Translations under genes and position numbers: made by a program
Shown: positions 1 through 64,000 of the stretch, piece by piece
Layout of the letters: each line of letters opens with the position of its first letter
How positions within the stretch are numbered: the first letter of the stretch is position 1
Virus record (IMG/VR): IMGVR_UViG_3300042305_001773
Span: 141,045-205,044 of that record
DNA from: a virus
Direction: 5' to 3' (one strand)
DNA length: 64,000 nt
Notes under the pieces: generated by a model
Database searches by the model: none
Told to the model about the DNA's origin: nothing
Seen by the model: only the letters and a program-made list of their open reading frames with translations

Positions 1-22
1 CAAGATAGATATCAATACCCAT
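1..22 (-). CDS. Start of a protein that runs off the window (N-terminus MGIDIYL)
   Basis: Only seven codons are visible. The ATG (22-20) shares its A with the TAA stop of the upstream gene, giving a TAATG overlap typical of translational coupling in this genome. The first residues, MGIDIYL, match the start of a small conserved family I recall from phages and planctomycetes, but seven residues are too few for assignment. Confidence 0.5.
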
Positions 23-252
23 TACTTGTTTACCTTTTGCCGTTTGAGGGTGTCGAGCCACGCAGATTTGTCTGTTTCTGAAACGGAAATTGCTGAACTG
101 CGGTTAGCCGGTAGTTTGACAATTTTTTTGTTGTCACATTTGCCGGTGGCGGCGGCAGTCATGGCAATCAATTCAGCCGATTTTCTATCTGTCGCATTGA
201 CAACAAATTGCTGGTTTTCGCTGTCGGTAATATCAATGTGGTAATAGGGCAT
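22..252 (-). CDS. Small hypothetical protein, 76 aa
   Basis: No family is recognised. The N-terminus (MPYYHIDITDSE) looks like a beta strand, followed by a region around DRKSAELIAM that could form a helix, so a small alpha/beta fold is plausible. The ATG at 252 is preceded by a GGAG ribosome-binding site (CTGGAGCACAC). It is followed through a TAATG overlap by the next gene, which leaves the window. Upstream sits the strong hairpin at 272-305. Confidence 0.7.
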   Translation of the reverse strand: MPYYHIDITDSENQQFVVNATDRKSAELIAMTAAATGKCDNKKIVKLPANRSSAISVSETDKSAWLDTLKRQKVNK

Positions 253-271
253 GTGTGCTCCAGTTAAATGA

Positions 272-305
272 GGAGGGCGCCGGGGCCGAAACCCCGACGC
301 CCTCC
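272..305 (-). other. Strong intergenic RNA hairpin, no U-tract
   Basis: A 14-bp stem (272-285 with 292-305) closes a 6-base loop. The only non-Watson-Crick position (280/297) is C-A in plus-strand RNA but a G-U wobble in minus-strand RNA, so the stem is fully paired only in the transcript of the flanking minus genes. It follows the stop of the secreted-protein gene at 340. There is no U-run, so it is not a canonical intrinsic terminator; it may protect a 3' end, serve as a processing site or attenuate read-through. Confidence 0.75.
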
Positions 306-339
306 ATGGCGTTTAAAGTCGGTACCTACAGCCGGTAGT

Positions 340-669
340 TCACCGGCAGCAGCGGCAGCCGCGGCAGCTGCGGCAAGCGCGGACGGCGCGAACCGGAGCG
401 GCTACAACCTGCACCGGGACTTCTACCACGGCGCGGGTCACGGTGCGAGTCTTCTCGATCGTCCGCCCGAAAAGCCCCTCGCGGCACGAGCTGCGGCACG
501 AGCTTTCCGTGCAGCAGGTGCCGTTGGCGCAAGCCGTGGCGGGGGCAGCGGCGATTACGGCCGCGGCCTCCGGGGCCTGCTTCAGCACGCTCTGCGGCTC
601 ACCGGCATCGCCAGCGAGAACGACGGACGAAACGAACGCAAGAACAACCGCTGCAACACAAGACTTCAT
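340..669 (-). CDS. Secreted Cys/Arg-rich protein, planctomycete-like, 109 aa
   Basis: A textbook signal peptide occupies residues 1-19 (hydrophobic AAVVLAFVSSVVLA, with a V-L-A cleavage site). It is followed by an Ala-rich stretch, a Cys cluster (CANGTCCTESSC), a Val/Arg segment (TRAVVEVPVQVV, APVRAVRA) and a tail ending RSCRGCRCCR. Small exported proteins with a repeated VPVxVVxAPVRAVR pattern and Arg-rich tail are, as I recall, common in Planctomycetes, so this may be host-derived. AAGGAG lies just before the ATG at 669. A promoter overlapped by an inverted repeat lies upstream (723-766), making this a separately controlled unit. A role in virion or envelope is unknown; disulfide bonding is likely after export. 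Confidence 0.7.
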   Translation of the reverse strand: MKSCVAAVVLAFVSSVVLAGDAGEPQSVLKQAPEAAAVIAAAPATACANGTCCTESSCRSSCREGLFGRTIEKTRTVTRAVVEVPVQVVAAPVRAVRACRSCRGCRCCR

Positions 670-722
670 GTCAATCTCCTTGAACTACCGAACAAATACT
701 CCGACACGCGTCGGTGTAACCT

Positions 723-751
723 GCTCAGCTGTACTATCTGTATAGCTGAGC
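723..751. promoter_or_regulatory. Inverted repeat overlapping a -10 box, operator candidate
   Basis: GCTCAGCT (723-730) and AGCTGAGC (744-751) are perfect inverted repeats, extendable inward by two A/T pairs. They span the -10 element of the promoter for the secreted protein. The arrangement fits a dimeric repressor site, or alternatively a hairpin in the leader RNA. Here the extra inner pair is G-U in plus RNA, unlike the other intergenic hairpins, which favours a DNA-level role. Confidence 0.45.
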
Positions 752-766
752 GGGATTTGATTGCAA
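739..766 (-). promoter_or_regulatory. Sigma-70-like promoter for the secreted protein gene
   Basis: Reading on the minus strand, TTGCAA (766-761) and TATACA (744-739) are separated by 16 bases, a good match to a housekeeping promoter. It points at the gene starting at 669, about 70 bases downstream, in a 146-base gap (670-815) that holds no gene. Confidence 0.45.
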
Positions 767-815
767 CCCCAAAAATCAACATAGATTATGGGGAGTTTTG
801 GCAAAATGCGTAACG

Positions 816-1082
816 CTATTCGCGCACGACGTGCACGTTGTACCAACGCATTTGATTATTCAACCACCTAGCTTCGGCGTCGAGGGCTTCGGCGCGCGAG
901 GTAAACCCTGTGAACAACGGACCACCGACGGGAGCCATATCAGCTATCCATTCGCCGGGTCTGCGTGCATCTGGTTCGACGTGGCTCGCTCGTTTGATGT
1001 CCAACGCGCCGAGCGCTTTCAAATCAATCTCTTCGCCGTAAAGGCATTGAGCCGCGCCGTTAGGTCGCACAAAAATTTGCAT
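816..1082 (-). CDS. Conserved hypothetical protein, planctomycete-associated family, 88 aa
   Basis: The N-terminus MQIFVRPNGAAQCLYGEEID, the central block RASHVEPDARRPGEWIADM and the ending of AEARWLNNQ match a short conserved protein I recall from many Planctomycetes and some phages (RxSHVEP...G.W.ADlsPVGGP). No function is known for it. The ATG at 1082 has GAGG seven bases upstream. It lies 7 bases downstream of the stop of the beta-helix repeat gene and is probably cotranscribed with it. Confidence 0.75.
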   Translation of the reverse strand: MQIFVRPNGAAQCLYGEEIDLKALGALDIKRASHVEPDARRPGEWIADMAPVGGPLFTGFTSRAEALDAEARWLNNQMRWYNVHVVRE

Positions 1083-1089
1083 GGGCGCC

Positions 1090-2088
1090 TCACATCGAGA
1101 TTAAACGGCGGGTTGGAATCAATTCGTTCATATTTACAGGCGGCCGCAGATTAGCCGCAGCGGTGGGCCTGTACAGGTTTTGCTGCCGCTGGTCGGAACG
1201 CGACACGTTAAACGCGTTAAACTGATCTATCCGATCAATAAACGTGTTTGCAAACAGCGCCTGATCGTGGGTGTCTACTCGCGTATAACGACCAACAGTC
1301 GAGTCGTGCTGCGGGCGGAAAATGATATGCCCGCCGGCAACGACCGAGTGGCCGCAAAACGCGATAAGCGCATTGATCTGGTCGGCGTTTGCGATGATTG
1401 CGTAATCAACAACTTTGAGTCGCGACATTTCAATCGTCGGGTCATCCTCGGCGCGCGAATAGATCGACACCTGCATCAGCTTGCTTCCAACTACCTGCGC
1501 TTTTCCGGCAACAGTTACAAAACCGCGCAATGACGAGCTGCTGACCTGTGCTTCGCCGCCGATGTACGACATGCCGTCTAGCGCTACTTGGATTGCTACT
1601 GCGCGGCCGGCAACGCCGCTGCTGCCGCGAATTGTACAGCTGATTACACGCGCGGCGTCACGCACAAACGCGTCATCGTACACGTTAGTAGAACCAGATA
1701 CGGTGCCGCCATATGCGCGAGAGTTGCCCCACAGCTGGCTGTCTTCACCAACGTGCGCACGACCGCTCACAATAGCGTTATTTCGTACGCGCACATTATC
1801 GCGAACGACCGCGTTGCCGCACACGTGAGATCGGTCCATCACGCTGACTCGGCCCTCTACGGTGGCGTTGTGGTACACCTGCGCCCATTTAGTGACTAGT
1901 ACAGAATCAGCCACTTTTGCTGTGTCGGCGACCCAGCCATTGCCGTTTACGTGGCGATGCGCAAACACGCGTCCACGCCCGTCTTTGAAATCGTGTTTAG
2001 ATGCTCGCTTTTTTCGGGGTTTTACTGCGGGCATCTCGACCGTCGGCGCTTCAAGTACGCCGACGGCCCCGTTTTTCTGTTCCTCCAT
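1090..2088 (-). CDS. Left-handed beta-helix (hexapeptide-like repeat) protein, YdcK-like
   Basis: Residues 40-215 consist of short imperfect repeats in which a small hydrophobic residue recurs every 5-6 positions (WVADTAKVADSVLV, ATVEGRVSVMDRSHVCGNAV, AHVGEDSQLWGN). This is the hallmark of left-handed beta-helix proteins such as YdcK. A lysine-rich segment (KPRKKRASKHDFKDG) precedes the helix. The C-terminal 100 residues have a different fold and contain two His (CGHSVVAGGH). The start is the ATG at 2088, overlapping the upstream stop as TGATG. In phages such proteins can be tail-spike-like or enzymatic; here it lies far from the tail genes, so no role is claimed. Confidence 0.7.
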   Translation of the reverse strand: MEEQKNGAVGVLEAPTVEMPAVKPRKKRASKHDFKDGRGRVFAHRHVNGNGWVADTAKVADSVLVTKWAQVYHNATVEGRVSVMDRSHVCGNAVVRDNVRVRNNAIVSGRAHVGEDSQLWGNSRAYGGTVSGSTNVYDDAFVRDAARVISCTIRGSSGVAGRAVAIQVALDGMSYIGGEAQVSSSSLRGFVTVAGKAQVVGSKLMQVSIYSRAEDDPTIEMSRLKVVDYAIIANADQINALIAFCGHSVVAGGHIIFRPQHDSTVGRYTRVDTHDQALFANTFIDRIDQFNAFNVSRSDQRQQNLYRPTAAANLRPPVNMNELIPTRRLISM

Positions 2089-3035
2089 CACGACTCCATG
2101 GGAAGTACACGACGCCGCGGGGCGTTCGTGATCAGGTTGTCCAGCGCGGTCTTGACTTCGCCCATCTGCTGGGTCAAGTTCTGCCGCAAGTTGGTGTTCT
2201 TGCGCAGATCTTTCACGTCGACACCCGAAACAATGTCAGTAGCGCGCTGAATTAAGTTATCCAGCTGCGCGTTTGAGCGAATATTCATTTGCCGGAAGTT
2301 GTCATAAAACTCTTTAAAGTTTTCGATTGCAGAGTTTTGAAACTTCTTTTTCGTGCCGTCCGGTTCGTCGGTTAGCCGCTCGATCAGGTGCGAGATCATG
2401 TCCTGTAGCTGCTCGGCAAACGCGTTTTCAGCCATGACTACCGCTGTCTCGAACCGATGCTGCACGCGCTGCTGTTCCTGCTGATACAGCTCAGGATTGA
2501 ACGTCATCAGATAGTTCGGCGGATCGACCGGCGGGTACTCCCACCGAAGATCAAACACGCCTTCTAGCGACGGCGGATAGTCGTTGGGGTTGTACAGATC
2601 GCCTAGCTTTTCGCGGGCGGCGACTTTGATCGCTTCGTATTCCAGCTGCAGGTTTGCGGCCGCCACCACAAGCTGCTCTTTGTATTCGCGCATCCGGGTT
2701 TCAAACGCGCCGATGTCAGCCTGCTTGATGAGGCGCACGCCTTCCTGCGGATATGGCAGCGTCATGGAGCGCCAGTACGCCGACGCCTGACTTTTGAGCG
2801 TTGTCAGTACACGATAAGTTGTATTCTTAGTATCAATCAGGCGCTTGGATGCCGTGACCAGATCCGTGGCTGCGTGAAACGTATCCGCGGCTTGCTTGGT
2901 CTGCGCGTCCGAAAGCTTGCGCTGCGTTCCTAGCCACGAGAACGACAGCTTGACCGCACCCATCGTCTGACGCAGCTCGCTTGCAGTCTGCTCGACTGTT
3001 GTGTTTTCTTCGGGCGTTGTGTCGGCTGTAGACAT
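2088..3035 (-). CDS. Hypothetical protein, possibly DUF3150-like, 315 aa
   Basis: A mostly helical protein with an early segment VKLSFSWLGTQRKLSD, a proline-rich middle (SLEGVFDLRWEYPPVDPP) and long amphipathic helices rich in Gln/Glu (ELYQQEQQRVQHRFETAV). The layout recalls DUF3150-type phage/plasmid proteins, but I am not certain. A strong AAGGAG precedes the ATG at 3035. The gene abuts the upstream stop directly and overlaps the next gene by TGATG, placing it in one operon with the DUF1281-like protein and the beta-helix protein. Confidence 0.6.
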   Translation of the reverse strand: MSTADTTPEENTTVEQTASELRQTMGAVKLSFSWLGTQRKLSDAQTKQAADTFHAATDLVTASKRLIDTKNTTYRVLTTLKSQASAYWRSMTLPYPQEGVRLIKQADIGAFETRMREYKEQLVVAAANLQLEYEAIKVAAREKLGDLYNPNDYPPSLEGVFDLRWEYPPVDPPNYLMTFNPELYQQEQQRVQHRFETAVVMAENAFAEQLQDMISHLIERLTDEPDGTKKKFQNSAIENFKEFYDNFRQMNIRSNAQLDNLIQRATDIVSGVDVKDLRKNTNLRQNLTQQMGEVKTALDNLITNAPRRRVLPMES

Positions 3036-3635
3036 TCAGTCTCCTTCTTCGTCTGTGTCAAGTTCTTCTTCAATTGTTTGCTCCACCCATTCGTCTATCG
3101 CAAACGCCTTGACGAGATCGCGCGGTAATTTCGCTAGATCTTCAAAGTCGCTTGGGATGTTGAAATCTGTAAGCTTTCCGTCGCGGTACACACCACAGAA
3201 CCCTACGCCCGGCTCGAAGCAGTAGGCTGTGATATCAAAACCCTCAACGGTCCGCAGGTGGTCAAAGAATTGAATTGGGGGCGACCACGCGGAATCAAAC
3301 GTTAGCGTCAGCTGCGTAGCTTTTGCCGGAAGTCGGCGGGGCGACTGATCTGTCTCGCGCCCTACGTCCCACTTTGTCCCCCAATGACCGACCTGCCAGT
3401 CGTACCAGTTTCTCGCTCCGTACAACTCGATGTTTTGCCGTTCTTGCGCCTCTAAAGCCAGTTGTGCGTCAGACCCGGTAGGGCCAGCACAACCGGCGAT
3501 AGTCGCTTTTAATTCGGCTGGGCACGGCAGAAATGTACCCATCAGACAACCACTGTTCCATGCGCGCACCAACTTGTGCAACTGCTCCGGGTCGTTGTGT
3601 TTAAACGTAACTCTGTTGGCGCACCAGTTAGGCAT
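3036..3635 (-). CDS. DUF1281/YubB ferredoxin-like (Api92-like) protein
   Basis: The N-terminus MPNWCANRVTF is the signature of the Api92/YubB family (MPNWC-N-V), whose members occur on plasmids and phages and have a ferredoxin-like C-terminal domain. Later blocks (NWYDWQVGHWGTKWDV and a SAWSPP segment) fit the family. The C-terminus is acidic (EEELDTDEEGD). The start is the ATG at 3635; a TTG 15 bases upstream would add five residues before the conserved MPNW. Function is unknown across the family. The hairpin at 3658-3681 separates it from the AAA ATPase gene. Confidence 0.75.
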   Translation of the reverse strand: MPNWCANRVTFKHNDPEQLHKLVRAWNSGCLMGTFLPCPAELKATIAGCAGPTGSDAQLALEAQERQNIELYGARNWYDWQVGHWGTKWDVGRETDQSPRRLPAKATQLTLTFDSAWSPPIQFFDHLRTVEGFDITAYCFEPGVGFCGVYRDGKLTDFNIPSDFEDLAKLPRDLVKAFAIDEWVEQTIEEELDTDEEGD

Positions 3636-3657
3636 AATGTTTGCCGGCAATCCGCAG

Positions 3658-3681
3658 CTGCGGGGCAGTTACGCCCCGCAG
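3658..3681 (-). other. Intergenic hairpin, 9-bp GC-rich stem
   Basis: CTGCGGGGC (3658-3666) pairs perfectly with GCCCCGCAG (3673-3681) across a 6-base loop. The left arm lies within a larger palindrome (3652-3663, CCGCAGCTGCGG), and a second palindrome TTGCCGGCAA occupies 3641-3650. The cluster sits between the AAA ATPase stop (3700) and the DUF1281-like start (3635). No U-tract follows on the minus strand, so it is probably an RNA processing or stability element rather than an intrinsic terminator. Confidence 0.6.
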
Positions 3682-3699
3682 CCGCAGTATTGCTAGCAC

Positions 3700-5184
3700 T
3701 TAGCCTTTCGCCGGCGCCGCGACACGGCGCGGGCGCTGCGTTGTAACCGCCGGCTTACCAACACGCGTGTAAATACCGCGGTTGTCAGCCGACAGGCAGC
3801 GACCTTCAGCCCAGCCGCGCAGACGCTCAATCTGCTCGGCCGACGTCACCGAAATCGGTACCACGTTCTGTGCCGCTTCAACAAGCGGGATATCGAGCAG
3901 CGCCGCGAGCCTGCAGCACGACTTGATCTCGGCGCCGGTCCAGTTGGCGTCATCCGGCTTTTCCTGCGACTCGTCTACGCCGAAGTGCTTCAGGTAGATA
4001 TCCCAGATCGCCGCGCGCTGATCGGCGCCGGGCAGATCCACAAAGAAGATACCGTCGAAGCGCTCGGCGCGGGCAAACGGCGCCGGCAGCTGGCTGGCGT
4101 CGTTGCAGGTGCCGATGAAGAACACATCGGACGTGTGGTCGTTGAGCCACGTCAGCAGCGTGCCGAAAAGACGCGCCGAGACGCCCGAGTCTGTCTGGCC
4201 GGAGCTTCCGACGCCGGCAAGACCCTTCTCGATCTCGTCGACGAACAGAACGCACGGGGCCATGGCGTCGACCTGCTTGAGTGCACGCCGCATATTACCC
4301 TCGGACTCGCCCACGAACTTACCCATGAGCGAACCGAAATCCAGCATTACGGTCGGACGGCCGACCTCGTTGCCAAGTGCTTTGGCAAACTGCGACTTGC
4401 CGCAGCCCGGAGGCGACAGCAGTAGCACGCCCTTGGGGCGCTTTTCTACGTTGGTCTCACCCTGTCGTCGCATAGCGCGCAGGCAGAAACTCTTAAGGTT
4501 TTCGAGACCGCCAAGGTTCTCGAAGTTCGCGTCGCCACGATACAGCGTCATCGTTCCGCTCTTTTCGAGCGTCTGTGCCTTGATGCCCCAGATCGTATCC
4601 GGCGACAGCTTGTTATTGCGCACCAGCGACAGCGCGAACGCGTTCTCGGCCTCCTGCCGCGTCAGGCCGCGTGAGGCGTCGACGACAGCAGCTACGTCCT
4701 GCTCGGCCGGCTTGGCGAACGGAGAGCCGTCCGGGAACAGCTCGTTGCAGACCGTGGTCAGCTGCGGGAGATCCGGCAGCTCGTGATGCACTACCGTGAA
4801 CAGCTTCTCAACCTCGGGCTGCAGCTGCAGCACCGGCGCCACGATAATGATATGTTTGCCCTCGCCCTTGCCCTGCACCACACGATTGGCCAGAGCCTGC
4901 AGCACCTCGGGGTTACCAAGGAAGCGATGAAAATTCTTCAGGACGAGCAGCATCGGCTGCTTGGGCTGCGGCTGGTCGAGAAACCGCAACGCCTGAAGCG
5001 GGCCGGGAGCCGGGGCGGCACCCGAATACAGCTGGCGGTCGATGTCCCACACATCAAAACCCCAGTCCTTTTCTTCAGTTACGCGGCGAATCGACGCAAT
5101 TGCGTCATCGCACTCCTGTGATTCAACCCAGATGCCGGAGAAGCCGGCGCAAACCAGCTCCTTGATTTCTTTTTCGAGCGACAC
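3700..5184 (-). CDS. AAA+ ATPase, Ycf46-like
   Basis: The C-terminal half carries a complete AAA+ module: Walker A PPGCGKSQ (258-265), Walker B VLFVDEIEK (312-320), sensor-1 GTCN (358-361) and an arginine-finger segment ARAERFD (371-377). The N-terminal 150 residues resemble the Ycf46-type domain, beginning with a strand-helix that ends GIWVESQECDDA, followed by WDIDRQL. Such ATPases probably remodel an unknown partner. Translation starts with GTG at 5184, preceded by AAAGG. The next genes upstream encode DUF2997 and DUF1257 (Ycf35-like), a combination I recall from planctomycete genomes and mobile elements, so the three likely act together. Confidence 0.85.
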   Translation of the reverse strand: MSLEKEIKELVCAGFSGIWVESQECDDAIASIRRVTEEKDWGFDVWDIDRQLYSGAAPAPGPLQALRFLDQPQPKQPMLLVLKNFHRFLGNPEVLQALANRVVQGKGEGKHIIIVAPVLQLQPEVEKLFTVVHHELPDLPQLTTVCNELFPDGSPFAKPAEQDVAAVVDASRGLTRQEAENAFALSLVRNNKLSPDTIWGIKAQTLEKSGTMTLYRGDANFENLGGLENLKSFCLRAMRRQGETNVEKRPKGVLLLSPPGCGKSQFAKALGNEVGRPTVMLDFGSLMGKFVGESEGNMRRALKQVDAMAPCVLFVDEIEKGLAGVGSSGQTDSGVSARLFGTLLTWLNDHTSDVFFIGTCNDASQLPAPFARAERFDGIFFVDLPGADQRAAIWDIYLKHFGVDESQEKPDDANWTGAEIKSCCRLAALLDIPLVEAAQNVVPISVTSAEQIERLRGWAEGRCLSADNRGIYTRVGKPAVTTQRPRRVAAPAKG

Positions 5185-5223
5185 GTGTGACCTTTGGTTT
5201 GGTTTGGAAAAGACCCGCTATTG

Positions 5224-5415
5224 TCAGTTGCTTTCAGCGATCTGCTCGTCGTTGCTGGCGGCGTAGAACTCGCCCGTCAGCTGCTCGTCCACTTTTGCGC
5301 CCAGCGCTTGCTCAAGCGCGCGGGTTGCGTCCTGACAAGAGCTACCGGTAAAGCCGCTCGTTTCGATCTTGGTGCCGCCCTTGGGGTCGACAATGATTTC
5401 GATGGTCTTCGACAT
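5224..5415 (-). CDS. DUF2997 family protein, 63 aa
   Basis: MSKTIEIIVDPKGGTKIETS followed by GFTGSSCQDATRALEQALG is the DUF2997 signature: a short beta-hairpin, then GFxGxSC and a helix ending LEQALG. Members are small and partner with DUF1257 and AAA ATPases. The conserved Cys of SSC is present. The start has GGGAGG eight bases upstream and lies two bases from the DUF1257 stop, so the pair is translationally linked. Molecular function is unknown. Confidence 0.85.
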   Translation of the reverse strand: MSKTIEIIVDPKGGTKIETSGFTGSSCQDATRALEQALGAKVDEQLTGEFYAASNDEQIAESN

Positions 5416-5417
5416 GC

Positions 5418-5783
5418 TTAGAAACCTCCCGTCAGGCTGAGTTTGACCGAACCGTCCGGCAGCATTTCCTCGAACACCGAGTAGCCGCCCTTCTGCGCCT
5501 CATAGATCGCCTTTTCCACCGCGTACGCCTGCAGGAAATGATCCAGCTCTTCCTGCTTGCCCCACGCGCCGTTGTAGTTGTCGTACGCCGCGGCACCCGT
5601 CTCCGTGTTAAACACGGCCGGATACTGCCAGCCGGGAAGCTTTACAGCGAGGCCGTCCGCCGACTGCCCGGCAAACAGCACATGGTGCCCGGCTTTCGGG
5701 GCCTCAAGCCCGAGACGCTTGCAGGCCGCTTCAATCGCGGCGGCGTCCTTTACTTCCGTCTTGATCTGAACAATGTGAGACAT
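5418..5783 (-). CDS. DUF1257 family protein (Ycf35-like), 121 aa
   Basis: The sequence starts MSHIVQIKTEVKDAAAIEAA and contains the family blocks VKLPGWQYPAVF, AYDNYNGAWGKQEELD and FLQAYAVEKA. These match DUF1257, the family of plastid/cyanobacterial Ycf35. It is the first gene of the DUF1257-DUF2997-AAA run. No catalytic motif is apparent. The role is unknown; co-occurrence with a Ycf46-like ATPase suggests an adaptor or substrate of that ATPase (inference). Confidence 0.85.
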   Translation of the reverse strand: MSHIVQIKTEVKDAAAIEAACKRLGLEAPKAGHHVLFAGQSADGLAVKLPGWQYPAVFNTETGAAAYDNYNGAWGKQEELDHFLQAYAVEKAIYEAQKGGYSVFEEMLPDGSVKLSLTGGF

Positions 5784-5807
5784 GTTTAGCCTCTTCTGTC
5801 CTTTGCT

Positions 5808-6107
5808 TTAAGGTAGTTCTTGAAGTGCACACACAATTGTGTTTTCAAATTGTTCCGGCGAGATGTAATCATTGCCGGCAAAATATTCCAATACAGCAAC
5901 CGCGGTTTTGCGGTCATAAACCTGTTTAAATTCGCGAGGGCCGCGCGGCGTATCCAGACGATACTCAGTTATGTCGTGAAGTGTCACAACTTCTGGTATC
6001 GCCAGCACGTCTTTGTATTTCGTGCGTATCGCGTCTAACTCATCAAGCGCGGTCAGGATTCGCTCGCGATCGTTAGCATAAGAACTATCGTTCGCGTACG
6101 GTGTCAT
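5808..6107 (-). CDS. Hypothetical protein, 99 aa
   Basis: No family is recognised. The protein opens MTPYANDSSYANDRERILTA, has a helical region (ALDELDAIRTKYKD), a strand-rich middle (ITEYRLDTPRGPREFKQV) and a helical end. The start is the ATG at 6107, which overlaps the upstream gene's TGA as ATGA; an in-frame start further upstream would run 51 bases into that gene and is less likely. It precedes the DUF1257 gene by 24 bases. Confidence 0.65.
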   Translation of the reverse strand: MTPYANDSSYANDRERILTALDELDAIRTKYKDVLAIPEVVTLHDITEYRLDTPRGPREFKQVYDRKTAVAVLEYFAGNDYISPEQFENTIVCALQELP

Positions 6108-6412
6108 CTGTAGGCTACGACCTCGGCGCGGGTTTCCACCCAAACGTGCGCGCCACAAGAAAGCGGCGAGTCGGGAGAATAGACAACCCGCGACTCGCCG
6201 CGCACGTCAACGGTTTTGGCCGCGTATGTTTTATTACGCCACTTAATAGTCAGCGGCGGTACGCGCAGGTTTTGATTTTTGTTGCTGCGAATAATGTGCT
6301 GGTTGACGTGTATGCGTTTAATTGTCCCAGCCGGCATTGTCATTTCATCAGCGTCCCCCGGGAAACGCAGCGGAATACGGGGCTCTAGCAGGCAGACGTC
6401 TTCTGTCGCCAT
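6104..6412 (-). CDS. Conserved hypothetical protein, planctomycete-associated, 102 aa
   Basis: The blocks IKRIHVNQHIIRSN, PPLTIKWRNKTY and RVVYSPDSPLSCGAHVWVET match a short conserved protein I recall as frequent in planctomycete chromosomes and elements (xRLHVNQHVI...PVLTV...PLPCGARVWVET). It is probably an all-beta protein. Function is unknown. It ends in an ATGA overlap with the next gene. Confidence 0.75.
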   Translation of the reverse strand: MATEDVCLLEPRIPLRFPGDADEMTMPAGTIKRIHVNQHIIRSNKNQNLRVPPLTIKWRNKTYAAKTVDVRGESRVVYSPDSPLSCGAHVWVETRAEVVAYR

Positions 6413-6484
6413 TGTGACGTTATTTATTCCGCGTCGGCTTGGTCGTCCGTGACCGTCGCCGAACGCGGTTTAAATAGACAGGCG

Positions 6485-7366
6485 TCAGGTCGCCATCATC
6501 GAGCGGAGCTGCTTGTGCGCCGAAAGAATCTCGGCGGCCGTCGTGTAACAGCCGTCGCACGTCTCCAGAAACGCAGACGCGGCGTTCAGCTGCTCCATCG
6601 GCAGCGTCGTCGTGCCGCTCGGCGCTTTCGCGACCGGGCGCTTCGGCGCAGCCTTGGCGGGTTCTGCCGCCTTGGTTGCGTGCTTGCGTCGCGCGGCGTC
6701 ACGGCTGCGCTCCTCGCCGGCGGCCACAGCCACCGCACCGCGCTTCGCCGGGGCAACGCCCGCCTTCTTCAACAGCTGGCTCACCTGAGCCGGGCTGACC
6801 GTTACACGCTTCTTGGCGAGCGCGGCCACGATGTCAACACCGCGGAGCGAATCGCCAGACTCCTGCCGACGCTCGATCTCCTCGCGGATGTGATCGGCGC
6901 CGCTCTTCTTCTCGGCCATGTCCTTCACCTTCCCTTTTGGGGTCTTGGTCGCCTTGGGCGCCTCGACCGGGTCATCGTCTTCGTCGGTCTCCACAGTGGA
7001 GTCGACAGCTTCGTCAGAAACCTCGTCGCCTTCTTCTGGCGCGTACTCGGTCTCGTCGTCGTCTTCGTCGATCTCTTCGTCGGGCAGCTTGGCAGCCGTC
7101 TCACGAACGTCTGTGCTGCCTTCGTCTTCGTAGTCGGCGTCTGCTTCCGCGTACGCCGCTTCGTCATCGACCGTGTCTTCTTCAAGCTCGGCGTCAACAT
7201 CTGCGTCAACGTCTTCGTCGTCGTAATCTTCTGGTGTCGCGAACCGCATCCGTGTGGTTCCTTTCTCCTTCTTCTTTTCTTTCTCTGCAGGCGCCTTGCT
7301 GGTTGCGCCCGGTAGTGGCTTCCCCCACAAATTTGCCGGACTCACAAACTCTTCAGCTTTGGCCAT
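6485..7366 (-). CDS. Acidic, largely disordered protein with a C-terminal helical domain
   Basis: Residues 45-135 are dominated by Asp/Glu in low-complexity order (for example DDEDVDADVDAELEED), flanked by Lys-rich linkers. Residues 155-200 form a compact helical unit (HIREEIERRQ, RGVDIVAALAKK, VTVSPAQVSQLLKKAG) resembling a winged-helix/HTH-like domain seen in planctomycete proteins. The end is Ala/Lys-rich and contains CDGCYTTAAEI. It might bind nucleic acid or mimic DNA; this is speculation. AGGAGAGG precedes the ATG at 7366. A palindrome (7391-7408) and a promoter-like pair (7428-7455) lie upstream. Confidence 0.7.
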   Translation of the reverse strand: MAKAEEFVSPANLWGKPLPGATSKAPAEKEKKKEKGTTRMRFATPEDYDDEDVDADVDAELEEDTVDDEAAYAEADADYEDEGSTDVRETAAKLPDEEIDEDDDETEYAPEEGDEVSDEAVDSTVETDEDDDPVEAPKATKTPKGKVKDMAEKKSGADHIREEIERRQESGDSLRGVDIVAALAKKRVTVSPAQVSQLLKKAGVAPAKRGAVAVAAGEERSRDAARRKHATKAAEPAKAAPKRPVAKAPSGTTTLPMEQLNAASAFLETCDGCYTTAAEILSAHKQLRSMMAT

Positions 7367-7390
7367 AGCGTCCTCTCCTAAAGCGCCGCC

Positions 7391-7408
7391 GGCCGAAACG
7401 TTTCGGCC
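7391..7408. promoter_or_regulatory. 18-bp perfect palindrome upstream of the acidic-protein gene
   Basis: GGCCGAAACGTTTCGGCC is perfectly self-complementary and lies 25 bases upstream of the start at 7366, just downstream of a promoter-like pair. A dimeric repressor operator or a leader hairpin are both possible; the sequence cannot distinguish them. Confidence 0.45.
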
Positions 7409-7427
7409 TCGTCGTGCGGCTAAATGA

Positions 7428-7455
7428 AAAATACACCGCCGGAAACAAAAAGCAA
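7428..7455 (-). promoter_or_regulatory. Possible sigma-70-like promoter
   Basis: On the minus strand TTGCTT (7455-7450) is followed after 16 bases by TATTTT (7433-7428), inside the 108-base gap between two genes and pointing at the acidic-protein gene. Both boxes are imperfect. Confidence 0.3.
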
Positions 7456-7474
7456 CTACCGTAGAAAACAGCGG

Positions 7475-7837
7475 TTATTTGCTGCTTCGGTAGTTGTCCG
7501 GCACGTTGCCGTCTTTGGTGCGAAGTACGCCGGCGTTTAGTTCTGGCCACTTTTCTAGCGAATGAATAGCGCCGATGACATTCCACGCCGCGTGCCCCAG
7601 ATGGTCTTCGCTGCGGTCGCCGTTCAAAAAATTATAGATGTGCGCGATCGCGTGATTCAGCAGGTCAGAGACGGGCATGCCGTTTTCCCAGTTGTATGGG
7701 CCAAATTTTTCAGCCCCTTCGTGGTAGGTCTGCGCGAGCGCCCGCAGACCGATCGGCGAAATTAGATCGTAACGCACGGCGTCACAATCAGCGCTGCGTA
7801 CCGCGCCAGTGTCGTACTCGTGACGTTCGTTACTCAT
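7475..7837 (-). CDS. dATP/dGTP diphosphohydrolase-like (DUF5664/MazZ-type) protein
   Basis: The sequence carries the phage family signature GAVRS, then DAVRYDLISPIGLRALAQ, YHEGAEKFGPYNWENGM, LLNHAIAHIYNF and DRSEDHLGHAAWN. These helices belong to an all-alpha MazG-like fold with acidic metal ligands and are annotated as the N-terminal domain of dATP/dGTP diphosphohydrolases. The likely role is trimming dNTP pools; relatives in some phages serve 2-aminoadenine genomes, but no PurZ or DatZ homologue is visible here. It ends in a TAATG overlap with the gene that starts at 7837. Confidence 0.8.
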   Translation of the reverse strand: MSNERHEYDTGAVRSADCDAVRYDLISPIGLRALAQTYHEGAEKFGPYNWENGMPVSDLLNHAIAHIYNFLNGDRSEDHLGHAAWNVIGAIHSLEKWPELNAGVLRTKDGNVPDNYRSSK

Positions 7838-8145
7838 TAGAGATAACCTTCTTGTCGGAAAGCAAAATAGAGCCGCGGGTTGTCGTTGAACGCGACTGTG
7901 CCTCGAACACCGTCGACTTTTCTAATTACGTGTACGTAAGGCGGTTCAAAGTGCGACACCTCAAATGTGTCCAGTAATTGCTCGCTGCTCCAAACATGTT
8001 CGCCGTACTGCTCTTGCAATACTGTACGAATTTCGTCTAGCCCGCGGCGGTCAAGTTGTTCTTTGATAACATTACGCAACATCACGTGCCCGATGTCGAG
8101 CGGTATCTGCGTTGCCAGTTCTTTAACTTTGGGTGGTGTCGGCAT
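7837..8145 (-). CDS. Hypothetical protein, 102 aa
   Basis: No family is recognised. It starts MPTPPKVKELATQIPLDIGH, continues with a charged helix (LRNVIKEQLDRRGLDEIRTV) and ends in a strand-rich region (PYVHVIRKVDGVRGTVAF). The ATG at 8145 is chosen because the longer reading would cover the C-terminus of the upstream gene; a 23-base overlap with that gene remains. Its stop forms TAATG with the diphosphohydrolase-like gene. Confidence 0.65.
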   Translation of the reverse strand: MPTPPKVKELATQIPLDIGHVMLRNVIKEQLDRRGLDEIRTVLQEQYGEHVWSSEQLLDTFEVSHFEPPYVHVIRKVDGVRGTVAFNDNPRLYFAFRQEGYL

Positions 8146-8521
8146 TTGATTGTGCAAGCTTGTCCAGTTCTTCTTTCTGTTGTTTGATTTGCTCTGCGAC
8201 ATGCGCCGCATACTGGTCAAGCATCCTAAGCTGGCCGACAAGATCTTTGTGCACGTCAACGCTAAACAACGAAAGCCGCCGCATCAGCATGAGTAGGCTT
8301 GCGGTAAAAGGCGGTTCTTTGCTGCGTAAACTCAGTAGGCCGGGCGGGGCGTTTTCGGGTTGCGAAGTCCACAGCGGGACAAGCGCAAGTCCGTGTAGTT
8401 CTGGAACAGCGGCCATTACTTCGTTACAAAACTCTTCGCCGCGCCGCATAAACTCGACGTCAAACGGGAGGCGGTCAGATTGAATTTCAGGTTGCTGATC
8501 AGGTTGCTGCGGCGTATCCAT
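8123..8521 (-). CDS. Hypothetical protein with C-terminal coiled coil, 132 aa
   Basis: A Gln/Pro-rich N-terminus (MDTPQQPDQQPEIQSD) is followed by a globular region (GEEFCNEVMAAVPELHGLAL) and a C-terminal helix with heptad character (QIKQQKEELDKLAQ). No homologous family is recalled. It sits in the run of small minus-strand genes between the terminase and the AAA module. Confidence 0.6.
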   Translation of the reverse strand: MDTPQQPDQQPEIQSDRLPFDVEFMRRGEEFCNEVMAAVPELHGLALVPLWTSQPENAPPGLLSLRSKEPPFTASLLMLMRRLSLFSVDVHKDLVGQLRMLDQYAAHVAEQIKQQKEELDKLAQSNADTTQS

Positions 8522-8534
8522 TAAACATCCTTTG

Positions 8535-8882
8535 TTATTGTGCGTAGCGTGATTCTTTTGGAAGCACGCCGTCGATTACGTTACCCAGTCGTGTAGCGGC
8601 AAGGCTGTAGATCACCACCCTAACGGCAGTCTCGACCATACCGCCAATTCCTGTTCCTGCCAAGAGCAGCAGAAACAAGTACAGCGGCGCGTGATATGAC
8701 TTGCAAAACGGGCAATTGATCAGCTCTAGCAGCTTGCCTTTTGCCGTGTTGTATGGTGTCACATCTTGAAGCGCCTGCGCGTAGGCTCGCGCTGTTTCAA
8801 ACAGAGAACCTTTGTGCCACACCTCGATGATTGCGCCAGCAGCGAGTGTGACAGCCAAAAAGTCTAGAGCACTGATTGTCAT
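8535..8882 (-). CDS. Small membrane protein with CPFC motif, 115 aa
   Basis: Two or three hydrophobic segments are visible: FLAVTLAAGAIIEV near the N-terminus, YLFLLLLAGTGIGGMV in the middle and VRVVIYSLAATRL near the end. Between the first two lies ELINCPFCKSYHAPL, a Cys-x-x-Cys pair reminiscent of DUF1360-type membrane proteins. The start is the ATG at 8882, within an ATGA overlap with the upstream small membrane gene. A lysis-related or superinfection role is possible but unproven. Confidence 0.65.
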   Translation of the reverse strand: MTISALDFLAVTLAAGAIIEVWHKGSLFETARAYAQALQDVTPYNTAKGKLLELINCPFCKSYHAPLYLFLLLLAGTGIGGMVETAVRVVIYSLAATRLGNVIDGVLPKESRYAQ

Positions 8883-9061
8883 CGCCGTCTTCGTTTGTGT
8901 GTTGTTGATGTGGTGCCGCGTACAAAGCACGCGCCACTATAGATCGCCGCGCCCGCCACCACGAGCCCGGCAACGCCAATTTGCGGTATTGCGCAGATTC
9001 CGGCAAGAAGCATAAGCGCAGCGTAACCGGAAAACGTGGCGTGAGGATCTGGTTGTGACAT
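8879..9061 (-). CDS. Small membrane protein, 60 aa
   Basis: Starting MSQPDPHATF, the protein has two adjoining hydrophobic stretches (YAALMLLAGICAIPQIGV and GLVVAGAAIYSGACFV) and a basic tail (THKRRRR). This two-helix layout with a positive tail is holin-like in outline, but size and charge pattern alone are weak evidence. The ATG (9061) forms TAATG with the upstream stop, and the end overlaps the next gene as ATGA. Confidence 0.6.
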   Translation of the reverse strand: MSQPDPHATFSGYAALMLLAGICAIPQIGVAGLVVAGAAIYSGACFVRGTTSTTHKRRRR

Positions 9062-9285
9062 TAGGGTGCCTGACTGTCGCCGTGCGGCCACACCTGTGTT
9101 CGAGTTGTGTCCGGCGCGGCTGGGTTAAATTGATATTGCGGTAGCGGCAACGGCGCCTCAAGTTTAAGATGGTTTACTGCGTTATCAGGGAAATAGAGTT
9201 GCGGGCCGGGGCCGCGACGCGTGCCCTCGACGTAGTGCTGTTTTCGTTCCTGATACAATTTTGCGGAGCGTCCGACGTTTGCCAT
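9061..9285 (-). CDS. Small hypothetical protein, 74 aa
   Basis: MANVGRSAKLYQERKQHYVE is followed by Gly/Pro-rich and Pro-rich sequence (APLPLPQYQFNP). It appears largely unstructured. The ATG at 9285 has CTGGAGG directly upstream, and a TATACT box lies 37 bases upstream. No family is recognised. Confidence 0.6.
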   Translation of the reverse strand: MANVGRSAKLYQERKQHYVEGTRRGPGPQLYFPDNAVNHLKLEAPLPLPQYQFNPAAPDTTRTQVWPHGDSQAP

Positions 9286-9305
9286 ATAACCTCCAGAAAG
9301 TACGT

Positions 9306-9334
9306 GGCCGGGTCACCGTTTAGTATACCCGGCC
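9306..9334 (-). promoter_or_regulatory. TATACT box held inside an 8-bp hairpin
   Basis: GGCCGGGT (9306-9313) and ACCCGGCC (9327-9334) pair perfectly, and the intervening 13 bases plus the first base of the right arm contain TATACT on the minus strand (9327-9322). The element lies in the gap before the gene starting at 9285. The same TATACT box occurs in three other intergenic sites, but the -35 region here is poor. Confidence 0.4.
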
Positions 9335-9343
9335 GCGCAGCTA

Positions 9344-9508
9344 TCACTTGCGAGTCGTTTCTTTGGCGGCGGCCGCTGCAACCTGACACATGTAACCGAG
9401 TACATTTGCCAGTCCAGCAAGACCGTATATGAAAACATGCCCAGTGTATTTGAGGCTGTCTTCAACCCATTGAAATTCAGACTCGCTACCGTTGTTATTG
9501 TGGTTCAT
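9344..9508 (-). CDS. Small membrane protein divergent to the terminase, 54 aa
   Basis: This short frame reads MNHNNNGSESEFQWVEDSLK, then a hydrophobic stretch (GHVFIYGLAGLANVLGYM) and a short Ala-rich tail ending KETTRK. A single membrane helix is likely. Its ATG (9508-9506) shares bases with the terminase ATG (9507-9509) in one CATG, the same arrangement as the pair at 17338-17341. It fills a gap that otherwise contains no gene. Function is unknown. Confidence 0.55.
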   Translation of the reverse strand: MNHNNNGSESEFQWVEDSLKYTGHVFIYGLAGLANVLGYMCQVAAAAAKETTRK

Positions 9509-11423
9509 GGATAAACCTGATCAAACAGTTACTGAAGCAGTTGACATGCCTTCCGTAGGCGTGCAATCACTTCTACAAGAATTAATCTCGATCGACGTGA
9601 CGGATGTGCATTCTGTTCACGCGCGTGCCGCTGTTTTGCAGCAGCTCGCGGGTCGGCATGCTTTCCCGTCGCTCGAACCTATTTTGCCTTTGGTTCTGAA
9701 CCTTAATGGACGCCCGTACAGCATTCAGAATCATATGCCTTTTTCCCCACTTTTCCGGCTACTGACGCCGAAAAATCAAGTGTGGTGCACGGGGCGTCAG
9801 GTATCAAAATCGACCAGCCTAGCAGCGCACGGAGTTGTAGTTGCCAACTCTATCCCGTTCTTCAAAACGTTATTCATCACACCGTTGTACGAACAGATAC
9901 GCCGGTTCTCGAATAACTATGTGCGTCCGTTTATCGATCAGTCTCCTGTGAAGTCGCAATGGAGCGGCACGACGACCGAGAATTCAGTTCTGCAAAGATC
10001 TTTTAAAAACAACTCAATGATGTTGTTTAGCTTTGCGCTTTTAGATTCGGATCGTGTGCGTGGTGTTTCTGCAGACCGCGTGTGCATCGACGAAGTTCAG
10101 GACATGGATCCTGATCACGTGCCGATCATTCAAGAAACGATGTCTTACTCCAAATGGGCGACGAGTTATTACACAGGAACGCCGAAGACGCTAGATAACT
10201 TAATTTACGGATTGTATAAACGATCATCACAGGCCGAATGGTTTATACCTTGTCATTCATGCAAGCACTGGAGCATCCCTTCGCTTGAGTATGACTTAGA
10301 TAAAATGATCGGCCCATACAGCATTCATATCAGCGAGAACTATCCGGGCACCGTCTGCGCTAAATGTCAGAAACCGATCAGCCCAAGGCATGGTCGGTGG
10401 GTGCATAGATATCCCGAACGCCGCTGGCAATTTGCCGGGTATCACGTACCGCAGATGATACTACCGCTTCATTTCTCCGACCCTGAAAAGTGGTCAACTC
10501 TATTGTTGAAGAGGGAAGGCTTTGGGAATATGACCCAAGCGCAGTTCTACAACGAGGTAATGGGAGAAAGCGTTGATACCGGTCAGAAGCTCATCAGCGA
10601 AACTGATTTGAAGGCTGCGTGCGTGCTAGACTGGGAAAACAAGAAAGAACCAGACCCTAAGTGCTTTGCAAATCTCTCGAACTACAAACATCGCATCCTT
10701 GCGGTCGACTGGGGCGGTGGCGGAGAAGCAGGTATTAGTTTCACCGTGCTTACTGTGCTGGGGTTCCGCCCAGATGGGACCATCGACACGCTGTGGGCCA
10801 AGCGCCTGCTTATTGGCGGCGATCATTTGGCCGAAGCGGTTGAATGTATGCGCTGGTCTAACTTGTTTAATTGCGATTTTGTCGCTCACGATTACACGGG
10901 CGCCGGCACGGTCCGCGAAACGGTCATGGTGCAGGCTGGGTTTAATCTAGAGCGAGTCTTGGCGATGCGACTTGTTCGTTCCGCGTCGCAAGATTTGATG
11001 GTGTTCAAACCGCCGACAGAGATCAATCATCGAGCGCACTATAGCCTCGACAAAACGCGGTCGTTGCTGTACACGTGTCAGGCGATCAAGCTGAAGCAAG
11101 TCCGCTTCTTCCAGTATGACTGGGCGTCGCAGGACTCGCCGGGCTTGGTGTCGGACTTTCTTGCGCTGGTAGAAAGTAAAGCCGAGTCTAGACTAGGCGG
11201 CGATATTTATACCATTACAAGGAACACGTTGTTGACTGACGACTTTGCGCAAGCTGTTAACCTAGGCTGCGCCGCTCTTTGGCACGTGAATAACGCGTGG
11301 CCTAATTTCGCGGAGATAGCTGGCGTAGCCCGGTTAAGCGAGCGTGTTGTTAAGGCAGAGACGCCGATGGATGACGACTGGGCGGATGATTCCATCGGGC
11401 GAAACTACTTTGGCGGGTATTAA
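9507..11423 (+). CDS. terL: Terminase large subunit
   Basis: The motor that packages viral DNA. The ATPase domain has a terminase-type Walker A GRQVSKST (96-103), Walker B VCIDEVQD (192-199) and coupling motif TGTP (223-226). An inserted zinc knuckle follows (Cys249/252, Cys284/287). The nuclease domain begins with the first metal-binding Asp in RILAVDWGGGG (Asp401). Length is 638 residues from ATG 9507; a TTG at 9492 would add five residues. It is one of only three plus-strand genes and is isolated from the late operon. Its stop codon overlaps the convergent gene's stop in TTAA (11420-11423). Confidence 0.93.
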   Translation: MDKPDQTVTEAVDMPSVGVQSLLQELISIDVTDVHSVHARAAVLQQLAGRHAFPSLEPILPLVLNLNGRPYSIQNHMPFSPLFRLLTPKNQVWCTGRQVSKSTSLAAHGVVVANSIPFFKTLFITPLYEQIRRFSNNYVRPFIDQSPVKSQWSGTTTENSVLQRSFKNNSMMLFSFALLDSDRVRGVSADRVCIDEVQDMDPDHVPIIQETMSYSKWATSYYTGTPKTLDNLIYGLYKRSSQAEWFIPCHSCKHWSIPSLEYDLDKMIGPYSIHISENYPGTVCAKCQKPISPRHGRWVHRYPERRWQFAGYHVPQMILPLHFSDPEKWSTLLLKREGFGNMTQAQFYNEVMGESVDTGQKLISETDLKAACVLDWENKKEPDPKCFANLSNYKHRILAVDWGGGGEAGISFTVLTVLGFRPDGTIDTLWAKRLLIGGDHLAEAVECMRWSNLFNCDFVAHDYTGAGTVRETVMVQAGFNLERVLAMRLVRSASQDLMVFKPPTEINHRAHYSLDKTRSLLYTCQAIKLKQVRFFQYDWASQDSPGLVSDFLALVESKAESRLGGDIYTITRNTLLTDDFAQAVNLGCAALWHVNNAWPNFAEIAGVARLSERVVKAETPMDDDWADDSIGRNYFGGY

Positions 11424-11746
11424 AAAATCCGCCAGCAGTAGTCCTCGATAAATTTTTTCATCGCCGCGTAATCTCTAATCTTGGCGGTTTCAATAACGTC
11501 AACGACGGCACAAGCCGCGGTATACAGCGCGGTCGCCGCTTCCGTACAATCCATTGAGGAGTCATACAACTCCCAATTAGCGCCAGAGCGCGGCACGGCT
11601 GGTTCCTTGCCTTCAAACGCGTCGGCGACGATTCGCTGAAATACGCCATCTGGTTCGGTATCCATCGCGCCAAACGAGCGATACTTTTCTTGAACTTTTT
11701 CGAATCTACGAATCGCTTCTTTGAGCGTCGTCACGGCAAGTGTCAT
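11420..11746 (-). CDS. Hypothetical helical protein, 108 aa
   Basis: The protein starts MTLAVTTLKEAIRRFEKVQE and is helical throughout (CTEAATALYTAACAVVDVIE), ending FIEDYCWRIF. No family is recognised. A TTG start at 11770 would add eight residues; the ATG at 11746 is preferred. It overlaps the upstream gene by about 40 bases and meets the terminase gene tail to tail. Confidence 0.6.
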   Translation of the reverse strand: MTLAVTTLKEAIRRFEKVQEKYRSFGAMDTEPDGVFQRIVADAFEGKEPAVPRSGANWELYDSSMDCTEAATALYTAACAVVDVIETAKIRDYAAMKKFIEDYCWRIF

Positions 11747-12188
11747 CGGATTTACCGCCGGCGTTGACAATCTCCATACCCTTTTCAGTTATCGAGAAAT
11801 TGAAATCGTTTTTTTCGCAGTCATACTCAGCGTCTAGCAAACCACGCTGTACGCCGACACGCATAATGTTCGATATGACACGAGCACCGAGCGCGCGAAA
11901 TAACCGAAGCATCTTTTCTTTGTACTCTTCAAACGAGTTTGCGCCGATGCCGTACGCGCCGTCTGTTTGAATATCTGACAGGTCGCGTACAATTTGCTCG
12001 ACCTCCCATATCTCCAAGAATTGACGCTGGTAGTCCAGATCGCATTCGGCTTCAGTCGGCTTTTCGTTTTGCATCTTTGCGATAAAGCCAGCAAACATCA
12101 TAAGCACGTGATCGCGCAAATCTTCAATCGATCCGCAAATGCGGCGAGACGGCTGCTCGTCGTTTTCGTCTTCGTAGTCTTCGAACAT
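11706..12188 (-). CDS. Hypothetical protein with acidic N-terminus, 160 aa
   Basis: MFEDYEDENDEQPSRRI opens an acidic tail, followed by helices and a C-terminal segment (AEYDCEKNDFNFSITEKGME) that resembles the strand-wing of a winged-helix fold; the helix ALGARVISNIMRVGVQRGLL precedes it. A DNA-binding role is therefore possible. The ATG at 12188 has CTGAGG upstream. No family is named with confidence. Confidence 0.6.
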   Translation of the reverse strand: MFEDYEDENDEQPSRRICGSIEDLRDHVLMMFAGFIAKMQNEKPTEAECDLDYQRQFLEIWEVEQIVRDLSDIQTDGAYGIGANSFEEYKEKMLRLFRALGARVISNIMRVGVQRGLLDAEYDCEKNDFNFSITEKGMEIVNAGGKSDDTCRDDAQRSDS

Positions 12189-12195
12189 GTTTACC

Positions 12196-12510
12196 TCAGA
12201 CAGCCTCGGCGGCAAGGCGGGCCGTCGCTAGTGCGGCGTCGTAGTTGCCGCGCGCAATCATACGCGCGTGGGCCGCATCGCGGCACTGACCTAGATAGTC
12301 CGAGTAGGCGGCGTCTGTGTTGACCAGCGCTTCGGCCGAGCTGAAGCTGTGCGGTTTGCTGGTCAGCGGATTGTCGCCGCTACGCATGATCCGCTCAACG
12401 GCGGACATCTTGACCGAGATCCGGTTGTCTTCCAATTCCGACTCGCGCCGGACAGCGTCCGCGAGGGCGGAGGCGGCAGCAGTAATGTTATCAGCAAAGT
12501 TCTTCGACAT
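12196..12510 (-). CDS. Hypothetical Ala-rich helical protein, 104 aa
   Basis: The sequence MSKNFADNITAAASALADAV, then ISVKMSAVERIMRSGDNPLT, then repeated Ala-rich helix to the end (ATARLAAEAV) suggests a small helical bundle. AGGAGTGACC precedes the ATG at 12510. The pattern resembles small proteins often found near phage recombination genes, but I cannot place it. It is 7 bases from the next gene downstream. Confidence 0.6.
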   Translation of the reverse strand: MSKNFADNITAAASALADAVRRESELEDNRISVKMSAVERIMRSGDNPLTSKPHSFSSAEALVNTDAAYSDYLGQCRDAAHARMIARGNYDAALATARLAAEAV

Positions 12511-12519
12511 GGTCACTCC

Positions 12520-12786
12520 TTATTTATCTATGGCGCGACGAACACGAAGTATGTCGTCTAGCGCGCGGTCGAGCATATGGACTGCTTCTTCGCGGTTACC
12601 CGCGTCAACCAACTCAAATATCAAAAACGCAAATAGTGTGTCACCGCATTCGCGAATTTGTTTTTTGCCTTGGCGATTAATGTAGTCTTGAAACGTTTCG
12701 CCAATTTCCGGCGGATCAATTGCTAACAGATCGGACGCCGGGTATGAATCGTATATTTCTTTCGGAGTTAGCGGATTATTCGTCAC
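12520..12786 (-). CDS. Hypothetical protein, 88 aa
   Basis: The core PKEIYDSYPASDLLAI, then FQDYINRQGKKQIRECGDTL, then FELVDAGNREEAVHMLDRAL, looks like a small globular helical protein. The start is uncertain: GTG 12786 overlaps the upstream stop slightly and has GGAG close by, while a GTG at 12879 would add 31 basic residues but overlap the CxxC gene by about 100 bases. No family is recognised. Confidence 0.5.
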   Translation of the reverse strand: MTNNPLTPKEIYDSYPASDLLAIDPPEIGETFQDYINRQGKKQIRECGDTLFAFLIFELVDAGNREEAVHMLDRALDDILRVRRAIDK

Positions 12787-13033
12787 TTCTCCAGTTTTGT
12801 TTTTCTTGCCGCGTCGGAATGCGTTTTGGATATTTCTCTGGGTGGCAAGCCTGACAGCGTGCGCGGGTGCACCCAGCACAGCGCAAAGCTTTACGGTAGT
12901 GACCGTCGTCGATTACATGCGCGGGCTTGCCGTCTTGCAGGCTTTGCCGCCATATATCCATACCGGCGTTAAGTTGCTTACGCTTTTTAATCCGGCGTTC
13001 GATGATGTGCTTTTCGCTGTGATATCGTTTCAT
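12776..13033 (-). CDS. Conserved Cys-rich protein, planctomycete-associated, 85 aa
   Basis: A highly basic protein. Its end CAGCTRARCQACHPEKYPKR then PTRQE contains two C-x-x-C pairs, and matches a family I recall from planctomycete elements (DCG-ARC-xCHGDK...TRQE). A zinc ribbon is probable. The ATG (13033) overlaps the upstream stop as TAATG. The role is unknown; nucleic-acid binding is plausible from its charge. Confidence 0.65.
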   Translation of the reverse strand: MKRYHSEKHIIERRIKKRKQLNAGMDIWRQSLQDGKPAHVIDDGHYRKALRCAGCTRARCQACHPEKYPKRIPTRQEKQNWRSDE

Positions 13034-13356
13034 TACATAAGTCCTATGTCGCGCAAGACGCCGTACTGCATAGCCAGCCGTTCCTGCGCTGTGTGTTTCA
13101 TACGCCCGTGCGCTGATTGAGACACGTCAAGCGAACTGGCCGCGCGCCATTTTGCTAGGTCTAAACGTTTGCGTAATTTCAACGGGTTTTTGTCGTCAGT
13201 ATTTCCGTGCTGCAATCCGCGGCGGAAACTGGCTTCTGAAATGCGCGCTATTAGCCGCACTAACTTTTTTTTCGTCGCGGCTGGTAGATTATCAAACTCT
13301 TGTCGCCGCAAACCGTTTGCGACCGACATGCGAGAAAAATCCGTTTTTGTTTTCAT
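13033..13356 (-). CDS. Basic hypothetical protein, 107 aa
   Basis: MKTKTDFSRMSVANGLRRQE, then LPAATKKKLVRLIARISEAS, then LKLRKRLDLAKWRAA: a strongly basic, helical protein. No family is recognised. The terminal TAA overlaps the next ATG (TAATG), so expression is coupled to the CxxC protein. It lies four bases downstream of the acetyltransferase gene. Confidence 0.6.
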   Translation of the reverse strand: MKTKTDFSRMSVANGLRRQEFDNLPAATKKKLVRLIARISEASFRRGLQHGNTDDKNPLKLRKRLDLAKWRAASSLDVSQSAHGRMKHTAQERLAMQYGVLRDIGLM

Positions 13357-13360
13357 TACC

Positions 13361-13804
13361 TTAAGCTTCGCAGTAAATAACTACTTTGCAACCGCATTGC
13401 TCGGCTAATTTGATAACGTCGGGCGAGTACACCGACACGATCTGGTCGCGTTTAACCGCGCCAGCTGTGATCAGCGCCTGCAGCCCGAGCTTAGCGATAC
13501 CGCGTCGCCGGTATTCTGGGTCTACAAAACATTCGATTGTTTGCGCTGTAACCGCGCGACCTTTGAACTTCTCTGGCCACGGGCGCGAACCAACCCAGCC
13601 TACTAACGTCTCGTCAAACCAGACAAGGGCCATAGCCATTTCCGGGTGCGGCTGCTCGTGGTTAACGTGCAGATACCGCTTAGCGAGTTCTTTTCGAATT
13701 GAGCTGTCGCTACCCGAATCCGGCCACGACAACCTTGTCATAATGGCCGTCACATCGACCAGTCCAAGCCGGTTGATGTCTTTGATTTTGATAGAAATAT
13801 CCAT
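13361..13804 (-). CDS. GNAT-family N-acetyltransferase
   Basis: The 147-residue protein has the GNAT acetyl-CoA binding motif: strand IECFVDPEYRRRGIAKLGLQ, where R-R-R-G-I-A supplies the pyrophosphate loop. Upstream strands include ALVWFDETLVGWVG, and the tail SVYSPDVIKLAEQCGCKVV fits the C-terminal GNAT strands. The substrate is unknown. The ATG at 13804 is preceded by CGGAGGACGC; a TATACT box lies 27 bases upstream, between this gene and the tRNA. Confidence 0.8.
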   Translation of the reverse strand: MDISIKIKDINRLGLVDVTAIMTRLSWPDSGSDSSIRKELAKRYLHVNHEQPHPEMAMALVWFDETLVGWVGSRPWPEKFKGRAVTAQTIECFVDPEYRRRGIAKLGLQALITAGAVKRDQIVSVYSPDVIKLAEQCGCKVVIYCEA

Positions 13805-13830
13805 GCCGCGTCCTCCGAGACACAGCATGA

Positions 13831-13836
13831 AGTATA
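13831..13836 (-). promoter_or_regulatory. TATACT box upstream of the acetyltransferase gene
   Basis: On the minus strand the sequence TTTGTATACTTC lies between the tRNA 3' end and the acetyltransferase start, 27 bases from the ATG. A weak TTCGAA at 17-base spacing falls within the tRNA T-loop. The same TTTG-TATACT core recurs before the gene at 62454. Confidence 0.35.
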
Positions 13837-13839
13837 CAA

Positions 13840-13912
13840 AGCCGGCGGTCGGATTCGAACCGACGACAGGCAGTTTACAAAACTGCTACTCTACCAACTG
13901 AGTTACGCCGGC
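13840..13912 (-). tRNA. tRNA-Thr (anticodon UGU)
   Basis: The minus strand folds into a full cloverleaf: acceptor stem GCCGGCG/CGCCGGC (7 bp), D arm ACTC...GAGT, anticodon stem GCAGT/ACTGC with loop TTTGTAA (anticodon TGT), and T arm GTCGG-TTCGAAT-CCGAC. The discriminator is U. The 3' CCA is not encoded. It decodes ACA and is the only tRNA in the window. Confidence 0.95.
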
Positions 13913-13917
13913 AAATA

Positions 13918-14385
13918 TCAAACAAGTTCAGTGATTAAACCAGTTGGCCAGTAGTATGGCATGTCGATTGGCTCCTGCCAACCAAACCGCGAATAGTGGC
14001 GGAAATCTTTGCGGAGAAGATTGCTGCGGTGGCTCGCGTGAAATTGCTCGTCACCAATCCACGGCGGATATACGTTGCGCTCAATAGTGTCGCGCAGTGT
14101 GGTATAGCTGCCCATGAACTGCGGGCAGAGCGTGTCGTTAAATCCGCGGCGTATCCATTCGCGGCACACGACTATGGCGTATACAGCTAGCGCAGTTTCA
14201 TATCCAACCCACATGCGGACGGCGGGGTGATTGCGCCAACTACTTGTCCCGGGTTCGTGCTCACCAACCGGGACGCCGAGACATAATAAGATCTGTTTAC
14301 ATTCAACCCGTTGTTTGCCGAGCCTTTTGTTATCAAGGCAGGCAGCCGAGTGTTTGAATCTCGGCAGGGGTAAGAATGTCTGCAT
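13918..14385 (-). CDS. MSMEG_6728-like protein (often annotated pyrimidine-dimer glycosylase)
   Basis: The 155-residue protein has the strongly conserved signature MQTFLPLPRFKHSAACLDNK, then RLGKQRVECKQIL, SWRNHPAVRMW, CREWIRRGF and FHASHRSNLLRKD. This family is widespread in bacteria and phages and is frequently labelled as pyrimidine-dimer DNA glycosylase, though I know of no direct proof. Conserved His/Arg/Lys residues fit a nucleic-acid enzyme. It would make sense as a DNA-repair or DNA-processing function next to the primase. Confidence 0.75.
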   Translation of the reverse strand: MQTFLPLPRFKHSAACLDNKRLGKQRVECKQILLCLGVPVGEHEPGTSSWRNHPAVRMWVGYETALAVYAIVVCREWIRRGFNDTLCPQFMGSYTTLRDTIERNVYPPWIGDEQFHASHRSNLLRKDFRHYSRFGWQEPIDMPYYWPTGLITELV

Positions 14386-14389
14386 TTAA

Positions 14390-14704
14390 TCAATCGTCAA
14401 ACTCGTCGTCAAAATCTTCTTCGTATTCTGGATCATTGTCTTCTTCGTCCTCGTACTCTTCGTCCCACTCTTCGTCATCGTCGCCCCATTCTTCTTCCTC
14501 TTCTTCATCATCATCGTCGTCATCGTCGTCTGTGAATACGTAATTCGGCTTGGGAATGGCTATGTCGCTATCGTCATCGTCATCGTCGTCGTCGTTTACA
14601 AACTGCCACTCTTCTTCGATGAAATCGTCGTCGAGACCGTCGTCATGGCGGCCGGCGCGTTCGTTGGGCATGTCGCGAAACAACGGAGATTCAAAGTAGC
14701 GCAT
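14390..14704 (-). CDS. Extremely acidic Asp/Glu-rich protein, 104 aa
   Basis: More than half of the residues are Asp or Glu, in runs of up to nine (for example NDDDDDDDDSD and EEEEEEWG), with periodic aromatic residues (W, Y, F). Only the N-terminus (MRYFESPLFRDMPNERAG) is ordinary. Such composition is typical of disordered DNA mimics or of proteins that sequester basic partners. It sits between the primase-like gene and the MSMEG_6728-like gene with 2-5 base gaps, so it is part of that operon. Function is not assigned. Confidence 0.65.
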   Translation of the reverse strand: MRYFESPLFRDMPNERAGRHDDGLDDDFIEEEWQFVNDDDDDDDDSDIAIPKPNYVFTDDDDDDDDEEEEEEWGDDDEEWDEEYEDEEDNDPEYEEDFDDEFDD

Positions 14705-14706
14705 AG

Positions 14707-17340
14707 TTATCCAATGTCCCGGGCAAGGTCAGCTGCAGGTAACAAATATTGATCGCACCAACTGCTGTCAACAAGAATACCCGGCAGGTTGCGCACCGCT
14801 TCCTCTCCGCCGAAAACTCCGCGACGCGTCAATAGTTTAACAAGCCAGAGCCAGTTTGGGGCTAGTGCTTTTCTATCGTAAAAGTAGCGATTGACCGCAC
14901 GCTGGTTCAACCACCAATGCGTTTTTTTACGCACAATGTAGTTATTGGGCTGGCCGACCTTTCTTGCCCGCGGCAATACAGCTAACGCGCCGGTTTGAAC
15001 AGCGGTTGTTAACTCTGCAAAAAACGACAAATCAGCTTCGTTTTGCGTGATTAAATGTTTGCAGGCGTAGTCGAGCTGGAATGCGCTGCCATACGTTTCT
15101 TGCAGCCAGTCGTGCAGGTCGGTAAGCACGGCTAATGCGGTCACCGGATTTGTCAGGCTAATGCGCATACGTTGACGCATCGCACGCTGAATATAGCCGG
15201 GCAAAATATACGCCAGCGGCGCAAAATCAGTTTTAAGCGGCGCCGCACCGCAAATAATCTGCCAGCCATACATTGGCGCAATTGCCGCAGCCGTATGCGC
15301 CAGATGTACAAGCACGGGCCGGTTATGGCAGCGCGGTATCGTCAGACTCAGGCTGGTCGCGTCGAATACGCTAGCAACAGTTGTCGGCCACGCTAACTCC
15401 GCTGTGCGAGAGTACACTGCAGCGCTTGCGGACGCCCGGTGCAAAATATCAATACGCTGATGCGGGCAGCCAAGGACAGTCGCGATTTGTTGCGCGACGG
15501 CAAAGCTGTCGCCTGTAAAACCAGTGGCTACAGGATCGCGCCGCAAGATCGGGTCTACAAGATCCGCGATAATGGTTGCCGCAACAGTCCAGACAAATGC
15601 GTTCTCTTGGCTAGGCGTTAAGAACTGGCGGATGGCCGGCGGGGCAACTGCCACCGGTTCAGGGAATATGGCATGTTTGTTTTTTTCGCTTGGCTGGTTT
15701 GGCGCTGATGGCGCGCCGTCAGCGGCTAGCTCGTAGTTTGCAAAACGAAATACGCTTGCGCGGTCATCCCAACCCAACCTGTTGGAGACGCACACCAGTT
15801 CTGGTTTACTCAAACCGATGGCGAGCAAATGGCTTCTGCTGTTCCACCGACTGTCGTACAGCATCACTTTTTTGTGTGACGCCACTACGCCAGCTGCATA
15901 CGCCAGCAGCCCAGCCCGTTCGATTTTAAACGCGTTGTCGGCAAAATTGATTTCTTCGCCGTTGAGATAGATTGTACCGGCGTATGTTTTTTCGCCGTCG
16001 TCGGCTTGCGTGATCTTACTGATAACAATGTTCGCGTCGCAGATGTGGTGATTTGTAACGCTCCACCAGCCGTCAGCCTTTGGAATAACGGTATGTCGCC
16101 ACGGCTGGGGCGCGGTTGGGGTAATGTGCTTGGACGTCTTGACGTGTGTTAACACTCGATCTGAAAAGCCGGGAGAAAAGTTACTACCAATTTTGTTTAA
16201 GAACGGCACTAACTTGTCTGGCGGTATTGTGAGCCGCGTCGCAAACGAGTGCGCCGCGATTTCATTCATCTGGCCAAGCGCGTTGCTCAGCCGGCTTTGC
16301 CACGTCTCGGCATTTCTACGAATTGAGACTAGCCGCGTCATTGCGTCTGTAGCCAGCCTGTTTTTTACGCGCTGGTTTTGCGCGACGATAGCGACGTAGC
16401 CACGGGCGTTGGCTGTACGGCTGATTAGTTCCGGCGACACTAAATGACTCTGAAAGATTCGCGGGACTGGCGCAAATGAACACCAGCTACCGCCCCAGCT
16501 ATTTGCCTCGACACCTGTATAACTCGCCATGACAGGCAGCAACGACTGCCCGCGGCGCAACATTTCACACTGCATACTCAGCGCCCACATCGGATCGTCT
16601 ACGACGAATTGCGTGCTCTTTAGCGGTTCGGCGGCGGGAAGAAGTGCCGTACGCAATAAGAAGTAACCGGCTTCTGGGCGACTGCGCTTGTACTGGTTTA
16701 GCGAGATAAAGTTTTGCTTGGCCATAAACTGCTCGTCGTACTGCACGACCAGAAAGCCGGTTATACGCCCGGGTAGGTCATAATACGGGAACACAAGGCT
16801 GGCGCCGTTTTCGCGCACGGGGCTAATAAGCGGCCGGCGCACAAAGCGTTGGAGTGTGTCTATCTGTTCTTTGTACGCCACACCGACAAGTCCGGCAGCG
16901 TCTATTTCTGGATATACACCAAGCTCGCGCAAGCGGCAGGCAATAACGTCGTCGTGGTGTCCCCAAATTTGCGCTTCGGCGTCAAACCAGAACTGCTCAA
17001 ATTTTTCAAAGCGTTCAATTGCCCGGGCGTACTCGACGACCGCATTATCTTTTTCGGCCGGGTTTATAGCGTTTAACTCGATAAAACGGGCGATCGCTAC
17101 ATCCGGGCTTGTATTCCATAATGCCGCGCCAAACGTTATGATATCTCCATGGGCCGAGCACGAATTACAGTGCAGCCAAATACCGTTAGTGCTTGCGTCG
17201 TCGAACAGGTGTAGCGTATTTTTTTGACATAGCGGACAACTGACGACAGCCGGGAAAACCAACTGGTCCGGCGCAATGCCCAACGCCGACAGGGCAATCG
17301 CGTGGTGTTGGCGGCCAATTAAACAGGTAGGAAATCCCAT
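14707..17340 (-). CDS. Zinc-ribbon primase-like protein with degenerate ATPase domain, 877 aa
   Basis: The N-terminus has a CHC2-like zinc ribbon (Cys35, Cys38, Cys58, Cys61, His64; SCPLCQ and LHCNSCSAHGDI), typical of primase template-binding domains. The segment TQFVVDDPMWALSMQ (about residue 245) resembles a toprim acidic motif, with DD in place of the usual EG. Around residues 590-720 is a RecA/AAA-like region, but the expected P-loop reads GFTGDSFAVA, without GK[S/T]. The protein probably primes or assists replication while the helicase activity is absent or supplied elsewhere. Its ATG shares CATG with the divergent gene at 17339. Confidence 0.6.
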   Translation of the reverse strand: MGFPTCLIGRQHHAIALSALGIAPDQLVFPAVVSCPLCQKNTLHLFDDASTNGIWLHCNSCSAHGDIITFGAALWNTSPDVAIARFIELNAINPAEKDNAVVEYARAIERFEKFEQFWFDAEAQIWGHHDDVIACRLRELGVYPEIDAAGLVGVAYKEQIDTLQRFVRRPLISPVRENGASLVFPYYDLPGRITGFLVVQYDEQFMAKQNFISLNQYKRSRPEAGYFLLRTALLPAAEPLKSTQFVVDDPMWALSMQCEMLRRGQSLLPVMASYTGVEANSWGGSWCSFAPVPRIFQSHLVSPELISRTANARGYVAIVAQNQRVKNRLATDAMTRLVSIRRNAETWQSRLSNALGQMNEIAAHSFATRLTIPPDKLVPFLNKIGSNFSPGFSDRVLTHVKTSKHITPTAPQPWRHTVIPKADGWWSVTNHHICDANIVISKITQADDGEKTYAGTIYLNGEEINFADNAFKIERAGLLAYAAGVVASHKKVMLYDSRWNSRSHLLAIGLSKPELVCVSNRLGWDDRASVFRFANYELAADGAPSAPNQPSEKNKHAIFPEPVAVAPPAIRQFLTPSQENAFVWTVAATIIADLVDPILRRDPVATGFTGDSFAVAQQIATVLGCPHQRIDILHRASASAAVYSRTAELAWPTTVASVFDATSLSLTIPRCHNRPVLVHLAHTAAAIAPMYGWQIICGAAPLKTDFAPLAYILPGYIQRAMRQRMRISLTNPVTALAVLTDLHDWLQETYGSAFQLDYACKHLITQNEADLSFFAELTTAVQTGALAVLPRARKVGQPNNYIVRKKTHWWLNQRAVNRYFYDRKALAPNWLWLVKLLTRRGVFGGEEAVRNLPGILVDSSWCDQYLLPAADLARDIG

Positions 17341-18520
17341 GACAAATATCCCGCTCGATCAAGCGCACGACGTCAGTGGCCGCGAAACCCACAGGCTGAC
17401 TACCCTGTATCCGCAACCTGACTTTGTAAAAAATGCCGCGCACGAAAAACTAAGCAGTGCCGCGGATTTACCACGCCATCTATACGCTGATCAGCGCCAT
17501 AAACTTTATCCGTGCCATACTGCCCCTGCAACATGGATGTCGGCGCTTTTCTTTGCTGACAAGCAAGCGCAGTTCGACGCCAAGGAGGCAGCGGCTATTC
17601 AATCTAAGATACACCAAGCCGCCGAGTATTTTGGTATTCGCGGGGCTGTGGCGGAACTAGAAGAGAAGATTGCGGCCAGCTCGGCGCAGGATATTAACAG
17701 TTTGCCGGACTCGGAGTTCGCCATCGTGTGGGTCAGCGAGGTGGGCGGTAAAGAGCGCCACTGGCCGCTGCGGAACGCCGAGGAAGTCAAGTTCGCTGCG
17801 GCGCATTTTAAGACATTCCGCGACAACTTTGTGTTCGACGACCGGCACGTGATCGCCACCAAGATCCTCGAAAAGGCCGCGCAATACGGCGCCGACGTTT
17901 CGGGCGCTGAGGGCTCGCTAGAGCTGGCGGCTGGTCTGGGTGCGTGCGCCGCCAAGGTCGCGAGCGACATGATCAAAGACCGCGTAGGGCTCACCCGCCG
18001 GCAGCATTCGCAGCTGGCAGGCGAGTTGTCCAAGTTAGCCGAGGTTATCGACCAGAACCCTGAAAGGGCTCGTACGGTCGAGATGCGGCTAAAGTTGGCG
18101 AGCGCGGTCGATAATTTCGATAGAAGCACCAACCTCTATCGCCTGTACGACGCCGGCGGCCTACCGCGGCCGGAAGAAGTCCTGTTTGCCATTACTGAAA
18201 AGGTGGCGCGCGACTTTTTAGATAGCAATGTCGAAACCACCACCGGCAACGTCTACGCCCTCACTGATTTAGAGAAACTAGCGGTTGAAGACGTACGCGA
18301 GTGGCTTGGCGACGACTTTGCAGACGCGGTAAGTGCCGGCGGCGTATACATGGACCGCGACAAGCTGGCGGCGATTGTGCCCACGCTTGACCGTGGCATG
18401 GCTACCATGCTGGACCGGCTCATGCAGGACAAGTCTGCTGCGCCGGTTGTGAAGTCAGCGTCGGCGGCCAGTAACCTTCTTTCGCTTGCTCGCCTGCACG
18501 AGCTTGCGGCTGGCGGTTGA
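17339..18520 (+). CDS. Hypothetical phage protein, 393 aa
   Basis: The plus-strand gene starts MTNIPLDQAHDVSGRET with AGGTAGGA six bases upstream; that site lies within the first codons of the divergent primase-like gene. The protein is mainly helical with an early block CHTAPATWMSALFFADKQ, then an Ala-rich middle and a C-terminal helical segment (NLLSLARLHELAAGG). The organisation recalls phage proteins of about 400 aa seen near structural genes, but I cannot assign a role. Its 3' end overlaps the convergent gene by 66 bases. Confidence 0.6.
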   Translation: MTNIPLDQAHDVSGRETHRLTTLYPQPDFVKNAAHEKLSSAADLPRHLYADQRHKLYPCHTAPATWMSALFFADKQAQFDAKEAAAIQSKIHQAAEYFGIRGAVAELEEKIAASSAQDINSLPDSEFAIVWVSEVGGKERHWPLRNAEEVKFAAAHFKTFRDNFVFDDRHVIATKILEKAAQYGADVSGAEGSLELAAGLGACAAKVASDMIKDRVGLTRRQHSQLAGELSKLAEVIDQNPERARTVEMRLKLASAVDNFDRSTNLYRLYDAGGLPRPEEVLFAITEKVARDFLDSNVETTTGNVYALTDLEKLAVEDVREWLGDDFADAVSAGGVYMDRDKLAAIVPTLDRGMATMLDRLMQDKSAAPVVKSASAASNLLSLARLHELAAGG

Positions 18521-18985
18521 CGCTTTCTTTTTTGGCTTACGCTTTTTGACAGGCGGATTAAACAACGTCCGTATGCGACTGAGCACGGCGGTGTCGGCGG
18601 TGCGTTTGTAATTCACCACGTCCCACGCTTGATCAACGTGATACGTAAGCGCGCCTTCTAGGCGGCCAACACGACGCTGGTGTTCTAAGTCGTGAAGCAA
18701 GCTATACGCCGGATTGTACCACTTCCACGCGGCGTTCTTTACCTCATCAGCCGCCGAAATTTCAAATACCTCATGCGTGCGCTTGTCGATAATCATCTGC
18801 GCGCTGGCGGTAACTTTCGCGGGTGTTCCCGGTCGACGCTGTTGATCGTAAACCGCGTCAATAATGATTGCGTTCTTGCCGTAGCAGTTCCACAAAAATT
18901 GCGTAACTTCTTGAATGCGATAATTGCATGCCCGGAAAAACTCGGCTATCCGCGCTACACCCGCGTGGTCTATTTGAATGCTCAC
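18455..18985 (-). CDS. Hypothetical protein with basic C-terminal tail, 176 aa
   Basis: Starts with GTG in a GTGA overlap with the upstream stop (18982). The body (IQEVTQFLWNCYGKNAIII, then EVKNAAWKWYNPAYSLLHD) looks globular. The last 40 residues are almost all Lys/Arg/Ser/Ala (PVKKRKPKKKASTASRKL), a likely nucleic-acid-binding tail. The tail is encoded within the region that overlaps the opposite-strand gene. No family is recognised. Confidence 0.6.
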   Translation of the reverse strand: MSIQIDHAGVARIAEFFRACNYRIQEVTQFLWNCYGKNAIIIDAVYDQQRRPGTPAKVTASAQMIIDKRTHEVFEISAADEVKNAAWKWYNPAYSLLHDLEHQRRVGRLEGALTYHVDQAWDVVNYKRTADTAVLSRIRTLFNPPVKKRKPKKKASTASRKLVQASKRKKVTGRRR

Positions 18986-19230
18986 TGGAAAACTAACTCC
19001 TTTAGCTTTGTAAGTAACCTACGCACACTCCAGCGCGGAGTTGCGGTAACCGGCTGCGTACTCACAGTGCCGGGCTCAACGTTCTGAGAAGATAAGCCGC
19101 CCGTTTGTTCGTCTAACTCGCTGCGGCAGTATTCGAGATAGAGTTGCCAGTTGTCGTAGGCATCTCTGTCTTCGGCTCGTTCGTATGGGATGTAGGGGGG
19201 TTCGTCAGGGACTCTGTCGTTCCAGCCCAT
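18982..19230 (-). CDS. Small protein with DEPPYIPYE motif, 82 aa
   Basis: The N-terminus MGWNDRVPDEPPYIPYERAE, then YDNWQLYLEY, resembles small acidic/aromatic proteins I recall from planctomycetes. The ATG (19230) has AAGGA eight bases upstream. The first half overlaps, in another frame, the C-terminal extension of csrA (19113-19230). Both frames appear coding, but this one has the better conserved look, so the csrA tail is probably secondary. Confidence 0.6.
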   Translation of the reverse strand: MGWNDRVPDEPPYIPYERAEDRDAYDNWQLYLEYCRSELDEQTGGLSSQNVEPGTVSTQPVTATPRWSVRRLLTKLKELVFQ

Positions 19231-19403
19231 TGTTTGGTGTCCTTCTTTTTGCTCCCGTCAATTAATTCGCCACGCACGATTGATGTCGTTTGCGGCGCCG
19301 TTAGTCCAATCTTGACGCGATCGCCTGTGATTCCCAAAACCTTCACGACGATCCCATCGCCAATTACGACTTCCTGTTCTTTCTTCCTTGAGAGTACAAG
19401 CAT
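19113..19403 (-). CDS. csrA: CsrA, carbon storage regulator, with C-terminal extension
   Basis: Residues 1-51 match CsrA: MLVLSRKKEQEVVIGDGIVV, then LGITGDRVKIGLTAP and IVRGEL, which includes the RNA-contacting Leu4 and the Arg of the VHR/IVR motif. CsrA binds GGA motifs in mRNA leaders to alter translation. Typical CsrA has 60-70 residues; this one has 96. The extra 45 are Thr/Ser/Asn-rich and lie over the next gene in another frame. The start has GGTGA close by. A phage CsrA could redirect host or viral mRNA translation. Confidence 0.85.
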   Translation of the reverse strand: MLVLSRKKEQEVVIGDGIVVKVLGITGDRVKIGLTAPQTTSIVRGELIDGSKKKDTKQWAGTTESLTNPPTSHTNEPKTEMPTTTGNSISNTAAAS

Positions 19404-19413
19404 TGTGTCACCA

Positions 19414-20085
19414 TCATGATGTGGCTGAACCTTGTAACATTTTTACGACATACTCCGTGTTGCCGTTTTTAAGGTCCAGTGCGGCCATTTGTTTAATAAG
19501 TAAACCCGTTTTCAATCGAATCGACTGGTTAATGTCTTCTGTCTTTCCCGCTTCAAAATCGTAGACCGCATTAAACATCGTTGGGTCATCTGAGAAATCT
19601 GTGATGTTGGGGCTGACCCGCGCGGCCCGCAACGCGATACGAAGAATGTCAGGGGCGTTGATGATCCCCTCGCTGTCTAAAACGGCGCCGATGTAGCCGC
19701 GCACTTCGTCTGTGAACGGTTCTTTGTCGTCGTCTTCCGGCGGGCTGATCAGCAACGCCTCTGTAATACCCCACGCAACTTCTTCAGCGTCTGCGGGGTC
19801 CCACATATCTGGGCGGTATGTGTCACCACCCAGCACGTTGCAGAACGTTACGAAGTCCGGCAGGCTCTTAAAAAACTTGTCGGTCGTGAGGATCTGGATC
19901 GCGACTAACAGCTTGTCGAGCGCTAGCTGCGGTAGTTCGACGTCGAACTCCTCTTCGATTTCGAGGGTGATCGTCGCCGGGTCCCAGTCCAGCGCTTCGA
20001 TGCCGAACTTATCCAGAAACAGGGTCAGTAGAACGCTCGCAAACGTCTCCCTGCTTTTCCAAGCTTCCTGCGCTATTGTCGCCAT
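19414..20085 (-). CDS. Conserved phage protein, acidic, 223 aa
   Basis: An acidic protein with blocks FGIEALDWDPATITLEIEEE, then LPQLALDKLLVAIQILTT, YRPDMWDPADAEEVAWGITE and GYIGAVLDSEGI. I recall the same order of blocks in conserved hypothetical proteins of planctomycete phage-like regions, probably structural or assembly related, but no name is established. The ATG at 20085 lies inside the end of the upstream gene (77-base overlap), and the stop is 10 bases from csrA. Confidence 0.6.
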   Translation of the reverse strand: MATIAQEAWKSRETFASVLLTLFLDKFGIEALDWDPATITLEIEEEFDVELPQLALDKLLVAIQILTTDKFFKSLPDFVTFCNVLGGDTYRPDMWDPADAEEVAWGITEALLISPPEDDDKEPFTDEVRGYIGAVLDSEGIINAPDILRIALRAARVSPNITDFSDDPTMFNAVYDFEAGKTEDINQSIRLKTGLLIKQMAALDLKNGNTEYVVKMLQGSATS

Positions 20086-20530
20086 TAAGACCGTTCCTGC
20101 TCTTGATGATCTGCACGCCCCGGCGGTACAGCTCTTCTAGATTATACGCAATCGTCTCCAGTGGTGGCCTAGGCAGCTGCGCTACGCTATCGCCAGACTC
20201 CAGCGAAATCCAGCCCGTTGCGCCGGACCACGTGGCGTACCGGCCGTCTGCGAACGCCAGCTGGTCGCCGCACGGACTGCCAGTCAGGCCCAGCTCGGTT
20301 CTGGTGGCGCGCAGCCGCTCTCCGATCAACAGCCGCTGTTCGCTGGATAGGAACTGGAGGTTTTCTAGCATGTCGGCGAGCAGCAGATAGAACACCGCCT
20401 CTTTGTCCACATAGTCGCCGCCGGCGGCAAATCCGCGCTGTAAAACCGCGGTGAATACGCTGCGAATTTGCAACTTGCTAAGTTTTATGACGCGCATTAC
20501 CATATCAAGCGTCAGGTCTGTTTCTTCCAT
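20009..20530 (-). CDS. Hypothetical protein, 173 aa
   Basis: The start is taken at ATG 20530 (MEETDLTLDMVMRVIKLSK); the reading could be extended upstream, but that would run through the opposite-strand gene at 20541. The protein has a helical N-terminal half, then a segment with WSGATGWISLESGDSV, and a low-complexity end. The ATG lies ten bases from the divergent plus-strand start, whose GGAGG directly abuts it. No family is recognised. Confidence 0.55.
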   Translation of the reverse strand: MEETDLTLDMVMRVIKLSKLQIRSVFTAVLQRGFAAGGDYVDKEAVFYLLLADMLENLQFLSSEQRLLIGERLRATRTELGLTGSPCGDQLAFADGRYATWSGATGWISLESGDSVAQLPRPPLETIAYNLEELYRRGVQIIKSRNGLNGDNSAGSLEKQGDVCERSTDPVSG

Positions 20531-20540
20531 GGAGGTATTT

Positions 20541-20819
20541 ATGTCCGTTTCCATCATTGACGGCCTTTCTAATGTCACGCAGGGTCGCGCCGAGATTATC
20601 GTCAGCGGCGATGGTATCGAGGAGCTGCTGTCGGCTGCAACTGCGAATGTTGTGCTGCAGAAAGCAGCGGAAGCCGGACTGCACCGGCCGGGCGTGTCCA
20701 GCGCGAGCGGGCCGTACCCGGTTGACGCCGAGGGCAAGACCGACGATGACTTGCTCATGGGCAAGCGCGGGCCGGTCGCGGGCTACCGCCGAGATTTTGT
20801 TATCTTGGCGTCGCTCTGA
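20541..20819 (+). CDS. Small hypothetical plus-strand protein, 92 aa
   Basis: Starts MSVSIIDGLSNVTQGRAEII with an excellent GGAGG five bases before the ATG. The protein is mixed alpha/beta with VSGDGIEELLSAATANVVLQ and a flexible middle. No family is recognised. It is flanked by opposite-strand genes on both sides: a start ten bases away on the left and abutting stops at 20819/20820. It is one of three isolated plus-strand genes. Confidence 0.6.
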   Translation: MSVSIIDGLSNVTQGRAEIIVSGDGIEELLSAATANVVLQKAAEAGLHRPGVSSASGPYPVDAEGKTDDDLLMGKRGPVAGYRRDFVILASL

Positions 20820-21149
20820 TCAGACGTCGTCCGGGCGGTCAATGACGAGCATGTCTGTAGGCATACCGTTGTCAAACGTGATGACGGCAAAGCATACAGG
20901 CGTCCTGCAATCTATATCGAGCTTCTTAGCGCGGGCATAGCCGGCGCGGAAGCTCGTTTTCTTTGCAGCGGTCATCGCGTCTGTTTTTGTTTTGAACAGC
21001 CCGATCGGCACGTCGTCCATTGTGTGTCGCCACACGACGAGGTAGCCGGTAAGGCCGGGCACAACTTCTGTGCCTTTTGGTTTGCGCAGTAGTTTATTCT
21101 CACCCGAGGCGCGCGGAGCGCGCCTCTTCTTTTGCATTTTTACTTTCAT
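20820..21149 (-). CDS. Basic hypothetical protein, 109 aa
   Basis: A Lys/Arg-rich N-terminus (MKVKMQKKRRAPRAS) precedes a compact domain (PGLTGYLVVWRHTMDDVPIG, then TPVCFAVITFDNGMP). The ATG (21149) forms an ATGA overlap with the upstream gene and is preceded by GGAG. No family is recognised. Confidence 0.6.
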   Translation of the reverse strand: MKVKMQKKRRAPRASGENKLLRKPKGTEVVPGLTGYLVVWRHTMDDVPIGLFKTKTDAMTAAKKTSFRAGYARAKKLDIDCRTPVCFAVITFDNGMPTDMLVIDRPDDV

Positions 21150-21619
21150 TCTTCTACTCCAAACTTGTCGATATGCGCCAGTCTGGCGCAGTAGAACTCC
21201 GCTACAAGCCCGGCTACGTTGCCGAACCGTTTGACCATGTCGGGAATCACCTGATCATTAAACACGCGCAGAATGACTTTTCGAAATTTGGCGATTGCTT
21301 CTTTTGTGTAACCTTCTGCGCGAGCTTTTTCAGCGGCTTTACGAATATCCTCGTTGCCGTCGAGTTGAAGCTGGAGATACGCCGGATTTACAAACTCGAT
21401 AATGTGCCCGTAGACCTGCCGGACCGCGTAGGAGCACGGCACGTCAAAAACACCGCGCCCGGGCCAGCGCTCGCCGTTAACCTCGTCGTCTGACAGGTAC
21501 CGCAGCTTTCCCAGCGTCCAACCGAATGCCGCTGCGTCATCATTCGGTGCAGCCATGACAAAGGCTGGTTTTGGCGCTGGTGGTTGCTTGTCTAGTTTTG
21601 CTTTGCTTTTACGCGCCAT
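21146..21619 (-). CDS. Hypothetical protein, 157 aa
   Basis: Starts MARKSKAKLDKQPPAPKPAF (basic, Pro-rich) followed by a globular region (FGWTLGKLRYLSDDEVNG) and helices (VNPAYLQLQLDGNEDIRKAA). No family is recognised. It is the first gene after the structured element at 21655-21729, without a convincing ribosome-binding site, so its translation could depend on that leader. It ends in an ATGA overlap. Confidence 0.6.
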   Translation of the reverse strand: MARKSKAKLDKQPPAPKPAFVMAAPNDDAAAFGWTLGKLRYLSDDEVNGERWPGRGVFDVPCSYAVRQVYGHIIEFVNPAYLQLQLDGNEDIRKAAEKARAEGYTKEAIAKFRKVILRVFNDQVIPDMVKRFGNVAGLVAEFYCARLAHIDKFGVEE

Positions 21620-21654
21620 AATTCACAATAGCTAAGGAAAATTGGGACAGTTTT

Positions 21655-21729
21655 GTTCTGACCGTGTAGCCGGGAGTCACATCAGCCGTCATAAGACGAA
21701 TAGATGTGTCCCGACTACACAGTCAGAAC
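21655..21729 (-). ncRNA. Long structured RNA element in an intergenic gap
   Basis: Arms 21655-21675 and 21709-21729 pair over 21 positions. The two non-Watson-Crick positions are C-A in plus RNA but G-U in minus RNA, so the helix is continuous only in the minus transcript. Inside lie CACATC/GATGTG (21678-21683 with 21703-21708) and a CGTC-ATAA-GACG hairpin (21687-21698), giving one extended rod of about 75 nt. The sequence GGGACA (21644-21649) could compete by pairing with TGTCCC (21707-21712). No U-tract follows. It may be a leader switch, a processing site or a small RNA. Confidence 0.65.
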
Positions 21730-21739
21730 ACGCCGAAGA

Positions 21740-22114
21740 TCAGTCTCCGGCGGTGCAAGCAAGGTACGCATGGTAGCGCGCTAGTTCCTCAATGTTAGGA
21801 TCAATCTCTCTAAAGACTGGCTCATCATCCATAGTGGCCAGATCACCGCGAAAAAGTGCCGTCGTGTACTCGTGATACAGCCGAGCCATATCACCACGCA
21901 GGTTCTTCTTGGTGAATTTAAGCACGCGCTCCTTCAGAAAGGCGGCGCGTTCCCAGAAGTTCGGCATCAGGTCGAGCTGATCCCGGAACTTCTCTGCAGT
22001 CTTCTCGAAAAGCTTATGCGCCCTATCAGGAACAATCTGAAATTGGGGCACGGCCTTTTTGCATCGAGAGGTGACTGCAAGGCGGATTTGCTCCGCCGGG
22101 GGCGAAAGAAGCAT
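21740..22114 (-). CDS. Hypothetical helical protein, 124 aa
   Basis: MLLSPPAEQIRLAVTSRCKK, then DRAHKLFEKTAEKFRDQLDL and AAFLKERVLKFTKKN: helical with mixed charge, ending IEELARYHAYLACTAGD. No family is recognised. ACGGAG precedes the ATG at 22114. It lies between two hairpin-rich gaps. Confidence 0.6.
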   Translation of the reverse strand: MLLSPPAEQIRLAVTSRCKKAVPQFQIVPDRAHKLFEKTAEKFRDQLDLMPNFWERAAFLKERVLKFTKKNLRGDMARLYHEYTTALFRGDLATMDDEPVFREIDPNIEELARYHAYLACTAGD

Positions 22115-22298
22115 GCGTTAACTCCGTTGTAACGCGGTAGAGAAGAGCTGCTGATACGACACAGCAGCGACAATAAATATGCCGCGTTTTTGCCGGAAAT
22201 TTAGCGGGCGTCCGCGATTCGCGAATTGCGAAAATGCCTGTGATTACAGGACTTACGGCAAATATTCCAGATTCCAGAACACGCGTGACCGGTGCCGG
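22115..22298. promoter_or_regulatory. Longest gene-free gap, rich in inverted repeats
   Basis: The 184-base gap contains a perfect 7-bp hairpin GCTGCTG/CAGCAGC (22147-22168), a palindrome ATTCGCGAAT, and CCTGT-GATT-ACAGG. No convincing promoter with two boxes or open frame is seen. It separates the fibre-end gene at 22299 from the upstream minus operon, so it is a plausible end of the late transcript or an operator region. Confidence 0.4.
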
Positions 22299-22601
22299 CT
22301 AGAACGTCAACTGGACGACTTGCCCGCCCGCGTTGACATATACGACTCGAACCTTTTTAGCGTCCAGCAGAGATTTGAGTTGCATCTTTTTTTCGCTGCT
22401 CATGCCGGCAAGGCATGATTTAATCTGCGCCATTGCGCTGCGGCGTTTTTCTTGCCGTTTGTGTGCGCAGGCGCCGCAGCCGTTATTGGTCGTGCGAAAC
22501 AATTCGCGCTTATTGTAAAAGCATGGAATCGACTCGGCGTACGACGGGTCGTTTAGTAAAGATATAATTGTGTTGTCTTCGAGCACGACCAGATCGCGCA
22601 T
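22299..22601 (-). CDS. Conserved hypothetical protein of the tail operon end, 100 aa
   Basis: The start is ATG 22601 (MRDLVVLEDNTIISLLNDPS) with GTGAGG seven bases upstream. The C-terminal half has CGACAHKRQEKRRSAMAQIK, then KSLLDAKKVRVVYVNAGGQ, i.e. a C-x-x-C, a basic helix and a strand pair. I recall this arrangement in small genes near phage tail operons. Function is unknown; it is the last gene of the distal-tail block. Confidence 0.6.
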   Translation of the reverse strand: MRDLVVLEDNTIISLLNDPSYAESIPCFYNKRELFRTTNNGCGACAHKRQEKRRSAMAQIKSCLAGMSSEKKMQLKSLLDAKKVRVVYVNAGGQVVQLTF

Positions 22602-22608
22602 GGCAACC

Positions 22609-23139
22609 TCACGGAGGCGGGGCTTGAACCGGCGGCGTACCGATCCACGTCTGTCCGCCCGGGAGCAGCGTGTCTGCGATATCAAGCGTTGTCTTGAGCC
22701 GCTGTACGTCTTCGGCTACATCTTCAATAAACGCTTTGACTTCAGCGCGCGAGCGCAGCAGCACGTCAACGTAGTTCAGTCGAAACCACGCCGGACGGTA
22801 ATTCGGAAGCGGGTCGTCTTCCGGGTATTCCTCAAGGTCTGTTGGCGAGCATACGTGGTCAAACGCCCCGACCCGTTCTTCTGCTCCCGGTTTGAGGGGC
22901 AGCATTTGATAGGCGAATATTTTTGTCGGCATATCCACCGCGTCACTTGCTGTAATGCGCACGCGAATGCCGTCTGTAGTTTCGTAGTTATACCGGCTGA
23001 CCTGCCACGTTAATTTGACACGCCGAGGATTGCCCGGCGGAGGGGGCGGCGGATCAAGATCGGGGATATAGAAATTGAGCCCAAGCGTTTCCGGCAGCTC
23101 AATGATTCCCTCAATTGGATCTGGTTGGCAGTCTGGCAT
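22609..23139 (-). CDS. Hypothetical tail-associated protein, 176 aa
   Basis: A short N-terminal segment is followed by a proline run (DPPPPPPGNP), then a beta-rich domain (VKLTWQVSRYNYETTDGIRV, then PTKIFAYQMLPLKPGA) and a helical end with a Pro-rich terminus (PPVQAPPP). The domain between residues 40 and 100 looks Ig-like. Its position directly after the Ig-like and collagen proteins suggests a virion decoration or fibre-associated protein. No family is named. Confidence 0.55.
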   Translation of the reverse strand: MPDCQPDPIEGIIELPETLGLNFYIPDLDPPPPPPGNPRRVKLTWQVSRYNYETTDGIRVRITASDAVDMPTKIFAYQMLPLKPGAEERVGAFDHVCSPTDLEEYPEDDPLPNYRPAWFRLNYVDVLLRSRAEVKAFIEDVAEDVQRLKTTLDIADTLLPGGQTWIGTPPVQAPPP

Positions 23140-23140
23140 G

Positions 23141-23419
23141 TTATTCTTGCTCCGGTAAAACGCGGGCGGTAATGTTAACAGGCCCCGGCGTTGTGGATCG
23201 CACGTACGCCAGCGCTAAGCCCTCGTCGTCGGTTGGTCCCGGTTGTGTTATCTGGGCGGTCGGTACATCGGCCACGATTTCTGTTTGCCGCCCTACGACG
23301 GGCCTGTTCCAGTGATCGCGCAAACGAATTTTGACAACCGCTGCTTTTAGGCCGTCCGCGAGCACCTGCGGTTTTGAGCCGTACAGGATTTTAGAGTTCT
23401 GCGGGCTTACATAGCTCAT
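23141..23419 (-). CDS. Single Big-1/invasin-type Ig-like domain protein, 92 aa
   Basis: The layout ADGLKAAVVKIRLRD, then RPVVGRQTEIVAD and TDDEGLALAYVRST, then PVNITARV matches a bacterial Ig-like domain 1 (dG...A.V.V.v.D..g.pv.g; tD..G.a.a...s...G...v.a). The 92 residues make up one domain and little else. Such domains decorate phage capsids and tails and help bind carbohydrate surfaces. It is coupled to the upstream gene by an ATGA overlap (23416-23419). Confidence 0.65.
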   Translation of the reverse strand: MSYVSPQNSKILYGSKPQVLADGLKAAVVKIRLRDHWNRPVVGRQTEIVADVPTAQITQPGPTDDEGLALAYVRSTTPGPVNITARVLPEQE

Positions 23420-23784
23420 GGATACGAATACCTCTGCGGCGTCTCACCGTTTGGCGGCGCGTAATATATTGTAACCCCTGTTGTCTCAATACTCGGCGTC
23501 TTGGCGACAAATTGAATAAACTGCCGCATTGTTTCGCCGTCGCCGTCTTTGGATGTATTTAGCGCTTCAATAAACGCCTGCACGCACGGCGACAATACGT
23601 TATTGTCCGCGCGACACCGACAGCCGCGTTCTTTTGCCGAGCGCTCAAATGACTCGTGGCATTCAGTAAATTTTGCTTTAAGCTCCTGCATCCCCGGCAC
23701 GGCGTTAAAAAACTCGTCCTGCCGGCCAAACTGCATTATGTTATCTCGACTGATCGAGATCATGCGCGTAATGCGCTGCGTCAT
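23416..23784 (-). CDS. Hypothetical Cys-containing protein, 122 aa
   Basis: MTQRITRMISISRDNIMQFG leads into a helical body with several Cys (FTECHESFERSAKERGCRCR, then LSPCVQAF) and a strand-rich end (TTGVTIYYAPP). No family is recognised. The ATG has GCGAGG upstream. It belongs to the fibre block by position. Confidence 0.55.
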   Translation of the reverse strand: MTQRITRMISISRDNIMQFGRQDEFFNAVPGMQELKAKFTECHESFERSAKERGCRCRADNNVLSPCVQAFIEALNTSKDGDGETMRQFIQFVAKTPSIETTGVTIYYAPPNGETPQRYSYP

Positions 23785-23839
23785 AACTAGAGTCCTCGCG
23801 GGGTTATGGTCGCATTCTAATCAGGACGCAAAAATAGCG

Positions 23840-24739
23840 CTACGACTGCGCAGCGGCTTTGACAGCCGCGCGGAGGGTCGCGTTGGTTTGTAGTTCCGCA
23901 ATAAGCTGAGTAAGCGTTAACTCGCCTTGCGGCCCTGTTGGCCCTGTAGCGCCCATATTGCCGCAGGGGCCGGTTGCACCCGCCTCTCCGACGCCTGTGG
24001 CTCCTGTCGCGCCACGCGGCCCTGACGGGCCTGTTATGCCGCGAGGGCCTGTGGCGCCCTGCGGACCCGTCGAGCCTGTGTCGCCTTTAGCGCCGCGGGT
24101 GCCAGCCGGCCCGGACTGCCCCTGTGGACCCTGTGCGCCTTGTGGGCCGGCCGTACCTTGTGGGCCCATTAAACCCTGCGGCCCAATTAAGCCCTGCGGC
24201 CCCGGCGAGCCTTGCTGCCCGCGGTCTCCCTTTGGTCCGGTTGCCCCGCGTGGCCCGGTGGCTCCTGTGGCGCCCGTAGCGCCTGTAGAGCCGCGCGCGC
24301 CGTTTGTGCCGTTTATACCCGCCGGGCCAGTAGGGCCGGTGGCGCCTCTGGGACCGGTCGGGCCAGTGGGGCCGGTTGGCCCGGTTGGTCCCGTGGGGCC
24401 AGACGGACCGGTAGGGCCAGTAGCGCCAGTGGTTCCTTTTGGCCCGGTCGCGCCTGTTATGCCAGAAACGCCTGTCGAGCCGCGCGGACCTGTTGCGCCT
24501 ATTTTGCCTGTCGGACCCGTTAAACCTGTCGGGCCTTTGTCGCCTTTGATTCCTTGCGCCCCCTGCGGTCCAGCGGGGCCTCTGGCGCCGGCGGGACCTT
24601 GCGGCCCAATAGGCCCGGGGTTTCCTTGCGGGCCTTGCGGTCCGGCAGGGCACACACCGCAGCCACCGCCGCCCTGCGCCATTGTCGTACCGTCATACGG
24701 CACAAACTCGATTTCGTCGTTGTTGTCAGTGTCTGCCAT
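23840..24739 (-). CDS. Collagen-like short fibre protein, 299 aa
   Basis: After a 28-residue N-terminus containing CGVC, residues 31-270 are uninterrupted Gly-X-Y triplets, Pro-rich at first and GAT/GPT-rich later (for example [20 protein letters not shown]). Threonine-rich GXT repeats suit non-hydroxylated bacterial/phage collagen. The C-terminal cap [20 protein letters not shown] resembles the end of the neighbouring long fibre and probably nucleates the trimer. It lies two bases downstream of the long-fibre stop. The likely product is a trimeric rod on the tail or baseplate. Confidence 0.85.
23925..24640. repeat. 9-bp periodic collagen-coding repeat (short fibre)
   Basis: Plus-strand DNA shows a 9-base period built on CC at every third codon, the complement of Gly codons GGN. 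The antisense frames therefore look like open proline-rich proteins but are by-products. Confidence 0.8.
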
Positions 24740-24741
24740 GT

Positions 24742-30498
<5,757 letters not shown>

Positions 30499-30499
<1 letters not shown>

Positions 30500-31275
30500 T
30501 AGACAACACTCCTGCCGACAGTATCAACAACAATTGTCTCGCCGTCAGCGTAAATTCGCAACACAGCGTCGGCGACTGCTTGATTTGTTGCTGTAAACGT
30601 GAAATTACCAAAGTCGTCGGGACCGCAACCGTTGATTGTTTTTAGATATCGCTTGTTCGGAAAATCGTCGCTTTGTGGTTCGCAGAGGAACCGGCGAAAC
30701 AGCGGCACGCCCACGATGTCGACACGAATGACGCCCGGCCCGTCTTGGCGCAGCACAACACCCTGATCGCCGACTAACCAGATATCGCCGGTCAGGAATT
30801 GTTTTGTCTCAGGCCGCACGGCTCGAACGCCCGGCTCGTTTGCGGGAATAGAGACGCTGCTTACAAATTCTGTCTGATCGATTTCAAACGTATACGTGCC
30901 GGGGCCCCAGCCAGAAAAGCGCGCAAGCCCCGTAGTTGTCGAGAGCAGCATTCCGGCTGGGCGACCGTATTGATCCGCAAACAGCAGTACGCCGTCTGCC
31001 GGCGGACTCAGCGGATTGTACGATGCCGACACGCGTGTGCTCAGCTCTTCATCGCCTACGTTTATTGTGACGCTTTGTGGCGCCACGACGATCGAAGATA
31101 TGTAAACACGTTGATACCCACCAATAATGAAAAACGACGCGTCAATAAACGTGTCTGGCGCGATTGAAATGTTTTCTGTAGTTTCGCTTTGCAGCCCGGC
31201 CGAGTCTGCAAACGGATACCGCGACGCTTCTTGCTCGTCGCGGAACTCTGGAAATAGAATTCGTGCGCCTGACAT
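30499..31275 (-). CDS. Distal-tail protein, R-Y-P/ING family member 2, 258 aa
   Basis: The N-terminus FRDEQEASRYPFADSAGL has the R-Y-P tag; beta-rich sequence follows (VYISSIVVAPQSVTINVG, then GPGTYTFEIDQTEF). LTGDIWLVGDQGVVLRQDGP and the ING motif YLKTINGCGPDDFGNFTF lie near the C-terminus. This compact version has only the tag, a beta domain and the ING element, and may represent the ancestral module. Start and stop overlap neighbours as TAATG. Confidence 0.65.
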
Positions 31276-33005
31276 TATTGCACCACAAACTTGTTAAAAA
31301 ACGTAGACGCTTGATTAGTAAATAAACCAATAGACCCGGTCACTTCGCCCGGGTTGTTGATACTGGTTGTGCCGCTCACCGGATGTGAGCCATTCAGCTC
31401 GGAGACGGAAAAAGAAACAGACAAGCTGCTTCCGTTCAACGACAGGCTTGCGTACATCCGGTACCACATGTTTACTTTTGCGCTGTAATTGACTGACAAC
31501 TCGTCGACGAATATGTCACCGTTGTACCGCAGTACACGCACCTTGCCGCGCGTCCCGTCGACGATGACGACAACATATCTTGTTACAACTTGCCCCAGTT
31601 CCAGCGTCTGCATGTAGTTCAACACAAGGCCGCCGTTTCTGGCTGCTCCGTTTGTGCCTAGTTTGAACTCGGTCATGATCGAGCGATTCAGCGCCCAGTC
31701 AGTTGCGCAGTTTTTAAGCACGGCGATATTCGTACCGCCGATGCCGATAGACAGATATGTGCCGTGATTTGTTAATGCCGCGCCAAGCTCCGGGTCAAAC
31801 TCGCCCGGTGCGCAGTTTCCGCAAATCGGCGGGGCAAGTGTTTCTTGCGGCGAGAACGAACCCGCTTTAGTAACAAAATACGCGTTCGGCTGACACGAGC
31901 CAAAATCAACGCAAAGCGGCAGCGGCATGCACGCGTAGTCAGGCGGATCTAGCGTCTCATCTACAACCAGATCAATTGCCGCTGTCGGATCTGGCCAGCA
32001 ATATTCGTCAATTACGATATCTGTCTCGACGTAATTTGAACCATCCCATCGATACACCTTATTGGTATCAAACGCTAAATACAGTCGTTCAAGTTCGCCC
32101 GCCGGTGGAAACGACGCTTGGTTTGCGTACACCGTAATGTTTTCGCCAGTGGGTTCGCAGCATAGGTCTTTAAACGCTTGCGGCGGTTTGGGTTTGTTAG
32201 CGTCACACACCGCGCCTAAACCAATGTCTGTCACTATGTCTGCGCCGCCGCAGTTTTCAAAGTTCACGGCGGTAAAACCGTCGAATACAATGTCGATATT
32301 TCCGTCGCAATCCGGCGCCACGCCGTTGATTGTTTCAATCGGTGTTTTGGGGCACGTGCCGCTTTCGGGTCGTTGCGCGCACGGCCCTAAGAACGTCGCA
32401 AGCGGGTTATAGTCGCCAGTAACAAGCGCGCTGTCTAGGCGAAAGACAATCGCCGGATAATCGACAGCGTCGTATTGAATCGTTTCGTATTTTGCCGTAA
32501 CGGGTGACGTACCAATAAGGTTCACTACCCCCTGTAGCGCCGTGCCAAGATTAATTTTGCCAATTGTGGGGATAGGTAGCGGGCGATACGGGCGCGCGTT
32601 TCTCGGTTGCACAAGTGTTTGTCGTGCTGCGCTGTATCGGCCGACAAATGGCGTATCTACACCGGGGCCGAACACCACCCACCCAGAGACGCCAGACGTC
32701 ATAGCGGTCACAGGATAATTTACGTATGGCGCGACAGGTTGCGGAACTGACACGGCGCACACGGTCTGCCCGCTTGAATCAATCTCTGTCGCCGCGCCGA
32801 ATAAGATCGTGACAATACCGGCTGATACCGTCATCCCCTGAACGTATAAATACTCGCCCAGCGTTGAAGGAAAACGGATATGGCAATCAACGAGCACGTC
32901 TTCGCGAATAAACGCGCCACGGTCGTCGACGCCCGTTGAAATATCGTCAAGCGGGTACCGTCGTGTGGACTGCAGGTTGTACCAGTTTTGATTGCGAATA
33001 GACAT
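31275..33005 (-). CDS. Distal-tail protein with ING motif and C-terminal jelly-roll lectin-like domain, 576 aa
   Basis: The tag is LQSTRRYPLDDISTGV. The ING motif PIETINGVAPDCDGNIDI is central. A short linker module (RLYLAFDTNKVYRWDG), often found in phage fibres, follows. The last 170 residues have a concanavalin/LamG-like layout: TEFKLGTNGAARNGGLVLNY, then YVVVIVDGTRGKVRVLRYNG, then WYRMYASLSLNGSSLSVSFS, and end in SIGLFTNQASTFFNKFVV. Such domains bind carbohydrate, so this is a good candidate for host recognition. Confidence 0.65.
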   Translation of the reverse strand: MSIRNQNWYNLQSTRRYPLDDISTGVDDRGAFIREDVLVDCHIRFPSTLGEYLYVQGMTVSAGIVTILFGAATEIDSSGQTVCAVSVPQPVAPYVNYPVTAMTSGVSGWVVFGPGVDTPFVGRYSAARQTLVQPRNARPYRPLPIPTIGKINLGTALQGVVNLIGTSPVTAKYETIQYDAVDYPAIVFRLDSALVTGDYNPLATFLGPCAQRPESGTCPKTPIETINGVAPDCDGNIDIVFDGFTAVNFENCGGADIVTDIGLGAVCDANKPKPPQAFKDLCCEPTGENITVYANQASFPPAGELERLYLAFDTNKVYRWDGSNYVETDIVIDEYCWPDPTAAIDLVVDETLDPPDYACMPLPLCVDFGSCQPNAYFVTKAGSFSPQETLAPPICGNCAPGEFDPELGAALTNHGTYLSIGIGGTNIAVLKNCATDWALNRSIMTEFKLGTNGAARNGGLVLNYMQTLELGQVVTRYVVVIVDGTRGKVRVLRYNGDIFVDELSVNYSAKVNMWYRMYASLSLNGSSLSVSFSVSELNGSHPVSGTTSINNPGEVTGSIGLFTNQASTFFNKFVVQ

Positions 33006-33008
33006 GAT

Positions 33009-34619
33009 TTAACACGGCGCCTCTGTTTTACCTTCCGCGTTACAGTGCAGTGTTTGCACGGTTTCAGCTATAGCTGGTAATGGCGGCAGTCCGTCATCAA
33101 GGTTGTTACCGCAATTTGTCAAAATAGGTTGCGCGCTGCTGAGATATGTTCCAGTAAGCGTGCCGGTGATCACATACGGTCCGCGGGCGCGGGTGTACTC
33201 CGCGGCTGGGTTAGTCGGGTCGTACTGATTGAATTTAACCCGAAACTGCACGTACGCCGAATCACCGGGTTTGATTTGCGGAAACACAGCTGAATACTGG
33301 AAACCGCCACCAGTAACGTTGATACCGACGGCCGAGCCGCGAATGCCCGGCGCGTACATGGCTGTATACCCGCATTCTAGTTCCGGGCGTACGGCAACCG
33401 ATGTTTGCGTTTCCGGGTCGGCTGGCACGAGGTCGCCGCTGACTGAAAGGTTTACAGTCAGGCGTGTCGGCTCGGCGCACGTTTCGCACGGGTTGCAAAG
33501 CATCATCACGATATCTAAATACGAGCAACGCTGCGGCACCATAAACAAGCGTAGCGGGCGCTGTACGCTGCACGACCGTTGATCTAACCAGCGCGCGATG
33601 TTGTTCTCGTGCTCTGTGCGCACATTTTCGGCACGCTGCCCGATCAGCTTGTATCGGTAACTTGTCTCATTCATGTACTGCGCAGTATTTGCATAGTCGT
33701 CGCAACCGCAGCACGGAACGCAGTCTGCGCCGACTTGTTGATGCGCCGTCGTAGACGGGTTTACCGGGTGCGGCGTCGCGACGCCAACGGTAACGGGGCG
33801 TCGAACCCAGAGGCAGTCCGTCGCGCCGAGCCTGAAATCTCCATCTGCGCCAGTCACGCCGTTAATCTTTGTGATAGGTACTGCAACGCCACCGGGACAA
33901 TTGCTGTAGCGCCCCAATCCCGTACCAGCCACCGCGCTAAAATTAACACTCGTAATGTTGCGAAAGTTTTTTGTGGCTGGCGGTGTAGTGGTAATTTCTG
34001 TGTTGTATCCGTTGTTGAATGTGAACGCGCCGGTATACCGCGGCGAAGTAGTTTGTCCGTTGCGAACACGCAACGACAATAACCGGCGCGGCATTTTGTA
34101 TACCGCACGCTCGTCGAGCCGGGCGTTTATAGGCGTCAAAAATTTGTCGTAGTTTCTGCGCGTATCGTCGTCGGTTTCGCCGTTGTCGTCGTCTGGCCAC
34201 GTTGTGTAAACAACAAGCCGGCACACCGCCCGCGCCGTTTTCCACTCGTAGATGCGATAATCGCCGCTCCACGGTTGGCTGTTAAACGTAGTTCCTGCTG
34301 ACGTCGTATCGATGATTACGCGGTCGTTTTCGTCGACAATGACGATATCGGCTGCGTGGGTCGGTGTCGGAAAACCAGCGGGCGGTGCGTTCTCTATGCA
34401 ACCAATTCCGTATAAATGTTTAATCCGTAGCGGGTGGGCCGCGGGCACAATTGCAGTGTCGTACTCTCCGTCGTCGTCATAGGCGAGATGCAAGTCGGCT
34501 ATCAAATAGCGGATATCGGCCGACGGCGCTACGAGCGGATAGTCCAACCCACTTTGTGGCTGGACGACACCGATACCCGCGCGGCCGTATTTTGATGTTT
34601 GAAAGTCGGGGCATGTCAT
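33009..34619 (-). CDS. Distal-tail protein, ING family member, Cys-rich, 536 aa
   Basis: The N-terminus (YGRAGIGVVQPQSGLDYPLV) keeps only D-Y-P-L of the tag. The first 150 residues form a beta domain (DIRYLIADLHLAYDDDGEYD). The ING motif is VPITKINGVTGADGDFRLGA, followed by a Cys cluster (GADCVPCCGCDDYAN). A later domain (LTVNLSVSGDLVPADPETQT) looks Ig-like. It probably joins the baseplate to fibres. Three bases separate it from the next gene. Confidence 0.6.
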   Translation of the reverse strand: MTCPDFQTSKYGRAGIGVVQPQSGLDYPLVAPSADIRYLIADLHLAYDDDGEYDTAIVPAAHPLRIKHLYGIGCIENAPPAGFPTPTHAADIVIVDENDRVIIDTTSAGTTFNSQPWSGDYRIYEWKTARAVCRLVVYTTWPDDDNGETDDDTRRNYDKFLTPINARLDERAVYKMPRRLLSLRVRNGQTTSPRYTGAFTFNNGYNTEITTTPPATKNFRNITSVNFSAVAGTGLGRYSNCPGGVAVPITKINGVTGADGDFRLGATDCLWVRRPVTVGVATPHPVNPSTTAHQQVGADCVPCCGCDDYANTAQYMNETSYRYKLIGQRAENVRTEHENNIARWLDQRSCSVQRPLRLFMVPQRCSYLDIVMMLCNPCETCAEPTRLTVNLSVSGDLVPADPETQTSVAVRPELECGYTAMYAPGIRGSAVGINVTGGGFQYSAVFPQIKPGDSAYVQFRVKFNQYDPTNPAAEYTRARGPYVITGTLTGTYLSSAQPILTNCGNNLDDGLPPLPAIAETVQTLHCNAEGKTEAPC

Positions 34620-34622
34620 GTG

Positions 34623-35567
34623 TCACCCCGACGCTGAGCAGCCCGAGTCGCCGAGCTGGCTCCCCAGTACGACCAGACTCATCTGTGTTACTTCAGAACC
34701 GAGCCGCGTAATAAAGTTTTGCAACGTTGTCACGCCGTCGCCAAACCGGTTGATTTGATTGACAATAGCGTCCAGCTCCGTGCAGCCGCAGCAAGGTTGC
34801 GCGCACGTGTCAGAAAACTTTAAACCGTTGCTCATCGGCGTGATTTGAATGCAATCGTCTGGAGCAAGAATAAAATTACCGTCTGTGCTGCACACGCCGT
34901 TGATACACCGAATACACGATCCAATTTCTGGTGTTTCGCAGTAGCACTCTTCGTTTAAGTTTGTACCCGAGATCGCGTCAAAAACGATTTCAGTTTCCGT
35001 GGCAAATGACACAGCGGTGATGCGCACGTTGTTTCCAGCGACAAGCGTTACGTCGCCGTAAATAGGCGCGCTCATTTCGCCGTTGTTTGATATGCGCAGC
35101 CGCGTGACCGCGCGCAGCATCGGGCGGATCGTATCCGGCTCTAGCTCGCCGGCTGCAAATGTAAACTCGTACAAACCCGGCGGCATTTGATCAATCTCAT
35201 CAAGCGTGCCGAGTACGACCCGCCCGACACAGTCATCAAAATCGTCTAAGCCGCCGAGCGCGTACGACCGATTAGGCTGGTAATTACTTCGGACAATGTT
35301 CGCCGCCGCCACGTCAACAGCTGTGCCGTTGTTGTCGTATCCGATAGTGATATTGAAACCGGTCGGGGCTATTAACAGGCTTTTGATAAAAAAACGATTG
35401 GGAGCAAACGCCAGCCCGGAATGAATTGGCAGATACAGCGCGACGATAAAACTATCGGGCAGTCTGACCGTGCCAGTCGGGTCTGTTTTGGTGGCGCGCT
35501 CGGTTAGCGGGTACGACCGCTGCGAGTTGTGATTGAGCCACTGTAGATTCCAGTTTCCAATCGGCAT
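34623..35567 (-). CDS. Distal-tail protein, R-Y-P/ING family member, 314 aa
   Basis: The tag NHNSQRSYPLTERATKTD is followed by a beta-rich region (SFIVALYLPIHSG, then RFFIKSLLIAPTGFNITIGY). The ING motif is CIRCINGVCSTDGNFILAPD, next to a Cys cluster (CAQPCCGCTELD). The end is helical (AIVNQINRFGDGVTTLQNFI). The N-terminal half aligns by eye with the 258-aa protein (IISSIVVAPQSVTINVG against IKSLLIAPTGFNITIG), supporting duplication. Confidence 0.65.
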   Translation of the reverse strand: MPIGNWNLQWLNHNSQRSYPLTERATKTDPTGTVRLPDSFIVALYLPIHSGLAFAPNRFFIKSLLIAPTGFNITIGYDNNGTAVDVAAANIVRSNYQPNRSYALGGLDDFDDCVGRVVLGTLDEIDQMPPGLYEFTFAAGELEPDTIRPMLRAVTRLRISNNGEMSAPIYGDVTLVAGNNVRITAVSFATETEIVFDAISGTNLNEECYCETPEIGSCIRCINGVCSTDGNFILAPDDCIQITPMSNGLKFSDTCAQPCCGCTELDAIVNQINRFGDGVTTLQNFITRLGSEVTQMSLVVLGSQLGDSGCSASG

Positions 35568-35580
35568 GGTGGCTCACCTG

Positions 35581-37440
35581 TTATGTCGCGCTATAGATGA
35601 TACCCGTAACGCGCAATACGCCGATTTCGCCGTAGGCGTTGTCCTCGGTGCGGCCGATGGTGACCAACACGGTGTCGCCCTGTTCTACGTTAAACGGCGC
35701 GCTATCGCGCGTGATAACATGATTCATAAACAAATCCGCGCCAGAATTAAATGTGAGCGAATTGTCTGTTGTTATCAGCGGCTCACCTTCGGTAGACGTC
35801 AACGCAGGGGCCGGTAAAATACGTTGAGTCATATACAGCGACGGCATTACTTTTTTACTGTTATTTGGTCCGCTGTCGCGCCCAAACAACTGCACGCGAA
35901 TTTTCATTTGCAGATTATCGCCGAGATTGCTGCCGGGCACATTAAACCGCAAGCGCAGCAACGACGCCTGATCACCCGGAAAACCGAGATAGGGAATGTC
36001 CATATACAGCCGCTCAACGGCATCGCTCAGCCGAATGATCTGCGGCGAAATCTCGCGTTCGACTAGCTGATCCGTGTAATCTATTTTTAGAATCCCTTGG
36101 TGCAGCGTGATCGGCGTTGTTATTCCGTCAAGGTTGAACTGCGCTTTTTCTTGCTCTGTTAACGCGCGCGGGTTTGCACGTGAACCTGTAATAGCAATCT
36201 GATTTGACAGCGTAAACGCACCCTCAGCGATCCAGCCGCGCGTTAACTGGTGCCGGTTGATTACGCCCTTAAGCGCCTGCCCGCCGGCCGTATCGGCGGC
36301 TGCAATTTGCAAATCTAAGTTGAGTTGCAGGTCGCCAGTCGACGCCGGATCATCTGCGCAGTTCGAAATAGCAATTGGGCTTGTAACTGTTGCGGCAGCG
36401 GGGGTAACCACCGTCTCGGGTGTTGTTCCGTCGACGTCTTTTACGAGGCTTGTGACGACGTTACGATCATTGCCTGTGAGCATTCGGAGATACACCACAG
36501 ATACGCGCATATGCTCGTAGCGCGGGCATTCAGCTGTTTCTTCTGGGTGCTCCGTAGGTGGTGTAAACGGTACGTCATCTTCGCAATCGCTCATCCACCA
36601 AATGCCGTTGGTGTCACAAATCGCAAGGCCGGTCGAACCAAGCGGGATCTCGGTCGCGCCGACGTGATTCACGCCTTTGTCCCACAGCATGGCGACAGAC
36701 TGAATCGGGAGCGGCGGCCAGACGTTTGAAAGCGCCGGATGCTGACTCAGGTTGTAACCAAACACGGCGCCATTCGGCGCTTTGCCGTTAAAGCTCGCGT
36801 GGTTTGCCGGCAACCAGCCCGGGTCGTTTGCCGTTGCGGCTTGCAGTGTTACAAGATCAAAACGATAGTGCGTGTGGTCGTCAATGAAGTCCCGAATGTG
36901 CGGCATGACAACGACGCGCGGTACAGTCGTGCAACTGTCTTTCGGCCCTTGCACGTGGCATACACTGACAGTTACAGCCGGGCGCTGCTTTACGAGTTTG
37001 CCAGCTTCAGCGGCCGACAGGTAATAGCGGCCCGGCGTGATTGCGCCGTCAATAGCGTTGGCTAATTCGGGGATATCGACAATCCCGCGCAGCACGATAT
37101 CGCCAAGTGTTTCGGAGCGTTTGCGTACGCAGATACCGACGCAATCCGACGACGGTTGCACGACAAGCGTTTGAGTGTTGGCGTCTGGCTCGACAGCTGC
37201 CATTGCCCGCTCATACCGATGCTCGGCCCAGTTCCAGTAAACTGGCTGCCCGGGTAGTACGGAGCTACAGATAGTCGCGTTGCTATCGACTAGTACCTTG
37301 CCAAGCTCAGCCGCGTCGAGGCGATCTTTGAGGTAATCCGTGCGGTCTTCAAGCGTACGGTCTGGGCGCGAAACTACGCCAGCCTGTACGGGCTCACCCG
37401 GATTAACGTGTTTGATGTTGTGCAGCCAGTTCCCGGACAT
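35581..37440 (-). CDS. Tail/baseplate structural protein, 619 aa
   Basis: The N-terminus (GNWLHNIKHVNPGEPVQAG, then RPDRTLEDRTDYLKDRLDAA) is a common opening for phage fibre or baseplate-attached proteins, where a short helix after RT-L-E-R-TDYLK trimerises. A long beta-rich body follows, with ITPGRYYLSAAEAGKLV, a module often found in fibres and appendages. Position between the gpI-like region and the ING family suggests the inner fibre adaptor. No enzyme motif is seen. Confidence 0.6.
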   Translation of the reverse strand: MSGNWLHNIKHVNPGEPVQAGVVSRPDRTLEDRTDYLKDRLDAAELGKVLVDSNATICSSVLPGQPVYWNWAEHRYERAMAAVEPDANTQTLVVQPSSDCVGICVRKRSETLGDIVLRGIVDIPELANAIDGAITPGRYYLSAAEAGKLVKQRPAVTVSVCHVQGPKDSCTTVPRVVVMPHIRDFIDDHTHYRFDLVTLQAATANDPGWLPANHASFNGKAPNGAVFGYNLSQHPALSNVWPPLPIQSVAMLWDKGVNHVGATEIPLGSTGLAICDTNGIWWMSDCEDDVPFTPPTEHPEETAECPRYEHMRVSVVYLRMLTGNDRNVVTSLVKDVDGTTPETVVTPAAATVTSPIAISNCADDPASTGDLQLNLDLQIAAADTAGGQALKGVINRHQLTRGWIAEGAFTLSNQIAITGSRANPRALTEQEKAQFNLDGITTPITLHQGILKIDYTDQLVEREISPQIIRLSDAVERLYMDIPYLGFPGDQASLLRLRFNVPGSNLGDNLQMKIRVQLFGRDSGPNNSKKVMPSLYMTQRILPAPALTSTEGEPLITTDNSLTFNSGADLFMNHVITRDSAPFNVEQGDTVLVTIGRTEDNAYGEIGVLRVTGIIYSAT

Positions 37441-37464
37441 CCTTGTCCTCCGGCAGTTAGTTGA

Positions 37465-38097
37465 TTACAAGAACGCGACATCCCAAGTGATGCCGATTTG
37501 CGATGACGCTTCCTTGGTCACCTGATTTCCGCCGCTAAAAACTGTTCGCGCAAACACGACGTCTTTTGATCGATCGCTTAACACCGGCGCGGCTATGAGA
37601 GCGGCGGCGTACACGCGGCTGTTGTTTGCGCTGTTAAACTGCCGCTCTTCACCTTCGTACACAACGCGCGCTTCGGAGGTCTGCGCAAAGAACGTGAGCT
37701 GATTGCCAGATTGATTAACGGGTAGGTTGGCGTCGTAACCGGCCGACACGCTTAAGGCTGGTTCAATGCTCAGCGGGACGCGAATAAAATTGCGCGTCTG
37801 AGAGTCGACTAGCGAGTTGTAGTACGTGATATCTACGTTACGGCCGAAGCTGGGTGTCGAGACAGTCAGCTCGGGATCGATGTTTTCGTACTCGATGTAC
37901 ATAGCCGAAATGTGATAATCCAGCCGGTCAGGCTGCCGACGATAGCCCAGCTGTTTGGCAGCGATAAACCCCCAGCCGTATTGGATCTGGTTTGCTTGCG
38001 AGAACAACGGCAGCTTTAGGCCGGTCTTCTCGTCAATGCGCCACACCGACACGTGTCCGCGTACGCCAAAAGCGGGGGTAATGTTATCGGCAGCCAT
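37465..38097 (-). CDS. Baseplate-associated structural protein, 210 aa
   Basis: A beta-rich protein (FGVRGHVSVWRIDEKTGLKL, then QIQYGWGFIAAKQLGYRR). The middle NPELTV-type strand and FFAQTSEARVVYEGEERQFN, then SRVYAAALIAAPVLSDRSKD, resemble a phage tail protein family that precedes fibres in myoviruses. No precise homologue is named. It lies ten bases downstream of the 573-aa baseplate gene. Confidence 0.55.
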   Translation of the reverse strand: MAADNITPAFGVRGHVSVWRIDEKTGLKLPLFSQANQIQYGWGFIAAKQLGYRRQPDRLDYHISAMYIEYENIDPELTVSTPSFGRNVDITYYNSLVDSQTRNFIRVPLSIEPALSVSAGYDANLPVNQSGNQLTFFAQTSEARVVYEGEERQFNSANNSRVYAAALIAAPVLSDRSKDVVFARTVFSGGNQVTKEASSQIGITWDVAFL

Positions 38098-38106
38098 GTG
38101 TTGTCC

Positions 38107-39828
38107 TTATTGGCAGGTACCGGACACGAGTCTGGCGGTGGCGCCCAAATCGTGCACTAAAGATACCGGTACGTCGTCGTTTGCGGGGTTCATTCCTGTA
38201 AAGCGCGTTACGGCCTCAAAAACGGCGTCCTCTGGCGTTATCTTATCTTTATCGGCCGCCAGCTCGAAAATCACGATCATTGCCGTTTGCGGCGGTAATA
38301 ACTGACGTAGATGCCTAATATTGTACAGTCCCAGATGATTTAGCCCTAGCGCACTTACCGAGATTCTTACCACAAATACGTTATTTCTCAGCACGTTTTC
38401 AACTAGGAAACGTAACGGGTTAATTGTCTTCGGTAAATGCGCCACCGTCGGTTCCGTGGCGGCGTTAACTCGTTTATCGAGCAACTGCGCCAGCGTGCCA
38501 ATTTTGGGTTTAAGCGCGCAATCTGGCTGCGCTTTTCGAAACTCAGCAGCCTGTACGCCGCGCTCATGAATCTCGTCAAAGAACTGTTGCACGTCTGCCG
38601 GATAACCGCCTAAACGGAATTTTACGTATGTGTAGCCGGTGTGGTGTGCGGTGTTTACTTCAAGCGGCACGTTTTGGTTTTCAAAGACAAGGTCGCCGTA
38701 AAAGCACGACGAAAGGAATCCGCTATCCAGTGCCAGCGCCGTAATAGCTCGACGAACCGGTTGACAAGAATCTGCGTTCGGATCAAGCAACAGCTCGTCT
38801 TCTGCTTCGGTCGCTAGCGGTTCCCATGCGTTGCTGGCCAGAATGTTGTTAGGCGGCGGGCAGCAAATAATCTCGCCCGGCGTTTCTCGCGCGTACGTAT
38901 TGCCAACAAAGAACTCGTATACGTCGATGCCGTGAACGAGCGGCGTACCAGCGGAGATTGTCTGCCCGACTTCAACGCGCGGTACAGTGTTTTCTGCAAA
39001 ACGATAGACAGCTTTGTCTGTCACAATAAGAATGCCGCGTGCATCGTCGTCAACAAGCTCGACGGTCTCTACAGGCCCAATACTGACTGGTACGCCGCAG
39101 ATCGCGGCGATTGCGGCGTCGAGCACGGTCGCTGTTGCGCCGCCCTCTACGAGCCCGGAGATGACGGCGTTTGTTAAATCTTTGTACGCCTGACTGGTGC
39201 GCAGCTTTATACCGACCGCGTAGGCAAATTGATTAAAGACTGTGTTGTAATCGAACTGGCCGCAAAACCCCCACAGTGTCAGCTCTTCGTCGTCGGAGTT
39301 GTTGGGTGACGGGCGCTTTGTGAACACCGGGTTTTCAAACGGGTCTTTGGCAAAAACAATGGCGTTTCGCGTTGTGTCGATGAGGAAGTCCGAGTTTTTG
39401 ATCAGTACGCCCGTGGGGTACGTAATGCGGTTAAACAACTGCATCACGTCTGTTAACCCAGCCGGAAGCGGGAACGAGAAGAAAGTTGTCGTTGGTGGCA
39501 CGTCAAACCGCAGCCCAGAATCAAACGTAGCTGAATTGCGGTCAAACTGTGTAATTGTCGTGCGCGCGGTGTTACGCTCAGATTTCTTTAAGACAATTGG
39601 AGTCAGCGTTTCCGCGTGAAACAGCGGTACGTCAAAACGGCTCAACGCCTCAATAGTTTCAATGAGGTTTTGATACGTTTGATTTACAACTTGCGCGGTT
39701 GCAATTGCGTACGAATGCACCTGATCTACGCCCGTGTACGTGCGCGCCCAGAAACTACCCAGCGCCGCGATCAGGTTGCGGCTGCGGTCAAAGTCAGACC
39801 CGGGGTATACAAATTCTGGTTTGTTCAT
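38107..39828 (-). CDS. Baseplate wedge-like protein, 573 aa
   Basis: Located directly after the baseplate J gene, where P2-like gpI or T4 gp7/gp53-like proteins reside. The N-terminal third is helical (FWARTYTGVDQVHSYAIATA, then NLIETIEALSRFDVPLFH), the rest mixed. The C-terminus has NVFVVRISVSALGLNHLGLY and Ala-rich ends. I assign it as a structural baseplate component from position only; sequence signatures are not clear. Confidence 0.5.
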   Translation of the reverse strand: MNKPEFVYPGSDFDRSRNLIAALGSFWARTYTGVDQVHSYAIATAQVVNQTYQNLIETIEALSRFDVPLFHAETLTPIVLKKSERNTARTTITQFDRNSATFDSGLRFDVPPTTTFFSFPLPAGLTDVMQLFNRITYPTGVLIKNSDFLIDTTRNAIVFAKDPFENPVFTKRPSPNNSDDEELTLWGFCGQFDYNTVFNQFAYAVGIKLRTSQAYKDLTNAVISGLVEGGATATVLDAAIAAICGVPVSIGPVETVELVDDDARGILIVTDKAVYRFAENTVPRVEVGQTISAGTPLVHGIDVYEFFVGNTYARETPGEIICCPPPNNILASNAWEPLATEAEDELLLDPNADSCQPVRRAITALALDSGFLSSCFYGDLVFENQNVPLEVNTAHHTGYTYVKFRLGGYPADVQQFFDEIHERGVQAAEFRKAQPDCALKPKIGTLAQLLDKRVNAATEPTVAHLPKTINPLRFLVENVLRNNVFVVRISVSALGLNHLGLYNIRHLRQLLPPQTAMIVIFELAADKDKITPEDAVFEAVTRFTGMNPANDDVPVSLVHDLGATARLVSGTCQ

Positions 39829-39830
39829 GG

Positions 39831-41552
39831 TCAGTTAGCCCAGCCGGCAGAGACAACAGACACCGACACGTCTTGCGGTCCGGTTAAAAACACAGTTGTG
39901 CGGCCGGTAACGAGGCGGGCGATGTCCGTAGGTAGTTTCAAAATTGTGTTGTCACGCACATACATGATGCTGCCGTCGGGGCGGCGAATACGGCCAAACA
40001 TATCAATACTGCCGAGCGCCTGCTGACTCGATAGGTGTTTGTGCGCGGCGTTACTGATGACCGACGCGTGCAGCTGCCCGGAGAACCCAACACTGGCGAC
40101 CGCGGCGCTGACGCTCTTTTGAATAGCTTCAATATCAGGCGTAGCGACGGCGGGGCTTTTGCGGATCTCAAACGAAATCTTTGTGAAACACGGCACAGCA
40201 GCTTTTACAAGCACGTCGGCAGCACGGGGGCGAGTATCGCGTCCGGCAAAATAGTCTTGTAACTCGCCGATCAGCGGCATGCCCGTCGTGGTGATGGCGT
40301 ACCACTTTTTCGTCTGGTTTGGAATCAGCGCTGTCGCCGGTTGGATGTCGGTGTTCACAAAACGGATGATGGCAGTCTGATATCGTGTATACGCGCTTTC
40401 GTGGAGATACAGCACGTCGGGCACGAAATCGAGTTCTAAGAAATCAGCCGTTCTTGTGTCTTGCAGCACGGAGTAATTTGCTTGCGGCACTCCAGCCAGC
40501 GCCGGATCCACGATGCGCGTGACTTCGTAAAACCCGGGGGCAGTGTTTCGACCAATTGAGACCTGCCAGACAGTGCCGGTTGGTGTGCCGCCAACCAGAG
40601 CCTGTTCGTCGCAATTCCCGGCTGGAGTCGTCGGCGGCGTGTATGGTCCGACGTAAGTTGCCTCTAGCAAGTGCTCAATTTCTTGCGCGGACGCGTTGGT
40701 CTGCGCGTAGATGTCAACTTTTCCGCCACCCGAGATCGGGAACAAGGAGTGCTGGTCGCGCTGCTGCTCCGCGTCGCCGCAACCTAATACAGACAGGTGC
40801 TTGGTGTTTTTGAAGACCGGCTGCGCCATCACGGCCGCGACGTAGCTGGCGCGGCTGCCGATGGTCTTTGCCGCTAACCCTGTTGACAACCGCGCTAAAT
40901 ATTCTTCGTTGGTGGCTGGATCGCGACCGTCAATAAAATCTGCGGCTGCAAACGCGGCCGCTACGTTATTTAAAAGGTTGTCAGGAATCAGATTGACGCC
41001 GCGTTTAATGTTGCCAGCCGCACCAATTGAAAGTGCAACCACGTTGACCGTGGCGGCAAAAGTCCCGTCACCGACCGGGATCATTTTGCGTTGATTTGCG
41101 TCAGTCAGCGCTTCTGTCGTTGTTGTCGGTAATATGAGAAACGCCCCAGTTGGCACAAAAATGGTTTCAGCGTCTTCGGCCGTAAACCGCACGGTGGCGG
41201 GAATCTCGGTGCGTACATCCGCGTTGAAAATGATCGTAATCGACCCGACGGCCGGAGTGCCGTTGTCGCGCTGCACGTTGAAGTTAGACAGCACCTGATC
41301 AACGATGTCCGTGTCAGCGAGCGTCGGGTCTTGCGTAATCTTTAATAGGCTGTTGCTTTGCTGAACGCGCGCAATGTTTTCTTGAATCGCCGCGTTTAAC
41401 AGGCCGTCAAAATACAACACAAGATCGTGAAATACGCCGCGCGTTAGCTCGACCTCTGGGTGGCGTTCCACCATAAGCTGCGACAACGTCGCAACCATTT
41501 CTTGCACTTTAGTTGGGCTAAGCTGCGTTAAACTGGTTATTTCAATCGGCAT
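39831..41552 (-). CDS. Baseplate J-like protein (T4 gp6 / P2 gpJ family)
   Basis: The protein shows the family layout: N-terminal helix (LTRGVFHDLVLYFDGLLNAA), a core beta domain with GSITIIFNADVRTEIPATV, then FTAEDAETIFVPTG, and the segment ALSIGAAGNIKRGVNLIPDN that matches the conserved G.AGNv..g.i. pattern. NEEYLARLSTGLAAKTIGSR and LVKAAVPCFTKISFEIRKSP are further typical blocks. It forms the baseplate wedge ring that triggers sheath contraction. The gp25-like gene is immediately upstream (one-base gap). Confidence 0.85.
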   Translation of the reverse strand: MPIEITSLTQLSPTKVQEMVATLSQLMVERHPEVELTRGVFHDLVLYFDGLLNAAIQENIARVQQSNSLLKITQDPTLADTDIVDQVLSNFNVQRDNGTPAVGSITIIFNADVRTEIPATVRFTAEDAETIFVPTGAFLILPTTTTEALTDANQRKMIPVGDGTFAATVNVVALSIGAAGNIKRGVNLIPDNLLNNVAAAFAAADFIDGRDPATNEEYLARLSTGLAAKTIGSRASYVAAVMAQPVFKNTKHLSVLGCGDAEQQRDQHSLFPISGGGKVDIYAQTNASAQEIEHLLEATYVGPYTPPTTPAGNCDEQALVGGTPTGTVWQVSIGRNTAPGFYEVTRIVDPALAGVPQANYSVLQDTRTADFLELDFVPDVLYLHESAYTRYQTAIIRFVNTDIQPATALIPNQTKKWYAITTTGMPLIGELQDYFAGRDTRPRAADVLVKAAVPCFTKISFEIRKSPAVATPDIEAIQKSVSAAVASVGFSGQLHASVISNAAHKHLSSQQALGSIDMFGRIRRPDGSIMYVRDNTILKLPTDIARLVTGRTTVFLTGPQDVSVSVVSAGWAN

Positions 41553-41553
41553 A

Positions 41554-42027
41554 TTACACCTGTGGTAGCGTGGCTACCGGTAAAATCACAACCCGCTCGT
41601 CGCCGGCAATGCTTGTAATCATAACACGCATGTTTAGATATCCCGGCAGGATTGCAACAGATAACAATTCAGCGTCGTCAAATCGCTCGTCGTCAGGCAT
41701 TCCTTCGTATTCTTCGTTTTGTAGCGTAACGCGTAACCGTAGATTGGCGGCATAAAAGTTCTGAGTAACGTCAAGCTGGCTGCGCATCTGCCCCTGTCGG
41801 ACCAGCGTCATAAAATCGGTGCCGCGATCTGGGAGGCCGGGCATTGAACCGATCTCGGTCAGAAACTCTAGCGCCCAGCGCTGCGCCAACTTTTGGATAC
41901 CGACGCAAATAAGCCCGCTGTTGTCTTCGTCATATAGGACTAGACCAAGTTTGTTGTCGCGCGCAGTGTTGACATTCTGCAACGCGAGATAGTCGTATTT
42001 GCGGTTTGCAAAGTCAGCTAGGCTCAT
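41554..42027 (-). CDS. gp25-like baseplate wedge protein, 157 aa
   Basis: The segment IQKLAQRWALEFLTEIGSMP, then PDRGTDFM, matches the gp25/GPW core (a helix, then L-T-x-x-G-x-x-x..P..G.D). The remaining sequence supplies beta strands (LRLRVTLQNEEYEG, then LLSVAILPGYLNMRVMITSI). Its 157 residues and its place just upstream of the J gene fit. In other contractile systems this protein nucleates the sheath on the baseplate. Confidence 0.75.
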   Translation of the reverse strand: MSLADFANRKYDYLALQNVNTARDNKLGLVLYDEDNSGLICVGIQKLAQRWALEFLTEIGSMPGLPDRGTDFMTLVRQGQMRSQLDVTQNFYAANLRLRVTLQNEEYEGMPDDERFDDAELLSVAILPGYLNMRVMITSIAGDERVVILPVATLPQV

Positions 42028-42029
42028 TG

Positions 42030-42512
42030 TTAACCTCCGGCCGCGCCGGCATCAATGTGAGTTTGTACGTTGTCTTTGAAGAACGAAAACACGCTGACTT
42101 TCGCTTTACCGTGCCCGTTTAGGCGCCCGTGCATGAACGACATGCACCGCGCGTAACTTGCATGCCGCGTCCGCCACGCCCGCTCTTCTACGGCCATAAA
42201 GTCCGCCTGCCATTTCATTGCTATTAAGTCACCGGTCGTTCCGCCTTGCTTCTCCGGCCCCGCGAGCACTGAGTCCGAGTAGATTTGATTAATGTTGTTG
42301 CGGTCCCAGCTCGGAAAACTCATGCCGGGAACGTCGAGCAGTTCTTTTGTTTTGATCTCTTCTGGTGTGTGCCACGGGCGCCACTCAGTCATGTAGTTTT
42401 TGAAGACTTCGGCCATTTTCTTGGCGCGCTCTTCCAGCTGGTCGATACGGGCTTGAAACTTTCCGTCGACCTGCCCTTTTTTTGCGCCGAGGCCGGGTTT
42501 TTCTTCTGCCAT
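42030..42512 (-). CDS. Hypothetical baseplate-cluster protein, 160 aa
   Basis: The N-terminal half is a charged helix (QARIDQLEERAKKMAEVFKN), then WRPWHTPEEIKT, and a second helical part with YARCMSFMHGRLNGHGKAKV. No family is recognised. Its position between the sigma-like gene and the gp25-like gene suggests an assembly or structural role. AGGAGC precedes its ATG. Confidence 0.55.
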   Translation of the reverse strand: MAEEKPGLGAKKGQVDGKFQARIDQLEERAKKMAEVFKNYMTEWRPWHTPEEIKTKELLDVPGMSFPSWDRNNINQIYSDSVLAGPEKQGGTTGDLIAMKWQADFMAVEERAWRTRHASYARCMSFMHGRLNGHGKAKVSVFSFFKDNVQTHIDAGAAGG

Positions 42513-42521
42513 GACAGCTCC

Positions 42522-43343
42522 TTAAAAATTGCCTTGCGTATATTGTTTGTCGAGCATTGCCTGAATCTTGGCGGCGCGCTGACTTACAGCGCCGGGCGTG
42601 ATGTTTAATCGTCGCGCAATTTCTTGTGTGCTGGTTTTTCTTCGTCCGTTGCGGCCAAGTGTCATATCCGCAATTAACTTGTCGACCGGACCAAGATCTT
42701 CATAGACAAAGTTAAACCACGCGTCGGCGGATCGATTGCTGTTTGGAATCGTGCTCGCGACATCACCGCCGTAGCTTTCTTCGTCGGTGACTTCGCGCGT
42801 TGTCATGCCCTCTGATACCGGCTGGTTAAACGCGCGGATTTTCTGAATACGGCGTTTTGACAGCCCGGTGTGATCCGCCAGCTCGTCGTCCGTAGGGTCA
42901 CGACCTAGCTGGTCGTACAGCTCGGATTCGCTCTCCGTTAGCCGTCCGTAATCGAGGCCGACCTGCTCAGGAATCGAGATGATGTTTTGCGCCTGCGCAG
43001 ACACGCGGCGCAAACTCTGCAACTGCGACAGCAAGTGTGTGCGCACGTTACCGCGCTGCGGGTCGTATGTATCCAACGCTTTGAGCGCCATAAGCCGCGC
43101 CTTGGAGCGGGTTGTCGGGCTGGCGTTTTGGCCGGCGTAACTCATCACGGCCGTGTCGATAACCGGCTGAAGCGTCCCCAGCAGCGCCGTATTCGTTTCC
43201 GGCGTTTTAGTGCGCTGCCATTGCGCATAAGCGTTGTCAAAGTCGGTGCTGACGCCAGTCGGCATTCGGGCCGAGAACGGCGCGGGCACGTCGCCTAAAA
43301 TAGACGGCATGCCGGCTGGCGTACTGGTTTTGTTATCAGCCAT
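42522..43343 (-). CDS. Sigma-70-family-like protein, 273 aa
   Basis: The start is ATG 43343 (MADNKTSTPAG). Region-2-like helix: KARLMALKALDTYDPQRGNV then RTHLLSQL (residues 81-108), matching the A...A...fDp.rG.F.tyl pattern of sigma region 2. Region 3: ELYDQLGRDPTDDELADHTG then LSKRRIQ (141-167). Region 4 HTH: STQEIARRLNITPGAVSQRA (238-257). All three domains are therefore recognisable, but the N-terminus is Pro-rich and the -10 recognition helix is divergent. It is embedded in the baseplate operon, so it may drive late promoters or be an inherited structural protein. Confidence 0.6.
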   Translation of the reverse strand: MADNKTSTPAGMPSILGDVPAPFSARMPTGVSTDFDNAYAQWQRTKTPETNTALLGTLQPVIDTAVMSYAGQNASPTTRSKARLMALKALDTYDPQRGNVRTHLLSQLQSLRRVSAQAQNIISIPEQVGLDYGRLTESESELYDQLGRDPTDDELADHTGLSKRRIQKIRAFNQPVSEGMTTREVTDEESYGGDVASTIPNSNRSADAWFNFVYEDLGPVDKLIADMTLGRNGRRKTSTQEIARRLNITPGAVSQRAAKIQAMLDKQYTQGNF

Positions 43344-43345
43344 GA

Positions 43346-44953
43346 TTATGCCTTCTTGAGTGGGCCGCCGGGCCATTTAATGCTATCTTTGTACAGCGGC
43401 GCGTACGTCTGTGAAATAAGTGTCGTGTCTTCGTCTTCTTCTTCGGTGCGGATGTATGACAGCGCAAACGACGTACCAGCCAACGCACGTTCGGCGTTGA
43501 TGGCGTACGACACCTGCGTGACGGCTGCGATCATTGCGCCGTCTGATTGAATTTCTGAGTCTGGTAGCTCAATTCTAACAATACTACCCGGGGCAATATC
43601 GAACCGCAGTTTGCCCGATAGTTCTCCGTAGCGCTGGCTCAAAAACTCGGTTTTGTAAAAGTGCTCTGCAAAACGTTTACTCACGCCGTCCGCCATTCCG
43701 GTCGCGACGTCCGCCGGCAATAACCACTCTGGCGGCGGGTCACCCTCGCCGGTCGCGGGCGCAATGCAGTCGCCGGGACGCTTTCCTTTTACGCCGGTTG
43801 TTGCGCCCGTAAAAATGGGCCATGGCGACATATTTGTCAGCCACGCGGGCAAGTCTTTAAACAGCTTCAACCCGGGACGTTCTTCTCCGGGTTTAAACGG
43901 GTACTGCCCGGCGGGCTGGGTGTATACGTCTGCCATACGAACTTGCCCGCCGGCCGACAACATCGGGTCCATTTGTTGCGGCCAAAACACGACCACGCTG
44001 TCAATGAGCTGGCTCATAGACGCGTTAAAGTTGGCGTAGCTGTATTCATCGCCTTTGATGACGTACTTTTTATTACCGTCATGTTTGAGGCCGCCAAAAA
44101 ACGGAACCACGTATGCGTGCTCGATTGCTGGCGACACGGCAAAGAAAAACTGCGACGCGTACTCGCCAACAAGCTTTCCCCAGAACGACGTGTACGCAAA
44201 CGACTCTAACGCGTCTTTTGTTAGCGCCGTTCGCACCGACATTTCAATGTTGTTGCCGTTTAAGCCGTCAAGGTTCAAAGCGAGCTTGGCGTTACCCGGC
44301 GCAACGGGCATGCGTTTCAGCGCTTTTATTGCTGCTTCGTTTGGGCGTGATTGCGGTAATTTATATTCAGCCATTTTGTTGAAGATCGGCTTGATAACCT
44401 CGCCCCACAAATCGCGCGAGATTTTGTCTTTGCGGATTAGATCGCCGTTGGCGTCAATAATCGGAACGCTGGAGTGCGCGTTACCTTCAGTCTGCAGCGC
44501 CACAAAGGCTGCGTTTGTGGCCATAAGGAACGGCGCGTTTTGAAACCACTTGCCGTTGAGGGCTGACGAGTTGTTCAAGTCGTCGAGCCAATGGATGAGT
44601 TGCAGCACGTAATTAGCGCTGTTGTGTGAGCGTTGATACCCGATGCCGGCAAGCATGCCTTCAAATATCACAAACCGGCCGTTCTCCATTTTGTCTTTCT
44701 GCCCGGCTTCAGGGATAATTCTGAGCCAGACAGTCACAGGATCGCGCGGTTTGATTTGTTTACGTAGTTTATGAATCGTCGCTTCGCGCGTTTTGCCGGA
44801 CGCCGCGTCGTAACCTACTGCGACTGTAAGCGACGCAGTTGGAATACTGTTCAACCCAAATGTGGCAGAGATAGCAACAATGTCGTCAAACACGGTGTCT
44901 TTGATCTTGGCCGTGATTTCAAACTTCGAGTAAACGTACGGCTGTTTAGCCAT
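43346..44953 (-). CDS. Tail hub-like protein (gp27/gpD-like position), 535 aa
   Basis: The N-terminus YSKFEITAKIKDTVFDDIVA, then SIPTASLTVAVG, has the look of the first beta domain of hub proteins. The following region FVIFEGMLAGIGYQRSHNSA, then YVLQLIHWLDDLNNSSALNG, fits a gp27/late-control-D type layout. The C-terminal domain ends GSIVRIELPDSEIQSDGAMI and AVTQVSYAINAERALAGTSF. It lies between tape-measure-side genes and the wedge genes, where the hub is expected. Assignment is by context plus fold-level similarity. Its stop is two bases from the sigma-like start. Confidence 0.55.
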   Translation of the reverse strand: MAKQPYVYSKFEITAKIKDTVFDDIVAISATFGLNSIPTASLTVAVGYDAASGKTREATIHKLRKQIKPRDPVTVWLRIIPEAGQKDKMENGRFVIFEGMLAGIGYQRSHNSANYVLQLIHWLDDLNNSSALNGKWFQNAPFLMATNAAFVALQTEGNAHSSVPIIDANGDLIRKDKISRDLWGEVIKPIFNKMAEYKLPQSRPNEAAIKALKRMPVAPGNAKLALNLDGLNGNNIEMSVRTALTKDALESFAYTSFWGKLVGEYASQFFFAVSPAIEHAYVVPFFGGLKHDGNKKYVIKGDEYSYANFNASMSQLIDSVVVFWPQQMDPMLSAGGQVRMADVYTQPAGQYPFKPGEERPGLKLFKDLPAWLTNMSPWPIFTGATTGVKGKRPGDCIAPATGEGDPPPEWLLPADVATGMADGVSKRFAEHFYKTEFLSQRYGELSGKLRFDIAPGSIVRIELPDSEIQSDGAMIAAVTQVSYAINAERALAGTSFALSYIRTEEEDEDTTLISQTYAPLYKDSIKWPGGPLKKA

Positions 44954-45839
44954 TTGTATGCCTTCTTACGCTTTCCATACGGTAAATAAACGCCAGCACT
45001 AAACCGGCAAGGCGGTACGCCGGTAGCGGATGATCAAACCACAGATTTTTGAATGTCGCATATGGTTGTGCATCGTCAAGGCCAAACAGCTCAATAAATA
45101 CGGGTTCGCCAATCAGCTCCAATGTCGGAAACAACGTTGTGATAGCGGGAGCCGGATTAGCGTTTAGCGCGACGTACCACCGGCCGTTGAATGTCGTTGG
45201 ATCTGTTATCAGCCGCTCTAGTCGCAATTTGATATCTGTTTCTGGCAGCGTCACAACAGGTAGCTCTCCGGCTGAACGCGCGCTTGTTCGCGGGGCCGGG
45301 TCGTACACGGTTTGCGTAGTTAAAAATACTTCAGCGTCTGGATCAAGTTCTTTGATTAGCACGCCGCGATTGTCTTCAAGTGTTAAAAAAGCATCTTCTT
45401 CGGCAGCCAGCGGATCGGGCGGCGCGGGGTACAAACCCAACGTGTACTGGCGATTTGCGCGGCCGGTGCTGTTGCTGGCAATAAACTCGCCGCCAATTGC
45501 GACATTCCTTGGCGCGCCGGCCATTTGGGTAACGCGCAACGACGGTTGATATTTAAACTCGTTTTCTGCCGGTTCTGGCCAGTACGTTACACGTTCATCG
45601 AGTTTGTACAGATACTCGACCGCTGGTGTTTGATGGATGTAGCTAAGCAGCTCTCGCGCACGAAGATTCAAAAACCGCTGATCGGGACTGCTGCCAAACA
45701 ATACGCGCCGCACCGTGGTCAATACGGTCGGCAACACTAACGGCCGAAACTCTGGCGGGATGTATTCATATCCTGCCTGTTGTTTCTGCGCGCTTTGCGC
45801 CCAAATGTTTAACAGCAATGTGCGGCCGTGATTAATCAT
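44946..45839 (-). CDS. Tail/baseplate protein of unknown type, 297 aa
   Basis: An N-terminal helical part (RTLLLNIWAQSAQKQQAGYE, then ELLSYIHQTPAVEYLYKLDE) is followed by beta-rich sequence. The C-terminal strands (LIGEPVFIELFGLDDAQPYA) end in a helix with YRLAGLVLAFIYRMESV. No family is recognised. The ATG at 45839 lies one base from the upstream stop, and the end overlaps the hub-like gene by 8 bases. Confidence 0.55.
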   Translation of the reverse strand: MINHGRTLLLNIWAQSAQKQQAGYEYIPPEFRPLVLPTVLTTVRRVLFGSSPDQRFLNLRARELLSYIHQTPAVEYLYKLDERVTYWPEPAENEFKYQPSLRVTQMAGAPRNVAIGGEFIASNSTGRANRQYTLGLYPAPPDPLAAEEDAFLTLEDNRGVLIKELDPDAEVFLTTQTVYDPAPRTSARSAGELPVVTLPETDIKLRLERLITDPTTFNGRWYVALNANPAPAITTLFPTLELIGEPVFIELFGLDDAQPYATFKNLWFDHPLPAYRLAGLVLAFIYRMESVRRHTNG

Positions 45840-45840
45840 G

Positions 45841-46305
45841 TTATTTTTTAGGCACGATGTTAAAACGAAGTGACCACTGGCCGACCAGCGTCTGCGGATC
45901 TTGCAGTTCTAATCGCATGCCGGTTAGAAAGGCCCAAAACGTGGAGTTTGAGCAGTCGCCGATTGTGACAGACATCTTGCCGTTTTCTTTAATGCGATTT
46001 TTTTGATAGAAGTCGTAGACGTTACAGATTTTTGCGCTGTCTGCGCCGGGGCAGGGTTTTACAAAACCAAAACCAGACACAGTTAATTCACCCACGCGAT
46101 CGCCGAACGCGTACACGTAAATAAAATCATTTACGGTGTGAAGGAACTGATAGTTTCCGTTTAGTTCTAACGCAAAACCGCTAGTCGGCGCTGTCAGCTG
46201 ACCGCCTTTAACGCCACCAAACTTGATTTTGAAAATATCGCCAGTGCAGTTCTTGGGCTTGATAATCGCCACAGCGCCGGCGCACGGGGTAAAAGCTACT
46301 GGCAT
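45841..46305 (-). CDS. Tail tube-like baseplate protein, 154 aa
   Basis: A beta-rich protein with FIYVYAFGDRVGELTVSGFG, a pattern of tail tube or tube-initiator proteins, followed by KICNVYDFYQKNRIKENGKM and a C-terminal WSLRFNIVPK strand. It lies immediately after the tape measure gene and before the hub-like gene, which fits a tube-initiator (gp48/54-like) role. It shares little obvious sequence with the true tube at 55429. Confidence 0.55.
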   Translation of the reverse strand: MPVAFTPCAGAVAIIKPKNCTGDIFKIKFGGVKGGQLTAPTSGFALELNGNYQFLHTVNDFIYVYAFGDRVGELTVSGFGFVKPCPGADSAKICNVYDFYQKNRIKENGKMSVTIGDCSNSTFWAFLTGMRLELQDPQTLVGQWSLRFNIVPKK

Positions 46306-46308
46306 GGG

Positions 46309-49300
46309 TTACTTTCCGTAGTTTGCGCCGGTGCCGCCAGCCATATCGACTGCCGGTCCGTTGTCTGGGGTATCTTCCATGCGGTGACCGGTTGCCGCCA
46401 GCACCGCCTCCGACAGCCCGTGCAGCGTCAACGTGCCGTTCACGTTCATATCGCCACCACCCCCGCCGCCCATACCTCCGGCTGATCGCGCGGCATCGTA
46501 TTGCGAGATCGTGTCGCTGAGGTAGTTGTAGCGGGCTTGATCTTTTTCATCGTCAAAGTATTCGCCACTCCACCAGCTCGTTTTCTTTTTCTTTTCTAGC
46601 TCGCCGAGACGTTGCCGTGCCGATTGAATAGGATCGGCTGACTGCGCGTCTAGCAGCGCCTGTTCGGCGACCAGCCGCATATGGGGTTTTTCAATTACTT
46701 GCTGTACCGACCCATCCGCCCCAGTAACGTTGACTTTTTTAGCGCCGCCGCGCCGTTTAAACTCCGCTTTTTCTTCAGCTGTGCCGAATCGTTCCACGTC
46801 CGCGGCGGCTTGCTCTTCGGTGTACTCTGGGTTGTACGGAATAAATACGCGCTCAGAAACATCTTGATGGCCGCCAAAAAGATGCCAATCAGCCTCGCCA
46901 CGAATTTCGCGCATCGACATCGTCGTTCCGGCCATTTGACCCATTCTGTTAAACGGGTCGTGCACCGTGAACTCTTGAATATCGCCGGCGCCGCCGCTAG
47001 TTTTACCGCCGTGCGTCATCGATTGTTGCCGGGCAACAAGATCGTCGTGGCGTTCTCGATCTTCTTTGCTGTACCACCAATTACCCTCGTTTCGTTTTGC
47101 GATGTCAGCAATCTCTTTTTGAATCGCGCCTAACGCTTCTTGCCGGGTCTGTGTACGAGTAACGCCAGTCGGCCCCGCGGGCGACGACGAGCGGCTTGGC
47201 TGATTTGATGCGCCAGCGTGCCCGGCGCGATTTAACTGCTGCACCTGCCCGGGCGTTAAATTCTGGGACGACACACCAGCGCCCGTTTTACTTTCCGAAA
47301 TAGCGCCGTGAATACGCTCCATGTTTGCGAGGTCGTCGTCGCTCAGGTTGTAAAACATTTTTGCGGCATCAGGCGCCTGCAGCGCGCGGCTGAAATTTGT
47401 CATCGCGTCTTGTTGCGCCGCTGGATCCAGCTTGTTGAACAATTTAACGGCGTCAGCAGACGGCAACGTCAAAAGCTGTTGTCGTTTTTTCTGATCTGTA
47501 AGCGCGTTTTTTAGCGCCGCGCCGGTCGGATCTTTACTGACCTCGTCGAGCACGGTTTGCTGGTCTGTAGTGACTTTTTCGGTGGCGGAGGCAACACCTT
47601 GTCCGTGCGCGCGTTTAGCTTCTTCAGCTACGCGTAGTGCGCTAGTCGTGCGACGTACAATAGCTTCTTTGTCTTTACCCATGACCGCGGTTAACTGCTT
47701 GCGCGCTTCGGCTCGTGCGGCTTCGGGGTCCATTCCCTCCATAATGAACTGATCAGTGAGGTGCTGCGTCATGCGCCCCGTCATTGCTAGTGCGCGCTCT
47801 TCATCCGACTTTCCGACCGTATCACCCATCTGGTTTACAGCAACGTCCGACATGGCGATGCTAATTTGCCGCAGCCTTTTTTTGCTGTGCGTGTCAAACT
47901 GCGAGTCAGACATACCCTTCGGCCGCAGTTTTTCGTACTCGGCTTTGTCGTAGTTCTTTTCAAGCGAGTCGTAAATGCTTTTGCCGACGTCGGCGGAAAT
48001 ACGATTTGAAGTGGCAGTTCCACGTTTTTGCGCTTTGGCAACATCAACCGGGGTTTGCTCCAGCCCGGCGCCGGCCAGTCCGCCAATGTCGCGCGCAACG
48101 CGGAGTGCCTGCGCAACACCGCGGGCCTGCTCTTTTTTCTCGTCCGATAATCCACCCCACCCGTCCCACGCAGCCGACATCTGTTTTTCAAAGTCGGTGC
48201 TGTCGGCGGCCAGCGCAGCAGAGGCAAACTTTTCAATTTGAGCGGTCGTGGCTCCGGCGCCCAGCGTTTGCTGCGCCATAGCTTTAGCGGCGGCCTGCAC
48301 GTCTTCAGCTTTGCCGGTGTTGAAACCGCGCATAATCAGATCTGCGCGGTTCCGTTGCTGCTCGTTTTTAGCTCGTTCCGCGTCTGTGCTGCCTGCGGCC
48401 GTATCCGCAGACTTCATCTTGGCAGCGCCGCGTAGTGCGCCCAGCTCGTCAGCCGTGAGCTTCTTGCCGGGATCGACGCCGGCCATGATTTTGAGTTGCT
48501 TGGCTTCGGCGCTGTCTGGATTCTTTTGCGCGGCATCGGCCAGCGTATCGATTTGCTTTTCGGTTACACTGGCCTGCGTATACATACGCGCCGCGGCCAC
48601 AAGTCCTTCTTGCATATCTGGCGCGTAACCCTGCAGCAGCGAATCTTCAGACGCAATGTTAAAAATGCGCTTTAAAGACTCCGTGCGTGTACCGGCATTA
48701 TCGCCGGCCAGCCGTTCAAGCTCGTCGCCCACGCGCTGCATCACGCCCGACTCTGTGCCGCGAGACGCCAGCTTAAACCGATCAGCGCGCCGCTTGTTCA
48801 TCTCTTCTTTAACCGTAGCTTCGTCGGTGGCGCCCTGATGGTGCATTTGTTTATGCGCTTCAATAGACACACCGGTACGCTGCTGTGAAATGGCGCTCGT
48901 TTCGGAGTACGTCGCTAAAAGCGTGTCGCGGCGGTCTGCTTCGTTTGCTCCATAAAACGCGCTGAAGTACTGATCAGCCATACGCTCGGCCGCGGCGCCT
49001 TTGAGCCCGCCGCCAGCGCTGCTCTTAAAGTAACGCACCAGTTCTTCTTTGCCGCGTTTTTCAAGTGTTTTTACGCGCTCTTCCGGCGTCATGTCGGCTG
49101 TTTCGTCCATCATGATGCCGGTCATTTTGGTAGCAAAACTCGTCGCAAGCGTGCTGTTGCGTGAGTGAAAATCTTCTTCTGACATCCCGCGCGGTTTTAA
49201 TTTTTTGAACTCGTCACTGCCCATGCGGTCGACAATTGCGCCAGCGTGCGCGCGCGACAAGTCACGCTGCAGCTCGAAACGCTGGGTTTTATACGCGTAC

Positions 49301-51009
49301 CCAGCTTTCATGTATTCTTCGGTGCCGATTTGATCCGTCATGTAAGCGCGGAACAACCGGTCATCGGCGCCACTTTCGCGCGCCATGTTGTAAAGGCCCT
49401 GAACGCCCTGCTGCCCGGCCATTTCAGCTAAGTTAAACGTCTTGCCCTTGTACTCGTATTTGTCTTCTCCGCGCTGATACGCCTGCATTGCCGCGGCCAG
49501 TTGCGTGTCTTTGTACTTATCCGGGTTCTCAGACACGAGCCGGTTCATCGAAGCCAGCGCGCGGCCAACAGACGAAGCGTCACCGCGAGTAGACATTGCC
49601 GACATGCGCGCTTCAGCTTCGGCGCGGTTGAGCTTCCCAAAACCGGGCTTCTCAAACACGCCGGCGTCAGCCATGGCTTGCCCGCGCAACAGATCGCCGG
49701 CAAGGCCCTTTTCAGCTGTAACTTCTTGTAACCCCATGCCGCGAGCCATGGCTTTCTTTTCGGCGGCAATGGCGTTCAGGTTTTGCAGGTCAGTGTTTGT
49801 ATCGCGCGCAGCTAACCGAATCTCGCGCACCATCGATTCGACCTTGCCCGCGCCCATGCTACCCTGCGCGCCATTTGTTAAATGCTGAAGGTTGGCAATG
49901 AGTTGCTGAATAGGCGCATTTGGGTTGCCGTTGTCGCCAAAGATTTCTCTGATAGCAGATACGGCGCCGTTGTACTCTTTCACCGCGCGCGACACGTTCT
50001 TGGCGTCCAACGCGTTTGCTGCTAACCCGAACCCGCTCATCTGCTCAATTTCTTCAGCGGACTTGGCGCGGGGATCTTTTGCTTGAAACTTGTCTACTTC
50101 GCCCAGTGTTGAATCGAGCCGCTGCCGGAACGACGGTAGTTTGTCTGCCAGCATGATCTTTTGCTCTTCTTCGCTGGCAGAGGCGTAAGCGGCGTCACGC
50201 GACATTAATTCAGCGTGCCCAAACTGGCGGGACAGCTCGTTCATTGTTTTGTCGTCGCGCTTGGTACGACTGATCGCTTTTACACGGTCAGCAGCCGATA
50301 GCGCGCCAATGCTTTGCGGCAGGCGACCTTGCTGGAACAGCGTTTCCATCATCTCGCCGCTGGCTACGGCACCAAAGCCGTGCATCTCGGCAAGGTTGGC
50401 ATCTTCGCCGTACAGATTTTGATATACATTTTGCGAGAACTGCTTGAGCGAGTCCGACGACATGCGCGGCCCTTGGCCGGCGGCGTCTGGACGAAAAAAG
50501 CCAATACGGTTGGTAGCCGCGGCAATTGCTGTCGGGTCGCCTCGGCGGCCGAACATGATGCCTTCAAGGTTTTCGGCGCCGATCTGAGACGCCGCAAATT
50601 GTTTAAATATCGGGTTGTTTAATACCCGCGCGCCAATATTTGCGTGCTCGCGGTCTAGGTCGGTAACTGGTTGGCCGCCGTTAACAAGACGCTGCGCGCC
50701 GATTAACTTTTGTGCCACCTGCGAGTTTCCGGCCATGTTTGCGGCTTCGATAGCCGCGACGCCGTGCCGCTGATAGCGGGCGGCTGTGTACTGATCCAGT
50801 AGCGCTTGCCCGGGCGCCTGATGCGCCAGAAACGCATCCTGCCCGAACATGCCTTGCACCAGCCCGGGACCGTACATGTTGGCCATGTAGCCGAAAGCGT
50901 CGTCTACGTGGGCAGCGTTTTGAAACGGAGAGTATACAGGCGGGGCGTACGGATTACCCGTGTAGTTTTGGGTAAAGCCGGCGGCGTTTTGTGAGTGATA
51001 TTGAGCCAT
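46309..51009 (-). CDS. Tape measure protein, 1566 aa
   Basis: This is the longest helical protein of the tail operon. It is rich in Ala, Gln, Met, Glu and Lys with few Cys, and is mostly predicted coiled helix (for example ADEKAEIVRR-type segments such as MGKDKEAIVRRTTSALRVAE). The N-terminus (QYHSQNAAGFTQNYTGNPYA) and C-terminus (Gly-rich MGGGGGGDMNVNGTLTLHGL) are low-complexity. Length would correspond to a tail of roughly 230 nm at 1.5 angstrom per residue. No lytic transglycosylase or peptidase domain is evident. The ATG at 51009 follows the chaperone-like gene by 9 bases. Confidence 0.8.
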   Translation of the reverse strand: MAQYHSQNAAGFTQNYTGNPYAPPVYSPFQNAAHVDDAFGYMANMYGPGLVQGMFGQDAFLAHQAPGQALLDQYTAARYQRHGVAAIEAANMAGNSQVAQKLIGAQRLVNGGQPVTDLDREHANIGARVLNNPIFKQFAASQIGAENLEGIMFGRRGDPTAIAAATNRIGFFRPDAAGQGPRMSSDSLKQFSQNVYQNLYGEDANLAEMHGFGAVASGEMMETLFQQGRLPQSIGALSAADRVKAISRTKRDDKTMNELSRQFGHAELMSRDAAYASASEEEQKIMLADKLPSFRQRLDSTLGEVDKFQAKDPRAKSAEEIEQMSGFGLAANALDAKNVSRAVKEYNGAVSAIREIFGDNGNPNAPIQQLIANLQHLTNGAQGSMGAGKVESMVREIRLAARDTNTDLQNLNAIAAEKKAMARGMGLQEVTAEKGLAGDLLRGQAMADAGVFEKPGFGKLNRAEAEARMSAMSTRGDASSVGRALASMNRLVSENPDKYKDTQLAAAMQAYQRGEDKYEYKGKTFNLAEMAGQQGVQGLYNMARESGADDRLFRAYMTDQIGTEEYMKAGYAYKTQRFELQRDLSRAHAGAIVDRMGSDEFKKLKPRGMSEEDFHSRNSTLATSFATKMTGIMMDETADMTPEERVKTLEKRGKEELVRYFKSSAGGGLKGAAAERMADQYFSAFYGANEADRRDTLLATYSETSAISQQRTGVSIEAHKQMHHQGATDEATVKEEMNKRRADRFKLASRGTESGVMQRVGDELERLAGDNAGTRTESLKRIFNIASEDSLLQGYAPDMQEGLVAAARMYTQASVTEKQIDTLADAAQKNPDSAEAKQLKIMAGVDPGKKLTADELGALRGAAKMKSADTAAGSTDAERAKNEQQRNRADLIMRGFNTGKAEDVQAAAKAMAQQTLGAGATTAQIEKFASAALAADSTDFEKQMSAAWDGWGGLSDEKKEQARGVAQALRVARDIGGLAGAGLEQTPVDVAKAQKRGTATSNRISADVGKSIYDSLEKNYDKAEYEKLRPKGMSDSQFDTHSKKRLRQISIAMSDVAVNQMGDTVGKSDEERALAMTGRMTQHLTDQFIMEGMDPEAARAEARKQLTAVMGKDKEAIVRRTTSALRVAEEAKRAHGQGVASATEKVTTDQQTVLDEVSKDPTGAALKNALTDQKKRQQLLTLPSADAVKLFNKLDPAAQQDAMTNFSRALQAPDAAKMFYNLSDDDLANMERIHGAISESKTGAGVSSQNLTPGQVQQLNRAGHAGASNQPSRSSSPAGPTGVTRTQTRQEALGAIQKEIADIAKRNEGNWWYSKEDRERHDDLVARQQSMTHGGKTSGGAGDIQEFTVHDPFNRMGQMAGTTMSMREIRGEADWHLFGGHQDVSERVFIPYNPEYTEEQAAADVERFGTAEEKAEFKRRGGAKKVNVTGADGSVQQVIEKPHMRLVAEQALLDAQSADPIQSARQRLGELEKKKKTSWWSGEYFDDEKDQARYNYLSDTISQYDAARSAGGMGGGGGGDMNVNGTLTLHGLSEAVLAATGHRMEDTPDNGPAVDMAGGTGANYGK

Positions 51010-51018
51010 ACGCCACCG

Positions 51019-51402
51019 TCATTTTCCGCCATTCAGTTCTTTGTATCGTTCAATAAGTTCCTGCGCTGCTTTGTCAGCTATTATAGCTTTTTTAGGGCTT
51101 GATTTTGGCGTGTCTTTTGCCGCGGCTTTCTGCTCTTCTTTTAGATGATCCCACGGAAAAAGTGTTGTTTGAATGTTTTCCAGCAACTCAATTGCCCGCG
51201 TTTTGGCGTTACCAAAACTGTCTTCAGTCAGACTGCCGTGCGCTACAAGAGCAAGCCAGTGCCTGTGCGCTGCTTGCATTAATTCGTAGTCTTCTCGTCG
51301 CGCCATCTCCGTAAGTGTTAGCAGGTGCTTTATTCGCCACTGTCTGTTTTTGGGATCGGCACCGGTGTAATCAATCACACCGGAAACGGCAGCCCGCACC
51401 AT
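51019..51402 (-). CDS. Small protein before the tape measure, 127 aa
   Basis: Begins MVRAAVSGVIDYTGADPKNR and is helical, ending in a Lys-rich tail (KAAAKDTPKSSPKKAII, then ELIERYKELNGGK). It occupies the position of the second tail assembly chaperone frame, but no slippery sequence was identified and it has its own ATG eight bases after the upstream stop. No family is recognised. Confidence 0.5.
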   Translation of the reverse strand: MVRAAVSGVIDYTGADPKNRQWRIKHLLTLTEMARREDYELMQAAHRHWLALVAHGSLTEDSFGNAKTRAIELLENIQTTLFPWDHLKEEQKAAAKDTPKSSPKKAIIADKAAQELIERYKELNGGK

Positions 51403-51410
51403 GAAGGCCG

Positions 51411-52406
51411 CTACCCGATCCCGTTCCAAAAACTTGGTTCAAGCGCCATAGCTTCCATCGCTTCAACCAACCGCTGAAACTTCCGCAGGTGAGTGGCGGC
51501 AAGGCGGCGCGTTACTTCGTGCGCGAGCGCCTTGCTGTGCACGAACTCACGCGCCGCGGGAAGCGCTGTCTGATTGGGTTTATCTGGGTTGACGTCAAAT
51601 TTAAAGTCGCTCAACTGCGGCACGATCACAAGCGGCTTTCCATTGGCGTCGTATACCGCGGCTAACGAGCAGGCCATGCGGTACTCGAATAGCCGTAGAA
51701 ACCACTCGGCCTCTGACAGGATCAAGCCGTCATTCTGGTCCAGCAGTAGTTGTCGTTGGACGTCAAAGTTCTCGTCGGCCAGCATGCTGCGGAACTCCAG
51801 CACGATCTTACCGCCCATCAGCTCAAACCGGCGCGTAAACCGCGAGCTGCCCAGAATCGTGACGAGGAAATCTTCTTTGTCGCGGTCCGTTACTTCGACG
51901 TCAAACTTTTGCTGCATGTCCCAGCCGCAGCGGGGGCAGAACGGCAAGATAGCCATCGGCGGCACGATGCTCTCTTCTGGTACACCGGGCGCGGCTTCTG
52001 TCGCCGCCTCGGGGGTTGTCGTTTCAGCCGCAGGCGCCGCTTCTTCTGTCGCGGGTGTTTCTCGATCGTCGATGATCTCGGCGTCGGTGTTTTGAAGCTG
52101 CGCGTACATTTCACGCACGCTGTCAGGCATGTTGGCCGTTTCTTCTTCGAACTGTTCTTTTTGCGCTTTTTTCTTGGCGACTTCTTTCGCTTCGCTCAGC
52201 ATGGTTTTGATAGTTTCAACGTCTTCTTCTTTCATGGCGCTTTTGTCGATGAGGACGTCCACGCGCGAAGACGGCGGCAGCGTGTCTTTGATCCGCAGCA
52301 TGAGCTGACCAAGCTCGGCCGGAATCGGGTCGTTTTTCCGCCAACCAAACTGTTCTAGCGTTTTTGCTGTAAAATCGGACACGTACACGTTTTCAACCAA
52401 TTCCAT
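51411..52406 (-). CDS. Tail assembly chaperone-like protein with zinc motif, 331 aa
   Basis: The N-terminal 75 residues are globular (VENVYVSDFTAKTLEQFGWR). A Glu/Ala/Thr/Pro-rich linker (PATEEAAPAAETTTPEAATE) follows. The C-terminal half contains FCPRCGWDMQQ, then FLVTILGSSRFTRRFELMGG and KIVLEFRSM, a pattern I recall from phage tail/baseplate chaperones located upstream of the tape measure. The C-x-x-C may bind zinc. It ends with helices (EVTRRLAATHLRKFQRLVEA). The likely function is solubilising the tape measure. Confidence 0.55.
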   Translation of the reverse strand: MELVENVYVSDFTAKTLEQFGWRKNDPIPAELGQLMLRIKDTLPPSSRVDVLIDKSAMKEEDVETIKTMLSEAKEVAKKKAQKEQFEEETANMPDSVREMYAQLQNTDAEIIDDRETPATEEAAPAAETTTPEAATEAAPGVPEESIVPPMAILPFCPRCGWDMQQKFDVEVTDRDKEDFLVTILGSSRFTRRFELMGGKIVLEFRSMLADENFDVQRQLLLDQNDGLILSEAEWFLRLFEYRMACSLAAVYDANGKPLVIVPQLSDFKFDVNPDKPNQTALPAAREFVHSKALAHEVTRRLAATHLRKFQRLVEAMEAMALEPSFWNGIG

Positions 52407-52420
52407 GGTTATCTCCTTCG

Positions 52421-55303
52421 TCAGGTTCGCGGAATGATGGGATAGTTGCCGTTAATGATCTTGGGCGTATTAGATTTGAACTCTGGCTCCTTGTACTCAG
52501 CCGCAAGACCGGGCGCTTCGTTACGGCGCTTGTCGATATACCCGCCTTCGTTTTGCACGATTTTCAAATCTTGCTCAACATAGGCTGGCGCCGAGTTAAG
52601 CCACTTATCGCCCGGGAACGGGAACGTCTTTCCACAGGCAGCCGCATTCACAGGCCGCTCAGTCCACTTATCGGGGCTCTTGCCGCCGATGCGCGCCATC
52701 TGCTGCCACCTGTCTTCGTAAAGCATGAAATCTGGGATCTTGTAGTCTTCGTCGCGCCGGAACGAGAACTCCAGAATCGTCATCACACGATCGTTGCCGG
52801 CACGCTTGTCGGTGTACCACAGCTGCTGAATTTTTTCGTTATCAATTTGATCGCCAATCGCCGGGATATCCACGTCGATTAACGACTTGAACAGCTCGAC
52901 CGCCGCGCGCACCTGCGCCTGACAATCACCGTCGCAGGGGCCCACGAAAATAGCACCGCGAGCGGCCATCTCGGTGAGGATGTGCCCCTTTGATACCAGC
53001 ACGCTGCCGTCGCACAGTACGTTACCGTCGCAGAAGATGTCGCCGTCTGTGCCGATTGGGCCGCAGAGGCAGGTAAGCGTCTGTCGGAACAAGTTTGCTT
53101 TGTTCGTGCCGCCAATTTTCTGCCCACCAAAGAAGTGATAAACTTCGCCGTCTTCTTTGAGATAGTTATAGAAGTTGGTGGACTTCGTAATGATGTCTTT
53201 GCTGCCTTGCGCTGCGTCGAGCATGATGTCGCCGGGTTTTATATTGCCGCCGCCCGTGCGCATGTAGATCTGATGCGCCAGCCCCACCACGTTTGAATAG
53301 GGCGCTCGCGCAACGACACCGGCAAATTTAATTTGATCGCCGCACTGCTCGAAATCGTACTCAATCGTCTTGCCGCGCGACTCCAACAGAATGCCGCCTT
53401 CGCGATCCGACGTTTCGTTACCGGCAAACACCAGTACGTTACGCTCGGCTTTGATTCGCACATTTTTCTCTGTCGCGGATACGTCGACAGACTTGTTGGC
53501 GCGCAGAATGACGTCGTTACCGCCCCACGCTTGAACGTCGCGGCCACCCTTAAGCCACACGTCGCCCGGGGCTGAGATAATTACACACCCAGCCACCATC
53601 CGAATCTCGCCGCCATATCCGTCACCGATAACTACGCCGCCATCCTCAAGCAACGAGATATACGACTCCTGCTCATAGAACTTTTGCTCGTTATAGCGAT
53701 GGTCGATTTTCCACTCTTTGGGCGTAGGCTCCTTGAGGTACATCGAGCCCTTGAGCTGGCTGAACTCCGGGATCTTCTGATTAACGTCAGCATAGCCTTC
53801 ACTTTTTAGATCCTGTTCTTCCCACGTCTTGTAGTCCTTAGCGTGCCAGTAGAACGGGTGCAGGCCGGCGTAGTTAAACAGGTAGCCGTGCAGGTCGAGG
53901 ACAGCCGTGGCGCGCTGCATGTTCGGCCACTTGGAATCCGTCGTCTTGATGTCGCCGGTAATCTTGTGGTCTGGGCCGCTGCCGTATTTACTCGCGGCTT
54001 TGTAGTTCTTTTCGGTGTCGTCACCTTCGCCGGATTCAGGGCGCTTGAGCCGCTGCGGCATCGGCAACAGAATGCGCTTAGATAACACAATGCCCTTAGA
54101 CGACGTAATAAACCGACGGCCGTCTAAACCTGTGTTATCTTCTTGCAAACCGTAAACAGGCTTCTCTTCGTGGTCTTTAGTTTTTTCGCCGCCGCCACAG
54201 TCCGGCGAGAATCCGTCTTTGCCGCGGATGCTCGACTCATACGGCGGTATCGGCCCGCCGGCGCTACCGGGTTTGTACGTCCACCGCTTTACACCCTTTG
54301 GCGGAGCATGTGTGATAGTGCGAGAGCCCTGCCCTAAATAACCAAAGAACGTTTGCGTGCGGTGGTACGGCTGCTGAAATTCGTTCTTGTTTTCCCAGTG
54401 CGAGTAATACGGCACACCAAGCGGGCACTGGTAGTCTTTCGGTTGGAACTCCTGCACCATCGGCAGCCCGGGCTCTATCATGCCTGCGGCTTCCCACGGA
54501 TACGGCGAATACCCTGTGCTGTCGTTGCACTCCGCCTGATCCATGTAGGCGTCGCGCTCGCTACCAGCCGTCCAGACCTGCATGTTGTACCCAGCCACGC
54601 GCAGCATCTGGTCGTGATAGAACCCGTAAATGCCACAGAACTCGTTAACAGAGGCCCGCAACATGAAATCGTCGACAGAGATGCCGATGCCCGTGGTGGA
54701 CACTGCGCCCCACTCACTCGCGAGTGTCGCGTCCCACGGGCGCCAACACGACCAGTCGACCATCTGGCCGTTCAGCTTCTCTTTGATGTACTTTTTGTGG
54801 CAGTCGTCGACGCGCTTTCGAGTAGCCTGCGAGATATAGTCGTGGTAGGCGCGCTTTCCGATATCTAAAACGCTCGGCACGCAGCCGACGATATATGCCT
54901 GCCCCAGCCGGTCGTGAATCATGACGACAACGGGGGTGCCGGGTGCGTACGTGTTAATAGCAGACGCGCCGAAACACACCTGACTTGTCGTAGACAGCGC
55001 GGACGCAATAATCGGCGCCCGGGACTTTTCGACAAACACCTTGTAGCAATTGGCGATTGCCGTACCGTCGACAATCAATCCGGTACACAGGCGACCGGTA
55101 TCCTGAAAGCCGGCCTTGTAGCCGTGCAGCTTAGAAAAGGGGTCAGCTACTGCCTGCACCTGCGAGCCGTAAGCGGCTGTTCCGGTGCGAGTAGCTAACT
55201 GTTTTTGCGCAACAAGCCGGGCAGCGGACGCAAGATCGTAAGAGTGTTGTTGCCCAGTTTGTGGTGTATTACTGACCGGTTTACCCGGCGGGGTAACGCC
55301 CAT
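52421..55303 (-). CDS. Baseplate spike protein (gp5/VgrG-like, beta-helix), 960 aa
   Basis: Residues about 60-145 look like an OB-fold (YAPGTPVVVMIHDRLGQAYI), the attachment domain of gp5-type spikes. Residues about 555-660 are a run of repeated short strands (GGEIRMVAGCVIISAPGDVW, LKGGRDVQAWGGNDVILRAN, KSVDVSATEKNVRIKAERNV), typical of the spike beta-helix. Further strand units follow with Cys (GTDGDIFCDGNVLCDGSVLV). The tail is helical/loop and ends PKIINGNYPIIPRT. No lysozyme motif is seen. It pierces the cell envelope at the tail tip. Confidence 0.75.
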   Translation of the reverse strand: MGVTPPGKPVSNTPQTGQQHSYDLASAARLVAQKQLATRTGTAAYGSQVQAVADPFSKLHGYKAGFQDTGRLCTGLIVDGTAIANCYKVFVEKSRAPIIASALSTTSQVCFGASAINTYAPGTPVVVMIHDRLGQAYIVGCVPSVLDIGKRAYHDYISQATRKRVDDCHKKYIKEKLNGQMVDWSCWRPWDATLASEWGAVSTTGIGISVDDFMLRASVNEFCGIYGFYHDQMLRVAGYNMQVWTAGSERDAYMDQAECNDSTGYSPYPWEAAGMIEPGLPMVQEFQPKDYQCPLGVPYYSHWENKNEFQQPYHRTQTFFGYLGQGSRTITHAPPKGVKRWTYKPGSAGGPIPPYESSIRGKDGFSPDCGGGEKTKDHEEKPVYGLQEDNTGLDGRRFITSSKGIVLSKRILLPMPQRLKRPESGEGDDTEKNYKAASKYGSGPDHKITGDIKTTDSKWPNMQRATAVLDLHGYLFNYAGLHPFYWHAKDYKTWEEQDLKSEGYADVNQKIPEFSQLKGSMYLKEPTPKEWKIDHRYNEQKFYEQESYISLLEDGGVVIGDGYGGEIRMVAGCVIISAPGDVWLKGGRDVQAWGGNDVILRANKSVDVSATEKNVRIKAERNVLVFAGNETSDREGGILLESRGKTIEYDFEQCGDQIKFAGVVARAPYSNVVGLAHQIYMRTGGGNIKPGDIMLDAAQGSKDIITKSTNFYNYLKEDGEVYHFFGGQKIGGTNKANLFRQTLTCLCGPIGTDGDIFCDGNVLCDGSVLVSKGHILTEMAARGAIFVGPCDGDCQAQVRAAVELFKSLIDVDIPAIGDQIDNEKIQQLWYTDKRAGNDRVMTILEFSFRRDEDYKIPDFMLYEDRWQQMARIGGKSPDKWTERPVNAAACGKTFPFPGDKWLNSAPAYVEQDLKIVQNEGGYIDKRRNEAPGLAAEYKEPEFKSNTPKIINGNYPIIPRT

Positions 55304-55367
55304 TTTTATGCCACCAAATAGGTGTGGTTACGGGCATTACGCCCAAGGCTTTACAGCCTAATACCAT

Positions 55368-55400
55368 AAGCGGCGGCTGCGTTTTGCGCAACCGCCGCTT
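55368..55400 (-). other. Intergenic hairpin between tube and spike genes
   Basis: A 14-bp GC-rich stem (55368-55381 with 55387-55400) has a 5-base loop. The one imperfect position (55377/55391) is C-A in plus RNA but G-U in minus RNA, so the stem is complete only in the minus transcript. Two small hairpins (GGGC/GCCC and GGCT/AGCC) sit at 55332-55358. No U-tract follows. The position after the tube gene suggests partial termination or mRNA protection to raise tube and sheath expression relative to the genes behind. Confidence 0.75.
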
Positions 55401-55428
55401 ACTTAATTGCCTATATTACCGACTAAAA

Positions 55429-55872
55429 TCACTCGTCTTCAAGATCCGAGAAGATGAAGCCGAGATTTTCAGTCAGAACGATTTCCTGCGCCGTGATGCT
55501 CGCGCCAATCGACGTGAGCGTAGCGTCGAGCATCGTGTACGTGCGCTTAGCCTGCGAGCACTTCTGTCCGCCATTGCCGGTAGCCTTCAGCACGAGGGTA
55601 TCGGGCTGACACATGTTACCGAACTTGGTGATGAGTTGGCGCATGCTGGAGTTACCACCAACCACGCGGCTCATCTGGCACTGACCTTGTCGGCGGTTGC
55701 CGACATAGTACACGTTATTCGACCCGATCTCGTACAGCATGTTCACTGTGCGGTTGCACGTGAATTGAACCTGCTGCACAAGCACCGCCTTCTGTCCACC
55801 GAGCGTAAGTTCGAGGTCTTCCGCGCGGAACGAGCCGACGTGCGCTTGTTTATTTCCGAAACTAGCTGGCAT
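55429..55872 (-). CDS. Tail tube protein, 147 aa
   Basis: Directly downstream of the sheath gene in the classical sheath-tube order. The sequence is beta-rich (RAEDLELTLGGQKAVLVQQV, then FTCNRTVNMLYEIGSNNVYY) with short strands to an acidic end (NLGFIFSDLEDE), consistent with the single-domain beta-barrel tube fold; 147 residues is normal. AAGGTGAG lies before the ATG at 55872. A strong hairpin follows the stop, consistent with high expression. Confidence 0.8.
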   Translation of the reverse strand: MPASFGNKQAHVGSFRAEDLELTLGGQKAVLVQQVQFTCNRTVNMLYEIGSNNVYYVGNRRQGQCQMSRVVGGNSSMRQLITKFGNMCQPDTLVLKATGNGGQKCSQAKRTYTMLDATLTSIGASITAQEIVLTENLGFIFSDLEDE

Positions 55873-55923
55873 AGCTCACCTTAACCTTTGTTGTTGGTGT
55901 GTACTTTAACTTTGGTCAATTAC

Positions 55924-58900
55924 TCAGACAACTAGGTGCAGCTCAATGTTATTGAGCGGCGCCGGAACAACAAGATCGAGCACGATTTCGATGCGGTCCT
56001 TGAGCAGAGGATGAATCTGCAGGGTCCGAATCTCGCCCGAAATCAGCTGCGAGCCGAGTTCTTGCGTGTTTCCATTCGTCGACAGGAAATTGATTACGCG
56101 TTTAACCTCGTATTCCAGAACCGAAATCATACCCGGCTGCGCGTTCGTGCGGCCGATGTACGGGCGCAGGCGGCGATAGAACAGGTACGACATGCTGTCA
56201 ACATTACGACGAATCATCTCTTCGCGGCGGTTCAGATCGAGGTTGTCGGTCGTGAGGGCGTGCCGCGTATGCGGGGTGCCGTCACGATCTTCTGTCACAA
56301 TCCAGACGCCAGCTTCAGCCATACGGTTTAACTGCGTTTCGTTGAGGTACTTGTAGGACCGCGAGAAGTCGTCGAAACCGGCGACCTCGACGTTTGTCAG
56401 CGGCTGGTGGGGCACCACGCCGCTCACGAGGCCCGCAAGGGCCGCCGCGAGGTAGTAACCGGGCTGAATCGTGCCGGCTTCGCCGACCTGATCCGGCCAC
56501 ACGGCGCACACGCGACGGTTCGAGAGCGAACCACCCTGCTGCGCAATGTCTTCAACGATTTCGTTACGGTTGCGGTTGTGCCAGATTTCGACGCGCTGCG
56601 GAACCGTAACGGCGAAGTCACCGCCCGTGTACAGCAGCAGAGTCGATTCCGAGATAACCTGATCAACCACGTACTCCTCGTACTGCTCCTCGCCGAAGCC
56701 GTCAACCGAGTAGTTGTAGCGGACGATGTCGCCGGGGCGGACGTCGTTCGTGATGAAGTAACCGTTGCCCGACGTGACCGTGAGCCGCGTGTACTGCGTG
56801 TTGGTGGCGTTCGGGTCGTCGGCAAGCGTGGCCAGCACCGGATCATTTACGGTCTCGCCCAGCACGCCTTCGATGTTTACGCCTTCACCAACAACTTTCA
56901 CAGTCGGCACCGCCTTGAGGGCGAAGAAGCCGGCCTTCCAGTTATTCGCGTACTCGTTCGACTCCGCGCCGATGTGCGCTGCCCATAGGTTTTGCACGCG
57001 ACGATCAAACGTCATCGGGACGAGGTTGTACATGTCGTCGCGACCCTTCAGCCGCTCCAGCACCTGTACCCACTTGTCGAGGTCATTACCGAGCGAACGA
57101 CCTTCTTCGTCGTACTTCTCGGGGTCGGCTACGGCGGTGTACTTCACCACAGTGCCGTTGCTGTTGGAGAGCGCCTTGTAAACGCCCCACTTCAGCGGGT
57201 TATCGGGATCGAGCTGACCCTTGATGTTATCAAGATCGGCAACGTCGCTGATCGAGTTGACCTGATCGGCCAGCTCAGACAGCCACTCGCGATACTCGAC
57301 GTACACCTTGCCGGACATAACCGGCAGCGGCTGTTCGGCGCCGGCGCTTGTCCACTCGGGGTGGTAAGCGACGATGCCTTCCTGCACGCAGATCTGGGTG
57401 TCTTCGTACCAGAAGTTGGTCATCGGGGCGTATCCGATTCGATTCTTCGAAATCTGGATATCGTCCTTGATGAACAGCTTGAGGTCCATGTCTTCGCCGC
57501 TGATGAGTTGGCAAGTAGCCGTCGCGCCTGCGCCGACTTCGTTGCCCGGCGCCGCGATCGTAACTGTCGGGGCGCTGGTGTAACCAGCACCACGATCTGT
57601 CACAACAACGCCGACAACCATGTCATCGTTTTCACCTTGGATGCTACCGAGCACGGCATAACCGGTCGCCGTGCGGTTTTGCACGAGGTTACCGGTCGGC
57701 GCCGAGAACGTCACCGCCGGAGCGGAGTTGTAGCCAGCACCAGCATTCGTGATGCTGACCGGACCAACCTTGTCGACCGGCGCGCCGTCTTGCGACAGCA
57801 ACGATGTCGGGAGGTCGTCGCGCAGGATGAGCCGGCGCACCGGACCAGCCTTGCTGGAGTTAACAGTGATGTACCACTTGTCACCCTTACGCAGGCCAGC
57901 GACCGCAAAGTTGTCTTCTTGATCGGTAGCGCCAAGAAAACGAACTTTCACGCCGTTTGTGCCGACGGCTACGGAAATCGCGTTACCGCCAGCGCCGTCG
58001 CCGACAACCTCGGTCGGGCCAGAGAAGTCGAGACCTTTGACCGTGCGAACGGTGATCTCGGGGAGCTGCGCCCATGTGCCGCCCTTGGTGCACTCGATGA
58101 CGTAGGTGTCGTTCTTTGCGCCAGCGTACTTGCCAAGGATGTCAACCGCACCCTGCACGCCGTTTACCGACTCTTCAGTCTGATACACGCCGTCAGCGTC
58201 CGAAACAGCCTTGACCTTTTCGTAGGTCTGCTTGATGTCAAACTTCCACTTCTGACCGACAACAAAGTTATCGACGCCGGTCGTTGTGAAGCGCACCGAG
58301 AGACCGCGCGTGCCAATGAACGTGACGCCATCGTTGTCGTCAAAGTCGTTCGGCTGGATCTCAGCCTGATCGTCAGTGCCGCTAGCCGACTGCACGCGGA
58401 GACGCGCAGCGTTGCAGCCCGCAATCGTGCTCTTGATTACTTCGACAACATACTCTTCTTCGACGTAACCGGCGACGAGGCCGTCATAGTCATTGGCGCC
58501 TTCGTCGTCGGCTGTCAGCACCGTCACAGCAACCGCGTTATCAACACCCTCGATCTGCGTGACAGTGACGTCAACGCCGTTCGGGCTGGTGGCAGTGTAG
58601 CTGTCTTGGTTGTTAACATCAGCGACAGCCGGCAGAATGCGCGACGGAACGAGGTCGCTGGCGAAACCAGTGACGTAAGTCTCAAGCACAGTCTCAAGGC
58701 AGTCGTTATCCGCGCTTACAGTGCGGAGCTGAACCACGTCGCCGAGCTGCACGTCGCGGTCGAGGAACGCACTCGAACGCGGGTAGGCGGCGCCGTTCGA
58801 CTTGAACGAGAGCGTGCTAGACTGAATCCAATTGGTTTTGCCGGGAACAGCAGTGATCGTCGTATCGCCCTCACCCATGTTGTGGGTGTAGTACTGCAAC

Positions 58901-59157
58901 ATAGCATCGTCAACGTAAACCTTGACGTACGGCAGGTCGACAACCGAGCCGGGCTTACGCTGCGGCCACGGGTAGCACGTGTCGTTGAGACGATCGTACT
59001 GACCGAGAAGCGAATGCTGCTTCTCGTCTGTGTTGCTATAGCGATGAAGGATAGCGTGCGGGCCAGCGATGTGGGCGCGCAGCGGCTCCGTGATCTCCGT
59101 GGGGACGATACGGAACTCTTGGAAAACGAGTACTTGTGGTTTTACGTAGCTCGACAT
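55924..59157 (-). CDS. Contractile tail sheath protein, 1077 aa
   Basis: The N-terminus VKPQVLVFQEFRIVPTEITE and the C-terminus RPYIGRTNAQPGMISVLEYE, then VKRVINFLST, GEIRTLQIHPLLKDRIEIVL and LDLVVPAPLNNIELHLVV, are typical sheath ends. The linker region LSNRRVCAVWPDQVGEAGTI, then GYYLAAALAGLVSGVVPHQP, is the conserved sheath core. The 1077-residue length is unusually large (most sheaths are 400-700). The middle carries inserted beta domains with a repeated GAGYxSAPxVT motif (GAGYNSAPAVTFSAP, GAGYTSAPTVTIAAP). GGAGG precedes the ATG, and a TATACT box lies 57 bases upstream. Confidence 0.85.
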   Translation of the reverse strand: MSSYVKPQVLVFQEFRIVPTEITEPLRAHIAGPHAILHRYSNTDEKQHSLLGQYDRLNDTCYPWPQRKPGSVVDLPYVKVYVDDAMLQYYTHNMGEGDTTITAVPGKTNWIQSSTLSFKSNGAAYPRSSAFLDRDVQLGDVVQLRTVSADNDCLETVLETYVTGFASDLVPSRILPAVADVNNQDSYTATSPNGVDVTVTQIEGVDNAVAVTVLTADDEGANDYDGLVAGYVEEEYVVEVIKSTIAGCNAARLRVQSASGTDDQAEIQPNDFDDNDGVTFIGTRGLSVRFTTTGVDNFVVGQKWKFDIKQTYEKVKAVSDADGVYQTEESVNGVQGAVDILGKYAGAKNDTYVIECTKGGTWAQLPEITVRTVKGLDFSGPTEVVGDGAGGNAISVAVGTNGVKVRFLGATDQEDNFAVAGLRKGDKWYITVNSSKAGPVRRLILRDDLPTSLLSQDGAPVDKVGPVSITNAGAGYNSAPAVTFSAPTGNLVQNRTATGYAVLGSIQGENDDMVVGVVVTDRGAGYTSAPTVTIAAPGNEVGAGATATCQLISGEDMDLKLFIKDDIQISKNRIGYAPMTNFWYEDTQICVQEGIVAYHPEWTSAGAEQPLPVMSGKVYVEYREWLSELADQVNSISDVADLDNIKGQLDPDNPLKWGVYKALSNSNGTVVKYTAVADPEKYDEEGRSLGNDLDKWVQVLERLKGRDDMYNLVPMTFDRRVQNLWAAHIGAESNEYANNWKAGFFALKAVPTVKVVGEGVNIEGVLGETVNDPVLATLADDPNATNTQYTRLTVTSGNGYFITNDVRPGDIVRYNYSVDGFGEEQYEEYVVDQVISESTLLLYTGGDFAVTVPQRVEIWHNRNRNEIVEDIAQQGGSLSNRRVCAVWPDQVGEAGTIQPGYYLAAALAGLVSGVVPHQPLTNVEVAGFDDFSRSYKYLNETQLNRMAEAGVWIVTEDRDGTPHTRHALTTDNLDLNRREEMIRRNVDSMSYLFYRRLRPYIGRTNAQPGMISVLEYEVKRVINFLSTNGNTQELGSQLISGEIRTLQIHPLLKDRIEIVLDLVVPAPLNNIELHLVV

Positions 59158-59213
59158 ACGTCTCGGCCTCCGTGCCTAAAATTTACGTGTGTGCGGTAGG
59201 GCGTTCAGGTCGT

Positions 59214-59219
59214 AGTATA
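59214..59219 (-). promoter_or_regulatory. TATACT box upstream of the sheath gene
   Basis: Minus strand GTTGTGTATACTACG, 57 bases before the sheath ATG in a 105-base gap. A T-run (eight T) lies about 21 bases upstream; no good -35 is seen. It is a candidate promoter for sheath and tube. Confidence 0.35.
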
Positions 59220-59262
59220 CACAACCACGAGCTTGCAAAAAAAACACCCTATTTGAAAATTC

Positions 59263-59979
59263 TTAACAAGACAGTAAATCCGATGCCTTGAAGACAATCC
59301 GCTTTAGGCGCGGCGCATACGGCTGGAGCGACCAAGCTTCCTCGGCTACGTATGCAACAGTCACAGGGACGGCATATCCCTGAGCGACCTCTTGAACTTC
59401 TCCTATGCCGCCTACTTCGGCGACGTAAAAACGAAACAAATCCATCTGCTCACGAATCAGCGGTGAAAAGTTGATTAAAAACTTCAACACCTCAGTCGCG
59501 AGAAATTCAGTTTCTGCGCCAGCGGAACTAAGGCAGTATATCGTATGACTACCTTCCCATACTCCGGCATAACTTACTTCTCCAGTATAAAGGTTAGCGC
59601 CTGCAATGTCACCAATAGTTTGTTTTTGCCAGCGCCAGCCGTTTCGTTTAATTAGTACCGCGGGGCGTTTGTCAGCCGTATTGGGTGACCAGCGTGTAAT
59701 ACTTTCTATCAAAATACCGCCTTTGTTGTCTCCGGCGTCGGACGGGCGCCAAGCGCCTAAAGTTTCAACGTGCCGGCGGATACGCGGTTCTTCAATATTT
59801 TCGGGGTCGGCAAAGTGCCCCATTAACAGCTGCCGCAGTAACCCGGTCATAACGTGCGGCCGCATTCCGTACGAGCACAGCGCGCTAACTTTGTCGACGC
59901 GGTTTTCCGGTTTACTGCCGGCCGGAAACTGCGCGTCAACTTCCGGCGGATTCGGATCGTCGCATGTGCTCACGGTCAC
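59263..59979 (-). CDS. Tail terminator/completion protein-like, 238 aa
   Basis: Located between the connector genes and the sheath, where tail terminators sit. Blocks ESITRWSPNTADKRPAVLIK, then GSHTIYCLSSAGAETEFLAT and EVLKFLINFSPLIREQMDLF, fit the alpha/beta terminator fold. The start is a GTG (59979; a second GTG at 59973 has AAGGG at better spacing), and it overlaps the preceding small gene by about 40 bases. Confidence 0.6.
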   Translation of the reverse strand: MTVSTCDDPNPPEVDAQFPAGSKPENRVDKVSALCSYGMRPHVMTGLLRQLLMGHFADPENIEEPRIRRHVETLGAWRPSDAGDNKGGILIESITRWSPNTADKRPAVLIKRNGWRWQKQTIGDIAGANLYTGEVSYAGVWEGSHTIYCLSSAGAETEFLATEVLKFLINFSPLIREQMDLFRFYVAEVGGIGEVQEVAQGYAVPVTVAYVAEEAWSLQPYAPRLKRIVFKASDLLSC

Positions 59980-60088
59980 TGCCCTTTAGTTTTTGGTCAT
60001 AGAACTTGGCGGGTTCAAACAAACTGATTTTTTTGGGTGTTATACGAATTTTATCGAGTTTCGGCTCGGCCGGGTTTTTGTTGGTCAT
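59936..60088 (-). CDS. Small basic protein, 50 aa
   Basis: MTNKNPAEPKLDKIRITPKK, then ISLFEPAKFYDQKLKG and a Ser/Arg-rich end. Its ATG (60088-60086) shares its A with the TAA of the upstream connector gene (TAATG), the coupling used throughout this operon, and it fills a gap of about 108 bases. No family is recognised. Confidence 0.5.
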   Translation of the reverse strand: MTNKNPAEPKLDKIRITPKKISLFEPAKFYDQKLKGSDREHMRRSESAGS

Positions 60089-61401
60089 TAAATATCCCAA
60101 AAGCTTTCTGGATTGCTTTGCGGCGCCGGTGTGTCATCGCACTGTTTAAAATCGCCGTCTGTTGACAGTTTTTTATCGTCTTCAGTTGTTATTAAAAACA
60201 GATCGCCGTTCGTATTCGCGGCGAGTGGCACCGCCGGCACCCACACACAGGGTTGTACCGGGGCTGTAGAGACGACGGTTACAAAATCGACGTTTGGACC
60301 GTACTCGCCAAGCTTTTCGTATACGATAGCATACTCGCCCGGATCTAGCGCGATAGATTGCGCCCACCGCCCGTTAGCTGTTGTTGAAGTTACACCCAGC
60401 GCAAGGTTTTTCGGGGTGTCAAAGCCACTGACGTCAAACACGCTTTTGGCGTAGATATAAATAGCCGCGCCGTGAATCGGGCAACCGTCTTCGGTTTTGT
60501 AAACAAACCGGTCAAGGCTGCCGTAGTTTTGATCTACGGGTACCTCGCCGCAACCCTCGACCGGCAACGTGGGGCCAACACGCTCCGCCGGCTCGCCGCC
60601 GATTTCGATGGCGTACGCGGTGTTACTGAATGGAAGCAGGCCCATCTTGATTTGATATACGATCGGCACATTGCGAATAGCCGCGGCGATCTGAATTGTT
60701 TCAACCAGCCACCGTTCGTCACTGGAGCCGTTGACCCAGATGTCGCTTTTGTTAATAGCCGGAAAGCCGATGACGCGCGCGGTGATATACGGGTTATGGC
60801 GCGTCATGCCCTTAAATTGTGCGTCAACGTCTTCTTGAATTGTCTGTGTCGACAAATCCCAGCATTGCAAAGACAGCGGCGGGTGATAACCAACCTCGAA
60901 GCCTGTACCGTTACAAACAGGGCAGTCTGAATCCAGCACTTCTTGCGTAAGCTGATCGCGGCACCTACGGCAGGGCTTCCCAAACCGAAACGGCTTTAAC
61001 AGGTAGCCCGGCACGGCGACATATTTAAACCGCAGCTGCTCTTTACGGATAATCTCGCGCGCAATCAGCCAGTCTTTCTCGGGTAGGTCGCCGTAGCAGT
61101 TGGCGGCCTGCGAAACGTAAACACTAGTCGGCGTGGTCAGTACGACGCGGTAATGGTCGAGCAGGTCGTAGCCCGCCTCGCGCCACGCCGGGTCAGACGC
61201 CGTGTAGCCGTTTACTACCGGCGGCCCAATGTTTATCCAGTCAGTGGCGTCGCGTAAGCCGGTCTTACCCAGCTGCAGTTGAAAGACGTACGGCCCGGGC
61301 TCGTTAAACGTCCGCTCTAACTGCCACCAAACACGGGTAGTGCCGCGGACCATATGATCCACTGAAACCCGGCGGAACGGAAAGATGCGAGACTGGGGCA
61401 T
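60088..61401 (-). CDS. Head-tail connector-like protein with zinc site and C-terminal Ig-like domain, 437 aa
   Basis: The N-terminal 120 residues are beta-rich (FQLQLGKTGLRDATDWINIG). Residues about 140-175 hold four Cys in DnaJ-like spacing: KPCRRCRDQL then SDCPVCNGTGFEVGYHPP. A mid domain (NPYITARVIGFPAINKSDIW) follows. The C-terminal part (FVYKTEDGCPIHGAAIYIYA, then SIALDPGEYAIVYEKLGEYG) resembles a carboxypeptidase-regulatory Ig-like domain. By position it is a neck/connector protein; the Ig domain could project outward. It ends in TAATG. Confidence 0.6.
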   Translation of the reverse strand: MPQSRIFPFRRVSVDHMVRGTTRVWWQLERTFNEPGPYVFQLQLGKTGLRDATDWINIGPPVVNGYTASDPAWREAGYDLLDHYRVVLTTPTSVYVSQAANCYGDLPEKDWLIAREIIRKEQLRFKYVAVPGYLLKPFRFGKPCRRCRDQLTQEVLDSDCPVCNGTGFEVGYHPPLSLQCWDLSTQTIQEDVDAQFKGMTRHNPYITARVIGFPAINKSDIWVNGSSDERWLVETIQIAAAIRNVPIVYQIKMGLLPFSNTAYAIEIGGEPAERVGPTLPVEGCGEVPVDQNYGSLDRFVYKTEDGCPIHGAAIYIYAKSVFDVSGFDTPKNLALGVTSTTANGRWAQSIALDPGEYAIVYEKLGEYGPNVDFVTVVSTAPVQPCVWVPAVPLAANTNGDLFLITTEDDKKLSTDGDFKQCDDTPAPQSNPESFWDI

Positions 61402-61461
61402 TGTTTATTTGAGCCTCCGCGCGGATCGACATAAAGATATCATGTCAAACCGCGCAAACCA

Positions 61462-62454
61462 TCAATAACGGATACGAATCGCGTCTGTGTAGGCCGAATA
61501 CTTGTACGTCGAAGAAACCTCGCCGTAGCCGCCCTCCAGATTGATACTAGCCTTTGTCGCGCGCACCCACTCTCGATACGCCTGCCACCGCGCTTGGCCG
61601 GCACGTTCATAGCTGGCTTCTTTGTTCTGGTCGTTTACCGATAACCCAGCCGCCGAGTAGTCAAACTGATTGCGGCGAAACTGCTCAGCTACCATCATGA
61701 ATAGGTTAGCGCAGATACCCTCTAACCAGTGATACCTGAACGGAAACGACTGTGTGTTGTATACGGCGTCAATCGGAGGCGGCACTTCATTCCAGTACAT
61801 AACCGGCCGCGCAATTGCCAGCGCAATCTCGGCGTCATCAAACATTAAGTTATCAAGCAGAAAACTCTCGCCCGGCGCTGAGTCACGAAGGTGCAGGCGG
61901 ATTTCGGCAATGCTCGGCGGTCCACCCGGCTGGTTTACACTATCAAAAGTACTGCGGGCGATTACCACCGAGAACGTATTAGAGAAGATCACGCACGGTT
62001 GGTTGCTGGTCTGCGCCGGAATACTCACCAGCGCCATCTCGCCGTAATACACGCCGGGCACACTTGTGGCGTTGCTGGACAACGAGACAGAGACTTTGCC
62101 GGTCTCGGGCGCTACGATCGTCGCCTGAACCTCTACGGGCGGGTTTTGATTCCCCAGCGACAGCTGTTCTTTCAGCCGTAAAACCACTTTAAAATCCTGC
62201 GGATCATCGCACGCCGTCAGGCTCACCGGGCGGCCTTCGCGGTCGTGCATTGTCCATTCAATCGTGGCGCATTGGCCCTGCGTGAGCGTAATAGCCCGCA
62301 TGCGCGTCAAGATAGGCTGCCCGTTAACGCTGGAAATCGGCGCGCTAACGATGTTCTGGCCGACGCACGGCACAGGTGTAATAGCTTGACCGTTCGTATT
62401 GCCGTTGCAACACGGCACAATGGGGTGCGCGGCGGGTGTAGCGATAACGACCAT
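61462..62454 (-). CDS. Head-tail connector-like protein with N-terminal Ig-like domain, 330 aa
   Basis: The N-terminal 170 residues form an Ig-like beta domain (ITLTQGQCATIEWTMHDREG, then RPVSLTACDDPQDFKVVLRL, SVSLSSNATSVPGVYYGEMA). The C-terminal half is helical: PPSIAEIRLHLRDSAPGESF, then LLDNLMFDDAEIALAIARPV, LEGICANLFMMVAEQFRRNQ, like adaptor proteins with helical bundles under the portal. A TATACT box lies 24 bases upstream of its ATG, just after an intrinsic terminator. Confidence 0.6.
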   Translation of the reverse strand: MVVIATPAAHPIVPCCNGNTNGQAITPVPCVGQNIVSAPISSVNGQPILTRMRAITLTQGQCATIEWTMHDREGRPVSLTACDDPQDFKVVLRLKEQLSLGNQNPPVEVQATIVAPETGKVSVSLSSNATSVPGVYYGEMALVSIPAQTSNQPCVIFSNTFSVVIARSTFDSVNQPGGPPSIAEIRLHLRDSAPGESFLLDNLMFDDAEIALAIARPVMYWNEVPPPIDAVYNTQSFPFRYHWLEGICANLFMMVAEQFRRNQFDYSAAGLSVNDQNKEASYERAGQARWQAYREWVRATKASINLEGGYGEVSSTYKYSAYTDAIRIRY

Positions 62455-62477
62455 GTAAGCCTCCGTGTTACACCGTA

Positions 62478-62483
62478 AGTATA
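62478..62483 (-). promoter_or_regulatory. TATACT box upstream of the connector gene
   Basis: Minus strand TATTTGTATACTTACGG, 24 bases before the ATG at 62454 and directly after the U-tract of the terminator at 62484-62521. No clear -35 is visible. Terminator followed by promoter implies a new transcription unit starting here. Confidence 0.4.
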
Positions 62484-62521
62484 CAAATAAAAACGGCTGG
62501 CCGCTTACGCAGCCAGCCGTT
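62484..62521 (-). terminator. Intrinsic terminator
   Basis: On the minus strand AACGGCTGGC (62521-62512) pairs perfectly with GCCAGCCGTT (62501-62492) across a 10-base loop and is followed by TTTTTATT. It lies after the stop at 62547 of the small head protein. It is the one hairpin in this window with a proper U-tract. Confidence 0.8.
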
Positions 62522-62546
62522 CAGAAGAGCTTGATTAGGTTTACGC

Positions 62547-62870
62547 TCAGCTATCCCAACCTTCTGGGGTTGTGGTGCCCAGAGTGTCTTCGTTGAGGTT
62601 CACCTGATCGACGCTTCCATCGTCCGCGTCGGTGAGGTAAACGGCCGGCGACTTGGTGATTTGAAGCGCGCCGTCTTCCAGCGCCCTCTCAAGCGCCTTG
62701 AACTGCCGCTGACCACCGCGACCGCCCTTGCCTACCGTCGCGACAAGATCGCCGGGGACGGTGTACGTCTCGTTGTTAGCGAGCCGCTTGCCGTGCGCAC
62801 CGAGGAAGCCGAACACGCGGGCGGCGCCCGAAGTGTTCTTAACTGTCGTGTATAAACCGGGAACTGCCAT
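62547..62870 (-). CDS. Small head-associated protein, 107 aa
   Basis: The protein MAVPGLYTTVKNTSGAARVF, then GFLGAHGKRLANNETYTVPG, then FKALERALEDGALQITKSPA matches a short conserved protein I recall downstream of phage capsid genes, probably beta-rich. Its role is unknown (decoration or assembly). It ends 26 bases before the intrinsic terminator, closing the capsid-proximal transcription unit. Confidence 0.65.
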   Translation of the reverse strand: MAVPGLYTTVKNTSGAARVFGFLGAHGKRLANNETYTVPGDLVATVGKGGRGGQRQFKALERALEDGALQITKSPAVYLTDADDGSVDQVNLNEDTLGTTTPEGWDS

Positions 62871-62889
62871 TGTTATTTACTCCATTTCT

Positions 62890-63279
62890 TCAGGATGCGC
62901 TTTGCAGAGCAGCGGCAGCAGCGGCCTGCAGCGTCAGAACAGCCTGCGCAATCGCAGGTTGCTCCGCCGCCACGTTCGCCACGTCGCCGTAAGCAGCCGC
63001 CTTTTCACCAGTGCCGCCAAGGCCCGCGGCGGCAAGCATCTCGTCCAGCTGCTTGTTAGCAGCCGAGAGCGAGGAAGCTTGCGCGGCCGCGACCTTTTCT
63101 TGCTCCGCCGTGTAGAGCACATGAAGCTTGGAGGCAGCAGCCCACATCTCTGCGGCTTCGCCTTCCGAACGCGGCTGAATGCCGTGCGCGGCAAGCTTCT
63201 CGAAGAAATACGGCGCGGCAAGTTCCGACACAATTGTGGCGTAAGCTTGCTCAGCCGCTTCTTTAACATTATCAGACAT
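62890..63279 (-). CDS. Small Ala-rich head-region protein, 129 aa
   Basis: The helical sequence MSDNVKEAAEQAYATIVSEL, then FFEKLAAHGIQPRSEGEAAE, then an Ala-rich coiled region (AAAQASSLSAANKQLDEMLA) to an Ala run near the C-terminus. It is located between the capsid protein and the connector genes. It might be a scaffold- or decoration-type protein; no family is named. Confidence 0.6.
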   Translation of the reverse strand: MSDNVKEAAEQAYATIVSELAAPYFFEKLAAHGIQPRSEGEAAEMWAAASKLHVLYTAEQEKVAAAQASSLSAANKQLDEMLAAAGLGGTGEKAAAYGDVANVAAEQPAIAQAVLTLQAAAAAALQSAS

Positions 63280-63313
63280 AACGTGCTCCTTTGGGTTTAA
63301 TTCCTACACGGCA

Positions 63314-64000
63314 TCACTTGAAGTTAACGCGAGCCAGACCGTTGGTATGGCCGAAAGAGCCGCCCGAAGTCTGGTAGGCGAAGTACTCAAGCATGTAAGC
63401 TTCACGACGGATGTACATCGTGGTGGGCTCCAGCTCGTAGTTCTTGCCGATGAACTTCGGCGAGGCGAACATGAACAGCGAATCATCGGGGACAAGATCG
63501 CGCTTGATCGTGACGATCCAGCGGCAGTTGAGGAAGTTAGTCTCCGCCCAGCCGTTCTTGATGATGTCCTGCGAGAAATCACCGCCCATCTCGTCGCGGC
63601 CGAACTTGAGGAGTTCCTTGATCGTGATGTTATTCACGAGGCAGGTTTCAACCTCGAAGTGCGACGGCGTCCGCGGCATGACCTTCAGCGCGTCGACAAG
63701 CGTCTCACGCGTGATGCCACCCGAGATCTCCTCGTACTGCACAACGCCGCTGGCGACGTTGGCAACACCCGGAGTCGGGAGCACGGCGTTGAAGGCGGCA
63801 ATAAACTTGCCGTCTTCTTCAGCCAGCATGTCCTTGATCATGTTGTCGCTGAGGACCTGACGGATGTCGATCACGTAGGTACGCAGCTCGTCGACGTCCT
63901 TCACAGCGCGGGGCGACACGATCCGGTCAAACATGACGCGGTAGCGCGGGCCACGGATGTAGAAGTTAATCGGGAGCGTCGCGAACGGAAGCGACACGGC
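63314..64000 (-). CDS. Major capsid protein, C-terminal part (cut by window edge)
   Basis: The open frame continues beyond the window; no ATG is seen within it. The visible part is consistent with an HK97-like capsid protein: helix-strand region VIDIRQVLSDNMIKDMLAEE, then RTPSHFEVETCLVNNITIKE, a P-domain strand RWIVTIKRDLVPDDSLFMFA, then SPKFIGKNYELEPTTMYIRR, and the final SGGSFGHTNGLARVNFK. It is the first structural gene of the minus late operon in this window, followed by the Ala-rich and small head proteins. Confidence 0.7.
   Translation of the reverse strand, partial: AVSLPFATLPINFYIRGPRYRVMFDRIVSPRAVKDVDELRTYVIDIRQVLSDNMIKDMLAEEDGKFIAAFNAVLPTPGVANVASGVVQYEEISGGITRETLVDALKVMPRTPSHFEVETCLVNNITIKELLKFGRDEMGGDFSQDIIKNGWAETNFLNCRWIVTIKRDLVPDDSLFMFASPKFIGKNYELEPTTMYIRREAYMLEYFAYQTSGGSFGHTNGLARVNFK

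Follow-up and report, generated by a model that had tools for sequence, protein, structure and literature searches.

Phage-borne module of an AAA ATPase with DUF1257-like, DUF2997, and DUF3150-like partners and a shared C-terminal tail

Three adjacent genes of a tailed phage, encoding a DUF1257-like (Ycf35-like) protein, a DUF2997 protein, and an AAA ATPase, were found together repeatedly in phages, bacteria, and plasmids, and the AAA protein shared a short C-terminal tail with unrelated proteins encoded close to it. The trio belongs with two more genes, for a DUF3150-like protein and an 88-aa protein (P88), in a module of five. We give an even chance to the reading that this module is a mobile, ATP-driven protein-remodeling (chaperone or assembly) machine whose clients carry the shared tail and for which DUF1257 and DUF2997 are candidate tail readers. 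Ycf35, Ycf46, and DUF2997 are long-unsolved proteins kept from cyanobacteria to algal plastids; the phage version, with its small fixed gene set, provides a compact system for their study. A search of the literature, mostly without subscription papers, returned no description of AAA, DUF1257, and DUF2997 as one system.

Results

The window, the whole 64-kb stretch analyzed here, is the final part of a phage record of 205,044 bases in IMG/VR. The presence of a terminase large subunit gene (9492-11423 of the window), together with the IMG/VR entry, indicated that the record is that of a tailed phage. The genes of the trio follow one another head to tail, all on the minus strand, in the order DUF1257-like (5418..5783, 121 aa), DUF2997 (5224..5415, 63 aa), and AAA (3700..5184, 494 aa, GTG start); 2 bases separate the first pair and 39 bases the second. 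The initial annotation had described three adjacent genes with family signatures and 2-40 base spacing, and the coordinates, order, and gaps were confirmed, with the DUF1257 signature sub-threshold by Pfam alone. On the same strand were the DUF3150-like gene (2088..3035, 315 aa) and the P88 gene (816..1082), whose product carries the pattern 'RASHVEP..W..DLSPV.GP.LGPF'. A hexapeptide-repeat (left-handed beta-helix-like) protein, specific to the phage clade and a proposed client, was encoded at 1090..2091 (minus strand). The Api92/DUF1281_C-like protein encoded at 3036..3650 (minus strand) has no tail; only some members of the phage clade have it inside the module, of which it is a doubtful member. 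Purine-rich stretches preceded the starts of the DUF1257-like, DUF2997, and DUF3150-like genes. Immediately upstream of the module, the N-terminal domain of a dATP/dGTP diphosphohydrolase (PF18909, 3.6e-16) was encoded on the minus strand at 7475-7837.

The DUF2997 product passed the PF11211 gathering cut-off (59.7 bits against 24.1; 2.4e-16), and its Cys27 was invariant in the viral alignment. The DUF1257-like product, which has an MSH start, conserved D68 and Y87, and no C-terminal Arg tail, scored 17.8 bits against PF06868 (17 in a second scan) and failed the gathering cut-off of 22.2 on its own. An iterated profile seeded with the window copy reached a PGAP-named DUF1257 protein at 6.5e-16; this profile link, the MSH start, and the adjoining DUF2997 gene indicated that the protein, although sub-threshold by Pfam alone, belongs with DUF1257, and it is termed DUF1257-like here. 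Fusions of DUF1257 and DUF2997 in a single ORF occur naturally in some Clostridia. The AlphaFold model of such a fusion was of fair quality (pLDDT 81), and Foldseek returned no significant structural relative for it in the PDB (E > 0.01).

The AAA product matched PF00004 at 96.9 bits (cut-off 21.2) and consisted of an N-terminal domain (residues ~1-215), a catalytic core, and the C-terminal tail. The core contained Walker A (GCGK), Walker B (DE), sensor-1 Asn361, and the Arg-finger candidates R372 and R375; these residues were kept in at least 115 of the 116 AAA proteins compared. By sequence, the core was closest to classical AAAs of the CDC48/VCP type. Comparison of the N-terminal domain with the core by hhalign gave a probability of 38% and an E-value of 3e-4 over a lid-like part only (columns 120-193), against 0.2 for shuffled controls, weakly suggesting a type II (two-domain) protein with a degenerate first domain (D1). 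An AAA that adjoins DUF1257 and DUF2997 on a cyanobacterial plasmid matched the window AAA at 32% over 94% of the length, and the label 'Ycf46-like' given in the initial annotation is plausible.

In close relatives the AAA gene was interrupted within the Walker B codons (FVD^EIEKG) by a group I intron (RF00028) and its ORF for a homing endonuclease of the HNH type (L038:6939-7721, L041:6384-7171, L042:6954-7741, and L043:6939-7721; also L039 and L052), whereas the window gene is uninterrupted. An intron at this position fits a conserved, expressed phage gene. In four other relatives the AAA core was segmentally permuted, with the Walker B segment ahead of Walker A (L058:2795-4276, L060:2087-3619, L064:5746-7278, and L070:4689-6281, the last being gp103 of Tunturiibacter phage Tunturi_3). 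The respective positions of Walker B and Walker A were 262/304 in L058, with 273/317 and 286/329 as further pairs. These loci kept the module partners, partly or fully, and no earlier description of a permuted AAA was found in the literature searched.

The initial annotation had placed the trio in planctomycetes, and a neighborhood survey demonstrated that it recurs well outside this genome. Viral contigs scanned with the AAA yielded 64 loci, 54 of which held all three genes, the remainder being truncated or divergent; a repeat scan with a diverse AAA alignment found the trio in nearly all loci. As an independent anchor that avoided choice by AAA, DUF2997 was searched in 199 Planctomycetota genomes. 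Within 1.5 kb of the 30 hits above the cut-off (loci of ~3 kb each), DUF1257 was present in 29/30 and AAA in 25/30, confirming the planctomycete occurrence. With both anchors recovering it, the trio is not a product of chance. Among five annotated isolate phages examined, three (Rhizobium L338C, Rhodobacter RcTiptonus, and Tunturi_3) had genes like DUF1257 and DUF2997 by profile, under the label 'hypothetical', with no match to either profile in the other two, Mycobacterium Firecracker and a Streptococcus satellite. The AAA occurred without detectable DUF1257 or DUF2997 in the relatives L056, L057, L059-L061, and L064.

Clustering of the neighbors at 80 bacterial loci showed that homologs of both the DUF3150-like gene and the P88 gene adjoin the trio. 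A Pfam scan of the window's 2088-3035 product gave no match. A homolog at locus L205 scored 79.8 bits against PF11348 (cut-off 24.9), and the profile of the DUF3150-like protein reached a PGAP-named DUF3150 protein at 2.6e-39, which linked it by profile to the DUF3150 group. Its AF2 model had a pLDDT of 89, with no significant relative in the PDB by Foldseek (E > 0.01). On a plasmid of Candidatus Manganitrophus, PGAP names AAA, DUF1257, DUF2997, and DUF3150 in a single run, followed by a gene of the 88-aa type. The planctomycete order DUF1257-DUF2997-AAA-DUF3150-P88 is that of the phage, which has two extra genes inserted. The intact module of the initial annotation is incomplete, its boundary having been set too small, since the DUF3150-like and 88-aa proteins recur with the trio. 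Separately, gp96 of Tunturi_3 (L070:8384-9343), labeled 'HNH endonuclease', matched the DUF3150-like family, and that label is a probable misannotation.

Phages, planctomycetes, and a plasmid of Nitrospirota all held the five-gene set, and most of the five genes were also found in IncC plasmid backbones. On the IncC plasmid pEC2-NDM-3 (L288, 6752-11430), AAA, DUF1257-like, and DUF2997 genes were consecutive, with a P88-like gene nearby and parB a few genes away; a DUF3150-like protein was not clearly present. A cyanobacterial plasmid carried DUF1257, DUF2997, and AAA inside 4 kb, and Blastopirellula marina held two copies of the gene set, one near a serine recombinase. Plasmid records matching the AAA numbered 712, of which 594 were conjugative. 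In a tree of 121 AAA sequences, built by a quick method with no bootstrap, the window AAA was within a clade of 47 rows (SH-aLRT 100) comprising 31 viruses, 14 bacteria, and 2 plasmids. Among bacteria, planctomycetes were closest to the window AAA, and the IncC AAA, very divergent, formed a long branch. The mixing of viruses, planctomycetes, and plasmids in one clade indicated that genes have probably passed between phages and planctomycetes more than once. Presence in phages, plasmids, and chromosomes, with a mixed and supported AAA clade, fits the portability and the small partners that the initial annotation proposed for the ATPase machine. Of the 80 bacterial loci, 20 had a radical-SAM/4Fe-4S gene (PF13353) next to the AAA module, one of them at L141:988-1581. 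In a Treponema MAG (L087:1751-10267), a relative of the AAA, a radical SAM gene, and DUF2997 lay within a contractile-tail cluster (sheath, tube, and hub).

The AAA and DUF3150-like proteins, unrelated to each other, shared a short C-terminal tail centered on one nearly invariant Arg (..RPRRVAAPAKG in the window AAA; ..APRRRVLPMES, with Arg308 invariant, in the DUF3150-like protein), and the hexapeptide-repeat protein ended similarly (..PTRRLISM). Tail sharing among these three proteins is a new observation of this study. With a motif defined after inspection of the AAA and DUF3150 tails, one Arg-x-hydrophobic pattern was present in 69/85 distinct tails of the AAA, 52/61 of the DUF3150-like protein, and 23/25 of the hexapeptide-repeat protein, and in 3/3 of a small 94-aa protein that three relatives encode between AAA and DUF3150-like. 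The pattern was rare elsewhere (DUF1257, 1/57; P88, 1/45; other ORFs, ~6%, near background), and DUF2997 lacked it. All six Arg codons were used in the tails, which indicated a feature under selection as protein; a DNA- or RNA-level cause was ruled out by this codon use. Across the whole phage proteome a loose form of the pattern was not enriched (9 seen, 8.4 expected), so the tail claim rests on conservation within families. The tail of the window clade has drifted (RRRV instead of R-x-I-D-L), and the AAA of the cyanobacterial plasmid (L287) lacked one. A 197-aa ORF elsewhere in the phage record (134032-134625, minus strand, outside the window) ends ..KKNRRRVVAMAE, resembling the module tails, and is a possible further client.

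Only the bacterial-neighbor test took the AAA-derived motif to other proteins. Genes within 3 kb of the AAA in a distant chromosomal clade were searched for R-x-[ILVM]-[DE]-[FLIVM] at their exact end. The motif ended 18 of 252 same-strand neighbors (0.14 expected) against 0 of 215 opposite-strand ORFs, many of the matches being interrelated (one Melainabacteria family and one array), so that the effective number is below 18. At least the Melainabacteria and Brevibacillus matches were independent; an Amycolatopsis ORF was possibly miscalled. The array (L119:305-5347) consisted of seven proteins of 87-233 aa in a single run upstream of the AAA, all ending ER-x-[ILV]-D-[LFI]; it included three tail matches beyond the 3 kb, and HHH_3 domains were present in the two proteins tested. 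Many tailed neighbors of bacterial AAAs were predicted membrane proteins. On the IncC plasmid, two membrane-type neighbors ended KRKIILD and the AAA ended GRKLAIED.

Discussion

Protein remodeling, proposed in the initial annotation, was still the best reading, with the activity inferred. It was supported by the recurrence of the trio and of the five genes, the DUF1257-DUF2997 fusions, the conserved catalytic residues, and the sharing of the tail. The AAA would form a hexameric ring, as expected from its family, with the intact AAA domain as motor and the N-terminal domain probably regulatory or client-binding. The tailed proteins (Arg-x-hydrophobic-x-hydrophobic) would be clients or partners, namely the DUF3150-like and hexapeptide proteins of the phage and, in some bacteria, membrane proteins and proteins with HHH domains. 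An adaptor role, in which a protein reads the tail and delivers tailed proteins to the ring for remodeling or assembly, would fall most plausibly to the small conserved proteins that lack a tail: DUF1257, DUF2997, and perhaps the 88-aa protein. Neither the DUF3150-like model nor the DUF1257-DUF2997 model had a significant Foldseek relative, leaving tail binding without structural support. Also weighing against this reading are the definition of the tail pattern after inspection of the tails, its drift in the window clade, its lack of enrichment over the phage proteome, the relatedness of many of the bacterial-neighbor matches, the relatives whose AAA has no detectable DUF1257 or DUF2997, and the untailed AAA of L287. 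Because the module was kept across the phage clade, it may serve a core phage step, most likely the assembly of the particle or of a replication complex, or another such step. A bolder proposal, which we lean more to doubting than to accepting, is that this is a new type of AAA machine, in which motor and clients bear the same C-terminal address tag (R-x-hydrophobic-acidic-hydrophobic-COOH), DUF1257 and DUF2997 read the tag, and mobile elements have repeatedly adopted the system.

Redox or metal-cofactor maturation, in which the AAA and DUF1257/DUF2997 would aid the maturation or repair of an Fe-S or redox protein with the DUF2997 Cys as cofactor or persulfide relay, is an unlikely alternative. 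The invariance of Cys27, the ferredoxin gene fed7 that adjoins ycf35 and duf2997 in cyanobacteria (PMC4284462), and the radical-SAM genes of the bacterial loci are consistent with it; however, the radical-SAM gene was missing from 60 of the 80 loci, and the proteins scanned around the phage module included neither a ferredoxin nor a radical SAM protein. The phage record also yielded no CobT_C, the one family searched as the VWA/CobT partner of MoxR-VWA systems; a chelatase reading was rejected on this absence.

Two further alternatives appear quite improbable, to the same degree. Defense or counter-defense had been raised earlier as a role and went unsupported here. An anti-phage or inter-element conflict system on mobile elements (defense, superinfection exclusion, or counter-defense) would account for the patchy, mobile spread over phages, plasmids, and recombinase-flanked loci, and PADLOC did report IetA matches. 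The NCBIfam IetA equivalog, however, scored 53.5 bits against a cut-off of 510, so that the PADLOC/NCBIfam matches are those of a generic AAA; no IetS subtilase (peptidase S8) was found in the ten module-side proteins scanned, and neither a subtilase partner nor a toxin-like gene was seen in the module. Unlike typical accessory defense genes, it was kept throughout the phage clade, and the group I intron in relatives' AAA genes is of a kind frequent in conserved phage genes. The other alternative is a replication, partition, or DNA-transaction helper, whose AAA would remodel nucleoprotein complexes. Against this, the classical-AAA core, CDC48/VCP-like by sequence, points to protein substrates and many tailed neighbors are predicted membrane proteins, even though a few genes separate the IncC copy from parB, the replicative helicase is encoded near the Rhizobium phage copy, and HHH domains occur in the tailed neighbors at L119. 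A role as auxiliary metabolic genes, tuning the physiology of the host, is very improbable: Ycf46 (Slr0374) mutants of Synechocystis, where Ycf46 acts in CO2 use, show lowered EcaB carbonic anhydrase activity (Jiang 2015, cited in PMC7496141), but the closest relatives of the phage module are planctomycetes, not phototrophs, and the DUF3150-like protein, P88, and tails are outside the published cyanobacterial cluster.

Under the protein-remodeling reading, the shared tail offers a direct binding test and a means of predicting clients among proteins of unknown function. If the address tag is real, clients could be predicted in thousands of genomes, including those of cyanobacteria and IncC resistance plasmids. 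The gene set is also part of the backbone of those IncC plasmids by which carbapenem resistance spreads, giving the role of the module there practical interest.

The module resembles several known systems in part. Like the Ycf35-DUF2997-fed7 cluster and Ycf46 of cyanobacteria and plastids, it has DUF1257 next to DUF2997 and an AAA that falls in the same broad family; unlike the fed7 cluster, it includes the AAA gene in its operon, lacks a ferredoxin, and further comprises the DUF3150-like protein, P88, and C-terminal tails. The IncC backbone shares with the phage the row of AAA, DUF1257-like, and DUF2997, the nearby P88-like gene, and tailed neighbors, differing in its divergent AAA and in a DUF3150-like protein that is not clearly present. 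In the MoxR/CobS-DUF3150-VWA (CobT-like) clusters of phages and archaeal viruses, an AAA motor is likewise encoded with a DUF3150 protein. In cyanophage MinM2, DUF3150 adjoins MoxR and VWA, and an archaeal virus depends on a MoxR-vWA pair to assemble its tail (PMC7824862). Unlike in those clusters, the motor of the module is a classical AAA, and DUF1257 and DUF2997 replace VWA as conserved partners. Pvc15, a contractile-injection ATPase, has tandem AAA domains, one of them active, and loads peptide-tagged cargo (PMC11495950). Pvc15/Afp15 would resemble the module in having tagged cargo, if its tailed proteins are clients, and in a tandem AAA with one active domain, if its N-terminal domain is a degenerate AAA domain; the relative at L087 sits in a contractile-tail cluster. 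The Pvc15 cargo signal is N-terminal, unlike that proposed for the module, and the abstract of that paper mentions no DUF1257/DUF2997/DUF3150 set. We read the MoxR-VWA and Pvc15 parallels as analogies, which may illustrate how such a motor could work, rather than as membership in either system.
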